Translations under genes and position numbers: made by a program
The notes under the pieces: model-generated
Databases searched by the model: none
Told to the model about the DNA's origin: nothing
The model's input: only the letters and a program-made list of their open reading frames with translations
NCBI GenBank assembly: GCA_902728285.1
Contig: CACVBU010000939.1
Location: 868,001-932,000, forward strand
DNA: 64,000 nt
Source of the DNA: Clytia hemisphaerica
Lineage: Eukaryota; Cnidaria; Hydrozoa; Leptothecata; Clytiidae
Direction of reading: 5' to 3'
Shown here: piece after piece, positions 1 to 64,000 of the stretch
How positions within the stretch are numbered: position 1 is the stretch's first letter
How the letters are laid out: every line of letters starts with the position of its first letter

Positions 1-1677
1 TAATTTTTGTTCCATAACTTTTACAAAAGATTGCCAGTCCAACGGACTCCGGAGTCTGCATTTTTAGGACTACTTATTTCGTAACTAGCCACCAGTTTTT
101 GCCTAGACTGGCACGCCATTCGGGCTTGAACGATAACACAGAGGAAAGAGCGTATGAAGAAAGAGGGAGTGGTAGCCCAGGGTCCACTTCTAAGCTTTTT
201 TATAGACTTTTAAACAATGTTTCTTTTCGAATATAAGAGATTGTTGTTTCCGATTCTAATTGTATTTTTCAACTCCAAATAGTTTTTTTGTTATTTGGAT
301 TTTTAACATTTTCTTCCAAAATGGCGACCTTGTCAATTGCTCCTAGTCCACTTCACTGGAATCGGCGTCATAAAAAATCATCAAAATGCTCAGCCGGAGA
401 AGGAGTTAAAAGCTGTTAATTGGCACCCTCCCGTCGACCTTCCTTGCTCTTCTACGCAGCTCATATTTCAATAAACGCCCGCCACCCTCATGTTATCACT
501 CTCTGACATGATTGACAAACTAGTTTACCAGCCCAGTAGTCTAGTTTTTGCTGATGTCTCGTCCACTGCTAACTTTTTAGACATGCAGTCGGTCATGTAT
601 TATTACCTATTAAACGTGGAGTGCAAAATAGGTGTTGGAAACCACGAAATCGGGTGTCGGGGTATCGCTTACCCCTAAACATTCTTTAAACGTATCATTG
701 TTTTTTGAGAGAGAAGAGGTGTGAAATTTCTATAGCAGGAACCTCATCTTTCATCATAAATGCAGCGAGGAAAAGTTAGGTTTCAATGGCTATGAGTCAA
801 CTATTATTTGCGTATTGATATGATGTAACCATCACTTGAAATACGAGTGCTTCTTGTTGCTATTCTGTTGTAAATTATATCATATAATGGCGCAAAATTA
901 GCTTTCAGAATTTAAGAGAACCAGAAACCTATACAGTATATAATATTAGAAATGTTTAAATCGAACTCTTAATGAAATCTTAACGCAGGCAAAAGTTACT
1001 AATTCTTTTTTAACGCAGAAAGCACTCTCGAAATGGATTCAAGCATTCAATATAGATAAATTTCTATGTAATCATACCAGGGAGAAAGAGTGCCTCACCC
1101 AAACTTCAGGTAGAAATTTAACGAACGAAGAGTTTTAGATCGTTCTCCGAATGCGGACTTTATCGGTCCTGAATAATTTCCTTTATATAGACCAAGCGAC
1201 AAAACTCGTCAATCTCAATGTCTTTAGCTATAGACAACAAAATCAATTAGAGTAATTGAGTATCAAAATCTAATGATCAACTTTTTCTTGGTATAATACA
1301 ATTAACATATACCATGTTTCTTGGTAGCCATGATAACAGAATGCTATATTTAAGAGGGTAAAATGATAATGAGTAACATTTATTTGTAGTGCTTTAGTAA
1401 TTTGAAGATCGTTGAAGAGGTGTTGATTAAGTAAGGTTTTTCGTGCTGATTAAAATCAGTGACTTTACATGATAAAATGACAAGAACGACTACAGAGAGG
1501 TCTTTTCCACGAATGGGATTTCAAGGGACCAAGAATTTTTCTCCCTATTGAAAAGAGAAGTTTGAAATTATGTTGAGTTTGTCAGATCATTGTCTTTAAT
1601 TCGAAAAAAGGTTCGAAAGAATCGAATTAAAGTTGACTATTACTGTAGTCAAATTCTTATCATTCGGGCATTTTACC
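1..1677. other. AT-rich stretch, no supported gene
   Basis: No exon with good splice sites or a recognisable protein could be found. A 62-codon open frame starting ATG at 490 reads plausibly but has no family resemblance or flanking splice signals, so it is not called as a gene. No long repeat was noticed. Confidence 0.4.
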
Positions 1678-1753
1678 AATTTTCAATATAATACAAAGTA
1701 TTAATAACATGTATACCTAGACAGGTGAAATACTTTGTATTACATTGAAAATT
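1678..1753. repeat. Short foldback palindrome
   Basis: Two 25-bp arms, 1678-1702 and 1729-1753, are inverted copies with one mismatch around a 26-bp loop. The arm starts AATTTTCAATATAATACAAA. This is probably a tiny foldback MITE remnant; no target duplication is evident. Confidence 0.7.
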
Positions 1754-3079
1754 GTCATCGGGACTAGTCTTTGATGCAAGCGAAAGACATGAAAGGGGTG
1801 TTAAATATCGTGATCCGATAATACGCGCTCCCCAAAATAACGCTTCTGCTCAACGCAACCATGACGTTGCTTATAAATGAGCCCGATATCTACGGAAGCT
1901 TCAGTTTCATTGCTATATAGATTGGACTACGTTACGATTAACTTGATACTAACCCACCGAGTAACTGGCTGTTGAAACCTAGCTTATTGCATGTAGTATA
2001 AAATGTTACAAAAAATAGGCAAATTGGTTTCGACATTTATAACGAGGTCTTAATCACCCTTACTATGCAATCAAGTATCATTTAGAAAAGTCATTTGTGC
2101 AACTAATCTAAAGATTTCTTCAGTCCATGCTATAAAGGACTGTAGAAGGTGTATTACAAATTGCATTGGGTAATGGGTGGTACGTATAAACTCATATTTC
2201 TTGGGTTGTTTGAAAACATATATAGTATAGAATGTTGTGCTTCCGAATTGTCGAGGGTAAGAGGGGCATAGCACAAAAGGTTTTTTAATTCTAAGAATTT
2301 ATTGGTAAGTGGTAGGTAGAGTCAGCTTTCTACAGCTTTCAGGGGTTTCTACTGTCAAGTCTAGAGCGCAATGTTGAGTGAGATTCCCTGGGTACATAGG
2401 TCGTTTGATGATTTTTTTTTCGTGCAATTGTGTGAATAGAATTACATCATATAGCTAGGCGTATTGACTTGATCTTTTAAGATCGTACTTGACTGTGTAA
2501 GACAACTTTCTATTGTTTTAATTGGTCCGTTAATATTTCGTTAGTTTACTGACCGTTAAGGGTGGATTCTGTTTGTCTGTCTACAATTAGCGCAAAAACA
2601 ACTTAAGGTTGAGGAGGGGAAATCAGTTTTATATAGACCTTGGAGGCAGCTTTTCGATCCCGGCACCAAGAAAAACCTTTGATCGGATTGTTTTGAAAGG
2701 AGTACCCTAATGGTAGCACTACTCAATAGCGGTGTAATGCATCGAAAGCGCTAGATCTGCTACTCCTTGCACACTTACTTGTGATGTAGTGCCGTTTGAC
2801 GTTAAGCAAAGTTTTAACACTGCAATGGCTTCTTTGAGGATACCATAAAACTCCGGTGAAGATAACTTGGTCCTGCGGGTTCATAAAGGTCAATGGGGTG
2901 ATTGGTTTCAATTTGAAACTCTAAGTACCCGAAACTCTCTGTTAGCGTAATATATTAAAGCACCTATTTCATGATATCCTGTCAGCATGGCGAAATAAAG
3001 TTAAAACCTCTTAATGAGGTTTAGTGCTTAATGAGGTTTTCTTTTAATTGTGTTTCCCTATTAATTACAAACAAAGTGT
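1754..3079. other. No supported gene
   Basis: Mixed AT-rich sequence. A minus-strand open frame at 2723-2911 has protein-like composition but no recognisable domain or splice context. Nothing else is supported. Confidence 0.35.
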
Positions 3080-3245
3080 ACAAACACAAACCTTTAATGA
3101 GGTCACAATATAAATGTTTCTTATAGAGGGCGGTGTTACGTTCAGGGGTTTCAAACTTTGAGAAGGAAACTTTTTCTGGGGTTACATGATGACTCATAGA
3201 CCGATTCATATATGAGATTTCTCAAGTACTGCCTGAATTACATAA
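3080..3245. repeat. Dispersed repeat copy 1
   Basis: About 165 bp beginning ACAAACACAAACCTTTAATG closely matches 4619-4785 in the same orientation, with scattered substitutions and short indels. Both contain a conserved block around TTATAGAGGGCGGTGTTACG. No terminal inverted repeats were seen, so the element type is unknown. Confidence 0.75.
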
Positions 3246-4618
3246 CTTTAACCATAGTAACCTCTTTGAGCTTCTTCGGACTATTCCCAGTTTGAAAAGC
3301 TTAAAAACATAATAAGTATCAAGAACTCCATTAATTGTAGAAGTAAGATTTTTCTAGAGTTCAGAAGGATGAAATATTCCGTTTTTAAAGGGTTACATAG
3401 TTCCAATAATGCAAAGAAGTCGAAGTCTACCAGTCACCCAAGCAATGTAACATTTCGAATTCCAACAAAAATATATATATTTTCTGGCATTTTTAAAAAG
3501 TTTCATGGAATAAATAATCTTTGCACGCTCTAAACTACAATACTTTTGATGAAAAGTTTCTTTGTCATACTATGAAACAAGTCTGTAAAAAGGAGCACTT
3601 TTGAACGAGAAGCTCAGATTATGGATTATAACTTGACATGAACGTAAAGATGCTTCTTGGTAATTTATTTCGTATTTTTTTTAACACAAGAACTATTTAG
3701 GAATATATCAATCTTAGAAGGCTCTTTATCACAAGTAACGCTTTATCAAGTGATTATCTAACCTTCTCTTCGAAAGGATTTGATGAAAAAATTCAAATGT
3801 AGCAAGTCATTTAGGATGAATCATTCCCTCCGTGACATGCATGATTTTTTGTAAATTTGGAATATCTCATTCTAGAGAGCTCCAAATGAATTTATATCTC
3901 ACCCTACGGATAAAGCAGGCTTTTTACTATCAGGTGGTGTAAAATTATTCTTTACAAAAAGATACTTCTGAAATGAGACCTTTTCTACCAAACTAATAAA
4001 AAAAGAGTACCATGATAAGGGGTTATGCAAAAAGTGAAATATGGAATCCCTGCATGCTCCATTTCCAAAAAAATGTTAACTTTTCAATTCTAGGGATGCT
4101 TGAGATTGAACAAATGCTTGCTTGAACATGATTTCTCAAATACTACCCAATAAAATTTTGAATGAAGTTAATGATTTATCCAACGAAAAAGCGGAATAAC
4201 TCCTCCAGAATTGCTCTAAATGGAATAATTCTTCCTTATATGGATTGCGAACGCTTAAAGGCTTCTGCCTGCCAAATTTTAGCCCAAAAGCTTAAAAACT
4301 CAATGAGCTATTGCCGATGGAATATTTCTTCCATTTCCCAATGGAATAAATTTATGATTAACTGCTCCAAACTTTGAAAGATCGTTACGTTTTGTTACGT
4401 TTAGTACAATAACGCTATATAGTTCATTTAAAAAGGAATGGAATCTTTAATCTTTTCTCTCTCCAATAGAACCACTAAATTTGATAATGAACGAAAACTT
4501 GCTCTCTAAAATTTGGTTTTAAAAAAGTGCCCAAATCTTCACGTTTTTGCCAAAAGTGTAAAAAACACTGACTTAGGCAAAAAAATCTGCCATTATGGAA
4601 CTAAACGTTCGAATATGT
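3246..4618. other. No supported gene; one transposon end
   Basis: AT-rich DNA. Positions 4540-4572 (ACGTTTTTGCCAAAAGTGTA followed by AAAAACACTGAC) match the right terminus of the TIR element at 61020-62228, so a degraded copy of that family probably lies to the left. The open frame at 4162-4377 has no recognisable features. Confidence 0.4.
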
Positions 4619-4785
4619 AACAAACACAAATCTTTAATGAGGTTACAATATAAATGTTTCTTATAGAGGGCGGTGTTACGGTCAGGGGTTTCAACCTTTA
4701 GAAGGAAATTTTTCTGGGGTTACATAATGACTCATAGACCGATTCATAATAAGATCTCTCAATTATGCCTAAGTTACATAGAAAA
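4619..4785. repeat. Dispersed repeat copy 2
   Basis: Same-orientation diverged copy of 3080-3245, sharing the TTATAGAGGGCGGTGTTACG block and the downstream ACTCATAGACCGATTCATA. Confidence 0.75.
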
Positions 4786-5574
4786 TCTGCCATTATGGTA
4801 GACGATCCTATCGCCTACACAAGATCCTGCAAGATCACTAAAAAAGGAAATAGTTTAGGAGAGGCGTGATAAATTCGGGTGGAGTAAGCAGTGGCGGAGA
4901 TGTTTGTTCCAAAACTCTACCGCCACTTTTTCCCGTAAACCGCCCTGACACCCTAACTTTTTCCCGCGTTTACTGACCTTTAAACGGACGATAGCATCGC
5001 GTCTACCATTATGGAAGTAAACGTTTGAATATGTAAAAGCAACTCCTAACGCAAAACTTCCATAATGCGGAAATTATGTAAGTTATAGTCAACTTGAAAA
5101 ACCTCTCACAGAGGATGGATTACAATACATTACAATTTAGGAAAAAAATCTAGGACCTGCAAAGTTCCTAGTACTTATTTCCAAACATCAAAAGTAAACC
5201 TCTTCTTGTCAAGTTGAAAAGTTCTTTCGCAATCGTTGAACATAACACTTTTGATTAAGTGGTGATAAACGGCTATTTGGATCAGTCTTCAGAAGTACAA
5301 GATTAACCAAATTAATCAGCTCATTCATGTTTAAAAGAGGCAATACAAAAATGATGTCAGTTTTTGTGTCATTTTTATCGGTGTTTAGTGATGTCGAGCA
5401 CTCTGTTGAACTTATTTTGGATACCAGTGTTTTACTGTGATATCAGTGAATTTGACCGCAAATGTTTCTGCACACTGTATTGGTCAAGAAGAAGCTCCTT
5501 ACCTACTCGCTACCCCGCCATGTCAGTTATTTGTTCATTTTGTTCATATTGAACAAATTGTCGGAACCGAATAA
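4786..5574. other. No supported gene
   Basis: Includes a C-rich patch near 4900-4990 reading like a diverged poly-C element. Nothing recognisable as coding. Confidence 0.35.
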
Positions 5575-5721
5575 ACGATATCGGCTTTCCAAATTCTCCT
5601 CGAATGATTACCCATGATGCATTGCGCAAAAAATTCACGGAAAGTCAATATCGTCCGTGAATTTTTTTGCGCAATGCATTATGGGTAATCATTCGGGGAG
5701 AATTTGGAAAGCCGATATCGT
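5575..5721. mobile_element. Foldback element, 67-bp arms
   Basis: Arms 5575-5641 and 5654-5721 are near-perfect inverted copies (about three differences) around a 12-bp loop. The ends read ACGATATCGGCTTTCCAAAT. The whole unit is palindromic, so it is best described as a foldback MITE. I saw no clear target duplication. Confidence 0.8.
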
Positions 5722-6318
5722 CTATTGTGGTCCACTCACTAAAAATAGCGTATTATTTTAACCTTCAACCTTCAACTGTCGTGGCTTGGGACAGAGTAGT
5801 CCTATCTAGTGTTTTTATAAGATATCTGTGATTCGATCACGAACCATTGTCAGGTAGCCTTCTAAGTGAAATGAAAGTCATGAAAGTATTAAAAGCGGAC
5901 ACGTTTTTAGAATTTCTCTGGGTCCATATTCCGCCTCGTACAAAGATTCAAAAGAAAGGCAGTAATGAAAATAGCCTGGGTCTATACATCCAGACTCAAG
6001 ATTTCAAAAAAAAAACTCTCACCTCATATACAAAGTTTCTAAAATTTTAGAGTCTGGTGCAACTAAAAAAGTCTGGTACAGTTTGAATGACACACAGTGA
6101 GTAGACCCATGTTGACAGAATTTCAAAACTTTGGAAACCCAGACAGACACACATAATTACTAACCATAAAACCTATTTTACAAACTCAAAAGCCTTTAAA
6201 AACTACTTTAAACTACATCTAAACGTCAGCCATATTCATAAAGGCTCCTTCTATCAGCCATTTTGTTTAGAAACGAATCTATGTTTCCATTTTCATTGTT
6301 TTATCTTTTTTTGCAATA
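5722..6318. other. No supported gene
   Basis: No recognisable repeat or coding segment. If the minus-strand exon pair at 6319-6577 is real, its 3' UTR would lie here. Confidence 0.3.
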
Positions 6319-6577
6319 TCAGCTTTTCCATAAATTATGCGCACATAGAAAAATATTGAAAACCTCGCGAAAAGTCTGCTCAGTGACTCGGCACCAATCG
6401 ATCAAATACATGCATTCCAATATCCCTGCAGACAAGTTAGTTTGACCAGACCGTAAACCAGAGACAAGATCTAAAAAAAACTAGACGGTGAAATAGTTTA
6501 CGGTCTGGCTATAATAAAAAGTACTTACCGCGAACATGCATCATCGTCCATACGTCAGATTTAGCATGGAGAGCAAT
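6319..6577 (-). CDS. Possible two-exon 3' end of an unknown gene
   Basis: On the minus strand an exon at 6577-6529 follows a pyrimidine-rich acceptor (TTTCTATTTGCAG) and ends at a consensus donor (CGCG then GTAAGTAC). Only one of its frames is open; it starts IALHAKSDVWTMMHVR. A second segment, 6425-6319, follows CTTGTCTGCAG and continues in the same frame for 35 residues to a TGA. The 103-bp intron holds a 63-bp palindrome. No family is recognised. The joined frame and good splice sites are suggestive but short, and chance cannot be excluded. Confidence 0.3.
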
Positions 6578-7004
6578 CTGCAAATAGAAAGAAATATTTG
6601 ATCATTAGATTTCAGTTTTACTCCTATCAGCGCCATACATCAAAGACGGTACATGAATATCGCGTCATACTTTTGAGGATACTGCAAACTCCAATGAGCT
6701 TATTTCATAAAATTCGTGCATCTGTTAGAAAGTTAGTTTGACCAGACCGTAAACCAGAGACAAGATCTAAAAAAAACTAGACGGTGAAATAGTTTACGGT
6801 CTGGCTATAATACATGCATCATCGTCCATACGTCAGATTTAGCATGGAGAGCAATCTGCAAATAGAAAGAAATATTTGATCATTAGATTTCAGTTTTACT
6901 CCTATCAGCGCCATACATCAAAGACGGTACATGAATATCGCGTCATACTTTTGAGGATACTGCAAACTCCAATGAGCTTATTTCATAAAATTCGTGCATC
7001 TGTT
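6435..7004. repeat. Tandem duplication of a ~290 bp segment
   Basis: Copy 1 (6435-6727) and copy 2 (6731-7004) are almost identical. Copy 2 lacks about 20 bp present in copy 1 (the block AAAAAGTACTTACCGCGAA). That block carries the minus-strand splice donor of the candidate exon, so the second exon copy has lost its donor. High identity suggests a recent duplication or an assembly artefact. Confidence 0.9.
6446..6508. mobile_element. Small palindromic element CCAGACCGTAAAC
   Basis: CCAGACCGTAAAC at 6446-6458 is inverted at 6496-6508 (GTTTACGGTCTGG). The unit is repeated at 6742-6804 through the tandem duplication. It looks like a miniature inverted-repeat element. Confidence 0.65.
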
Positions 7005-8528
7005 ACATGCTATTTTCTATTCAGTTTACAAGGGGGGAATGCACAAATATGTGCAGATTTCCCTTCAAGAAGACGTTGAAAAATTTTTGGTCATCATTCA
7101 ATTGACTTGGGATTTAAGAACTCTTTTCCATTGCTGAAACTTACAATCTCAATTCGCAAAAGAGTACTCAGCCATAAAAAGATGATTACTGCAGTGACGT
7201 AGAAAAAAAATCATGTACTAAAAACACGAATTCTATGAAATAGGGCAATGAACTGGATTTTGAGTTCAGTTCGATCAAGTTTAAGAGGATCGTACTAGAA
7301 GGGAAGGGGAAATTTTCAACAGCTGCTCAGAACGTCAACGGCAGGTTGAACCAAGCCGGTAACTTTCGACATGCAGTAGGCGGCCGCCTTAGCCACCATC
7401 ACAAAAGATAGGGCGCGGTCCTAAGAAGGGAAGAATCTGAAAACTGAAAATACACAAAGCAAGGGCAGATTATCGAGTATCGAATTTTCGCTAATCGTTA
7501 CGAGCGTAAAACTCCTAAGGCCTAAAAGCCTGGAGCTGTTGTATATTATGTACACTAAGGTACATAGGTTCAAATTTCAAAAGTCGAACCTCATATCCGA
7601 CCTATTCGGCACTAAGCCTTCTAAGTTCTTATAATGTGACGGAAAACCAGGTTATTTTGATTATTTTGAGTAGTGTCGATTTTCTGTAAATTAGTGAACA
7701 CACAAATCTCTTACTGAACAATCTGAGAACGAGGTTGCTATATACAATTTAATTTATAGAAATTGTACACTCCTCTTCTTTCATGTGCTAATTTGTGAAA
7801 AAAAATAGAATGAAAAGAGTTGTGAAAATGGTGAAATTGAGAAGGAGAGATGAAAACATTCTATATCAGTGTGAGAGTTTTGGTGGGAGTGTAAGCTGAT
7901 GTGATGAGGTATAAAAAATTGGTGTTTTTGACTTTTTGTGAATGTGATGATAAGCAAGTGACAAGATTTTGGGGATAGCAACGCATTATGTAATGTTCGT
8001 TGACGCTTTTTTACAGACTTTTGCAGACTAATGCGATATGGTGCTGATTTCGCATTAAGGAAAGGATCTAAGCTTTAAGCTATGCGGGGTTTCTTTGGGG
8101 GGATCTGAGTTGAGTTTGAAATTAAAAACAGGGAACTCTTTTGAATTCCACCCTCTCCATTTTGCGTAAACAGGTATAGAAACTTTGTCACTACCATCTA
8201 CATTAAAATCCATTCGCTTAATTGTGCTCTTTTTTCGCTTTCACGTAGAAACCATGTCATCAAAATCAGACTAATTCCTCTGAGGTTGGTTTCCATATGG
8301 TAGCAAAAAGGGGTGCTCGTATAAAGCAAATGGACTTAGTTTAGGTATTTTGTTTCTCCGATATGTAGACCTTTCATTGTTACCATATGAAGCGTGTGGA
8401 AAAATGATACAGTAGTATGAACTATAAGACAATTTATATAAAAGGTATCACTGTTTAGGAGCCAATGTTTTATGTAATCGCACATGAAACCTATCACGTA
8501 TAGAAAATGCAACACCTTGGTTTTGAAC
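7005..8528. other. No supported gene
   Basis: AT-rich DNA with no recognised repeat. Around 7320-7420 base composition is more balanced, but no open frame with splice sites was found. Confidence 0.35.
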
Positions 8529-8530
8529 TA

Positions 8531-8720
8531 CACGTTTTTTTATAAAAACAAACTATATAAGAACAAAAAAAACACCCGATTTCTTAGGAAAATGGACAAA
8601 AATACTCGAAAACGGTGAAAATAAGAACATGTTAAGAACATTTTTAGGCTTAAAACTCAAAATGTTAAGAACATCCAAAGGCTTCCAAAAATTTTGGATG
8701 TTCTTATAAAAAGAAACGTG
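8531..8720. mobile_element. TA-flanked MITE, CACGTTTTTTTATAA family
   Basis: The left end CACGTTTTTTTATAA and right end TTATAAAAAGAAACGTG are inverted copies, flanked by TA at 8529-8530 and 8721-8722. The interior carries repeated AAGAACATGTTAAGAACATT blocks. A TA duplication fits the Tc1/mariner-IS630 group. This is the cleanest copy of a family seen more than ten times here. Confidence 0.85.
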
Positions 8721-9050
8721 TATCATTTTACAAGGACTTTGTCTCAATTTCTACCACAGTCATATCTATCTTTGTTTGTTGAAAGCCTTCAAAGGTGAGA
8801 GTCCGTGCAGTGGTATGTAACGTCCTGGGTAATGTTTAAAAAAAAGCCTAACTCTGTACTACTAGTATGCTTAAACGAACGTAAATATTCTTAACAAAAC
8901 CGATGAGTTGACATGAAAAGACAATGCGTTTCTCCTCAGTTCTTCAAAAAAAGAGCGGCTAAATTCTCCATCTTAACGTTACCTAATCATAGTAGGGCGG
9001 GTTAACACATAATAACATTTAGTAGCGATACTCCAACTCTAAACTTTGTA

Positions 9051-9289
9051 CCCTTTTTTATAAGAACATCCAAATTTTTTGAAGGATGTTCTTAACTTTT
9101 TGAGCTTTAAGCCTAAAAATGTTCTTAAAACGTTCTTATTTTCACCATTTTTTGAGTAATTTTGTCCATTTTTTAAGAAATTGGGTATTTCAGAGTCCCC
9201 AAATCCTTAAGATATTCTTAACTTGTTCCTAAAATTTTGGTCATTGAAGCCTTATGTTCTTATATAGTTTGTTCTTATAAAAAAACGTG
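9051..9289. mobile_element. TA-flanked MITE, same family, inverted
   Basis: The right end (TTCTTATAAAAAAACGTG, then TA) is intact and the left end is degraded (CCCTTTTTTATAAGAACATC). The interior is the reverse complement of the 8531-8720 copy. Confidence 0.8.
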
Positions 9290-10020
9290 TATTGTCAGAG
9301 CTCTGAAATTTTGTACGGACCTTCACGGAATTTAGAATTATTTTTTTGAGACTGGCATTTTTGAAGTTGCAATGGACGTCATTGGTTGTTATTACAACAA
9401 ATGTAGACTCCTGTGACTAACTTAAAGAGCAATAGGTTCTAACCATTTTTATATACCCTGAGTATCAGAGGTTAAGTTTTCGAAGAATATATTAACCTCT
9501 GAAGACCGATAATAGAAATTTTATCGCGCATGTGTCAATCTAATCATTGTAGAAAGAATCAGAGATGAAGAGCAAATAATACCTTATTAATGTCTAGCAA
9601 ACTGTATCAGTATGCAGTTTACTATTTACGAATTCCCCAGAAACCTCCAAGTGTAATCGAAGTGATTTTCTTTCGAAAGAAATCTTTTACATGATCCCCG
9701 AATGTATAGCAGTAATTACTAAACTATTAATTATGGAAATGTCACTTTCAATTGAATCGAAATAATAGACATCTTTATGTTATGATTCTCTATCACTGAC
9801 TCTTTTTAAAAAGCATTGATGATATTTCTTTGTTGTGTTTTCAACGACGGGAATAAAAATGTCAACTTTGAACCTCATCCAAGATCTTGGATGGTCGTCA
9901 TGGTTACTTTTGTCTTCGTTGATTGCGCGCTGAATAGAATCTCGATTCGTCGGCACAGCGTAAATATATGATTTTGAGCTGTGCTTTTCACGGTAATTTT
10001 TATATACAAAGCATGTTTTG
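9290..10020. other. No supported gene
   Basis: AT-rich DNA. Overlapping minus-strand frames at 9780-10069 run into the adjacent CAGGCCCGG element and are not credible genes. Confidence 0.35.
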
Positions 10021-10157
10021 CAGGCCCGGCAGAACAACCGTAAAAGTGGGGAGGCTCAAAATGAGACAAAATCCGCCAGGATTTGAGAAAAAAATCTCAT
10101 TTGCTCAAAAGTGGGGACGCTGAAGTCTCCCCAGACTCTCCGCTTCCACCGGGCCTG
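10021..10157. mobile_element. Short TIR element, CAGGCCCGG ends
   Basis: The ends CAGGCCCGGC and CCGGGCCTG are inverted, and TTTTG lies directly outside both. The interior has paired GTGGGGAGGCT and CTCCCCAGACT blocks. A partial copy (CAGGCCCGGCGGAAGCGGGG) occurs at 39458. The CAG start is hAT-like, but the short repeat outside does not settle the superfamily. Confidence 0.65.
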
Positions 10158-10292
10158 TTTTGAATGTTTTCCTATCAAAAGTTATAACGGTTTGTAATTT
10201 GCTGACGACCTCATCATAATCAACTGGTTCAGATTTTATTGTATTTTTGGTCAAAATTTTAAATGTAGTTGTACAAATCTATCTGGGATCTA

Positions 10293-10500
10293 TTATAAGA
10301 ACAAACTATATAAGAACATAAGGTTTTAATGGCCAATATGTTAAGAACAAGTTAAGAACATTTTAAAAGGCTTTGACTCTAAAACACCCAAATTTCTTAG
10401 GAAAATGAACAAAAATGCTCAGAAAATAGTGAAAATAAAAACCTGTTAAGAACATTTTTAGGTTCAAAACGTTATTTTTGGATATTCTTATAAAGAAAAG
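10293..10500. mobile_element. TA-flanked MITE, degraded copy
   Basis: It contains ATAAGAACAAACTATATAAG, the internal GTTAAGAACA repeats and a terminal TTCTTATAAAGAAAAG. The CACG ends have decayed. Confidence 0.6.
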
Positions 10501-10933
10501 TATATCAAATCACTCATCAGGGAAATTAAAATCGGGGCTAAGCGAAAATTCTTTTTGGTAGCAAATAAAATATTCCTTGTATCTAAAATATTTCACTGAC
10601 CAAAATTTTTCACAACTAAAAAGAATCCGGACTTTTCCCCGATAAATGGTATATGAGAAAGTGTTACACTGCATGTATCATCCTGAAATTTGAAGATGGA
10701 AACCTAGACAGCCTGTCTAGTAGATTTCAGACAAAGCGTATTTCATCTTTTTTTTTAAGTAGTAACTTTAAATACATTATTTTTTGACAGGAATAAAATC
10801 GTTAAAGGTCCTCCAATTTCAATGACAAGGCAATTTTTTGATTAACATTTTGAAAAATCGACAGTACTTGCAAGTTGCAAGACTGAAAAAGTTATATAAA
10901 ATTGAAATTTAATCTCTTACTTTTTAGCTTACT

Positions 10934-11215
10934 CCCTGGGGGGGGTGTACTAGGGTTGGCGGATGAGGGGTTTGTGCGGACCTCTAAAAACAGACCTTTA
11001 GAGAGACTGTTTATTTCTGAAAAGGTGACCCTTAGAGAGACTTTTTTGAAAAGTTTTCTTCGATTTTTGAAAAAAGTAGTACCCTTGTAGATACTTTTTT
11101 ACAATTTTTCACTTAAAATCAAACCCTCAGAGACACTTTGAAGGGTGAAAAAACCGACCCTTACCGTCCGCACATACCCAGCACCCAATTTTTGCCTAAG
11201 TACTCCCCCCCCCGG
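10934..11215. mobile_element. Poly-G-ended MITE with 8-bp TSD
   Basis: The element begins CCCTGGGGGGGG, then GTACTAGGGTTGGCGG. It ends with a C-run and CGG. AGCTTACT lies on both sides (10926-10933 and 11216-11223), an 8-bp target duplication. Internal ACCCTTAGAGAGACTTTT repeats and a near-terminal CCGCACATACCC recur in the other copies. An 8-bp duplication suggests a hAT-like origin. Confidence 0.8.
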
Positions 11216-11223
11216 AGCTTACT

Positions 11224-12001
11224 GTGATGGGATCTTATCAGGACCAAAAAGTTCATTCACTTTTTTCACATTTTTGGTATGGTGAGAAATAAATAGGGAA
11301 ATTTTTTTTGATTGGTCATATTAGAAAATTGGTGTTTGGATGCGTCTTTGTGTTTTCAACCCTTTATTTTCCCCTGTCTGGCCCTGTTGATAATGCGCCT
11401 AGTTGGATTTTCCGAGAATTAAATTGAATATTCAAAATGCACAGCAGATAATAGAGCCATATAAAATTGCATTTCGACAACAACTCCAAGATGGAGAGTA
11501 CTAGCTAGCAAAATAACCAAATAATGAGTCTAAAGAACTCTCCTCCACAGAGTAATCACTGTTCAAACAGTACTCCCCTCACTTGTACAATGATAGTGCA
11601 TTATTTTTTTAAGCCTTGATAAACTAGAACAGTGCTCACATCACTGGATAACGACCGCCTTAAATTTGATGAAGAATTCATCGGTTTAGACAATGATCCA
11701 CTTCGACACTCTCGTTTGCGTGATTTAACTTGTAGTATGGATATTTTTTATAAGCATTGCACTTATAAGGATATCTAGGCTCTGATATGGGGAAAAATTA
11801 GGCATATGGCAAACATTAATTGAGCCTACGAAAGATGTTTTTTTCCTGATTTTGGCTGGAATTTTGCGGATTTTCAGTATTTCCCTAAATTTGTGTTTTA
11901 GATTTAAGCATCCCCTCAAGCATTTTTCAGCCTTATTAAGCTTTGAACCTAAGCATCTCTGAGCCTGTTTTCGGATTTTTGAATACTTGTAAAAAAAAAT
12001 A
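11224..12001. other. No supported gene
   Basis: AT-rich sequence with no recognised repeat or coding segment. Confidence 0.35.
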
Positions 12002-12010
12002 CAATTAGAC

Positions 12011-12795
12011 GGGAGTTTCTAAACATCGACCAGAAATGGCGACCACGACCAGCGACCACGACCGGCGACCAGATAAATTTGGGTTATCGAGTTTTTCCTC
12101 TTTCTCCACCTTAGAGTCTTTCTCCTATGATCAATTATTTATCGAATTGAAGAGTAAAGCTCACCCTTGTCTCATTCACAGTAATTATAAAGCCACGTGC
12201 AAAACGTGTAGAACAGCCATTTCAACACTCTTGGAGCTTGAATGGGGTGTCAATTTCTATCCTCTTGTATTTTCGGCATCAAATTAATCAATGGCAAATT
12301 TTTTGCTGAAATTCATTTAAGAAGCTTTATATTTGATCATCAGATCATTATTTTGTCAAAATAAGTCATTTTGACAATGTAAGGACAATAGAATAATTGA
12401 TGAGATTGATATCTCTAAAACTGCCCTTCCCAGCTTTTGCCTACTGACAATTTCTATCTATTTATACTAAGAGCATCTCATTCAGCATAATTAAAATATT
12501 TGGTGTAATAAAGTTTACAGGCATCACACTTAATTGCCCTGTCAATATTTTTGTCAAAAAGTGTCACTTTGTCTAGAAAATGACTGGTAACGTCAAAGGT
12601 CACTTTTAGTATTCTAAGCTAGAGTAATTTTCTCAGCCACGTGCTCAGTGGTTCATTTGAAAGCCACACCAGGACTCGATTTGGATGTTCTCTACGGTGG
12701 AGAGAGCAGATAAACTCGATAACCCAAATTTATCTAGTCGCCGGTCGTGGTCGCTGGTCGTGGTCGCCATTTCTGGTCGATGTTTAGAAACTCCC
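12011..12795. mobile_element. Long-TIR element with 9-bp TSD
   Basis: The left end GGGAGTTTCTAAACATCGAC and its inverted copy match for about 85 bp with about one mismatch. CAATTAGAC sits directly outside both ends (12002-12010 and 12796-12804). The TIR contains GGCGACCACGACC sub-repeats. Long TIRs with a 9-bp duplication are typical of Mutator-like or Merlin-like elements; this is inference because no transposase is present. The 785-bp interior has no credible gene. Confidence 0.88.
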
Positions 12796-12804
12796 CAATT
12801 AGAC

Positions 12805-13222
12805 AGTAATTCCTTAACGAATTCAGTGATTTTGATTAGATACTATATTTTGAGTTGTTTAATCACTTGTGGTTTGAATCAGAAGCTAATAAATACTTTA
12901 AGTTTTTTTATTTACTTAACATTTATCTCCCTAGCGGGGCGCCACAGCATGTTTTTCATCTATTCATGATCAACGTCGTTATCTCCGAAAAAATGCTTTT
13001 TTTATCTCCGTAGTAAAACGCCACACATTTCAGAAAACCAGCGATTCTACAAATATCTCAAATTTGTCTCAGCTGCTCAAACCTTTAACCGACAAAATTC
13101 TGCAAAACGTGCAGAATAGGCATGAATGGGCGAGTCAAGTTTTAAAATATTCAAAAGGATAGCACAGTTGTGACAAATTTTGAATCCAACTTTTTTACCC
13201 GTATACAGCTCGGAAAATTAAC
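12805..13222. other. No supported gene
   Basis: Short AT-rich spacer between two TIR elements. Nothing recognised. Confidence 0.35.
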
Positions 13223-14762
13223 GGGGCCCCCCCAGCGGTTTGCGTGAATGCGTGAATGGGCTTTTTTGGTTGCGTGAATGCGTGAAAATCGAAAAAAAAT
13301 TGCGTGAATGCGTGAATTGAAAAAACTTGCGTGAACGTGAAAATCCATATTTCTATTGCGTGAATGCGTGAATCTGCCCTGTTTTTTTGCGTGAACGCGT
13401 GAATTTTTCCTTTACACAGTTTGTAGAAAACCCCAAGGTGCGCACCTATCCCAAATTCAAGGGATGTCAGGTGAAGGTGCACAAAAAAAAATCAGCAACT
13501 TTCAAATTCTCTATTTTATAAAACGATTCATGATTTAGATGCGCTTTCTAGCAATCTAGACACCTTAAATTTCCAGATTTTTTCGCTCGGGCAAAGCATG
13601 TATTGGCCCTCGAATCTTAAATAACTCTAATTTACCCCCTTGAAAGTGTTTGTTTAAGATAAAACCATGGTTATGCATGATGAGTGATCCAGAGCCAGGG
13701 CCAGTGCCACGTTTTTGCAAATAAAAAGAAACTTATTTCAAAGAAATTTTTACCCATAGACTTTCGATAACCTGATTTCTTGGCAAAATTAGTCTGAAAT
13801 GGAGTCGTATTTAAAGCACATCAGAGGGTTAAAATAGAAATTTTCTCCTGTCGGCGCAAAACATGGTTGCGCCTCCTTAGTCACTATGTTTTCGGCCCCT
13901 CCACGTTAGGAAATTAATTCGTGAGCCCTGATTAAAACCTTTCTTTTTAAATAATTTTGATCGCTTCGCTCGCAACAAATGTTCATTCTTTTACCTCATT
14001 TTACAAGCTATCAAGCGATCGTACCTTGCCTCTAACGAATTTAGACTACATTCTTTTTCAATTGTGTTAAAGAGAGCATTTTTAGCCAAACACGAGTGAC
14101 AGAGATGCAAAACTTTCCTCTCTGCGTAAACCATGGTTGCGCCTCCTTACCCCTGAGCTAAGCATCATGCATGGTGTCATACTCGAGTTTGTTTGACCTA
14201 TTTTTGATAATGTTTAAGCTTTTTTTTGTACAAAAATTCGCCTGCGGCGCATATCTTTTCACTTACTATCGCGATACATTAACTGCAGAAGCTTCATCTT
14301 TTCCAATCGATCGTGACAAGTTAGAAGAATCAAATATTTTGCGTGATGGCATGTGATTAAACTTGAAAAATTACGTAACGCTTTCTATTTGGGGGCTTCT
14401 TATGACGCTACCAAACACGGTGTTTTATAGTCAGGTCTACAGGAAAAAATCACTACTGAGTTAAGTTTTTCTCAAGTGCATGATCAGATCCGGCCGAATA
14501 ATATCTCGAGTACAGCCTTGTCACACTTTTTTATGCAAATCGAACGTTTTACTCCATAATGGCGGAAATTACGTAAATTACGTAACTTAGCGAGATGTGG
14601 AAGACCTCTATTTTTGACATTTTCCCCGATTTTTTCCGAAAATTTCCCTGATTTCCCAAAAAATTGGGTTTACGTGAATTTCGAGAAGAACTTGCGTGAA
14701 TGCGTGAATTGGGAAAAATTTTTGCGTGAATGCGTGAAATTTGGGTCCGCTGGGGGGGCCTC
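13223..14762. mobile_element. TIR element with TGCGTGAA sub-repeats at both ends
   Basis: The ends GGGGCCCCCCCAGCGG and CCGCTGGGGGGGCCTC are inverted with one mismatch. ATTAAC lies outside each (13217-13222 and 14763-14768). Both ends carry TGCGTGAATGCGTGAA arrays: several units at 13235-13410 and three near 14692-14740. A CATGGTTGCGCCTCCTTA block occurs twice inside (about 13863 and 14132). No coding region is credible; minus-strand frames here simply translate the sub-repeat. Confidence 0.75.
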
Positions 14763-14935
14763 ATTAACCGCCTTCGGCGGTCGATAATCTATTGACATTT
14801 GAAAAGAGCCAAGCCAAATAAAATTACTCACTAACCGCTAATAAGACTTGGTTCCAAATTGACAAGAAACATAGGAAAATCGGATTACTCAGTTGCCACT
14901 CAATAACTTGCAATGAGTATGGATGATTTAAAAGT

Positions 14936-15026
14936 GTACCGTAAATCCTCGAATAAGCGCCCCCCCCCCATTAGAGCCTGAAAAATTAAATAAGCGCCCG
15001 GGCGCTTATTCGAGGATTTATGGTAC
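14936..15026. mobile_element. Palindromic element AATCCTCGAATAAGCGCC
   Basis: GTACCGTAAATCCTCGAATA at the left is inverted at the right (TATTCGAGGATTTATGGTAC). Between them lie a C-run and GCGCCCGGGCGC. The 91-bp unit is essentially one hairpin. Confidence 0.8.
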
Positions 15027-15239
15027 CGTAGTTACAATCCAAAAGTTCAACAATCAAATGAAAAACATTTCCGCTGAAAATAAAATTTTCCGAATAATTC
15101 GAGACGAACCAAGCTTTCTGCCTTAAAAAAAACTCTGCAAAAAGTCTTTTGGAATTATGAGCCAGCTTGGATTTTGTCTTATTTCAAAGTGGCTCTACCG
15201 CATCACTATCTGAATTTATGCGAATTCGGCGCGTTTTAT

Positions 15240-15360
15240 TGTTGAGCGAACATAACATTTTAAGGCTTTGGGAACTCTAAAACGCACGTTTTTAGGCTTG
15301 AACATCGAAAAGATAAGAACATCCGAACCGAAATTTTTGGACGTCCTTATAAAAAACGTG
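15240..15360. mobile_element. TA-flanked MITE, partial
   Basis: The right end CTTATAAAAAACGTG followed by TA is intact. The interior contains AAGATAAGAACATCCGAACC. The left end is decayed. Confidence 0.55.
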
Positions 15361-15489
15361 TATCTACAAGCTATGATATTCCAGCATTCAAGCGAAGGGG
15401 CCTGAGTACTAGGCTGTCACTTTATGAGTATGATAGCTTACAACCTACGAACGATATGTGATTGAGTTTATTTGTTTTACTACGTGCAG

Positions 15490-15698
15490 CGGTTTGCAAA
15501 CCCATTGAGAAAGAGATACACAAACAAACAGAAAGGAAGATTATATTACACAGAAATACTTGGGCGGATTTTCTGTGATAAATACGATGCATATATCGTA
15601 CTATACTATCTGTTTGTCTTGGGTGTTGTATTTCCATTGATGGTTAATGTGGAGTTTTGTATGCAGAAAGGTCGAGTTGACAGTAAAGAAGGTCGTTG
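15490..15698 (+). CDS. Possible exon with a membrane segment
   Basis: Follows an acceptor (TTTTACTACGTGCAG) and ends at a good donor (CGTTG then GTAAGC). The frame is open for 69 codons. The segment is basic at the start (RKRYTNKQKGR) and then contains a hydrophobic stretch, AYIVLYYLFVLGVVFPLMV, that could span a membrane. The protein is not recognised. The downstream exon was not found; a palindromic element follows at 15807. An uncalled minus frame overlaps. Confidence 0.35.
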
Positions 15699-15806
15699 GT
15701 AAGCACTGTTCGGTAACTGTTTGTAACGCTCGAACGTTTTGTTGTCGGAATTTTTGAGAGGTGTATTTTTTGTGTGTTGCAATGTAATGATTTTATTTCT
15801 ACTAGC

Positions 15807-15970
15807 ACTAAGACTACGTCCACGTGTTACGGTTCCGTTTCGTGACAAAATGAAAATAAAGCCTTTCTACTTGTCAAAATCAATTTTTTCTTCACTTCTG
15901 ACCAATAGAATGGCTTCATTTCGTTTCAGAGCGAAACGGAACCACTATCTGCGAACATGGTCTACAATGT
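15807..15970. mobile_element. Imperfect inverted-repeat element, GGTTCCGTTTCG
   Basis: ACGGTTCCGTTTCG near the left is inverted near the right as CGAAACGGAACC. The outer sequences CACTAAGACTACG and CATGGTCTACAATG are partly complementary. Probably a small degraded MITE. Confidence 0.5.
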
Positions 15971-16857
15971 AGAAGAGATCTTGTGATGATGGGTTATTGT
16001 TGTACAAAGGGACATGGGCAAGAAAAATGGCCGGATGTACATAGAGGTTTTTTCGTAATTGGGCGTCGTTGCATTTATTGATGAAGTTTCCGAGATACAA
16101 AGTTATTGTGGAGGGGGTTTCCGTTGACTATGTCTGTTTTTTTCTTTTTAAGAAAGCTCTACAATGACCATATTACAGAAAATAATCTGAACCCTTTTGA
16201 AGGATGTTTTAAATTAATTTGTACTTGTAAAGCATCAATATCTCGACTACTTGTTCAATCGAATTTCAGCAAAACTAAATATCAATTGTCGGATTTTACT
16301 ACTAATCAATTAAGCTAATTCTTTGGTTGAACATACTTCACGTAAATCTAAATATAATTCAAATACAGAGTATCTCTTTAATTCTGACAGCGCTATACTA
16401 GAATCCCGTTCTATTTGCTCAATACAACCACTCTGAGTAGAACAGTAGGGTTAAAGTAAATACAACTCTATAATTATTGACTCAAGTAAGACTATCCCTT
16501 TTTATGAACGAGTCAAATTTGGCAGTTTCTTTGATGAAGCGCTTTTTCAGCCCTTTTCATATGTCAAGACGGTTAGTCAACACAGCGAAAGTAATATATG
16601 CTACAGACAGGAAAAATCGGGCATTAATTTTCATGGCTGCATTGATGACCCAAATAGATATAAAAGTAGGGCTGATAAATGTCATCTCAAAGTGCCATGG
16701 TACCGCAGCCTAAAACACTAAATATTCATCAAATGTCACTTATGTCTGTTCAGGGGGTATTTATTTATTAGAAAAAATGATTAGAATATAATCAGAAAAA
16801 GGAACCTGCTCATCGTTTTAGAACAATTCTCTAAGAGCAGCGAGGCTAGAAATCCTC
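15971..16857. other. No supported gene
   Basis: AT-rich DNA with two open frames (16106-16318 and 16477-16713) that lack splice context or recognisable motifs. Confidence 0.35.
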
Positions 16858-17409
16858 GAAAAATAAGAACAACGTAAGAACAATGCCGAGCCTAGAATTC
16901 TAAGAACCAGTAAACCTTTTATGAGGCTCGGCTGTTCTTACTTTTTTGGCCTCAAGTTCCTGTACATATGTTCTCATGGATAGGTTGAAAATGGGTTGAG
17001 TTATTAAGCCTATTAAGGCTTTGTAGCGACCGTAGCATGAAGGTAGAGCATCCAGCTACAGTGCACAAGGGTGTGGGTTCGATCCCCAGCCGCGTCATAC
17101 CAAAGATTCCCAAAATGGTACTTAATGCCTATGCTCATCAACTAAAGAGACGGATCAAGGGTAAATGGAGAAATCCAGGGAAAGGAGTGGCGCCCTCCCC
17201 TACCTTCGGGTAGACAGCTATACGAAAAGGGAGCCTTCGAGTCGCCCTCGACTGCGGTCGCAAACTTACTACTTAAGGCTTTGTACCCAATTTTTACTAC
17301 TTTACCCCCTAAATTGCTTGAAATTTAGTAATTCCAGGCTCAGCATTGCTTTAAAATTGTTCTTATTTTTTATGCAATTTTGAGCCTTATTGTTCTTATA
17401 AGAAAAGTG
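16858..17409. mobile_element. MITE of the CACG/ATAAGAA group split by a SINE
   Basis: The left part carries AAATAAGAACAACGTAAGAA and paired GCCGAGCC/GGCTCGGC blocks. The right part ends TTGTTCTTATAAGAAAAGTG before TA at 17410-17411. The SINE at 17026-17272 sits inside, so the MITE is older. Confidence 0.6.
17026..17272 (+). mobile_element. tRNA-derived SINE, copy 1
   Basis: The head has an A-box-like AAGGTAGAGC and a perfect B box GGTTCGATCCC, as in RNA polymerase III tRNA promoters. A unique body of about 170 bp follows, with GGAGCCTTCGAGTCGCC near the end. TTAAGGCTTTGTA lies directly outside both ends (17013-17025 and 17273-17285), a 13-bp duplication typical of L1-type target-primed insertion. 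A relative is at 23030-23293. Confidence 0.85.
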
Positions 17410-17621
17410 TAGGAAATTACTCATAATGTGGAAAAAGAAATTCGAAATCTTCTCATGACTAAAAAATCACGGTTCTTTGAAGATCGAATTACAGAGTGAG
17501 ACACTCCATACTGCATCATTTTAGGTGTACATAACCTTTTTCGTAAATGTTTGCGATTTGTCGATAAGTTTGTGTCTGTTTGTTTATGATACAATGATGA
17601 ATGATATCGATCTCTAAGTTG

Positions 17622-17845
17622 CACATTTTATATAAGAATAAACTATATGAGAACACAAGGCCGAAATATTTACAACAAGCTAAAAATATTTCGAGGCTTT
17701 ACGGACACTAAACACCCGATTTCTTAGGAAAAAGGACAAAAATGGTGAAAATAAGAACATGTTAAGAACATTTTCAGGCTTAAAACTCAAAAAGTTATAA
17801 GAACATCCGAAAACTTCTAAAAAATTTGAATGTTTTAAGAAACCT
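17622..17845. mobile_element. TA-flanked MITE, degraded
   Basis: Starts CACATTTTATATAAGAAT and contains AACACCCGATTTCTTAGG and GAACATGTTAAGAACATT, shared with the copy at 8531. It ends near CCTG followed by TA. Confidence 0.65.
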
Positions 17846-17957
17846 GTAATATTGTTAAGAATGAGCTTCGAAATGTTTCACAGTATTAATGACTTTGCGT
17901 CTTCCACACAGTAAAATGAGAAACTGTAAACAAATGACTTGTCGTCTGTAACAAATC

Positions 17958-18194
17958 ATGGTCCTAAGGGTCAAGGCTGACAAAATGGATCCTTGGTTTA
18001 TTCAATTTTTGCTTACAGTTGACGCTCTCATAAACGACGTTCTACTATTCGATACACTCCATTATTCGATAATATCAAAAATCACCGTCAACAAGAAACT
18101 CTTCATAAACGACATTCTACTATTTGATACGCTCCCTTATTCGACGAAAATTCTATTCCCCTTGAAAATCGAATTAGAGAGCATCAAATGTATT
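17958..18194 (+). CDS. Possible exon with internal duplication
   Basis: An ATG with purine at -3 (ATCATGG) opens 79 codons, running to a possible donor (TTTA then GTAAGTG). The frame contains a duplicated block (INDVLLFDTL and INDILLFDTL), matching a direct DNA repeat about 72 bp apart. No family is recognised. The coding interpretation is weak. Confidence 0.2.
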
Positions 18195-18197
18195 TAG

Positions 18198-20709
18198 TAA
18201 GTGATTGAATCATGGGCACCAAAATATTTGTTTTCCTCGTGTTCCCTTTAAGCCCATTGTATTCTGTAAGTCTGTTAGTTCCTATAAGGCTGTTTACACA
18301 CGACCTGACCTAGCTTAGAAGATTTCTTTCCTTCCTTCCTATGCTACTCCATGTTTTTTCAAAAGGTGACAAGAATTCTTTTCTGTTGTTGTAATATAAG
18401 GTGACTTCTCGCCCATTTTCGCACCCGTTTGACACGACGCTAACTTGATTTAGATTATGATTTTTTTTTACGTATTTCACTTCTTCTCGATGACCCCAGG
18501 TACTCTACTACCTTCTTACTTATCGAGACAAGTTAATTTTTTAGGCCCCGGATTCGTACTCATTGTTTTGTTTAGCGTCAGTTAGATAAACCATACCAGC
18601 AAGCCTCCAGCTGCAGAATCCTTGACGCGGTCTTACAAAATTCCGTAATGTAAACCTTCCAGATGCATTTTGAAAATTTTCCCGACCTTCAGAGCTTTAG
18701 CGTGTCTGATGAAAATTTCTGCATCTGGGTGTCAGATAATATTCATTACATCGTTACTTGATGGGGCTCGTTTTAATCAGAGTATAAGAAACTATCGGAA
18801 TAAGGTAGACTTCCATTAGTTATATAGGGTCAGTGCCTTAAATTTTCAGTGCAACGCGGAGGATGTCAGAGCCATTTGCATTGCAGAGAAGGGAGAGTTT
18901 TTCAATTTTGGCCCCTCGATTAGCCCTCAGTGGCGATGGCGCTGGCACTGAATTACGACACCGTTTCGCGCCATTATAAAGTTGAATAACATGGTATCAT
19001 GAATCGCAAATAGAGTGTAAATTTTTGAGTGAAAAAATACTTTTTAGCGCCTACTAAATATGTGTAACGTAAAACACAAATTTGATACTCTTGTAAGTAA
19101 TAAGTGGGAACGTGGTGAAAATATTCAAATAAATGTTCGATTACGTAAATAACCTGAAACAGATCACCGATGATTGTATTCTGTCTGTCAACACTGACGA
19201 TCAGTATTAATTCGACTGTCGCGGTTCATAGAGGTTGTTATGTCGAAGGGTAAATTATGATTGACGAATTATATTGGCCTAGAAAACTGATCAAAGTTTG
19301 TCAAAGTCAAAGTTTGTGATTCTTACGACATTTGGAGGATAGATGAAATAGCAGGGTACCTTTCCCATTGGGAACAAAATTTTGGCTAAATTTTTCCAGT
19401 GGATCGAGAGTTCCACCGGGATTTGTGACACGAGGACCATGAATAGGATAAGTTAAACAAACAGTAAACAAGCAGTATTGACGAAATATCACAAATTTCT
19501 AAATATTGCAAAAATCGCAGCGTGATAATGAACGGGTCTGAAACATTGAAGTATTAGGCGTTTAGGTGTTTAAAGTTTTGGGAGGAGTTTAGGTGGAATT
19601 TTATCCTCCGCTTTCGTATACCTAAAATGAAGGCCAGGCTGAATAGTAAGTTTAGGTACAGTTAGCTCCGTACGGGCGGCATGAAACTTTAAGTTCTAAA
19701 CAATAAATCAAAGTCTCTTTCTTTTAATTTAGGTACAGTTAGCTCTAAACTTTAAAGGTGTAAAATAGGAAGGGAAATTTTCACTCTCGTGTGGCGTAAA
19801 CTTTCTACAAAAAGGATTGTGGGATTCCTCCTGTGTAAAATGCGAATTAGTTATCCTGTAGTATTTTGCTGCGATCGGGAAGAACTCTAGAGTCTTTCGG
19901 AATCAAGGCAATAAAACCGGAAAAAAACTGTCTCGCATACGTAACAAGTTTCTTTTTTAAAGGTCTTAACATTTTATAAGGACCCCGATTAATAAATTCA
20001 CGAGAGTTTTTCTTGACTTTAACAAAGATAAGCGTAGAAAAAACATGGAATTAATAAAAGGATTTAGAAGTATGAGAAGGGTTTAAAATGTCACAACTTG
20101 AGGTAATACAAGTTTGTTTATTTTTATGCTTGAAAAGAACTATTTCTGTGCTATTGTCACGTGACTTTTCGTAAACAAACATCTTGAACCTTTCACAGTT
20201 AAAAGGTGGAGTAGATTAGTACCTCTCACTGTGTTCAACCTAGCCAATGAATGACACTCAAATGACCTGTTAAGAACCTTTTTACGGCCCTTTTTTTCTT
20301 TTGGATTAAGCCCTTACCTTTTCTTTGAAAACTGAGAATTTTTCAGTCAAGTGCTTATTCTGATACTTAATGTTGTTGTGGAAGGATGTTGGAAGATAGA
20401 ATGTGATAAAGAAGGGAAATTATAGCAGAAAGTATAGTGTCAACGATGTCAATCGTCATTGAAAGAAATCAATCGAACCCAATCGAGTAAAATCGAGTAA
20501 AATTGATTTTCTAACAAATATCTCGGTCTCAATCTCCGTATACGAAAAATTGAGTCAGTTAGATCTCAATTGGATAATCGATAATTGCTTCAGCAAAATC
20601 AGCCCAGTATCTATCTAACTAAGCATGGGAATTGAATTCCTCAGCACTAAATTCGATTGATTCGTTCAGTAAAATCGGAAAAAAATATCGTTAGTTTCGT
20701 AAGTATTAA
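18198..20709. other. No supported gene
   Basis: 2.5 kb without a supported gene. Notable pieces: at 18676-18715 a segment (CCCGACCTTCAGAGCTTTAG) recurs inverted near 54235-54300; TTTAGGTACAGTTAGCTC occurs twice, near 19653 and 19730; at 20460-20700 there are loose AATCGAA-type repeats. Confidence 0.4.
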
Positions 20710-21724
20710 GGGAGCGTCTCCAAATGTTGTTTCAATTTTTTCGTTTCAAATTGTTTCATGAAACGATTTAAAACGAAGTTCAAACGAAGCTCAAACGAAG
20801 CTCAAACGAAATGCATAATTAGTTCTTATTTAGAGATAATTATCTAATATTATCTCTGAGTTTTTTCTATTTCGTTTCATTTCGTTTAGAGAAACTTCTC
20901 AGTAAAAATTTGTGAAACGGATAGGATAGGGAGTTCATGTTTAATTTCACATATGCACGCTTTTTTAGGAATATATCTTAATGACTGAACTTTATTTTCA
21001 ACAGAATGTTTTGGTTGAATATCAATCCAAATTGAAGTCTGCTTTCGTATTTTATGATGTAGACTTTTTCAGAAATATGTTTTTCTTACTGTTCGGGGCT
21101 ATCAGCTAACAGGGATACAATTAGTGCAACAATTTTAACAGGTCTTAAAGGTGTTACCGACTCAATTTGTAATTAATTACCAACTCAGTTGTAATTAATT
21201 ACGGTATGAATTATATTGAAGTAATTTGCAAAGTGTTTCGGGTTGTTATGTCGGAAAGTACCTTCGCAGCCTTATACCATAATTTTTATTTTTTATCAGA
21301 ACCAGGTTTAAAAGAATTCTTAAATCGAGGGCAAAAGATATTAGAAAACTTGTCAAGCTTGAAAGCAAGAAACTTCAGAAACTGAATCCCTTTAAATATC
21401 GAAAAAAATATTACGCATTTTGAGGAAGGAAGAGCTATCTATTGTTGTAGTAACAAAATGAGACTATTGCTGAAAATTCTAAAAAGTTTTGGATGACGAA
21501 ATCCAGAGAAAAAATTTATTTCGTTTCACCATTCGTTTCAAAATATTATCTTTTTTCAGTTCAATTATCTTCTTTTCTTAAGTAATTAAAGTTAATCAGA
21601 CATCATTATCTGAATATATTCGAAACGAAGTCGAAACGAAGTCGAAACGAAAGCTAAACGAAACATAAACGAAGCTTTCGTTTCATTTTCGTTTAAAAAT
21701 GAAACAATATTTGAAGACGCTCCC
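20710..21724. mobile_element. Harbinger-like TIR element, GGGAGCGTCT ends
   Basis: GGGAGCGTCTCCAAATGTTG is inverted at the right end with few mismatches, and TAA lies outside both ends (20707-20709 and 21725-21727). Both subterminal regions contain many AAACGAA repeats. A 3-bp TWA duplication is typical of PIF/Harbinger. The 1015-bp interior has no credible ORF, so the element is non-autonomous. Confidence 0.82.
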
Positions 21725-21727
21725 TAA

Positions 21728-23029
21728 GAGAGATTGAATTAGTTTCGTCCTCTTCAGGGTGTATGTCAATAAAAATTATGACATTAGCACAAAAATTTGG
21801 CACTAGACACTTTAACGACAATAGGCGGGAGTAATCATATTTCTAAAAATCATAATAATTTTCATACTTTTCAGATCCGATTTCTTTTCAACAAGAAAAT
21901 CTTATCAAAAGCCTTAAATCTTACTTAAAAGTTCGAAGAGGGGTATAAATTAATTGATAAGTCTTCAGCCCCCTTCATTTTTATGATAGTTTTCGGCGAC
22001 CTAGAAACTTCATCAAAACTTGCACGAATGGGAAAATTTTTTGATGAGTTTAACATAGAGACAAGGTGATAGAATAACTGATCTTGTTAGACAACTTGAA
22101 TGAAAGCCAGGTTTTTTTTACACAAAAAAATGTCGACACTGAAAAATAAGTACTTTTTATATCAAATGTAATTATGGGTCAAAAAGGTTTCACAAATCGG
22201 ATTTCCATTTGTCTACAAATTTTCTTTATATTTTATAAATCCATAAATTGTTTCTTAATACTATAAAGAGGTATAAAATTTAAACGATTTTTCAGGAATA
22301 CTAAATCGTTTAAACGATAATCATAAAAAAGGGTAACCTCAAAAAGCTTTTTACCCCTTCTATGCAATATATTTTCGATACTTTCATCACAACATGACTG
22401 ACATTTGAGGTGATAGGTTGATCAGGAAAATGTAACAGGGAGATTATTCGAGGCGGGCGGGCGGACGGCCCGGAGACGGTAGATAAAAAGCCCGACTAAA
22501 AGAAACAGTATGAGCTAGGTTGGGTTTTGGAGGGGAGGCTTTGGGTTAATTGTCTTTCAAATAGGGATCAAACACTATAGCAGCTAGTAGAAGAGTGTAT
22601 GCCATGACTTTGATTTTGATTCGATGAAGTCTAGAATAGAAATGAAATCGATTGAGATCGTTCCCAGGTGAATTTAACACAGCTAACACATAAGTGAATG
22701 CTGCTATATCCTAAAGGTCAGTAGAATACAGTCATTAGATTTAAAACTGTTCACTCGACAATCACTTGCGTTCACAAAATTTCTAAAATACTAGAACGAA
22801 TACAATGCTTTCGGTTATGGTATGTAAGTGTGACAAACGACCGGATATTTAGGGGCCGTTCCGTAACATGGAATGTTAATTGATTTCCATTCATGAATAT
22901 AGGTGTCAGTGAGATTGCGAATGAGGGTCAAGAGTGTTATGCTATTTATTCTCAGTTTAATTTAGTATCGTTCAATTTAGCATGAGCTGAGTACAGAGAA
23001 AAGTTTTAAAGAGTTAGAATGCTATGGCT
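21728..23029. other. No supported gene
   Basis: AT-rich, with a short GC-rich patch at 22452-22480 (GGCGGGCGGGCGGAC). Nothing recognised. Confidence 0.35.
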
Positions 23030-23293
23030 TAGAGGACTGTGATGTAAGGTAGAGCATTCAGCTACGGTGCGCAATATCGTGGGTTCAATCTCCAGCCGGG
23101 TTATACCAAAGACTTCATCGATGCTACAAAAATGCTACTTGATACATCTCTACTTAATACTCAGTAATTAAAGAGAAGGATCAAGAGGAAGTGGAGGAAA
23201 CCCAGGTAGAAAGAGTGGTGCTCTCCCCTAAACTTGTGCAGGGATGGCTATCGAAAGAGGAGCCTTCGGGTCGCCTCCGACCGCAGTTACAGA
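23030..23293 (+). mobile_element. tRNA-derived SINE, copy 2
   Basis: Diverged copy of 17026-17272: AAGGTAGAGC, B box GGTTCAATCTCC with a substitution, GAGAAGGATCAAGAGGAAGT in the body and GGAGCCTTCGGGTCGCC near the end. No target duplication was found, so it looks older than copy 1. Confidence 0.8.
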
Positions 23294-23654
23294 ATAGAGA
23301 CGCTTGGGATAGTGTATGAGTGATTTCCTCGACAGGTTATGTTAATTCCAGTATCAGAAGTGTAACGGTGCTTCGACATTGATTGACTGCAAATATAATT
23401 AGGAAAACATAGGATCTCGATTATGTTCAAAAGAGAAGTATTAGGTATTGGTAATTATTTTCAATACCCGCCTCAAAATAATCATGTTGGTTTATATTAG
23501 ACACAGACAGCCGCCTTATGAAAACCAACGAAAAGCCTTTCGATCTATTCTGAAGCGAGTTAGTCACTACAAAGTTTGTTTACATTATATTGAGTGTAAG
23601 ATGGCACTTGTATATCTCTCATAAACCACAATATACACCACAAAGTGTCAAACT

Positions 23655-24053
23655 ATGGCATCACTTTTTGAACGCTTCAATATCGTGCTTTTAAACATCA
23701 ACGCCTCTTCTTTAGAAACGCTGCAGAAACGTTCGAGTCAGTTCGGTATCAGCAATGGTGCCAGTTTCATTAACGAGACCTTTCTTTTCTGCTTATTGGA
23801 TGTTATAAGGGGATGGATACGGGTTTGTAGGAGTGACGGTAGTTTTTTTATCTGGTGATATTAGGCCTACAATCATTTTTGAGGCATGATTTGATGATAC
23901 CACTAAGTTATTCTTCATTGTTTATTGTTTATCGTTTATCGTTTCAGGTTTTAATAAAATTAATTAAAACGAAAGCTTTCTGTTGCAATCGAGACATTCT
24001 TGAAGCTACTGGTGGGAATATTTTTCAACTCCATCAAATTGGACAGAAGGTAT
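23655..24053 (+). CDS. Possible two-exon 5' end of an unknown gene
   Basis: An ATG in good context (AAACTATGG) opens a frame starting MASLFERFNIVLLNINASSL. A second in-phase segment at 23947-24053 follows TTATCGTTTCAG, includes FCCNRDILEATGGNIFQLHQ, and ends at a donor (CAGAAG then GTATGC). The first exon would need a weak donor (CGG then GTTTGT near 23823) to keep frame. Composition is protein-like, but no family is recognised. A further exon may lie near 25030. Confidence 0.33.
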
Positions 24054-24054
24054 G

Positions 24055-25475
24055 CAAAACCTTTCAATAATTAGTCTTTCTAATAATAGGCCGAGCTCAA
24101 ATAGAGAATTTGCCGTTAGCTTAATAATCTGAGTTATGATATGTTCAGATCCTCTTCTTTAAAGATGGTTTTCACTCTCTAAACACAAGATAAGATACAA
24201 AGAGGAATTAGACAAAGGAATACAACTTCTACCCCGAAACCGAAAGGCCTTAATCCTTTTTCACTCGTTCGCCAACCGTTTGCGCCAGTACATACAGGTA
24301 CCGGCCTTGAACGACTTTCGGTTTTTCGCGCGAAAATGGTTAGCCAAGGGATTATGAAGGTCAAAAAACATCACGGCTCTTTTTGCTCCGAGCCTGTGAC
24401 TATTTATTGTGTAGTCGCTTTAGATTTGTTGTACTATATTATTGACTTTTTACAAACCAGCGGAACAAACCCGGGATTAATCCACAGGAACAAAGTGTTG
24501 ACATCTCTCTAAAAACCGTATGTTTCCGAGCTAGTACCTAACTTCATATTTAATTGAAGTACTTTGAAAAATGGTCGAGTGAGTCAGACACTGACTTCAT
24601 GTTTTCCAAAAGTCCCAGCAATACATTTTTAAATCAAATTAAGAGGATTTAAGGAACCTAAAAAAAATGATTTCGAAAGTAGAACGGTCAACAAACAAAT
24701 ATTGATTTTGAAAAAATATTAAAATTAAAACAACCGCGAAAAACTTACTGCATAATGTTCATTCACTATTTGAAGGGTTTGACTTGAGGATCTTTAAAAT
24801 CTTGATGGTACTGGAGGAATCAAATATAAAAAGTAGGGCAGCGAATCTAAAAGAATAAAAAAAAATTATGCTGGTTAGGGAAGACTACAGCTTAAAAGTT
24901 TCACATTTAAGCTTTGCTAGCAGTTTACTATCGTTTGTTATTAGTATCATGTCTTTTTTGGATAACTCAAAATAATGCCGTTTACAATATTTGTAAGCCC
25001 GTTATAATTCTGTGCGAAAAGAATGTTGAAAATTCTTCAAATACCCAGGTTGGACGTATCTGTATCTCAAGAGCCAGGCAGAGTTGTTGTGATGACAGAT
25101 TTTGAGGCTTTCACAAATTGTTAAAAAGTGAAAAAATGAGGGGTCATATTTATTCAAAGGGTGTTGACGACTGAAGCGATATTTTGCACATTTCATTCGG
25201 CTAGCGCACAGTGTTCCGCTATAAAGTGTATATTATACTTGTTGACTTATGGGTATTAGTCAGAGAGGATAGGAAATGGATAGCCTAAGGATCTTTTAGC
25301 TGCCAATTATATTGCATCCGTCTGTTCTTTAACAATCCAGATACGTAAGTCATAAGTTGTCCTTTTTTCTCCATTCACCCAATGCTAAAAATGAGTTTTC
25401 AGGGGGTTTTCGCCGAAATGCAGCCTAGATTAGTAAAATAGTCGCTGATGACGCTGCAACTGACGCTTAACTGAC
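24055..25475. other. No firmly supported gene
   Basis: A more GC-rich patch at 24230-24330 could be a promoter or exon. Near 25033-25114 one frame reads LDVSVSQEPGRVVVMTDFEA before a stop, after a possible acceptor (AAATACCCAG); it might be a terminal exon of the 23655 candidate. On the minus strand an acceptor-like ATTTGATTCCTCCAG sits near 24815. None is strong enough to call. Confidence 0.3.
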
Positions 25476-25495
25476 GCTCACTCAAGGGGGGGGGG

Positions 25496-26053
25496 TCGGT
25501 AGTAAAATCTCAGACATATATGAGTAGTAAAAGGATTTTTACGAATTTTTACATACCACCACCCAGACTCTTGGTAGAGGTATTTTACTACCCTGGTAGT
25601 AAAAGTTTTTGGGATAATTTGGCCTATTTTTTGGTTGCTTTTCGGAATGATTTTACAAAAAAAGCTGAAAAATCATTATTTCTGTGACACATTTTTCATT
25701 TAGTGCAAAAATTAATGCTTTGCCCTTAGAATTAAAGTCTTTTTTATATTCACAAAAAATTTCGAGAATTTTTTGTTTGCGGCAAAAAACTTTTACAACA
25801 GAAATTTTTTTCAAATTATAAAAATTCAGATTTTTCAGAAAATCATCCAAAAAATTAAAAGAATTACAAAAATAGCTAAAATTTGCTAATTTTACCAGTT
25901 TTAACTACCCAGGTAGTAAAATTTTTTCAACATTTAATACATAGTAACCACCCATTTTAGTATTTAACTACGCTGGGTAGTAAAATTTGTTCTCAATTTT
26001 TCGTCACACCACCACCGTAGTAAACGTCATTATGTCTGAGATTTTACTACCGA
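25496..26053. mobile_element. TIR element inserted in the left end of the 9.1 kb unit
   Basis: TCGGTAGTAAAATCTCAGAC at the left is perfectly inverted at the right (23 bp), flanked by G-run and C-run. The interior repeats GGTAGTAAAA motifs in both orientations. It separates the G-run end of the large element from that element's 76-bp repeat, so it inserted into or beside that end. The exact boundary within the G-run is not resolvable. Confidence 0.75.
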
Positions 26054-26059
26054 CCCCCC

Positions 26060-26135
26060 TGTGCATAGCACTACTTCGTCACATATCCTTACTTCGTCTC
26101 CTATTGTTATTTTCTTTTCTACGTCATAATTTATG
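26060..26135 (+). repeat. Left 76-bp inverted repeat of the 9.1 kb element
   Basis: Inverted counterpart of 34467-34542. It starts TGTGCATAGCACTACTTCGT and ends ACGTCATAATTTATG. Confidence 0.9.
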
Positions 26136-26697
26136 GTTAAAAATTAAACAGCTGAATATACATGGTTTCTACTAGATTATTGTTAATCATTTAAACATGA
26201 CGTAACATATGCTATTATGCAAGCTAAGAAGTTGATTGACAGATATATTTTTCTAGAATACATAGAATAATTACCGTTAGGTGTGGAAATGATGGGCGCA
26301 GAGGTAAATAAAAAACATATTTTGACATTATACATTTCTTTAACCATGAACATATAAACGACTACACATATCTTTTATTATCTCTTTGAAGCGAACTTCG
26401 TTGCCGCCTGTATTTCAAAATTGGTATGAAAAATCCGACAATATTCCGTCATAATTTTATTTCTTTGAATTATTTAGGTAAAAGGATTGATAGAGCTTGA
26501 AAATTACTCCTAATGCACAAAAAAATATTTTCGGATTTTTTCACAAGTTTGCAATATATTTGATCAACATTTTCAACTCTGAAATGCAGAATTTCAACTG
26601 CGTGTATACTTTTGAATCTCTTTTGTCACTCCAATAATTTTTTTTTGACTTGAAAAAAAATAGCTTGCCAACGTTGAGAGCCTGTACCATAAGAATA

Positions 26698-27968
26698 CAG
26701 CACCCGACCCCGAGAATGTAGGTGAAATTTGAATCAGACCTGAGAGATGTAGATTTGCATTTAAAAAAATATTGAATGTTTTAAACGAAATTTTGAACTC
26801 CCAAAATCCTTTCCCAGGGGTTAGTTTCATTACTTTTGATAGATAGGCTAATTTTTTTGGTCCTTGAAGTTGACTCCCATTTTCGTTATAACCCCCAGAA
26901 TGTAGGTTTGGTTTTATGGCTTTAAATCTAGTAATAGTAAAAATGTTGGTATTTTTTCGATTGAATTAATTATAACAGGAAATTTTAGAAATATTTTATG
27001 CCAAAACAATATTCTAAAGAGCTTTTGTTATTCTGAAAATTGGATTTTTTCGCTTTTTAACCCCCAGAATGTAGGTGAAAAGATTCGGTTGCTGAGAGCG
27101 AAATTTCAGTATTCATCAGAAATTTTTGTTCTCTAAGTGAAATTCATACTTTAGAAATATACTCTGACAAAAAATTAACAAAGATATTAATTTTATCGTG
27201 CTACAAATGATGAAAAGTAAAAGAAAGGACGAAAAGAAGAGACTAGAAAGTTGTTTTTATTTTGTAGTTTGAAGATTCTGTGTCAAAATATGTGAATAAT
27301 GTAACAACACCCTTGCCTCACAGCCCCGGTGGAACTTTTCCCACATCAGGTCAAAAAATTTCTACTAAATTCCCAATGGGAATAAAAATTATGTTGTTCC
27401 AAACTTAGGCAAATTTTCTGATTGGGCTGAGGTCCCAGCGGGTCTGGGACACGTCATAAAAGCTTAAAATGCCAACATTAATCATCTCTCAGGTAATACT
27501 TTCATGTTATTAAAGTACAACAAAAAAGTTTTATATAATTTGACAGACGGGTTATGAAAGCCCCTAAATTGTAGGTCAACTAACCCCAAAAGGTAGGTCT
27601 AACATTTTCGTTAAAATATCTAACTTAGAACAGTAAATATTGAAATGGACTATTTTCCACCTTTCCTTAGTTCATTAGGAATAAGAAAATACCCTATCAT
27701 CATAAGTTAATTCCAATAGATTTCGATTTAGAGAGGATTTATTTAAGAAATGTCTCAATTCGAGTAGTATCAAATCAACTTCGATTCAGATTTTCGCCTG
27801 ACAAAAATCAATTCAAGTTAAAATTTTATCTCTAGAAATAATCAGTAATATGTAACAGTATCCTCTGAAACAACTTTTTATGAAGTTGAACTATCGTTAG
27901 GGCTACCATGCTAAAAAACGAGAAACCTACATTCTCGGGGTTTACTACATTCTCGGGGTCAGGTGCTG
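26698..27968. mobile_element. Nested TA-flanked element, CAGCACC ends
   Basis: Ends CAGCACCCGACCCCGAGAAT and the inverted copy, each with TA outside (26696-26697 and 27969-27970). The motif CCCCGAGAATGTAGGT and variants recur inside (near 26709, 26892, 27060, 27930 and 27950). The TA duplication and CAG start fit Tc1/mariner-like MITEs. No ORF of note. Confidence 0.75.
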
Positions 27969-28344
27969 TATCGAAATTAGAATGTGACACTTTCTAAAAT
28001 TATTAGACACTTTTAAGTCAAAATTTAGAAATAAAGAACAACATAGACTTTTGTCGAAGTTTTGACGTTGTTAGCAAGGTATTCCCAAGTGGTATATCAC
28101 CAAAATCTATTGTTTCATTTTATGCTTTTAACGAGGCGGCAACGAAGCTAGCAACCCTTTCTAAAAAAAGACAAAGGAGATGGATGTCCAGTCGTTTATA
28201 TGTTCATGCTTTAACTGACCAATCAAATCACTACTATACATGTAACATTTTGAAGAGTGAATGCACGATGAACAATCGTGATTGAAATTCTACAGAAATA
28301 TCTCGAAGAAACCATAATACGCATGCGCAGGTGCTCTACACATG

Positions 28345-31300
28345 ATCACATGATTTGAAAGTTAGATTTTGCAGATCAGTCAAAAAAATTCATCCTTACT
28401 TGGTCACCATTCATTGCGTAAGAGTTCTTTAAAACTTTCACAAAAATTTATATTCCCACTACACGGTCACGTGATTTAAAAGTTAGATTTTGCAGATCAG
28501 TCAAAGAAATTTATCCTTACTTGGTCACAATTCATTGCATAAGAGTTCTTTAAAACTTTCACAAAAATTTATATTCCCACTACACGGTCACGTGATTTAA
28601 AAGTTAGATTTTAAAGATTAGTCAAAAAAATTTATCCTTACTTGGTCACATGACTTGAAAGTTAGAGTTTGCAGATAAGTCAAAAAAGTTTATCCTTACT
28701 TGGTCACATGACTTGAAAGTTAGATTTTGCAGACCAGGCAAAAGAATTTATCCTTACTTGGTCACATGACTTGAAAGTTACATTTTGCGGATCAGTCCTT
28801 ATCAGTCAAAAAAATTTATCCTTATTTTATCACATGACTTGAAAGTTAGATTTTACAGATCAGTCAAAAAAATTTATCCTTACTTGGTCACATGACTTGA
28901 AAGTTAGATTTTGCAGATCAGTCCTGATCAGTCAAAAAAATTTATCCTTACTTGGTCACATAACTTGAAAGTTAGAATTTACAGATCAGTCAAAAAAAAT
29001 TATCCTTACTTGGTCACATGACTTGAGAGTTAGATTTTGCGGATCAGTCCTGACCAGTCAAAAAATTGTATCCTTACTTGGCCACATCGCTTGAAAGTTA
29101 GAATTTACAGATCAGTCAAAAAAATTTATCCTTACTTGGTCAAATGACTTGAAAATTAGATTTTGCAGATCATTCCTGATCAGTCAAAACAATTTATCCT
29201 TATTTGGTCACATGACTTGAAAGTTTGAGTTTGCAGATCAGTCAAAAAGATTTATCCTTACTTGGTCACGATGCATTGCGTAAGAGTTCTTTAAAAAGTT
29301 CGCAAAAATTTATATTCCCACTACACGGTCACGTGATTTAAAAGTTAGATTTTAAAGATTGGTCAAAAAATTTTCATTACATGGTCACATGACTTGAAAG
29401 CTAGATTGTGCAGATCAGTCAAAAAAATTTGTCCTTACTTAGTCACATGATTTGAAAGTTAAATTTTGCATATCAGTCAAAAAAATTTATCCTCACTTGG
29501 TCACATGACTTGAAAGTTAGACTTTGCAGATAAGTCAAAAAAGTTTATCCTTACTTGGTCACATGACTTGAAAGTTAGATTTTGCAGACCAGGCAAAAAA
29601 ATTTATCCTTACTTGGTCACATGACTTGAAAGTTAGATTTTGCAAACCAGGCAAAAAAATTTATCATTACTTGGTCACATGACTTGAAAGTTACATTTTG
29701 CGGATCAGTCCTGATCAGTCAAAAAAAATTATCCTTATTTGGTCACATGACTTGAAAGTTAGATTTTGCAGATCAGTCGTGATCAGTCAAACAAATTTAT
29801 CCTTACTTGGTCACATGACTTGAAAGTTAGATTTTGCAGATCATTCCTGATCAGTGAAAAAAATATATCCTTACTTGGTCACATAACTTGAAAGTTAGAA
29901 TTTACAGATCAGTCAAAAAAATTTATCCTTACTTGGTCACATGACTTGAAAGTTAGATTTTGCAGACCGGGCAAAAAAATTTATCCTTATTTGGTCACAT
30001 GACTTGAAAGTTAGATTTTGCAGATCAGTCAAAGAAATTTATCCTTACTTGGTCACCATTCATTGCGTAAGAGTTCTTTAAAACTTTCACAACAATTTAT
30101 ATTCCCACTACACCGTCACGTGATTTAAAAGTTAGATTTTAAAGATTAGTCAAAAAAATTTATCCTTACTTGGTCACATGACTTAATAGTTAGATTTTGC
30201 AGACCAGGCAAAAAAATTTTTCCTTACTTGGTCACATGACTTGAAAGTTAGATTTTGCAGACCAGGCAAAAAAATTTATCCTTACTTGGTCACATGATTT
30301 GAAAGTTAGATTTTGCAGACCGGGCAAAAAAAATTATCCTTACTTGGTCACATGACTTGAAAGTTAGATTTTGCAGATCAGTCAAAGAAATTTATCCTTA
30401 CTTGGTCACCATTCATTGCGTAAGAGTTCTTTAAAACTTTCACAAAAATTTATATTCCCACTACACGGTCACGTGATTTAAAAGTTAGATTTTAAAGATT
30501 AGTCAAAAAAATTTATCCTTACTTGGTCACATGACTTGAAAGTTAGAGTTTGCAGATAAGTCAAAAAAGTTTATCCTTACTTGGTCACATGACTTGAAAG
30601 TTAGATTTTGCAGACCAGGCAAAAAAATTTATCCTTACTTGGTCACATGACTTGAAAGTTACATTTTGCGGATCACTCCTGATCAGTCAAAAAAATTTAT
30701 CCTTACTTGGTCACATGACTTGAAAGTTAGAATTTACAGATCAGTCAAAAAAGTTTATCCTTACTTGGTCACATGACTTGAAAGTTAGATTTTGCAGATC
30801 AGTCAAAAAAAATTATCCTTACTTGGTCACATGACTTGAAAGTTAGATTTTGCAGATCAGTCCTGATCAGTCAAAACAATTTATCCTTATTTGGTCACAT
30901 GACTTGAAAGTTAGAGTTTGCAGATCAGTCAAAGAAATTTATCCTTACTTGGTCACATGACTTGAAAGTTAGATTTAGCAGACCAGGCAAAAGAATTTAT
31001 CCTTACTTGGTCACATGATTTAAAAGTTAGATTTTACAGATTAGTCAAAAAATTTATCCTTACTTGGTCACCATTCATTGTGTAAGAGTTCTTTAAAATT
31101 TTCACAAAAATTTATATTCCCACTACACGGTCACGTGATTTAAAAGTTAGATTTTAAAGATTAGTCAAAAAAATTTATCCTTACTTGGTCACATGACTTG
31201 AAAGTTAGATTTTGCGGATCAGTCCTGACCAGTCAAAAGATTTTATCCTTACTTGGCCACATCGCTTGAAAGTTAGAATTTACAGATCAGTCAAAAAAAT

Positions 31301-32999
31301 TTATCCTTACTTGGTCAAATGACTTGAAAATTAGATTTTGCAGATCATTCCTGATCAGTCAAAACAATTTATCCTTATTTGGTCACATGACTTGAAAGTT
31401 TGAGTTTGCAGATCAGTCAAAAAGATTTATCCTTACTTGGTCACGATGCATTGCGTAAGAGTTCTTTAAAAAGTTCGCAAAAATTTATATTCCCACTACA
31501 CGGTCACGTGATTTAAAAGTTAGATTTTAAAGATTGGTCAAAAAAATTTTCATTACATGGTCACATGACTTGAAAGCTAGATTGTGCAGATCAGTCAAAA
31601 AAATTTGTCCTTACTTAGTCACATGATTTGAAAGTTAAATTTTGCATATCAGTCAAAAAAATTTATCCTCACTTGGTCACATGACTTGAAAGTTAGACTT
31701 TGCAGATAAGTCAAAAAAGTTTATCCTTACTTGGTCACATGACTTGAAAGTTAGATTTTAAAGATTAGTCAACAAAATTTATCCTTACTTGGTCACATGA
31801 CTTGAAAGTTAGATTTTGCGGATCAGTCCTGACCAGTCAAAAGATTTTATCCTTACTTGGCCACATCGCTTGAAAGTTAGAATTTACAGATCAGTCAAAA
31901 AAATTTATCCTTACTTGGTCAAATGACTTGAAAATTAGATTTTGCAGATCATTCCTGATCAGTCAAAACAATTTATCCTTATTTGGTCACATGACTTGAA
32001 AGTTTGAGTTTGCAGATCAGTCAAAAAGATTTATCCTTACTTGGTCACGATGCATTGCGTAAGAGTTCTTTAAAAAGTTCGCAAAAATTTATATTCCCAC
32101 TACACGGTCACGTGATTTAAAAGTTAGATTTTAAAGATTGGTCAAAAAAATTTTCATTACATGGTCACATGACTTGAAAGCTAGATTTTGCAGATCAGTC
32201 AAAAAAATTTATCCTTACCTGGTCACATGACTTGAAGGTTAGATTTCGAAGATCAGGTTAAAAAATTATCGTTACTTGGTCACATAACTTGAAAGTTGGA
32301 TGTTGCAGATCAGTCAAAAAATGTTAGCCTTACTCGGTGACATGACTTAAAAGTTAGATTTTCCAGATCAGTCCTGATCAGTCAAAAAAAAATTATCCTT
32401 AGTTGGTCACGATGCATTGCGTAAGAGTTCTTTAAAAATTTCGCAAAAATTTATATTCTCACTACACGGTCACGTGATTTAAAAATTAGATTTTACAGAT
32501 TAGTCAAAAAAATTATCCTTACTTGGTCACATGACTTGAAAGTTAGATTTCGTAGATCAGGCAAAAAAATTTATCTTACTTGGTCACGGGGTATTGTTGG
32601 AGCGTTCTTTAAAAATTTCGCAAAATTTTATATTCCCACTACACGGTCACGTGATTTAAAAGTTAGGTTTTGCATATTAATTCAAAAAAAATTTATTACA
32701 TGGTTACATGACTTGGAAAGTTAGATTTTGCAGACCAGTCAAAAAATTTATCCTTACTTGGTCACATGACTGGAAAGTTAGATTTTGTAGATCAGTCAAA
32801 AAAATTTCTCCTTACTTGGTCACCATAAATTGCGTAAAAGTTTTTTAAAAATTTCGCAAAAATTTATATTTCCACTACATGGTCACGTGATTTAAAAGTT
32901 AGATTTTGCAGATTAATTCAAAAATTTATCATTACTTGGTTACATGACTTGAATGTTAGATTTTGCAGATTAGTCAAAAAAAATTATCCTTACTTGGTC
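28345..32999. repeat. 58-60 bp satellite array with GGTCACATGAC core
   Basis: The basic unit (~58 bp) runs TTGGTCACATGACTTGAAAG, TTAGATTTTGCAGATCAGTC, then an A-run and TTTATCCTTAC. Variants include an 11-bp insertion (CCTGATCAGTC) and a ~121-bp dimer whose first half reads GGTCACCATTCATTGCG and second half GGTCACGTGATTTAAAAG. Higher-order copies are evident. By eye there are about 70-80 units. The array is non-coding. Confidence 0.97.
31216..32190. repeat. 604-bp higher-order repeat within the satellite
   Basis: The block starting GGATCAGTCCTGACCAGTCA at 31216 recurs at 31820, 604 bp later, with matching unit order through about 32185. A related block begins at 29041. This shows duplication of multi-unit segments, as expected from unequal exchange. 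Confidence 0.8.
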
Positions 33000-33540
33000 A
33001 TGTTTACATCAAACACTACTTGGTCACGTTTTTTCATTCACAAGAAATGTTTATAACTTCGACCAACAACTCCAAACACTACTTGGTCAAGCCTTTTTAC
33101 TCATAAGAAATTTTCCTAATTTGGACCAAAAACTCCAAACACTAATTGGTCAAATTTTTTTATCCTTAGAATGCTCATATTTTGCACCAAAACACCAAAC
33201 ACTACTCGGTCACGCCTTTTCACTCATAAGAAATGTTCATTATTTAGACCATAAACCACGCCTTTTCACTCATAAAAAATGTTCATAGTTTGGTCTAAAG
33301 ACATCAAACACTACTTGGTTAAGTCTTTTTTCTCATTTGAAATGTTCATAGTTTGGACCAAAAAGACCAAACACTGCTTTGTCTCGCCAATTCACTCATA
33401 AGAAATGTTCATAATTTTGATCAAACAAACCAAACACTACTCCGTCGCGCGTTTTTCCTCATCAGAAATGTTCATAGTTTGGATCAAAAACACCAAACAC
33501 TACTTGGTCGCGACTCTTCACTCCTTAAACATTGAGATAT
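33000..33540. repeat. Second, ~61 bp satellite array
   Basis: About eight diverged units with CCAAACACTACTTGGTCACG, then CACTCATAAGAAATGTTCAT and AGTTTGGACCAAAAA. It abuts the first array and shares the TTGGTCAC anchor, suggesting common descent. Confidence 0.85.
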
Positions 33541-34466
33541 TTTTCACATAAAAACCCCACCAAACGTTACTTAATCATATCTTTCATTAAAAGCTCTCCT
33601 CACTTCCATTATTCGTCCAAAAATTTCTTCGATATTTAAAGAATTTTACGACATATTGAAAGTTCAGGTGAAGAGGAGTTGCTAACTTGCACTTTTAGTA
33701 CATTTGCGGCCGAAACACCCGACGAGACAGAAAGAGATATACCTTTTTCTATTGAGATTTGTTAAGAATATTCAATTTTTTTTTAAGCTTTAGGGTGTTC
33801 TTTCTTTTGAATCTTAACCCTAAAAATATTATTGAAATTTTTACGGCGATCTTTAACCGGTATGACCGATTTTAAGGGATCCCAACCGTGATCAGGATAG
33901 GATAGAGTGATGTGTCGAAAACGAAAGTGTCTCAGAACTTGTGACCTGGTTGATGTATGTATCAAAAAACTTCTTTCTTCTACATTTTGACTTGTCATAA
34001 GGAGACTTTATCATTACTTTTAGAGATACTAAAGAAACGCTACACAGATAGTGATCTGTGAAAACTAATTTATTTAAAATTATTTAAAAAATAATGTCAA
34101 ATTCGATTCCATTATTTTATAAATTTTCTTGTGCCGCTTCTTAGAAGCCGTATACAGTACGTTCTTTATAAAGTTTTTGACATTGAGATTTCAACCATTA
34201 CTTTTTGCTAGACGGAACAAGAAAGCGATCTTCCATTCACTTTAATAGTTTGTTTGTTAACACCTTTAAACAAAGAGAGAGAGATCAACCATAGAAGACT
34301 ATTTATTGTTTCATTTGTTTATTAACACCTTCACATGAAAGAACAATTTTCTTGTTTAATTTCAACAGCTATAAAGGTGTTACAGAACAATACAATTAAA
34401 AAAAAGCAAGTAGAAACCACCTCTAATCTCAAGATCAATCAGAAATAATTTATGCGTTTATTCATG

Positions 34467-34542
34467 CATAAATTATGACGTAGAAAAGAAAATAACAATA
34501 GGAGACGAAGTAAGGATATGTGACGAAGTAGTGCTATGCACA
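34467..34542 (-). repeat. Right 76-bp inverted repeat of the 9.1 kb element
   Basis: Inverted counterpart of 26060-26135, followed outward by CCCCCCCCCCTG and GCTCACT. Confidence 0.9.
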
Positions 34543-34561
34543 CCCCCCCCCCTGGCTCACT

Positions 34562-35360
34562 ACGTTCACTTAGCATAGTTATTTCTAAACCAAAATCGTG
34601 GTTTTCCCAATATTATTATTATCCCCGTTTTGACTTATTTCCCTGATTTGTGAGTTCAAAAAAACGCCTGTCCTACTACATTCTATTGCCAAAAAATGAC
34701 ATTCCTCGATTTGTCTCTTTTAGTATTGGCTAAATCGTGATATTGTTTCGCAAGTTTCTGTTTGATTGGGACAATACCTTCACACAGTTCAGATATAAAG
34801 CCTCATGGATATGAGGTTTTAGTTTTAAAACTTGTATCTAAAAATAGAGGCTGTGAAATACTTCTTAGTGGGAAATAAAACCATTTTCTTTGCTTAAGTT
34901 CTGTTTTCGTGCGTTTGAAATTTTCTTTCTTTAAAAGGAAATAGGAGGATAAGGTTTAAACTGAATTAGCGCAAATTGAAAACAAATGTCTATTGAGTTA
35001 AAAAAAAACCTCATCCGTCATGTAAAATAGACACGAAAATGAAATTAATCGTTCTCGCACGAATATCTTGATTTTTCGAAGTGGTCTTCTATCATAATCA
35101 AACTACAGGCGCGCGCACTTCTTTTTGTTCTTTAGAAGAAAAGCTTAAGTGCCAGACGGTATCACGCTATGAGGCTTAAAATATTTTCAAATTTATTTCT
35201 TTAATTCTAATAGCGAGCGCTTTGAAATATTCTAATCTTCTTTTCTTGAAACATCTTTATTTCTGAAGTAGAGACTAAAAATAGACTAGTAACTGTTTCT
35301 CATTTTGATAGCCTCTGTTGTTATATCTCTTTGTAGATACATTATCAGATAACAATTTAG
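34562..35360. other. No supported gene; possible upstream part of a candidate gene
   Basis: Unique AT-rich DNA. If the plus-strand candidate at 35361-36415 is real, earlier exons and a promoter should lie here or inside the 9.1 kb element; none was recognised. Confidence 0.3.
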
Positions 35361-36415
35361 CAAATTTTGAAATCGAAAATTTTCGGGTCAAGATTTGAGG
35401 AAAAGAGCCGACCGAAAGAATTTCGGGATCCTTTATACCGGGACCTTTTTTGGGGTGAAAAATCAGGATTTTTCCCTGGGGAGGATGAATTCGATTTTAT
35501 TGGTGAAATTTCGAAAAAGGTATTTTTATAGGCGGCACATTACTTTACCATCCATTGACAAAGGTTACCCCTCCTGCCAGAGACAAAGTAGCTAAACGAA
35601 AACAATAAGGAGTGGAAATGCCTCTGTCGTCTTAAGGGATAAATAGTTTTTCATTTCTAGCTAGACGTCTAGCGGACTAAAATGAAGCTATACGGAATCA
35701 TTTATAAGTTCAATCAAAAACCCAAATTTAGCTTGACTTAATACATTTCAAGAGGTTACTTATAACTTATGTTTGAGTAAGTTTTGTCAAACCATAAAAT
35801 TAGGTTTTTATGGCTTTACGAGGATTTAAACATTGTCAAGTTAAAGTAAGAACCATGAGAAAATATTTTATAAGACAAAAATTACAACCACTTTTTATAA
35901 GAGGAGGTTCTTGACGAAAAGATGGTCGCATGTGAGACATCGGATGTTACAGGGTGAAATCTGAATTTTGAAATATATCTTCTAGTTGAGAAAAAATATA
36001 TTTCCAACGATTCAAATCTAAGACGGGCTTAAATTCTCCAGAACAGGGCTTTTAAGCGTTTTAGTAGAATCAATAGATAAAATTTACAAATTTTTTGTAA
36101 CGATTCTTAAAAGAAATGGTGTAAAAAAATTTATGATGAAAGATCATCAATAATCACCTTTAAGAAATGGGTATTGTGTAACATCGGTAAAGTTGATGAC
36201 CCCCGGATTAATGTCATTTCTTTCATTGATCGGTACGGTGTAAGTGTGTTTTTTAAAGATCTGATTTATTTTCAACAAATTCTGTTCAGACTTACAATTT
36301 TTCTCTTGGTGGAAGCAGCAGTTCTTATTTTGATGATTATGGGTTTGGCTCCTGGGGGGTAATTTTCATAGAAAGTCGACAAACTTTTTTAAAGTATGAC
36401 AAATGGGTTGATTAG
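35361..36415 (+). CDS. Possible multi-exon unknown gene, 3' part
   Basis: Three in-phase segments. Exon 35361-35519 (53 codons; includes EFRDPLYRDLFWGEKSGFF and GEDEFDFIGEI) lies between AG and the donor AAG/GTATTT. A segment ending at 36239 (includes KWVLCNIGKVDDPRINVISF) meets a consensus GTAAGTG donor. After a 50-bp intron (36240-36289, ending TTCTGTTCAG) the frame continues at 36290 (TYNFSLGGSSSSYFDDYGFG) to TAG at 36413-36415. The start of the middle exon is unclear (36114 or 36165) and its acceptor is weak. Charge pattern and shared phase 0 argue for coding. No family is recognised. Confidence 0.42.
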
Positions 36416-36431
36416 TCCAAGTGGTTAGACC

Positions 36432-36770
36432 CCGGGGGGGGGGCAGCTGGGCAAAAGGACCGACGGGTATGTGCGGGTCCTAAGGGTACCTTTTCCAATA
36501 TGTTTAAAATGCACTGTAAGGGTCGGAAAAACTAGAGATGCACTGTAAGGGTAGAAATTTCAGAAAATTCTTGAAAAATCTAGATATTTTGACCAAAAAT
36601 GCTAGAATTTTGACCATTTTTTGCACGAAAGGGATCGAAGATTTGGGGGAAAATGCACTCTAAGGGTATGATTTTCACTGATTTTTGCTGCACTGTAAGG
36701 GTGCAATTTTAAAAGCCAATTTTTGGCCCGCACATACCGTCAGTCCGCAAACCCAGTGCCCCCCCCCGGG
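36432..36770. mobile_element. Poly-G-ended MITE with 9-bp flanking repeat
   Basis: GGTTAGACC lies on both sides (36423-36431 and 36771-36779). The ends are CCGGGGGGGG and CCCCCCCGG. The interior repeats GCACTGTAAGGGT and has CCGCACATACCG near the right end, linking it to the 10934 and 57768 copies. Confidence 0.8.
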
Positions 36771-36779
36771 GGTTAGACC

Positions 36780-37592
36780 AATGAAATGGGATTTTCGCAT
36801 CGTTTCTGTACCTTCTCGTCCAGGTGAGATTGATAGTAAGCTCTTCACCGGGGCTCCACCCCGGACGTATTTTAAGGTGATGTTTTTCATGGCTATCTAA
36901 GTGACCAATGCTGTTATATGTCGATTATTAAACAAGTGTTTTTTCATCGTATTGTATACTGTTGTACTGGTCTTAGTATCTTTGGTCTCTAGGATTTGCT
37001 CCATTGGTCATAGGGTAAGGTCGAGTTTAAACACTGATCTTGTTTCAATGGAAGAACAGGAATAGAATGTGGCATACTCTGGTCGGGTAATGCTTAGCAA
37101 TATGCTTTTAAACTGCTGTTGTTTAAAGTGAAAGAGCACTGGAATAAAATATGTGATGTAATATGATGTATGTGGGTATACTCTGTCATGGGCGTAATAT
37201 GGGCGTTATTTTGACGCCTTTTCTGTAAGTTGGATAAGGAAGCCACAGCGAAAGTTCAAAACAACTTTGATCTAGGCGTCAAGCTCTATTTTAAGGTATT
37301 TTTTGATCGATTTAATATTTCGATACGACATGTATGTGTTGACGATTTTATACGTTATAAATTAAAGTATGGTTGTTTTTGTATTGAAATCACAAATTTG
37401 TTATGACTTTAAGACATAAAGCTTACAGTCGCCTTTTTAAAGAGAACATTATTTTTATCTCTACACCGAACCGTCTACTTCTATATAACAACATAAAATA
37501 AGAAAGAGTGAGCAGTTGTCTCATTCCATCTTTTCTTGCGCGGGTACGTTGGAAAATTCAAGAGAAAACAAGAAGGATTAAATTAAAGCTAG
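36780..37592. other. No supported gene
   Basis: AT-rich unique DNA. Nothing recognised. Confidence 0.35.
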
Positions 37593-37600
37593 GTCCTGAC

Positions 37601-37841
37601 CAGTGGTGGCACTGCCCCCCAGTGGCCAATTGTTTTTGGGGCGCCGAAATACAAAAGGCGCAAAAAGACGCCTCTGATTCCTAATTTTGGCACCCCTTTT
37701 CTCTTTTACACCTTAGATTATATGGCAGTTTTCGGCCAAAAACGGGAAAATGCTTTATTTTTCACAAGGGGCGCTAAAATCAAATTCTTCTAAAATTGCC
37801 TCCCCCAGTTTGCCTGAATTTTAGTCGACACCACGATACTG
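37601..37841. mobile_element. hAT-like MITE with 8-bp TSD
   Basis: Starts CAGTGGTGGCACTG and ends CACCACGATACTG. GTCCTGAC lies directly outside both ends (37593-37600 and 37842-37849). The CAG start, CTG end and 8-bp duplication are the hAT signature. At 241 bp it is non-autonomous. Confidence 0.85.
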
Positions 37842-37849
37842 GTCCTGAC

Positions 37850-38300
37850 AGACAGTCCCACCCTGATACTGTACACCCATAATAACTAACGCGGAGTGAC
37901 TATCTGATGTTGATTGAGATAGGGGAAAATAAAGATTTGTAACAAGATCAAAGGCAGCGTTGAATGCAAAATTGGATCAAATCTTCGCTATCAAGTGTAG
38001 TTACGACACAATTTTTCTCTCAGATTTAAGAATGCTTAGCTGTACTATCTCTCTATCTCTCTCTCTCTCTCTTCCGCTTCTAGAGACACTCTAAAGGGGT
38101 ATTAAACCTTCATTTAATGATGATGAAATTTCCTACTGTTAAGTCATGATGTCATAATTATCAGATTTGATAAATGTTATAATTCCATTAAACGCTTTAA
38201 TACAGTAACTGGATAATTGACATTTCGCAAAGGATGGATGCTCGTCGAAACAGAAAATTGCTCTGTGATTGGCTAACTAAATATATTGTCTATGTACACA
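37850..38300. other. No gene; CT microsatellite
   Basis: Contains a short CT repeat at about 38046-38072 (CTCTCTCTCTCTCT). Otherwise unremarkable. Confidence 0.6.
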
Positions 38301-38620
38301 CTTCGTTTTTATAAGAATGGTGTAACTAGATATGTTCTTAACTTTTTTGAGAAAATCATCCTAAAATATTCTTACAGCATTCTTAGGTTAGAATCCTAAT
38401 TCACACTAGATTTAACATTTTAGTACATACTTGCCAAGTATAAAATGGCATTGTTGTGAAAGGAGCGAGCTTTACTTGGGGGTAATTGGCGATTTATAAT
38501 TGAAAATGCTCTAAAAATGGCATTCTTAGCTTCAGTAGCAAAATTCCATGATGGTGATATTATTTTGGCCATTTTCATCATGGACATTCTTATAAAGTGT
38601 ATTCTTATAAAAAAAGCCTG
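38301..38620. mobile_element. TA-flanked MITE, degraded
   Basis: Left CGTTTTTATAAGAATGG and right TTCTTATAAAAAAAGCCTG before TA at 38621-38622. The interior has the TTCTTA repeats typical of the family. Confidence 0.6.
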
Positions 38621-39217
38621 TACTGAACAAGACAAACGGATCGTATTCAATAGAGAAAATCGTTTGAAGGCACTTTGCAACAAAGGGTCTCTCTCCTATT
38701 TCCTAGTAACCTAAGAGTATATAAATGTCCAATCAGATTCATCCTTAGGAAAAATACAGGAGACATCAGCAGTACGCATCTGCTGGAGTTGACAGCTTGC
38801 CTACTCTCGCTATTATGATTACGATTTTAATGAAAGATTACAGAAAAGGCAATAAAAACAGATCTCCATTGTTTATGTGATGACTTTAATTAGATTTAAA
38901 GAGATTTGAGTGCAATAAATTCATTAAGTGATGCGTTCCAACTGAATGAAAAGTCGTCTTTTTCTCATGGTTGTGTCACAAAATGCTGTTTACTCTCACT
39001 AGCAACAACCTCGTGTCGCGTCTGGTTGTAGTTCTTGAAGTTTGGAAAGGTAGGAAACACAGGGGAATCTTTACAGTTTGTGTCAGACAGATTATCTAGG
39101 GAGGGTGGGTAAAGGACATGTTCATTCATATAATTTGGCATATCTTCCACTCCCAAATTGACTTTAATAAGTTGTTTATTGAACCCCCATCGTGAATGAT
39201 ACATTTAATTTTCTTAC

Positions 39218-39310
39218 GTTGTCTTCCTGAATGCCACTTAGTCCTGTATGTGTTGGATGATCTGGGACTTTAGAATCCAATCTCAGTGAGTCAACCAGTT
39301 GTCCAGTATG
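39218..39310 (-). CDS. Possible internal or terminal exon of an unknown gene
   Basis: On the minus strand it follows a strong acceptor (CCGTCTCTTTTCAG) and ends at a good donor (GACAAC then GTAAGA). The 93 nt form 31 codons, phase 0 at both ends, beginning HTGQLVDSLRLDSKVPDH. The frame also stays open through the donor for 12 more codons to TAA, so it could instead be terminal. No family is recognised. Confidence 0.4.
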
Positions 39311-41204
39311 CTGAAAAGAGACGGCATTTTCTTGGATATGATTTTAAGAGGGTTTTGGAATTGGACATTAAACTTTTCCCGCTACTTGTTAAAACGCTCC
39401 CTATACTTATCGAAGAGTGTTCTTTGAGTTCTTACTGGACAATAGAGTGGTTTCACAGGCCCGGCGGAAGCGGGGAGACTAGGGAGACTTATACTATTTT
39501 TAGTTTTAGATAGTATAGATACTATCTCATCATAATTTGACGGGTCGAGTTGATAGAGAGAAGGAAGGGGAGAATATGAGAATTCTTATCTCTTCATTTG
39601 TTCGCGTTGGTAGGTTAGTAAAGTAATGTGAGAATATCTCTTTCTCTCAACATATATAAGGAGGAACTTAATTTGTATTTTCACTTCAAACACTTCTACA
39701 TGATCTTATTAGCGGCAAGCTTTTTAAGAAAGTTATCTTTCTATTTTCACAAAATCCCCATCTTATGTTCTTAATTCATTAAAAAACGAACGAAGACCCC
39801 TTCTTTTTTCTGTTTTACTCTCGAAATTTGGATATCAATGTGCGAAAAAGATAAGGAGACCTATCTAGCTGATGGACATGGTTTTTTCTTTATTCTACTT
39901 TGAACTTTGCTGAGCTTGTGATGGTTTCATCGCTGGAAAAAAGCCACGTTTACAGGGCGACAGTTTTTAATAGTTTAACAGGTCTTGGGTTATGATTTTC
40001 CAAAGTCTGCACTTGTTGAAATATCATAAGTTTTACCTCTTGAAAGACTCTTTTACCCGTCTTTACAAAGACTTTACATATGGCTCCAATGGATTCCTTG
40101 TCTAGCCGGTTGCAGAGTTTGCAACCCATAGAGACTAGTATCCTGCTATTAATTTTATATCAATAAAGTTTATCTGACTGTGAAGATAGTATCAGCTCCC
40201 GCTGTGCACTTTTTAAATTACATTTTCTCAGTATTTCTATAGGTCAAGACTTTTATGAAGCAACTCTAGTCTCCGTGTATAGATTTTTACTACGATTTCT
40301 ATTAAGATGAATCAGTTGCTACTCGTAGTATTTTAGCCCTCTTCTATACCGTGCCCTGCTTTTAAATGATAAAGGATTCTAACTCTTATTCAACCGGTGT
40401 TTTTAAACGCGGCTATGACGCCGCGAAGCGGCTGGTTCAACGTAGACGGCTAGCTCATAGATTTTTCTAGATCCTGATTGAATGTACTCTCGTCTGTACC
40501 AGATTGTATCTCACGTTTATCGCTTCGAAGTTCTACAATGAATAGTAGTACGGCAATGAATTTTGAAATTAGCCGTATATATCGGGTCTGTGTACAGACA
40601 AGATTGAATGAGAACGACGGTAAATCCGTACTTGTACTGTCCTTAATTTTGCGGGTAAAACTTCAGGTTGTTTCACCAAATCCCTTCTATTACTTCGCTT
40701 TCCTCAAAATGTGCAACAACATAGACTCGCTAGTAAGGTAGGGGAACGATGCTCAAAACACTGTGGATCTCGAAAGAACAGCGCGAAAAAAAACTTCTTG
40801 AATAAGGGATGAATAATTATCAGGGCATATAAACCATCATTCATTAGGTCAGATCTTTAATTAAGACGATGTTATCATATTCATTAATTAAATTATAGGC
40901 CAATTAACCAACCATTGCATCGGTTTAATAGATGAAAAAGTTAATTAACATTAAAGATCAGTAAAAAATGACTTTTTAATTTGAAATACTGCCCATCTCT
41001 TAAGCCGTCACAAAGCACTGGTCTTTCATGAAAAGGTTCCTTGGACTTTGCGAATGTTTGTTAAAAGAGGATTTGAATTTCAAACTGGATGACTTTTATT
41101 CGGAGATAGAAAAAGGTAAAATGGCAGCAAAGATTATAATGACTTGAACGAGTTTGGTTTATTTTTGGTATAAAAAAGGATCTTTATGCTATACTTTGAT
41201 CATC
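39311..41204. other. No firmly supported gene; one element fragment
   Basis: At 39458 a fragment of the CAGGCCCGG element (CAGGCCCGGCGGAAGCGGGG) is present. Open frames at 39286-39513 and 40478-40741 lack splice support. Confidence 0.35.
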
Positions 41205-41489
41205 GAGTTTCAAGCCCGAAGGGCTACATGCGAGACTTCTGGATGGGAAATAAAACCACTTATTTCCCATCCTGAACGCCCGTGCGTAGTTTTTATACAA
41301 ACGCCGGGTTGAAATTAAAATCTATCGCTATATTTCAAAAAATGTAGTCCTCCAAAACAAAGGAACCACTAGATACAATCCGTCGTCATGATTACGCCGC
41401 GTTCTATGCGCGTTTTGGATGGGAAATAAGCGGCTTTAATTTCTCTTGCCTGAGAAGGGTTAAAGTTTTGCCCTTCGGGCTTGAAACTC
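41205..41489. mobile_element. TIR element, GAGTTTCAAGCCCGAAGGGC ends
   Basis: A perfect 20-bp inverted repeat at both ends. The interior has paired GGATGGGAAATAA blocks and ACAAACGCCGGGTTGAAATT, which recurs diverged at 53430-53480. Confidence 0.75.
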
Positions 41490-42866
41490 AACGAGTTTGT
41501 TTGATACTTAGAACCGTAAATGGCCGCCAACCTTAGCTCGTGGTTTACAGCTACTGTCGTTTTGGACAAAATTTATCTCAAATTCCGTAATCAAAGTTGG
41601 GAAACCTCAAAATTTATCAGATTTGACATTCGCTATTTCGCCAGAACTTTTTAACGTTTCCTAATTTCGAATTGACGTCAATGAAGATTGATTAAGAGTT
41701 TTAGGAAAGTTGTTATTAAAGCTTCTTCTGTCAACTCAAGATCATCCATCTATCAATCTAAAGATGAACCAACACAGAGAGGATTGGAAGAGATTTAAAC
41801 TGTGTCGTCAAGTAGTGAGAGTGATATAAGCGTGTGAGAGATTCATCGACATAATTCAAAAAATCTATCATCAACAAGCTCAAGAAATCTTATGAAAAAC
41901 CACCAACAAAATACACCATTTCTTAAAAACCTCTCACACATCAAGCTTGTGAAAAGAGCCTCCTTACCACAAATCTTATTCTTATCGTAATCGGCCTTTC
42001 TTGTTAACCTCGTAATTATGTGGTCAGTGACCGAGCTATGTGAACCTTGACAAAAGGTTTCCTAGCTATTTTCTCACACTTTTGTGGAAATATAAGAAAA
42101 CTAGTGTTGAAATAACAGGAGATTCTATAGGAGGTTTAAAAACATAGTAAAGGAAATTGCACAACCTAGAGTGCTTTGGTCCTCCAAGTCTGACGAGTGG
42201 AGTATGGCTGATGTCCATCAAATTTGGTGTGATTTCTTTTTGGGATTGAAGATGTATCTACTGTCATTTATACAAATTTGATGTAAAGTAAGGGGTCAGT
42301 GGCTTGGTGGCAGAGGTTTTCTTCCCGCAGATTTTCCAGGCGGTCAGGGGACCGGTCAGGGTTAACCTGGAGATCCATGCTATGATTTCTTATTCTATAT
42401 ACTGATGGCGAAATTTATAGCATGGTATGGGCTGAGAGTTTGAATTTCCCAGATCCTAATAACGGTTGAAAACATAGCCAATCAAATTTTGTTATTCTTT
42501 TACTGGTCACATTTTCTTAGAGAAAGCGCAACTTCCAAAATTTGGTTTTTGTTTTAGTAAGTGAGGACAGCGCTAAATTCGAATTTCCCACTGTAAATTT
42601 TTTGAGGCAGATTTGTGCCTCACAGGTCATACCCGTCCTGTATACATCAGATTATAAAAATACAGGACGGTTCTCCTGTCAAGGTCAAATTTTATATAGA
42701 ACCAAACATGTGGATAGAATAACTAGTAGGTAGTATAATCGTGGTATGACTTGGGATAAAAGAGACACTCTTTCGTGAAAGAAAACTTTTCCTTTGACAC
42801 ATGAAAGGACCCTCGAGTGAATCCGTAATTTTGACGCCCCTTAATTTTGTTTCCCGCTAAGCTATT
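41490..42866. other. No firm gene; one weak minus exon and two hairpins
   Basis: A minus-strand open segment near 42056-41977 (includes SSVTDHIITRLTRKADYDKN) ends at a donor-like TGTG/GTAAGG but lacks a good acceptor. Small hairpins: CCATGCTAT with ATAGCATGG near 42376-42427, and CCGTCCTGTAT with ATACAGGACGG at 42633-42670. Confidence 0.3.
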
Positions 42867-43128
42867 TCCCCGGGGGTAGTGGGTTTACCAACTGGCGGTG
42901 CGGCGAAAAAGATTGGCTTTTAGAATCGCACCCTTACAGTGCACCAAAAAATTCATACCCTTACAATTCATTTTTCTCAAATTTCAAACTCTTTTGGGGC
43001 AAAATAAAGTCGGAATTTTCGAGGATTTGCTGAAATTTCCACCCTTACAGTTCATTTCCACTATCTTGAAAAACATACCCTTAACCGGCCGCACATACCC
43101 GTCGGTCAGTTTGCCTGACTGCCTCCCG
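42867..43128. mobile_element. Poly-G-ended MITE, diverged copy
   Basis: Starts CCCCGGGGGTAGTGGGTTTA and ends CCGCACATACCCGTCGGTCA, GCCTCCCGGG. Several ACCCTTACA blocks inside. No target duplication was resolved. Confidence 0.65.
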
Positions 43129-43665
43129 GGATTTATGAGAGGCAAACTATAGTTCGTCTACAAATGTCGTAAATTCATATACCAAATTTTGTAATTTTCC
43201 CAAATTTGCCTAAATTTACGTCCGCACCAATTTTCCCTTTCGTACCGATAAAACTTTGATTATTATACAAAACTTCAACATATAAATTTCAAATTTGAGA
43301 CGGTTCTTATCAGTTGTAATCCTAGCCTAGAAATCTAAGCTAGTTTGATTCAGTCACTTGGATAAATCTGATGGCTATAAGTTGTGACTGAATAACTATT
43401 GTAATCTCTGATTGGAAGTCTTATTCAACTTCATTTTCATTATTTTGCATGAAAATTTATCAAACCCCAAAAGATAATATTGAGAATCAAATTTAATATA
43501 TAATCTGCCTCTCTTCTTCATGAATAGATATTTTGAGGTCATGATATAAGTTCCTATGAAACCACCACGGCACGTAAACTTTCCTTTTATGAGGAGGAAT
43601 ATTGATTTAAATAATCGAAAAGGAGGGGGACTTTTTTGAATATGGAAGTAGAGTGGTTACTTTAG

Positions 43666-43910
43666 CACCCGGAGGGGGGCTCGGAGGGGGGTACTAGGGT
43701 TGGCGGGTGAAAGGTATGTGCGGATGGGACCTCCAAAAACCGACCCTTAGAGACCTTTGCTGAAAAGGCGACCCTAGAGACTTTTTTGAAAAACTTTCTT
43801 TGATTTTTGAAAAACTACCTATCCTTAGTGAGACTTTGTAGGGTGAAAAGACCAACCCTTACCATCCGCACATACCCAGCACCCATTTTGCCTAAGTGTC
43901 CCCCTAGGCT
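43666..43910. mobile_element. Poly-G-ended MITE copy
   Basis: Contains GGGGGGTACTAGGGTTGGCG, ACCGACCCTTAGAGACC and CCGCACATACCCAGCACCC, very close to the 10934-11215 copy. The boundaries are approximate. Confidence 0.7.
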
Positions 43911-43937
43911 TTAGGAGGGGCAGTACTAGGGGCAGTA

Positions 43938-44236
43938 CACGTTTTTTTTTATTAGAACACTTAAAATTTGGCTGAGCCTGGATGTGCTTATTTTATTAGC
44001 CATTTTCACCCTAAAATGTTCTTAAATGCGTTCTTAATTTTTCAGACTATTCTAAATCGACATTATCATGCAAAATAAAGAGCACTTAAAATTGGTAAAA
44101 TTTGGACAATATTTGACTCTCGATTTTAGAAAATCTATGCCTAAGTTCGGTTAAAACTGCTTGAAAAAAGGAAAAAATTGTAGTTTCTTGACAATTTTTT
44201 CCAAACTGAGGCTGGGCTAAGAAAAAAACAAACGTG
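43938..44236. mobile_element. TA-flanked MITE, long variant
   Basis: CACGTTTTTTTTTATTAGAA at the left, ACAAACGTG at the right, TA at 43936-43937 and 44237-44238. The interior matches 46880-47241 closely (shared ATGCAAAATAAAGAGCACTT). Confidence 0.8.
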
Positions 44237-44238
44237 TA

Positions 44239-45029
44239 TCCCAAGCGGCAGTTTTTTAAGACGGCGAAAAGGCGCCAAAATCCTCTTCAAAGCAAAATTT
44301 TCCACCCTTTTTTAAAAGCTCTAAAAGACAGAAAATGTCGTTAATTTTCACAACCGCTTCGCTTGCGCCTCATTTTCGCGATTATTTTTGGATTTTTAGT
44401 TTTTAAGACTTTTTCTAGTAAGGTGAGCTGAAGCTTAAAAGCTTGAAAGAGAAATGGACATTATAAACATCATTTCTTGGTTGGTAAGCCTTCAAAAAAT
44501 GGAAAAAATTTTAGCGACTTTTTGGTGTACGAAATCTTAGCGAATTATTTACTCTTCGATTCTAGGTGAGGTGCTGTTTGGAAGGCTGCACTATATAGAG
44601 AAATTTCGGTACCTTAATTTTGACCTAATAATAAAAACAGGTTAAACCTAGGTGCAAAGACATTTCTATCAACCCCTTAGTTAAGAGGGGTCTGAGATAA
44701 GATGGGTTAGCATTTAAAGGGGTATTGCAACGTAAGGGGTTCCCTCGATTTATGGGTAAGAAAATTAAACTTTCATCTTGAAGAAAATTATTTTGCCTGT
44801 TTCTTTTTTTGCCTCTTGTAAGAGAGCGATGGCAATATTCAGGACCTCAGAACATTCATCATTTTTCGATCAGTTTCATCAAATATCAGTCTTATGAAAT
44901 TTTACCTCAAGCCTCAATTTCTTCTAATCTTTAAGTAAAATTGAGGTATACCAGACTGAGGGAAGGGGTCATTCTTAAATTGTTATCTCCTCGGCCATTC
45001 CTTGATGCTGGATGAATTAAATCAATGTA
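44239..45029. other. No supported gene
   Basis: AT-rich DNA without recognised repeats or exons. Confidence 0.35.
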
Positions 45030-45123
45030 CACTTTTTTTATAAGAACCGGTAAAGGCTCGGCTGCTGTAATTTCAGGCTCAGCATTGTTCTTAAAAAGTA
45101 TTCTTATAAAAGAAAAAAAGTTG
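45030..45123. mobile_element. Very short TA-flanked MITE
   Basis: CACTTTTTTTATAAGAACCG to TTCTTATAAAAGAAAAAAAG, TTG, with TA on both sides. At 94 bp it is almost only termini. Confidence 0.65.
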
Positions 45124-45340
45124 TAATATTCAAAAGCTGCAACAAAATATTTACATCTGGTAGAGGAACCCTTCAAAGTCCCAATGTTAAATTTTCGTTT
45201 ACCCGCTAAAATTAGAAGCTTGTCAACAATCGGTTTTAACCCTTGGACGTCATTTTACACCAAATCTATTGTTTGTGCAAGGCTAACAAAAACAAACGAA
45301 ACTCCATTTTTAGTTCAGCTCTTAAAAAAGAAAACAGGTA

Positions 45341-46547
45341 CACGTTTTTTTTTTTAAGAAACTAGTTTTACCAAGCAGCCTCAATGTTTCTTAAGAAATC
45401 GGCCTTTTGAGCGGGTCGTTGTAAAACATGGAGTAGCTCCATGGAGTACTCCAATGGAGTACCTATTGGAGTACTCTAAAAATATTGCAGACCAGATTTT
45501 AGATTGCCACAAGAGGAAAATAAAGACCTGTATAATTTTGTATTTGCTCTAAAACCACTCTGTAGCAAGAATGTGGCTTTCATGTTGGTCTCTTTTTATA
45601 TCCTTTCATGTCATCTGCATCACATTGAGTATAAAATTCTCATATCAAAGAAATAAGTTGGCGGACTCCATTTATTGTGATTGTCTTATTATTTTGTTAA
45701 TTAAAGTGTATTTTGTCAATAAAATGACAATGAATAATTTAATGCTCTAAAATCCCTCTGTAACCTCTCTCACAGACTGTCCCCAACTGCCATTTCATAT
45801 CCAACCATACTACCTGCATCATATTGAGTATAATAAAAATTCCTTTTAGAAATAGGTTGATAAGCTATGTATTCTATGATTGTCACAATATTTTCTTTAA
45901 AAAAGTCAATCTGTTGACAAAAGGACAAAAGAAAAATATTGCTTAAGAAAGCTCTAGTGCCCTACTGGTGTTACATAAATAATATAACACATAATACTAT
46001 ATACAATTACACTATTATGTGTTATTATAATGTGTTTGATATAGAGCTATTCTGCAAGCTAAATCTGGTCTGTTAATTGTAGAATCAACAAAGATTTTTA
46101 AGCAGAGAGTGTGCGCTATATGAGCTTTACTGCCAGAAATGATGGTAGCCATTTTTTCACAAACAAATACTTGAGAAATTCTTTTGATTGCTATAAATTG
46201 GAAGTTTACAGCTGCTGGAAAAGGTTGATTATCAAATTTGTGATATTCATCGCTCTGACAGGTATTTTAGGGGGTACTCCATTAGGTACTCCATTGGAGT
46301 ACTCCATGGAGCTAATCCATGTTTTACAACGACCCCTTTTGAGCCTTAAATGTTTCTTACATGTTTCTAAACTTTTTGACATAATCAGCCTTATGAAAGG
46401 CTGGATTGGAAGGTTCTTAAAAAAAACGAATTAAAAAATGTTTATTTTCCCATTCTCAGCCTCAGCATGTTTCTTAGATGTTTCTTAGTTTTTAGACATT
46501 CTGAGCCTCGTGTTTCTTAAAAGTGTGTTTCATAAAAAAAAAACGTG
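45341..46547. mobile_element. TA-flanked MITE interrupted by a nested element
   Basis: CACGTTTTTTTTTTTTAAGA at the left and AAAAAACGTG at the right, with TA at 45339-45340 and 46548-46549. Removing the inner element and one target copy leaves about 275 bp, the usual family size. The internal CCTCAATGTTTCTTAAGAAA and AGCCTCGTGTTTCTT blocks belong to this family. Confidence 0.85.
45413..46335. mobile_element. 923-bp long-TIR element with 9-bp TSD, nested
   Basis: GGGTCGTTGTAAAACATGGA and about 40 further bases are inverted at the right end with about three mismatches. CTTTTGAGC lies directly outside both ends (45404-45412 and 46336-46344). The TIR contains CTCCATGGAGTACTCC palindromes. The interior holds two diverged copies of a ~200 bp segment (near 45551 and 45749, sharing CACATTGAGTATAA). 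A 9-bp duplication and long TIRs fit Mutator- or Merlin-like elements. No transposase. Confidence 0.9.
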
Positions 46548-46606
46548 TATTGTACTCAAAACAACGCCAAATTCAGCCAGCTTTTTTGTTATAATAAAGC
46601 AGGGTA

Positions 46607-46785
46607 CACGTTATTTTATAAGAATCTACTCTATAAGAATGATTGAGTTGAGGTATGTTGTATTGCATACTAGCTTTAGGGTGGGTTAGGATGATTTTCA
46701 CCATAAAGGTAAGAATATAGGGTTAGGATGATTAGAATATCTATGATGAAATGGCCCACCTTTCTTATAAAAAAAATTTTCATCA
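46607..46785. mobile_element. TA-flanked MITE, right end unclear
   Basis: The left end CACGTTATTTTATAAGAATC with TA is clear. The interior has repeated TTAGGATGATT blocks, and TTCTTATAAAAAAAATTT near 46760 may be a decayed right end. Confidence 0.5.
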
Positions 46786-46879
46786 TAGGCTACAACTAGT
46801 CCCATTATGAGTTTTTCTTGCGGCTAGCTTCAAACATAGTGTATGGCCGTTAAAGGTTTTGTCATTGCTCTTATGTGTA

Positions 46880-47241
46880 CACGTTTTTTTATTTATTAGA
46901 ACACCTAAAATTTGCCTGAGCCTGTGCTTATTTTTTTTAGCAATTTTCAGTCTAAAATGTTCTTAAACGCGTTCTTAATTTTTCAGACTCCTCTAAATCG
47001 ACAATATCATGCAAAATAAAGAGCACTTAAAATTGGCAAAATTTGGACAATATTTGACTCTCGATTTTAGAAAATCCATCCCTAAGTTTAGTTAAAACTG
47101 CTTGAAAAGAGGAAAAAATTGTAGTTTCTTGTCATTTTTTTCCAAACTGAGGCTGAGCATGTTCTTACGATGTTCTTAATTTTTCGACGAATTTCAGCCT
47201 CAATGTTCTTATAAACTAGGTTCTAATGAAAAAAAAACGTT
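46880..47241. mobile_element. TA-flanked MITE, long variant
   Basis: CACGTTTTTTTATTTATTAG at the left and AAAAAAACGTT before TA at the right. The interior is near-identical to 43938-44236, plus a longer right half with GCTGAGCATGTTCTTACG. Confidence 0.75.
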
Positions 47242-47972
47242 TAGATTATATATTTTGATAAGGATTTTCAAATCCGATAAAATCACATTGGATCAGAGGC
47301 ACATATTCCCTTTTTCATTCAACAATATAATATATACGTTTTTTATAAGAATAAGAAAAAGAATATGCATACCTTATTGTTATTATATTCTGATGATTTG
47401 ATTGGCAGTTCGCTTGTGATTCCATTGATTCTGGCACGTGCCAAACATTCAAACAATGTTATTTGAGGCGTCGTTAAATGGCTGTTTCGAATGGTTTCAC
47501 ACATATCTGTGTGACGTCAAACAATTTTGAAATGTCCGGCAGGTGATCTGGTGAATAAAGAATAAAATGACTTGTTGTACACAATTACCAATCGAAATAT
47601 TTTTGTAAGCCCCACCCTGTTCTTGTATTGTTTTTAAACCAAATTAGATTTTTGCATTATTTAAAAAAGTTTTTGAAAAATGGTAGGGTCATTTTAAGAG
47701 AGTTTTTTCCACCGGTGTCCCAGGCTGGTATTGGTTGGAGTAAAATGCCTGTAAAATCAATCAATCAATTATGGTTTCTATCAAAAACGTTTGAAAGTTA
47801 ATCTGATTACAGTAAAATCTCTTGCGTGTGGTACTGTAGTTGTTTTTGAGTTAGAAAGTTATTTTCGAATGACATGAAAACAGGTGTTGTTTTTTTGTAT
47901 TCTGAATTTTGCTAAATTGCTTTCTTTTGTCTTCTTTGTGAAAGTAATTACGATTGATGTCATCACACTATT

Positions 47973-48166
47973 CACGTTTTTTTATTATAAGAACATCCAG
48001 AATTTTTGCAGCCTTCATAATTTCACCATTTTGACAGTATTTTTGACCATTTTCCTAAGAAATCAGTTGTCTGTGCAGGAGACCTTCATGTTCTAAAACT
48101 TGATCTTGATGTTTTAGCCTCCGAAGCCTTTTGTTCTTATATAATTTATTCTTATAAAGAAGCGTG
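47973..48166. mobile_element. TA-flanked MITE
   Basis: CACGTTTTTTTATTATAAGA at the left and TTCTTATAAAGAAGCGTG then TA at the right. The interior resembles the 9051 copy. Confidence 0.72.
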
Positions 48167-48427
48167 TAACTCTCCTCGGTTATCAGTGTTTCAAAGTTTT
48201 TTAATTTGTTTCCTCATTGATGATTTCCTTTTGAGTTTGAGTGAATTGAAATAAAATTATTTATAATCTATTTGATTTAAATAGACGTCTTCCCATAAAA
48301 AAAACTCTGCACGTGGCTAGAGTATTTATAAAACCATCCCTCTCGTTAAGAAGTCGTCCCATTAATTTATTTGCGAGCCCACGTGGGTTGGGTTATATTT
48401 TGGAGAGTGTGATTTCCAAGTCGGATG

Positions 48428-48768
<341 letters not shown>

Positions 48769-49086
48769 CACAGAGGAAGCGGCTACAGCACAGCATGCAG
48801 GCACGGAAGTCGAGGAATTTTGTTTAAAAAAAGAAGCCTTTGCAGTGCAAGAGCCACCGCCCCCTTCGAAAAAAAGATGGCGCTAAAATCGTGTCTGGAA
48901 ACATTTAACACAGAGAAAAACAAATTTACATTTTTCCACTCTTGGATTGTGTGTGATTTTTTGCAGAAATTCATATTTGTATCTTCATAACATAGTTGAT
49001 TTCCCTTGGTAACCATTTATTATATTGACCTGTAATTAGCGCTCGATACACCAAAAGAATAAAAATGTTTTGTTGCCTTTCAAAAA

Positions 49087-49170
49087 GTAAGAGAAAAGAG
49101 TAATCGCGTTCGATTACTTAGACGGGGGTAATTTACATATTTTAATCTCTTTCTTTCAATCTTTTTTTAG
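49087..49170 (+). other. Possible 5' UTR intron of nanos
   Basis: AAAAA/GTAAGAG at 49087 is a good donor, and TCTTTCAATCTTTTTTTAG ending at 49170 is a very strong pyrimidine-rich acceptor. The implied intron is 84 bp and lies 236 bp upstream of the nanos ATG. The same acceptor could instead be a trans-splice site. Needs transcript support. Confidence 0.35.
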
Positions 49171-49226
49171 TGTAAACAAACCCCCGTGCAACAGATGTTA
49201 GTTACAATGGAACGTAAATTTGCAAG

Positions 49227-49237
49227 TATATAAAAAG
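49227..49237 (+). promoter_or_regulatory. TATA-like element upstream of nanos
   Basis: TATATAAAAAG fits the TATA-box consensus and would place a start site near 49257, giving a ~150 nt leader. It conflicts with the 5' UTR intron model unless two promoters are used. A short upstream ORF (ATG at 49207, eight codons) overlaps the TATA. Confidence 0.35.
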
Positions 49238-49406
49238 AAGAATAACAGCGATTCTCGAAAGTTTGTGAAAGTTGCTTTTGAAAGAAACTTGTGTCGTGTG
49301 TATCAGAAGACAACGTGCTCTAAAAAGGAAGGGAACAAGAAAAAGTATTTTTGCAGAACTTTTTGGAGAAACTTTGGAATAAATTCGTGCAATCTTTTTT
49401 GTAAAA

Positions 49407-50324
49407 ATGTCGCTGATGAGTGAAGTTATGTTACAAAATTATATGGCAGACGGTTGGTCTAGTGATGGGAGAAGTTCGAGCTGTAGCAGCAGCCAGTCCA
49501 GTGAAAGTGGAAGCAGCCTTGGAAATTTCAGTACAGGTTTTTCTTCCTTTAATGACTATTTTGGACTCTCAAATTTATTGAGTAATGTGAAAATCTCCGA
49601 CGACAATCCTTTACTTCAATCAACTCAGAAAAATCTGTCACTTTTGCAACGTGCTCGACGACAAAGTTGGGCGTCCGATGGCAGTGACAATGCAGCTGTA
49701 CTCTCGCCTACCATCGAATCTCAACACTCTTACGACCGATTCGATATGAACAACAACGACTCTAAATTTCCGTCACGCCTTCCACACTCAGTTCGTGACC
49801 ACAATCTTATCAATTCAGCTTATCCACCGCAAAACGATTCAAGAGCTGACAAATTGGGTAAGCAACCTTTGATTATGCCCCCTTCTCCTCCAGCTACCAA
49901 TCAGCCTATCAGTATGCCCCTCCCGCCGCCATCTCAACCACAAAACCGTGGGGCCTCTACTAACAGCAACAGTAATAACAACAACAACAACGGGGTTCAA
50001 GTTTGTGTTTTCTGTCGAAACAACGGAGAGAGTGAGAGTGTTTATACCAGTCACGTATTGAAAGACACTGACGGTCGGACTTCTTGCCCGATCTTACGTG
50101 CTTACACTTGCCCGATTTGCAAAGCTAACGGTGATAACTCTCACACTATCAAATACTGCCCAATGAATCAAAATGCTCGTATGATGGGTCAAAATGGAAA
50201 TAACCAAGGAAATGCTGGCCTCTTCCCAAGACCACCCTTCCGCGCCCCATTTCCACCACCACCTAACATGCCTGCTGGATTAACTCAACCAAACTTCCAA
50301 AGAAACAAAAATTCATTCCGTTAA
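49407..50324 (+). CDS. nanos: Nanos RNA-binding protein, complete and intronless
   Basis: Nanos is a cytoplasmic translational repressor that acts with Pumilio and recruits CCR4-NOT deadenylase to target mRNAs, classically in germ cells. The 305-residue frame has the diagnostic double CCHC finger: C200, C203, H216, C227, then C235, C238, H246, C251, with the family spacings 2-12-10 and 2-7-4. Residues 45-58 ([14 protein letters not shown]) resemble the vertebrate NOT1-interacting motif. Other regions: Ser-rich 22-47, Asn tract 186-195, Pro-rich 157-178 and C-terminal 274-290. The ATG has A at -3 and an in-frame TAA lies at 49380-49382, so the start is secure. No intron interrupts the frame. 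Confidence 0.97.
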
Positions 50325-51654
50325 CGTTTTGTATTTCTGGTTGGAAATTGTTGTTGGTTTTTAAGTTGCATTTTATTATGGAGTGAGTATTTTTTTATCA
50401 TTTTTGAAAATCTTTGGTCGATTTCAATCGCGTTTATATTTGACTATGAGTGAGAAGCCTGCGAAAGTCGGAATTAGTATTTACTTGACTAGAGTTAATT
50501 TAACTTTTTTAAGAAAAATGTAATATGAACGTAGGGGCTTTGAATGTCTTCGTCTCTGTTTACTTTATAAGTTGTATGAGATTGCTAAGTAAATGCGAAA
50601 CGGGGGAAAGTCTTTTCTAAGGCTTGTTTATGACCTCTTTTCAATTGAATTCTCGACAAACCCAGCTTCCATTCAGTACCTCTTTGTCGGTTTCTTTTCA
50701 AAAAGTATATTTCTTAAGACATTGATTTTTTTATGTATGTATTTTGATAATATTTGCATTAGACACGTAGATGTTTAAAAGCTTTTTCTGAATTTTTTTT
50801 TGGTTTTATTATAAAGAGAAAGAAAAAGGGCAGTAGAAGACAAAGTAGATTATATTCTACCTTTCTTTTCAGTACCTCGTAGATTTTTTCATCATAATGT
50901 AATTAATATTTGTTCCATAACATATTTATTTTTATTCGTTTTATTCAAATTTATTAGCATTTCACAGTGAAGTAGTTTTTTTGTTATTGAAAAATTTTTG
51001 TCTTGATCTTTAGATTATTTTGTCATTTTAAGCAATTACAAATTTTTTGGACAGCATTGAAAAAGTTTTATTGCATTTTGTCTGAGGAATAGGAGCACAT
51101 TTTTTTGCTAATTCTTTTCAGTCGAAATTTGATTAAGATTTCCTTTGAAATGTGCCGACATGTTTACTACTTTCTTCTGATTCGATTTTGTTCATATTAG
51201 CGGATTACTTACGACAAATTTTTGTCTTTAGAAAATATAATTGCTGCATTTAGGAAGTCGATACATTTGGGAAATCAGTGCTATAATTTTTTCCAAGTGG
51301 TGTTTTTTTATATTACGATGAAAGAATGGCGAAAAATCCATTCGAAACGTGTTAAAAGTTTTCCTCTATATCTTTGATCCAAATATTTTCGCAAATGGGA
51401 TAATTTGTAATGAATTCAAGAAATTTATTTTTAAAAATTTTACTCATTTTTAATATTTTGTTTGATATTTTGTTCCCTTATAGTAATGTAGCATTTTTGG
51501 CATTGTTACTGATATGAAAGTTTTGAATTTGATTTTTAATATTATTCCATGTAAAACAAAAACTTTGACAGCATTTAGCAGGAGAGCCTTTGAAATTGCC
51601 CTTTTCGTTAGCCCCTAAAAAACCCTTGCCCTCCCTGCACCGTCAAGGTTTTCA

Positions 51655-51662
51655 TGTACATA
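51655..51662 (+). promoter_or_regulatory. Pumilio-binding element TGTACATA
   Basis: A perfect match to the Pumilio consensus UGUANAUA, 14 bases before the AATAAA, in the putative nanos 3' UTR. It could allow Pumilio-dependent control of nanos itself. One such 8-mer per tens of kb is expected by chance in AT-rich DNA, so this is suggestive only. Confidence 0.4.
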
Positions 51663-51675
51663 CGTATTTTAAAGA

Positions 51676-51681
51676 AATAAA
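51676..51681 (+). terminator. Polyadenylation signal AATAAA, probable nanos 3' end
   Basis: First canonical hexamer downstream of the nanos stop on the plus strand. Confidence 0.45.
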
Positions 51682-51976
51682 AAGGCACTCTTAGAAATTT
51701 TTATTAATTATTATCAAACAATTGAAAAGGTATTGAAAGTAAATTTTGGTATTATGCAATATACATTTTAATTTTGTTTTATATTCTGAAGTAAAGAAAA
51801 ACATAACCATTTTGGAAATTTTGAAATTATTATACTTATAAATACTTTATTTAGATATTATATATTTTTTCTCAAAACTAGGAAATTGGAAAACTCTTAA
51901 GTTTTATTAGGAAATCTACATTCCGTGTGGACTGAACAAACTCAAATCTCCCTTCCCTAGAACCATCCCTCTACCC

Positions 51977-52041
51977 TCAGAATTTGTCCCCACCCTTTTA
52001 GAATTTGTCCCCACCCTTTCAGAATTTGTCCCCACCCTTTT
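51977..52041. repeat. 21-bp tandem repeat, three copies
   Basis: AGAATTTGTCCCCACCCTTT is repeated three times in a row with a varying last base. A C-rich island in AT-rich DNA just beyond the nanos transcription unit. Confidence 0.9.
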
Positions 52042-53400
52042 CGTTGAACGTTCCCATTCAGAGTTCAATTACATAATTTCTATTCTGTTCAGGATTTTTC
52101 ATCAGTTCTTTTCTTTCCTATTTTTCAAGCATTATTTTATGGGTATGATTTCTTAGGTTACTTTGATTTCTCAATCATTATAGTTTTGTAATGCCGAATT
52201 TTGAAGCTTTTTTTGTTTGCACAATTTTCTTTATTTTGTAAAAAATTATTTTGGATTTCTTATGATACTTTACTTTAAATAAATAAAAATAATAGATAAT
52301 TAAAAAATACCGCCCCTTGTCGGCTTTCTTTGTCTGGATTATTTTAGGCTTTCGAATTTCTCTGACATTCGAAAAGTTGCATGTTGTGACGTCAATTTCA
52401 TTGCGCAGACAAGTCGCGTTACTTTCGTCATAAAAAAAAAACATTCGATTTGTTTGCTACCTTCGATTTCGGCAATTAAATGTAATAAAGAAATAATTAG
52501 CTTTATATCCATTGTTCTTTTCTGTCTAGTCTACAATTACCACATGGACTAGATATTTTAATGAAGACGATAGAACAACTTGAGGTTGGCGTTTGTACAA
52601 ATTTTCTAAACATTTCTTTCTTTCTTGTAAGGAGAAAATACACAGAATCATAAGGCCTAAGATAAAAAGATGTACAATATTTATTTCAGTAAGTGGTAAT
52701 CTTTCACATACATGTTCTTTTTATAAGCATATGAAGGCTCAGCTTTGTAGAATTCCTAAGCATAAGCATATGTGTCAGCTTGAAATATTTTTCAAGTTGT
52801 CATTTTTTATCAGTTTAAAATGGTTTGGTCGAGGTCAAGTAAAAAAAAGAAAGGAATATTTCGACTATTAATTAAAGCTAAGTTAAGGGCTGTATCGACA
52901 ACGCCTTAGAATATTTAGCCAAATTTGACAATTGTAGATTCGTAGATTCGGGGGATAATCAATCATAAGGGTGTATTTTCTTGAAAAAGAATTTTTCCCA
53001 AGAAATTCGTTTATCTTACTTTTTACACTCTTGCAGTTCTCTTTTGGAATCCTGAAACGGGCTGAGAAACCCAAGTCACAAGAAAATACTATATATAACA
53101 GTGTTGAATGCTCTTCCATCACCCAAATGCTCAAGAATATATGCGAAGGACCTAGCTTTGACCACTGATACAAATTTTTATTTAGTATTTTCTTTTGAAA
53201 CTATTGAAAGACGTTTTTTCTTATTATACTTTGCTTACCCACCCGGATGTAAACTCTAGCTATAAAATTGAATACTGAGCTAGGATTATCCTGCACCCAG
53301 ATGCCGAAGGTCTAATTTACGGAATTTGACTTGACTGCGATAAGGATTTTGCAGTGGGAGACCTGGTAACCCAGCCCTCGTTTTTTGGGATTGAACTTCC
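52042..53400. other. No supported gene
   Basis: Several open frames of 60-96 codons on both strands (for example 52593-52871 and 52883-53173), none with splice context or recognisable motifs. Near 52697-52745 (TGTTCTTTTTATAAGCATAT) there is a piece resembling a TA-flanked MITE end. Confidence 0.35.
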
Positions 53401-53525
53401 AATGTTTTTTGACTTCCGTTGTTTTCACACAAACGCCGGATTGAAACTAAAATCGCTATCGCTAGATTTCAAAAGAAACTTTTTTCACTAGTATGAGCAG
53501 AAACCTAGGAAATAAGTGGCTTCAC
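53401..53525. repeat. Fragment of the 41205-41489 element family
   Basis: ACAAACGCCGGATTGAAACT, then ATCGCTATCGCTAGATTTC and GGAAATAAGTGGCTT, correspond in order to the interior of 41205-41489. Confidence 0.6.
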
Positions 53526-53659
53526 TTTTTCTTTAATTTTGAAAATCAGCAATCGGCTCCCGAAATTTCCGACTTTTGGTCTTCAACTTGTGTGCTTGTG
53601 CGGGCAAGGATTTTCAAAATAGATCTATTTTTTAAACCCTTGGTTGGGGGCAGTGGGTT

Positions 53660-54083
53660 TTTAGACGTACAAAACTTTCGCACGGAGCAGAAACTTTCGC
53701 GATTTTCGCGACTTTGGGCCCTTTTCGCGAAAGTAAATGTCTTTAAAAATTCTTAGAAAGGCCATTCGTGAAAGTTTATGCTCGCGAAAAATTCTTGACA
53801 AAATAGAAAATCTATAAAAGTTCCAACTTTGAATGAAAGATAACTTTTATGGCACTTTTTAGCACGCTAAAAGACTAATAAGTCAAAGGACAAATGTTTC
53901 AAGCCAATCATCCAAGTAAGAAGTATTTGTCCCTCTAAGCCATTTCTTCATGTGAAAATTCTCAATTTTACGTCTTATTTCGCGAAAACTTTATGCTTGT
54001 GAAAAATCTTTTCTGCTAAATTCGCAAAAGTAAATGTCGTGAATTTCGCGATTTTTCGTTCTCGCGAAAGTTTGTACGCCTAA
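53660..54083. mobile_element. Imperfect TIR element rich in TTTCGCG
   Basis: TTTAGACGTACAAAACTTTC at the left and GCGAAAGTTTGTACGCCTAA at the right are inverted with small differences. Multiple TTTCGCGA and CGCGAAA motifs lie inside both ends. Target duplication unresolved. Confidence 0.65.
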
Positions 54084-54544
54084 AGTACTAGACTAGCAAA
54101 CTAGTCTGTTAATTAATCATGTCAGAGGGCGGGAACATAAAGGCGGCGTGTGTTTGCTAGAATAGGAGCTGCGTAGGAGAGCGAGCAAAAGTTGGGGAGA
54201 GGTAATCTGACACCCCATGTAGAAATTTTCTTCCGACACGCTAAAGCTCTGAAGGTCGGGAAAATTTTCAATATTGGACCGCTCCTTTAGAGCTTTAGCG
54301 TGGGCGGCCGCCAACACGCCATCGGAATATCAGATAAGGGGAGAGGCTGCTGATCAGCCCTTTCCGCCGACAAAAGTTCTTTCTACGCTTACCTAACTCC
54401 TACGCTCACTTTTCCCGCGTGATGCCGTTCTAGCCCGACTGGCGTGCCAGTCTACTAAAGTACAATCATGGTCGTAATATTTTAGAAAAAAGGGAAATTC
54501 CCACGAAATCTTATAGCCACGATTGATTTGGAAGCGCTCTAACT

Positions 54545-55551
54545 CGAGGGGTAAATCACTTCGAAAAAAGCGTACGAAATGATTTTTGATTTTTGATTTT
54601 TTTGTGATTTTTTGATTTTTTCTGTGATTTTTTGATTTTTTTGTGATTTTTTTGTGATTTTTTGATTTTTTGTGATTTTTTTGATTTTTTTTTTTTGTGA
54701 TTTTTTGATTTTTTGATTTTTCTGTTTTGTTTTTTTTTGTGATTTTTTGATTTTTCTGTGATTTTTTTTTTGTTTTGATTTTTTTTGTGATTTTTTTTTT
54801 TTTTGATTTTTGATTTTTTTGTGATTTCTTTTTGATTTTTTGATTTTTTTCTGTGATTTTTTTTGTGATTTCTTTTGATTTTTTTTATTTTTTTTTCTGT
54901 GATTTTTGTGATTTTTTGTGATTTTTTTGTGATTTTTTTGATTTTTTTTGTGATTTTTTGTGATTTTTTGTGATTTTTTGTGATTTTTGATTTTTTTTTT
55001 TTTGTGATTTTTTGATTTTTTGTGATTTTTTTTTTTTTGATTTTTTTTTTTTTTTTTTGATTTTTTTTGTGATTTTTGATTTTTTTTTTTTTGTGATTTT
55101 TTTGTGATTTTGTGATTTTTTGTGTTTTTTTTTGATTTTTTTGTGATTTTTTGATTTTTTATTTTTGTGATTTTTTGTGATTTTTTGATTTTTTTGTAAT
55201 TTTTTTATTTTTCTGTGATTTCTTTTTGATTTTTTGATTTTTTTCTGTGATTTTTTTGTGATTTCTTTTAGATTTTTTGATTTTTTTTTGTGATTTTTTT
55301 GTGATTTTTTGATTTTTCTGTGATTTTTTTGTGATTTTTTGATTTTTCTGTGATTTTTTTGTGATTTTTTGATTTTTTTGTGATTTTTTGTTGTTTTTTA
55401 ATTTTTTATGATTTTTTTTTTTTTGATTTTTTTGTGATTTTTTGATTTTTTTGTGATTTTGTGATTTTTTTGTGATTTTTTTGTGATTTTTGATTTTTTT
55501 TGTGATTTTTCTAAGAAGTGTACGAGATTTTTTCGAGTAATTTACCCCTCG
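54545..55551. mobile_element. TIR element whose interior is a T-rich array
   Basis: CGAGGGGTAAATCACTTCGA at the left is inverted at the right (TCGAGTAATTTACCCCTCG) with small differences, and both ends contain GTACGA beside the array. CTCTAACT lies directly outside both ends (54537-54544 and 55552-55559), an 8-bp duplication. All between is a simple repeat of GATTTTTTTGT-like units. Confidence 0.85.
54574..55508 (+). repeat. GATTTTTTTGT simple-sequence array
   Basis: About 930 bp of GATTTTT and GTGATTTTTT units with variable T-run length. The plus strand is almost free of C, and A occurs singly inside GAT. Extreme strand asymmetry; the run lengths are likely to be unstable. Confidence 0.95.
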
Positions 55552-55559
55552 CTCTAACT

Positions 55560-56027
55560 TAGGTTGGAAGGGTAGAGTTTTAACATGAAACTTAAGACTT
55601 AGGACCTTAGAATCTGAGGATACAAAAGTTCAAAAATGGTCCAATACTCGGTCCAATAAGGCTCATAATATAGCCTGGAAGTCTATAAAGCTGAGCTAAA
55701 ATGAAATATCCAATCAAATTTTAGAGATGGCCCAAAATCGTCTTTCTCGCCCTAACTCCAAATTTCGAGGAAATAAGCTTAATTGTTAAAGTGATTGTGT
55801 AGTATCATCAATTGACGGTGTAAAAAGAAGAAACTTAAAAAAAACGGGTGCATGCACTTGCTTTTATTGCCCCGCAGGGGCTTTTGTTGCTTCACGTAGC
55901 GGACTCACTCGCCAGAAAAATATTCATGTTCATGTTGTTTCTTCCGATTCTGAGCGGGCCGCCGCGATTAAAAAATGTTCGCGCGCACCTAATATTATAT
56001 CTCTTTTGTTGCTACTTCAAATCAATA
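55560..56027. other. No supported gene
   Basis: No recognised repeat. A GC-rich stretch at 55869-55990 gives short open frames only. Confidence 0.35.
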
Positions 56028-56172
56028 GTGAGGTTAAGTAAATCGGTAAAATCACGACGACGAACGAAAATTTAACAGGCTATTGAGTTTCAACCAATCA
56101 GATTTCGTATTTCCACTAGCCTATTACATTTTTCGTCCGTCGTCGTGATTATCGCGGTATACTTAACCTCAC
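56028..56172. mobile_element. Foldback MITE GTGAGGTTAAGTA
   Basis: GTGAGGTTAAGTA with ATCACGACGACG is inverted at the right end (CGTCGTCGTGAT, TACTTAACCTCAC), with TA on each side. The arms are about 50 bp with scattered mismatches in a 145-bp unit. Confidence 0.8.
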
Positions 56173-57219
56173 TAATAACTCTTGATTGAAGGCCATATAC
56201 CTTTCGCGTTTCGGTAATTAGTTCTTACAAAGTAAACAATGGATGGCGAAAAAGATGAGCATCTTTATTTTTATTATAAGCATTTTTTTATAAGAATCAA
56301 ATCAATAACTCTTTCACTCATTACATCATCCATATTACAAAATCATATTATAAGGGGGTTTAGGTTTATCTAAACATGGAGGTATAAAGAAACAGGAGAA
56401 GTATGCTATTGTAACCATGCTCGCCCTACGATTAAAAAAATTAAGAGGTATGCATGCTCATAATCTCATATATCGTGCATTTTTAATGAGCTCTTTTGTT
56501 GATAGGTGAAATCTTATTGGCTAACTTAAATGTTGGAAATAAGATGAGACGAGATTCATTGTTTCTGACATTGGTGTAAGAAAATAATTGGATTAAAAAA
56601 AGGCCTGTAAACTTTGCAATCCTTCATCAAATGACAAGATTTTTCGATCAATGTTTTCTTTAAGGTGAACTCTATTGCTTGATACTTTCCTCCAAAATTC
56701 TCCAGCGACTTTTTGTCTACAATAAATTGGGTCTGAAATTGTTTGTGCTTATAAAGAACTTTTTATTTTCTGGCTGGAGAAAATATCTTTTCAAAAAAAA
56801 TTTAATGGATGACAAAATTGAACGCAAAATTATTTCGTGGAGCTAAATTTTATTTTATTCTCGTATATTAGAAGACTAGAAATCCTCGATGCTGATAGTA
56901 AGAATATTCAGAGCAAACTTGAGTTCTACTAAAAAGTCGTATTTCATCGGGCGAGCCTAGAATTTCTTTTGATTTATTACATAAAAGAAATCAAAAGACT
57001 TTAACGACCAATTACCGACAAAATCATCTCCTGTCTTTCTTTATACCTCTATGATCTAAAGAATCCTGCATTACTAAAAATAGACAAAAAGAACGACAAA
57101 TTTCATAAAAAACCACATATTCGCCGTCCACTTTAGCGATTCATTCCCCTTGCTTTATAACGGGAATTAACTACATGTGGTCTAAAAGAACGACAAATTA
57201 CGCATGCGTGTTACAATGC
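56173..57219. other. No supported gene
   Basis: AT-rich unique DNA. Nothing recognised. Confidence 0.35.
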
Positions 57220-57458
57220 AGGATCCTTTAGGATGAAAGGGTCCCAAAATCACGAAAATCAAAAATTTCCCTCTCAAAGGGTCATGATTTCCAAAAATTG
57301 GTGAAAATCAAACCAAGATTTGGAAAAAATGGACCAAAATTTAGGAAAAAGTCTCTCAAAGGGTCCCAAAATCACCAAAATTTTGTCTCTCAAAGGGTCG
57401 GTTTTCGATTTTCGGCTCGGACATACCCGTCACCTCGCAAACCTAGTACCCCCCCGGG
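57220..57458. mobile_element. Poly-G-ended family, left-truncated copy
   Basis: Repeated CTCTCAAAGGGTC blocks and a right end CGGACATACCCGTCACCTCG, AACCTAGTACCCCCCC match the family. No G-run left end is seen. Confidence 0.6.
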
Positions 57459-57767
57459 ATGGAATGGTGTCCCGCCTCGTGTCCCGCAACCTCGTTCCCT
57501 GCGTATTATCAGCTTTTTTATACTTACTGATAGCGCTAGATAATACCCTGGCATTGGCTGGTTTCTCTGGCGTCCATCAGTAGTATAAATAAAGCCTGGG
57601 ATACACGGGCACGAGGTTGGGTGTCCCGAAAACCTTGAAATCCATCACATGGATGGATGAAAATTCAAAGGTTCCTCGGAACTATCTTTTAAAAAATAAA
57701 TTCTTTATTAGAAATGAGGATAACGAATCAGTACACATATACAGGGAAAGAAATATCGAGAATTATA

Positions 57768-58086
57768 CTCGGGGGGGGGGGGGTATTAGGGTTGCGAGCT
57801 GACGGGGAGAGGGGTGCCGCCCGACTTTCGAACTTTGGACCCTTACCGGGACTAAAAAGAAGAAAACAAAGGAAAATTTTCCGACCCTTAGCGGGACTAA
57901 TTTGACCAATTTTGACCAAATTTCGATCTTTCAGGGGGTAAAAAGTTGAAATTTTTCCGACCCTTACTGGGGCTGAAATTTGATTTTCTGATTTTTCCGA
58001 CCCTTAGCGGGACTTTGGAAAAAGGTACCCTTAAGGGCGGCACATACCGTACCCTCCATTTTGCCTAAGTACCCCCCCCCCCCGGG
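57768..58086. mobile_element. Poly-G-ended MITE with 8-bp TSD
   Basis: GAATTATA lies on both sides (57760-57767 and 58087-58094). The interior has GGTATTAGGGTTGCGAGCTG, CCGACCCTTAGCGGGACT repeats, and CGGCACATACCGTACCC near the right end. Confidence 0.82.
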
Positions 58087-58189
58087 GAATTATAATATAC
58101 AGATTTTATATATACACGATACGATGGACACGTAAACTTTTATTTCTCCCGTATTATCCTCAAGTTGAACCCGACTAAACAAATCCAAG

Positions 58190-58276
58190 ATGGCGGAAGC
58201 AGCACAAGCTCGTGTGCAACATGCAGTTGAAGAAATGTTGGAATCTCTTGAAAAAGAAAAGCTAAGACCGCTTCTT
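58190..58276 (+). CDS. FAM136A: FAM136A homologue, first coding exon only
   Basis: The 29-codon exon starts MAEAAQARVQHAVEEML and continues ESLEKEKLRPLL. Compared with my recollection of vertebrate FAM136A, about half the positions match without gaps, including the ARVQ/AVEEM and SLE-E blocks. It ends in phase 0 at a perfect donor (CTT then GTAAGT). FAM136A is a small (about 138 aa) mitochondrial protein whose Cys motifs lie in later exons. Those exons were not found in the remaining 5.7 kb; the intron may extend past the window. The start context CCAAGATGGCGG resembles a YY1-type initiator motif. Confidence 0.75.
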
Positions 58277-58424
58277 GTAAGTAATTTTTAGCTACCAAAA
58301 ATATTTTATAGCTTGATTAACGAAATCAAATGTATCAGTGATAAACTAGCCCTCAATTTTTATAGCAGAGCCAACAAAAAGCAGCCACAAAAGGTCATAT
58401 CCAGACGATCTCAGTCAACGGAAT

Positions 58425-58605
58425 CGACGCACGATCGAACCAGTCGAACCAAATCGAACGCAATGGACCGATTGAAATTCGATTGTCGAACGCAATCGAA
58501 TCTCAATCGAACGTCAAAATTCTGGGTAATATTCGATTCATGGTTCAATTGTTGTTCGACTGCATTCGATTGACGTTCTCGACTGCATTTTTGATTGCCG
58601 TTTGA
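58425..58605. repeat. AATCGAA-type palindromic repeat
   Basis: Many AATCGAACGCAATCGAA motifs, with the inverse (TTCGATTG) in the right half. Related sequence lies at 63651-63745 and, more loosely, at 20460-20700. Lies in the putative FAM136A intron. Confidence 0.7.
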
Positions 58606-59026
58606 TCGTCTTTCGCCTGCGTTTGATTGTTCTATGCTCTAAAGAAAGCCAATTTTCCATCGTAAATCAAAGAAGAGTGTTTGACGCCCTCTGATGTCCC
58701 GAAAACATACAATCTACCACTTTCGTATCGTCATACTTTCTTAACCGTATAGAAAGGATATGATTCCTCACGTGACCTAATTCAGCAATTTGTCCTTCCG
58801 CCCTCATGATAACACTTGCTTTTCTTATCCCGCCCTTACTCGCTTCGGGCCGAATCCTTAGGTCACAGTTCAAAAGCACAAAAAAGAAGCGCTTCAATGT
58901 TAGGGTGCGCACTCGTCATGATTTTTTGCGCGGAACGAGGAAGAATTTGCAAAAATGAACTTCAATGCATTAGCAGTTTGGCTCGAATCCTTCAGATCCT
59001 TGGTTAGAAAAAGCTATACCTGTTTA

Positions 59027-59553
59027 GGGGCCGTCGACAAACGACTTTCCTTTTTTTTAACGGCCTGAGGCCGTTAAGGTTCAGACCCCCTCCCCCCTAC
59101 GTCTTAGCGGCCAAAATAATTCTTCAAAAGTAAATACTTTCGCTGGTCCATGGCCGCCATGTTCTTTCGATGCGTAATCCTCAAAGTTCTTCTTTTCGCA
59201 CGGAATAAACATGTGGTTTTGAGCTGTGACCTTTCAATTTTGAAACTCCAAGCCCCGCAGCAAGTCAGGGCGGGATGGGTGGAGCAAGGAGTCAACTGAG
59301 GCGGAGGGAAAAATTGCCGACTTTCGTCACGTGACCAGTCATTTTTCTCGTCGAAGCATTAATTGGTGATCGGGAATAAGGTGAATGTCGTGTGGTAGCC
59401 TTTCTTCACATGTTTCTACTTTTTGGACTGATGAAATTTGTAAGTGAGACTTTCCCTTTTTTAAAACTTTTTTAACGGCATTGCAGTGACCCCCTCCCAC
59501 CCCTTACGGCCAGAAGCCGTTAAAAAAAAGGAAAATCGTTTGTCGACGGCCCC
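59027..59553. mobile_element. Harbinger-like TIR element, GGGGCCGTCGAC ends
   Basis: GGGGCCGTCGACAAACGACT and a further ~20 bp (TTCCTTTTTTTTAACGGC) are inverted at the right end. TTA lies outside both ends. Inner GGCCTGAGGCCGTTAA and GGCCAGAAGCCGTTAA blocks are also paired. TWA duplication suggests PIF/Harbinger. 527 bp, non-autonomous, within the putative FAM136A intron. Confidence 0.82.
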
Positions 59554-59556
59554 TTA

Positions 59557-60531
59557 CTTTTTTCTTCTCAGATTCAACAAGCCATCAACCAACAAAATTA
59601 CCACTGACACCTGAAAACTCACACAACCTTTCCACTAGACACTTCTAAATTATCTGCCATTATGAAGATGTTCCGAAATTAACCAATCAGTTAGTCACAC
59701 TAGCGTCCCGCCAAAATGCATATCAAAGATTAATGCTGCGAAAACGCTATATCGTTTACTTGACTCGCAAGCAAAAAAATGCGCCGCAAAACTTCTAAAG
59801 GGATTTATGAAAAAATAATCCGGCGCTTTTTGATGAAATTAACATTTTCAAAAACTATGAGAAATTGCCTAAAATTTGAGCCATAGATGAAAAAATTTGA
59901 GTCAAGCCAACCTTGAAAACTAATTTGAAGATCAACTTCCCAAGAAAAAGATCTACGGGGGAGACGGAACCCACCTAGATCCGCGCACCGCCGGATAGGC
60001 TACTTCCCGGAAATTTTGCCGGACCTCAAACACTGACCCATTTACATGGACAGAATTTTTTTTACTTTAGCGTATAAACAAAACTTGAAGCGCTGTCTCG
60101 GGAATTGAATGACAAATTTTGGTTGGTTGATTTTGGCTGCTGCACGTTTTATTTTGTTTCAAACTTTCAAGTTTTAATTAAACTTGATTCAGGTGACTCT
60201 CATCCTTGTTGTTGCAAATACATCCTGTTGTTTTTTCTGAAAGTTAGATTTCCTAGTGTGACTAACTGCCAATCGGGTTTACAATCGGAATTCCTCTGGG
60301 ATTTAGCGAGTCGGGAAATGTAAAGTTATGTAATAGGTAATACATAATTTTTCCGGGGGTTAAACTTATAAATAAAATTGAAATGGTTTGTTTTTTTCTT
60401 CATTATATATTTAAGTTTTCATTATCAAAATTCTAGAAATGCTAGTTTGTAGACCATATTAGAAAATGGTTATATATTTCGCAAAATAAACACTTACAAA
60501 AGCTATTACTTACTATTTTTACCCCCGCTTT
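59557..60531. other. No firmly supported gene
   Basis: A strong acceptor-like TTTTTTCTTCTCAG ends at 59572, followed by only 11 open codons. A minus-strand polyadenylation signal (TTTATT on plus) near 60151 could serve the exon at 60532-60690. Confidence 0.35.
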
Positions 60532-60690
60532 TTAAACAGCGTCTTCTGTGGGCGTGATATCAGGCGGAGACAAAACGCCCTCATCGTAAGATTCTCGGGT
60601 CATCTTATTGTTTGTTCCTTTTGTCGAGTCTGTCGGTCCTATTGTTCTTGCTAAATCCATACACGATGACGTCAATGTTTGGCCGCATAC
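60532..60690 (-). CDS. Possible terminal exon of an unknown gene
   Basis: On the minus strand it follows a strong acceptor (TTTTTGTTTTTTATTTTCAG) and is open in phase 0 for 52 codons to TAA. It begins VCGQTLTSSCMDLARTIGPT and ends VLSPPDITPTEDAV. Composition is hydrophilic and Thr/Ser/Asp-rich, as in many C-terminal tails. No family is recognised. Upstream exons were not found; a TIR element and a duplication occupy much of the DNA to the right. Confidence 0.42.
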   Translation of the reverse strand, partial: VCGQTLTSSCMDLARTIGPTDSTKGTNNKMTRESYDEGVLSPPDITPTEDAV

Positions 60691-60832
60691 CTGAAAATAA
60701 AAAACAAAAAGATTATCATATTATTTTTGCATGAATTACGCTACCTTATACGTCATTATAAAATTATACAAAACGAAAGCGAGTCTAGGCCGCCCGCCTA
60801 GAGCGCGGACCCTAATATTTTTTCTCTCGCAG

Positions 60833-60916
60833 TCTTCAGGGGAAAACGAAAGTGATCGATATTCTTCGAAGGAAGAATTTGCCAAACAAACCCCTAGACA
60901 AAAAGATGTATTTTGA
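60833..60916 (+). CDS. Weak candidate terminal exon
   Basis: After TTTTTTCTCTCGCAG the frame SSGENESDRYSSKEEFAKQT runs to a TGA after 27 codons. Hydrophilic and plausible, but it would lie inside the implied intron of the minus-strand candidate at 60532-60690; at most one may be correct. No link to FAM136A was seen. Confidence 0.22.
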   Translation, partial: SSGENESDRYSSKEEFAKQTPRQKDVF

Positions 60917-61019
60917 GGTTGGGAATGGATCCTGCGAAAATGAACAAATTTTGACTAGGGGTTTTTTTGGCAAAGCCAAAAACTCTAATTTTTTTCTTCC
61001 CTCAAGCTAAAAAGGTTAT

Positions 61020-62228
61020 GTCGGTGTTTTTTACACTTTTGGCGAAAACGTGAAGTTTTTTAAAACACGTTTTAAAAATAAATACAAATTGCACCTTTTC
61101 TTAATTGGATATCAGGGGATCGGCAAAGGATTGAAGATTCCATTCCTTTTTTCCCGAGCCTTCTAGAGAAACTAAGCTAGTACTTATAACCTTTGAAAGT
61201 TAGGAGCACGTTAGGATTAAACGGTTCCATAATGAAAATGGATTATGGATTCCAAGAGCAATAACTTTTGATATAACGTGGCTTTAGAACTGAAATTTTG
61301 CAGGATGGAGCATTTATGTACTTTCTATTCCTAAATAAAAAATCTTCCAGCTGGGAGCAGTTTGGAATTATTTATTCCTGATTCTTTTTTTGAGTTTGAG
61401 CCTTTTGAACTGAGGATGAGTATGTTTATTTGGACATTAAGTAGTTCGAATTTAACTATTTGGAAGGTTTGGGTCCCTAAGACCACGAAAATAAAATTTT
61501 CCACTAGAATAGAGCATCCAAGGATTATGGAATCCTTCATTGAAAGAAGCATACTTTGCCTTATCCAAAATGAGCGTATTAGTCTGGAATGAAATATCCT
61601 ACAAGGCTCTAAAACTGATTTTTTACGTTATACGTGATATGTCGTTACGGTCTATGCCTTAAAATAAGCTCAGATAGAGCCCCAAAGGATTAATAATTCC
61701 ATTTTGCGAAAAGTTGGGGCTGGGGTTGGGTGCACCACTTAATCGCTTTAAATTGGAGTTTTTTTATCCTAAAACGCTCGTGAAACCGCACTTTTGGTAT
61801 ACTGAGAATTTTAACTAAAGTGCAATTGACTTTTGATTGATTTTAGATTGTATCACCCATTTTTAACGATAAATGTATCTTTTATAATTGTTCAAGTTCA
61901 GAGATGTTTTCCGGATGGAATTTCGGATCCAAAAGTGCTCTTCATCATTGTTTCATAAAATATGGAGATTGTGTGACATGTTGAGACCATCAGAATAAAT
62001 CCAAGAGCCACGTAACTCTCATAATTCCAAAGTTCATAAAATCTAATATTTTGGAATGTTGAATCCTTCTTCGCTCCTGGGACCAAAACCAAAGCTCTAA
62101 GCTCGTGTGCTCCACCTTTTTGGAAGATTTCATCCCAAAATCCTTGTTGAAACTTATATTATTCAACAAAAGCCGTTTTTTAGAAAATTTAATGTCACGT
62201 TTTCGCCAAAAGTGTAAAAAACACCGAC
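61020..62228. mobile_element. 1.2 kb element with perfect 34-bp TIRs
   Basis: GTCGGTGTTTTTTACACTTT and the next 14 bases (TGGCGAAAACGTGA) are exactly inverted at the right end. TTAT lies outside both (61016-61019 and 62229-62232). A related right end is at 4540-4572. The interior repeats GGATTATGGAATCC-like blocks and has short open frames only. A 4-bp TTAT duplication does not match a superfamily I can name with confidence. Confidence 0.82.
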
Positions 62229-62460
62229 TTATGGGTTTTGGGCAATCAAGGCAAAAATCAGCAAAAAGCTGGTGTTTTCCGTAAATCTGAGAATTGCAAT
62301 AAGATCCTCACTGAGAACGAGGAAGATTTACAAATTTGAACTTCAAATTACCTTTAAATCATCCAAATCTGTTCATTCTTTTTTTTAAATCAATCAGAAA
62401 CTATCAGGGATCAACAAGCAAAAAAACTGCATCCAGGTATCTATTTTCTTTCCAAAGATA

Positions 62461-63606
62461 TTCATGTTTTTCGATGTCAAGGTGAAAACGCGATTTAGCG
62501 CTGACCACGGCACCGGAAAATTCTCGACCCACATTGAAACAAATGGCTGTCGCTATTGAGCTTTATTTGGAAATCTACAGGCCTTCTGGAATTTCGAGAA
62601 ATAAGAAGAAATTGCGATTTTTAACAAGATTGCGGATTTTTTCATTTAAGCACCATACACCATCTGAAAGCTGAGGATTTCAGGTTTCTAGTGGTGAAAT
62701 TTGTTTTTAGCTATCATTTCCAGGTCATTAGCGATAAGCTAAAGTTTAACAGTCATCGGACCGATTTTCAGACCGCACCGGCAAAACTCCCCACACCCCG
62801 CCACACGGAAGACTAGATTTCATCCGCCATTTTTGGCGCAATTTTGGTGCTTCCGAAAATTATTACTTGCTGGCGAAGTGTAAGGAGGTGATTCTTTGAA
62901 AAGGTGATTTTTTTGTGTTTTGAAATGGAATAACTTTGGGAATACTTAAACAATTCTAATAAATGACCCCTCATTTTTCTCACAAAGGTAAGGACTTTCA
63001 AATAAAATTAGTTTGGTTTCTTAAAATTGAGGGGAAAATTTTGGCCTGTCCACCCTAATATTGATGTTTTTTCGACGTCAAGGTGAAAACACGACTTAGC
63101 GCTGACCACGGCACCGGAAATTTCTCGACCCACATGGACCAAATGGCTGTCGCTATTGAGCTGGTTCATCTTTTCAATCGCGTTTTTTTAGTAAACCCAG
63201 GGTAAGATTAGGCTACAATCTATCACAATAAGCTTTATTTGAAAATCTACAGGCCGTCTGGAATTAAAAAAAATAGAAGAAATTGCGATTTTTTAACAAG
63301 ATTGCGGATTTTTTTCATTTAAGCACCATACACCATCTGGAAGCTGAGGATTTCAGCTTTCTAGTGGTGAAATTTGTTTTTAGCTATCATTTCCAGCTCA
63401 TTAGCGATAAGCTGAAGTTTAACAGTCATCAGGAGGCAATTATTTGAAAAGGTGATTTTTTTGTGTTTTGAAATGGAATAACTTTGGGAATACTTAACCA
63501 ATTCTAATAAATGACCCCTCATTTTTCTCACAAAGGTAATGACTTTCAAATAAAATTAGTTTGGTTTCTAAAAATTGAGGGGAAAATTTTGGCCTGTCCA
63601 CCCTAT
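62461..63606. repeat. ~600-bp tandem duplication
   Basis: 62461-63061 and 63062-63606 are diverged tandem copies sharing GTCAAGGTGAAAAC, TTAGCGCTGACCACGGCACC, CATTTAAGCACCATACACCA and a common end GGCCTGTCCACCCTA. Copy 1 has about 130 bp absent from copy 2 (around 62757-62890); copy 2 has about 65 bp absent from copy 1 (around 63163-63230). Paired minus-strand open frames simply reflect the DNA identity. Confidence 0.85.
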
Positions 63607-64000
63607 CAATGTTAGCAAAGCAAAAGAAGGGGAACCATGACGCAATCGCCAGCACCGCGCAATCGAACGCAATCGAAACTCAATCGAATGCAATCGAATA
63701 TCAATCAAATCTGAAAATTGCAGTAATATTCTATTGAGATTGCATTCGACAATTGGGTAACTTGCATCAGTGGACCCTAACATGCTCAGTGAGACTTGAA
63801 CTCGATCTTTGAGGATTACGATTTTACCAGCTTTTTAGCAATTTTTGCCTCGCTAGTACCCAAATCTCGCAACCTCTTTACCTTAAGGAAGATCGAAATT
63901 AGAGTTTTTCACCGTTCCGAAAAAAACGCATAGCAGAAATTTTTTCATCTTCACAGGATCGATCCTCAACAACAAAATACATCTTTTGGTCTTTGGGTTT
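63607..64000. other. AATCGAA repeats and AT-rich end of window
   Basis: 63651-63745 carries the AATCGAA repeat seen at 58425. A good acceptor-like TTTTTTCATCTTCACAG ends at 63957, but no FAM136A-like sequence follows before the window ends. Confidence 0.5.

What the first reader, a model, noticed from the sequence alone, without database searches (positions are those of the whole stretch)
25476..34561. A ~9.1 kb inverted-repeat element that carries whole satellite arrays
76-bp inverted repeats (26060-26135 and 34467-34542) look identical, G-run and C-run termini lie outside them, and GCTCACT flanks both ends. Between them are about 5.2 kb of two related tandem satellites, a nested TIR element and non-coding unique DNA. 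Seen: the repeats and flanks. Inference: the satellite moves as cargo of a non-autonomous transposon, which would explain how it spreads to new loci.
Basis: partly seen in the sequence, partly recalled or inferred. Interest (0 to 1): 0.85.

Follow-up and report, generated by a model that had tools for sequence, protein, structure and literature searches.

The report
Satellite-filled transposon inside another transposon
An 8.5-kb stretch of animal DNA bounded by two perfect mirror-image ends looks like a gene-less jumping element whose interior is mostly tandem satellite repeats, and those repeats share a short motif with the element's own ends, hinting that the satellite grew inside the element rather than being picked up as cargo.

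Summary
In detail: the 76-bp inverted repeats (26060-26135, 34467-34542) are 76/76 complementary, GCTCACT stands at both outer ends, and 5.2 kb of tandem repeats lies between; exact satellite motif words occur nowhere else in the window. The boundaries look misread. The bases touching the repeats are C6 (left) and C10 (right), both C on the + strand: a direct repeat. The simplest reading is that an 8,483-bp element with TGT...ACA ends (26060-34542) sits in the terminal C-run of a separate ~0.58-kb MITE, whose target-site duplication is GCTCACT. Two of three other G-run elements that I picked in the window have that end layout with exact 8-bp duplications. No Pfam match reached its cut-off outside the array. 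The TIR holds two 18-bp units with core TACTTCGTC, resembling the TACTTGGTC core of the satellite consensus sequences; blocks in the array are 98-100% identical. So the satellite probably grew in place from a TIR-like motif, as proposed for Tetris. Mobility and copy number are untested: no genome is held.

The parts
25476..25482 (+). GCTCACT, left copy of the 7-bp duplication (assigned here to the outer MITE)
   Evidence: sequence; scan
25483..26059 (.). outer MITE, main part: CAA-G10-TCGGTAGTAAAATC... to ...GATTTTACTACCGA-C6
   Evidence: arms 25490-25518/26031-26059 29/29 complementary; 33 of 34 aligned columns when extended
26054..26059 (+). C6 flank at the left end of the satellite element: possible target duplication within the MITE C-run
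26060..26135 (+). left 76-bp TIR, begins TGTGCATAGC; holds two 18-bp units with core TACTTCGTC
26344..28209 (.). nested 1.87-kb element, TTTAA at 26339-26343 and 28210-28214, imperfect arms, no Pfam match at E<=1 in six frames
28346..33000 (+). satellite A: mixed monomers, mostly 57-58, 63 and 68 bp
33010..33523 (+). satellite B: mostly 63-bp monomers sharing mainly the core CTACTTGGTCAC with satellite A
33524..34466 (.). stretch without a reported tandem repeat and without a Pfam match reaching its curated cut-off in six frames
34467..34542 (-). right 76-bp TIR, ends GCTATGCACA
34543..34554 (.). C10 + TG: inferred displaced right terminus of the outer MITE
34555..34561 (+). GCTCACT, right copy of the 7-bp duplication

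Best explanation
A non-autonomous DNA transposon of 8,483 bp (26060-34542, perfect 76-bp TIRs, TGT...ACA ends) inserted into the right-terminal C-run of an older ~0.58-kb MITE whose own target duplication is GCTCACT. Its satellite arrays most likely arose inside it: a TIR-like unit with the core TACTT(C/G)GTC was tandemly duplicated and then expanded by unequal exchange or a similar process into several monomer types. The array would travel with the element whenever a transposase supplied elsewhere moves it. Shown: the TIRs, the flanks, the confinement of the exact motif to the element within this window, a shared core, recent internal duplications, and no Pfam transposase domain detected outside the array. 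Inferred: past transposition, the order of nesting, the origin of the satellite from the TIR, and a helper transposase.
For: TIRs 76/76. The bases next to the TIRs are C6 and C10, both C on the + strand, i.e. a direct repeat, as a target duplication should be; giving the C-run and TG back to the MITE makes its ends CAA-G10 and CA-G(n), flanked by GCTCACT. Of three other G-run/C-run elements that I picked by eye from the list of runs, two (10938-11213, 57771-58083) have the same layout with exact 8-bp duplications AGCTTACT and GAATTATA; the third (43674-43904) shares only a 6-mer at other offsets. TTACTTGGTCA: 44 of 44 exact + strand copies in the window lie in the element, 0 on the - strand. 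TIR against monomer consensus sequences: as good a score in 7 (a58), 4 (a68), 2 (b63) and 2 (B63) of 3,000 random window 76-mers, jointly for a58 and B63 in 0 of 3,000; 2 of 3,000 letter shuffles each for a58 and B63. 18-bp self-repeat of the TIR: 1 of 5,000 shuffles, 45 of 5,000 window 76-mers. Array blocks: 464 bp 99.6% identical at 604-bp spacing; 371 bp 99.2% and 219 bp 100% at about 2,175; 445 bp 97.8% at 1,881. No Pfam match reaching its curated cut-off in six frames of 25483-28400 and 33000-34554.
Against: Only one copy could be seen, so transposition is not shown. The possible target duplication lies in a homopolymer, so its length (at most 6 if only C) cannot be measured. Within monomers the core is clearly better conserved than the rest only in b63 (junction v rest: a58 0.910 v 0.878, a68 0.964 v 0.955, b63 0.992 v 0.911, B63 0.847 v 0.850), and in a58 the least conserved 16-column windows overlap the part that resembles the TIR. 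A first, weaker test gave 1 of 200 (satellite A) and 8 of 200 (satellite B) shuffles at or above observed. Other parts of the locus match single monomer types as well as or better than the TIR does: the nested element 15 against a58 (TIR 13), 33540-34466 15 against B63 (TIR 15), the MITE 13 against B63. Exact TACTTGGTC occurs 47 times for 85 junctions, and 11 junctions read CTACA(C/T)(G/C)G instead. The satellite core has G (47) or A (2) where the TIR units have C.
Confidence: 0.6

Rival explanations
1. One reading: one ~9.1-kb element with ends CA-G-run-TGTGCATAGC..., target duplication GCTCACT, and a MITE later inserted into its left G-run; the satellite is captured cargo.
For: The right end reads inward as CA-G10-TGTGCATAGC, and GCTCACT flanks the whole. 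G-run ends recur in other elements of the window.
Against: The MITE would then have no target duplication at all: G-run on its left, TGTGC on its right. The left G-run would be expected to combine both runs (about 16, inference), but it is 10, though such runs slip.
Confidence: 0.15
2. A pre-existing genomic satellite was captured between two TIRs and is carried passively (compatible with either nesting order).
For: [quoted passage not shown] PMC12628747, passages). The core is weakly conserved within some monomer groups.
Against: Core shared between the TIR and the consensus of each monomer group; exact satellite words not found outside the element in this window.
Confidence: 0.2
3. Not a transposon: an inverted repeat left by rearrangement or repair around a satellite array.
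For: Single copy seen; the possible target duplication is only a C-run.
Against: Exact, symmetrical TGT...ACA termini with direct C flanks at a defined place in a MITE.
Confidence: 0.08

Closest known systems
Tetris (foldback transposon, Drosophila virilis; PMC4079207: abstract, Characterization section and part 1 of 2 of the Discussion read)
   Same: Non-autonomous; its tandem repeats share a stretch with the outer TIR (37 bp, about 80%); repeats expand to satellite-like arrays; no transposase found.
   Different: Tetris repeats (~220 bp) lie inside long TIRs (up to 1,735 bp); here the arrays lie between short 76-bp TIRs in one orientation, with 57-68-bp monomers. Tetris has 8-10-bp target duplications.
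miDNA4 / Xstir (Xenopus MITEs; passages of PMC12628747 and PMC9659126 only)
   Same: Satellite monomers or arrays inside or derived from a non-autonomous TIR element.
   Different: miDNA4 is described as a Tc1/mariner MITE; here the element is 8.5 kb with two arrays totalling 5.2 kb and an unresolved superfamily.
Galileo (as described in the Discussion of PMC4079207)
   Same: Internal tandem repeats said to carry additional transposase-binding sites: the model for the core proposed here.
   Different: Repeats lie within the TIRs; no binding evidence exists for the element here.
Ginger / GingerRoot integrase-like DNA transposons (passages of PMC2836005 and PMC10045372)
   Same: TG...CA type ends (in GingerRoot only occasionally); TIR length within the 40-270 bp of Ginger1; short target duplications (4-6 bp) would fit a C-run of 6.
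   Different: Fifth base is C, not R as in TGTNR; target is a C-run, not CCGG/CCGT or RTATAY; no transposase found.

Membership tests
Non-autonomous TIR (class II) transposon | Terminal inverted repeats at both ends | tested here: met
   76/76 complementary
Non-autonomous TIR (class II) transposon | Target-site duplication directly at the TIRs | tested here: inconclusive
   C6 / C10 direct flanks; length cannot be determined in a homopolymer
Non-autonomous TIR (class II) transposon | No transposase domain | tested here: met
   No Pfam match reaching its curated cut-off in six frames of 25483-28400 and 33000-34554; the array 28401-32999 was not scanned
Non-autonomous TIR (class II) transposon | Multiple copies in the genome | not testable with these tools
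   No genome held; the core word TACTTCGTC is found only in this one TIR pair in the window
Foldback elements (Tetris type) | Long TIRs built of tandem repeats | tested here: not met
   TIR is 76 bp; the large arrays lie between the TIRs, though the TIR holds an 18-bp x2 unit
Ginger1/Ginger2 | TGTNR termini | tested here: not met
   TGTGC (rule from PMC2836005, passages)
Ginger1/Ginger2 | CCGG/CCGT duplication (Ginger1) or RTATAY target (Ginger2) | tested here: not met
   Flanks at the TIRs are C only (rule)
Ginger1/Ginger2 | Gypsy-integrase-like transposase | tested here: not met
   No Pfam match reaching its cut-off outside the array; a non-autonomous copy would lack it anyway
Mutator (MULE) | 8-10-bp target duplication (as used in PMC4079207) | tested here: inconclusive
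   Left C-run is 6 bases; would require contraction of the run
hAT-like, for the outer MITE | 8-bp target duplication (recalled) | tested here: inconclusive
   7 bp exact, GCTCACT

The most novel reading that the evidence does not exclude
The satellite is an amplified field of transposase-binding sites: 85 junctions in otherwise partly dissimilar monomer types are built around variants of the TIR core, so the array would attract or soak up the helper transposase and be kept by selection on transposition rather than growing as neutral junk. Several monomer types would then have evolved around one protein-binding core.
Probability: 0.15. Interest if true: 0.7.

Novelty: new member of a known kind. 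Interest (0 to 1): 0.42.

Why it matters
How satellite arrays arise and reach new chromosomal sites is a long-standing question. An element with perfect ends, an array that shares a motif with those ends, and visible recent internal expansion is a compact case in which birth of a satellite from a transposon end can be tested by comparing related copies. It also shows how a target duplication can be assigned to the wrong element when one transposon sits in the terminal homopolymer of another.

Tried and rejected
Whole-genome search: no genome held. Other copies: 26060-34560 against plasmids, no match; one TIR word and one satellite word in viral contigs, exact, 0 and 0; one MITE TIR word in prokaryote genome contigs, exact, 0. 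These are not animal genomes, so the misses say little. Two BLAST attempts to list array duplications printed no rows; a diagonal scan replaced them. Extension of the TIR beyond 76 bp: a 25-bp subterminal match (2 of 500 shuffles as good) stands at different offsets, 27 v 47 bases inward, so it was not counted as TIR. Other copies of the MITE in the window: a 23-bp word of its TIR, up to 5 mismatches, found only its own two arms; shorter words gave scattered 2-3-mismatch hits that I did not follow. Origin in a nematode, an early guess: TTTTCAG is not clearly enriched (19 v 16.1 expected; CTGAAAA 15 v 12.6), so the organism stays open; the zf-nanos frame points to an animal (recalled). Rfam and tRNA scans of the window: nothing. 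Ten flanking open frames against Pfam: none reached the curated cut-off. Motif words in papers: one unrelated hit, a Babesia survey seen in the search listing only. Ginger-type classification: rules not met or untestable. Eight paper searches were made; I make no claim that this element is or is not in print. PMC5139131 was opened at outline and abstract only.

Rows dropped: of 84 monomer intervals, 82 were grouped for consensus; the two odd spacings (26 and 109 bp) were left out. In one search random 76-mers were drawn outside 25400-34600 and 54500-55550; the joint test used a58 and B63 only. The self-BLAST of the window printed 90 of 126 rows. In one search three G-run elements were chosen by eye from the runs; the other runs were not tested for duplications.

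Full report
What is there. The 76-bp arms at 26060-26135 and 34467-34542 are perfectly complementary. Between them lie, left to right: 0.2 kb of DNA without a tandem repeat; a nested 1.87-kb element at 26344-28209 between TTTAA copies, with imperfect arms; 0.13 kb; satellite A (28346-33000, 4,655 bp); satellite B (about 33010-33523, 514 bp); and 0.9 kb without a reported tandem repeat. Six-frame searches of 25483-28400 and 33000-34554 gave no Pfam match reaching its curated cut-off; the best was a below-cut-off match with E=0.0075. The array itself (28401-32999) was not scanned for protein domains. The exact word TTACTTGGTCA occurs 44 times on the + strand of the window, each time inside the element, and not on the - strand.

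Boundaries. The sequence reads GCTCACT-CAA-G10-TCGGTAG... MITE ...CTACCGA-C6-TGTGCATAGC ... GCTATGCACA-C10-TG-GCTCACT. The bases that touch the 76-bp arms are C on both sides of the same strand. That is a direct repeat, as a target duplication is, not a continuation of the inverted repeat. If the satellite element is thought away, the MITE regains a right end C-run-TG that mirrors its left end CAA-G10, and is flanked by GCTCACT. From the list of G- and C-runs I picked three other paired elements by eye: 10938-11213 and 57771-58083 show the same layout, with exact 8-bp duplications 3-4 bases outside the G-run and 2-3 outside the C-run; the third, 43674-43904, shares only a 6-mer at other offsets. 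I therefore assign GCTCACT to the MITE and place the satellite element inside it. A 7-bp match with +-3 freedom arises in 142 of 20,000 random pairs, so GCTCACT alone is moderate evidence.

The satellite and the TIR. I found 85 junctions (up to 3 mismatches) in 28300-33560; spacings are mostly 57-58, 63 and 68 bp. The monomer groups a58 (51), a68 (14), b63 (11) and B63 (6) cover 82 of 84 intervals. The a58 and a68 consensus sequences differ by a 10-bp insertion; b63 shares with a58 mainly the 21 bases up to the core, and B63 shares little beyond TACTTGGTCAC. The TIR contains two units 18 bp apart, CACTACTTCGTCAC and ATCCTTACTTCGTC; this self-repeat is matched by 1 of 5,000 shuffles and by 45 of 5,000 window 76-mers. 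Against the monomer consensus sequences, 7, 4, 2 and 2 of 3,000 random window 76-mers score as well as the TIR for a58, a68, b63 and B63, and 0 of 3,000 do so jointly for a58 and B63.

Results against the shared-core reading. An earlier shuffle test was weaker (1 of 200 and 8 of 200). The nested element scores 15 against a58, above the TIR's 13; 33540-34466 scores 15 against B63, equal to the TIR; the MITE scores 13 against B63. Within monomers the core is clearly better conserved than the rest only in b63, and in a58 the least conserved windows overlap it. Exact TACTTGGTC occurs 47 times, and 11 of 85 junctions read CTACA(C/T)(G/C)G instead. The TIR has C where the satellites have G or, twice, A.

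Array growth. Blocks of 464 bp (99.6% identical, 604 bp apart), of 371 and 219 bp (99.2% and 100%, about 2,175 bp apart) and of 445 bp (97.8%, 1,881 bp apart) show duplications inside this array, several of them recent, as expected for expansion in place.

Context. Of six other inverted-repeat pairs whose ends I printed, two, 12011-12795 and 45413-46335, have 9-bp duplications, CAATTAGAC and CTTTTGAGC, and 13-bp tandem repeats inside their TIRs. So TIRs with internal tandem units occur elsewhere in this genome.

Comparison. Tetris of Drosophila virilis is the nearest precedent that I read: its tandem repeats share 37 bp with its outer TIR, occur in arrays of up to 66 copies, and its authors suggest, after Galileo, that such repeats may be extra transposase-binding sites (PMC4079207; abstract, Characterization section and first part of the Discussion). 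Satellites inside MITEs such as miDNA4 and Xstir are reviewed in PMC12628747 and PMC9659126 (passages). The element here differs by short TIRs, arrays in one orientation between them, and several monomer types. I therefore rate it a new member of a known kind. The superfamily is unresolved: TGT...ACA ends recall integrase-like elements, but the TGTNR rule and the Ginger targets are not met.

Limits. One copy, an unnamed organism, and no genome. Transposition, copy number, an empty site and a helper element were not shown.

Noticed in passing
28346-33000: Satellite A holds 43 of the 44 TCACATGA and 11 of the 14 TCACGTGA (E-box-like) sites of the window's + strand; 1.06 and 0.54 are expected there. 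A possible sink for bHLH factors; the link to such factors is recalled.
   Followed up: partly
12011-12795 and 45413-46335: Two long-TIR elements with 9-bp flanking duplications (CAATTAGAC, CTTTTGAGC) and 13-bp tandem repeats within their TIRs; Mutator-like by duplication length (recalled).
   Followed up: partly
10938-11213, 43674-43904, 57771-58083: G-run/C-run elements; two with exact 8-bp duplications, the third with a 6-mer only.
   Followed up: partly
49383-50321: Open frame with a Nanos zinc-finger domain (zf-nanos, E=4.1e-26), about 15 kb from the element.
   Followed up: no
54590-55510: Second tandem array, TTTGTGATTTT-like, periods 11, 19 and 30 bp.
   Followed up: no
26695-27971: Within the nested element, the motif CCCC(G/C)AGAATGTAGGT occurs several times in both orientations.
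   Followed up: no
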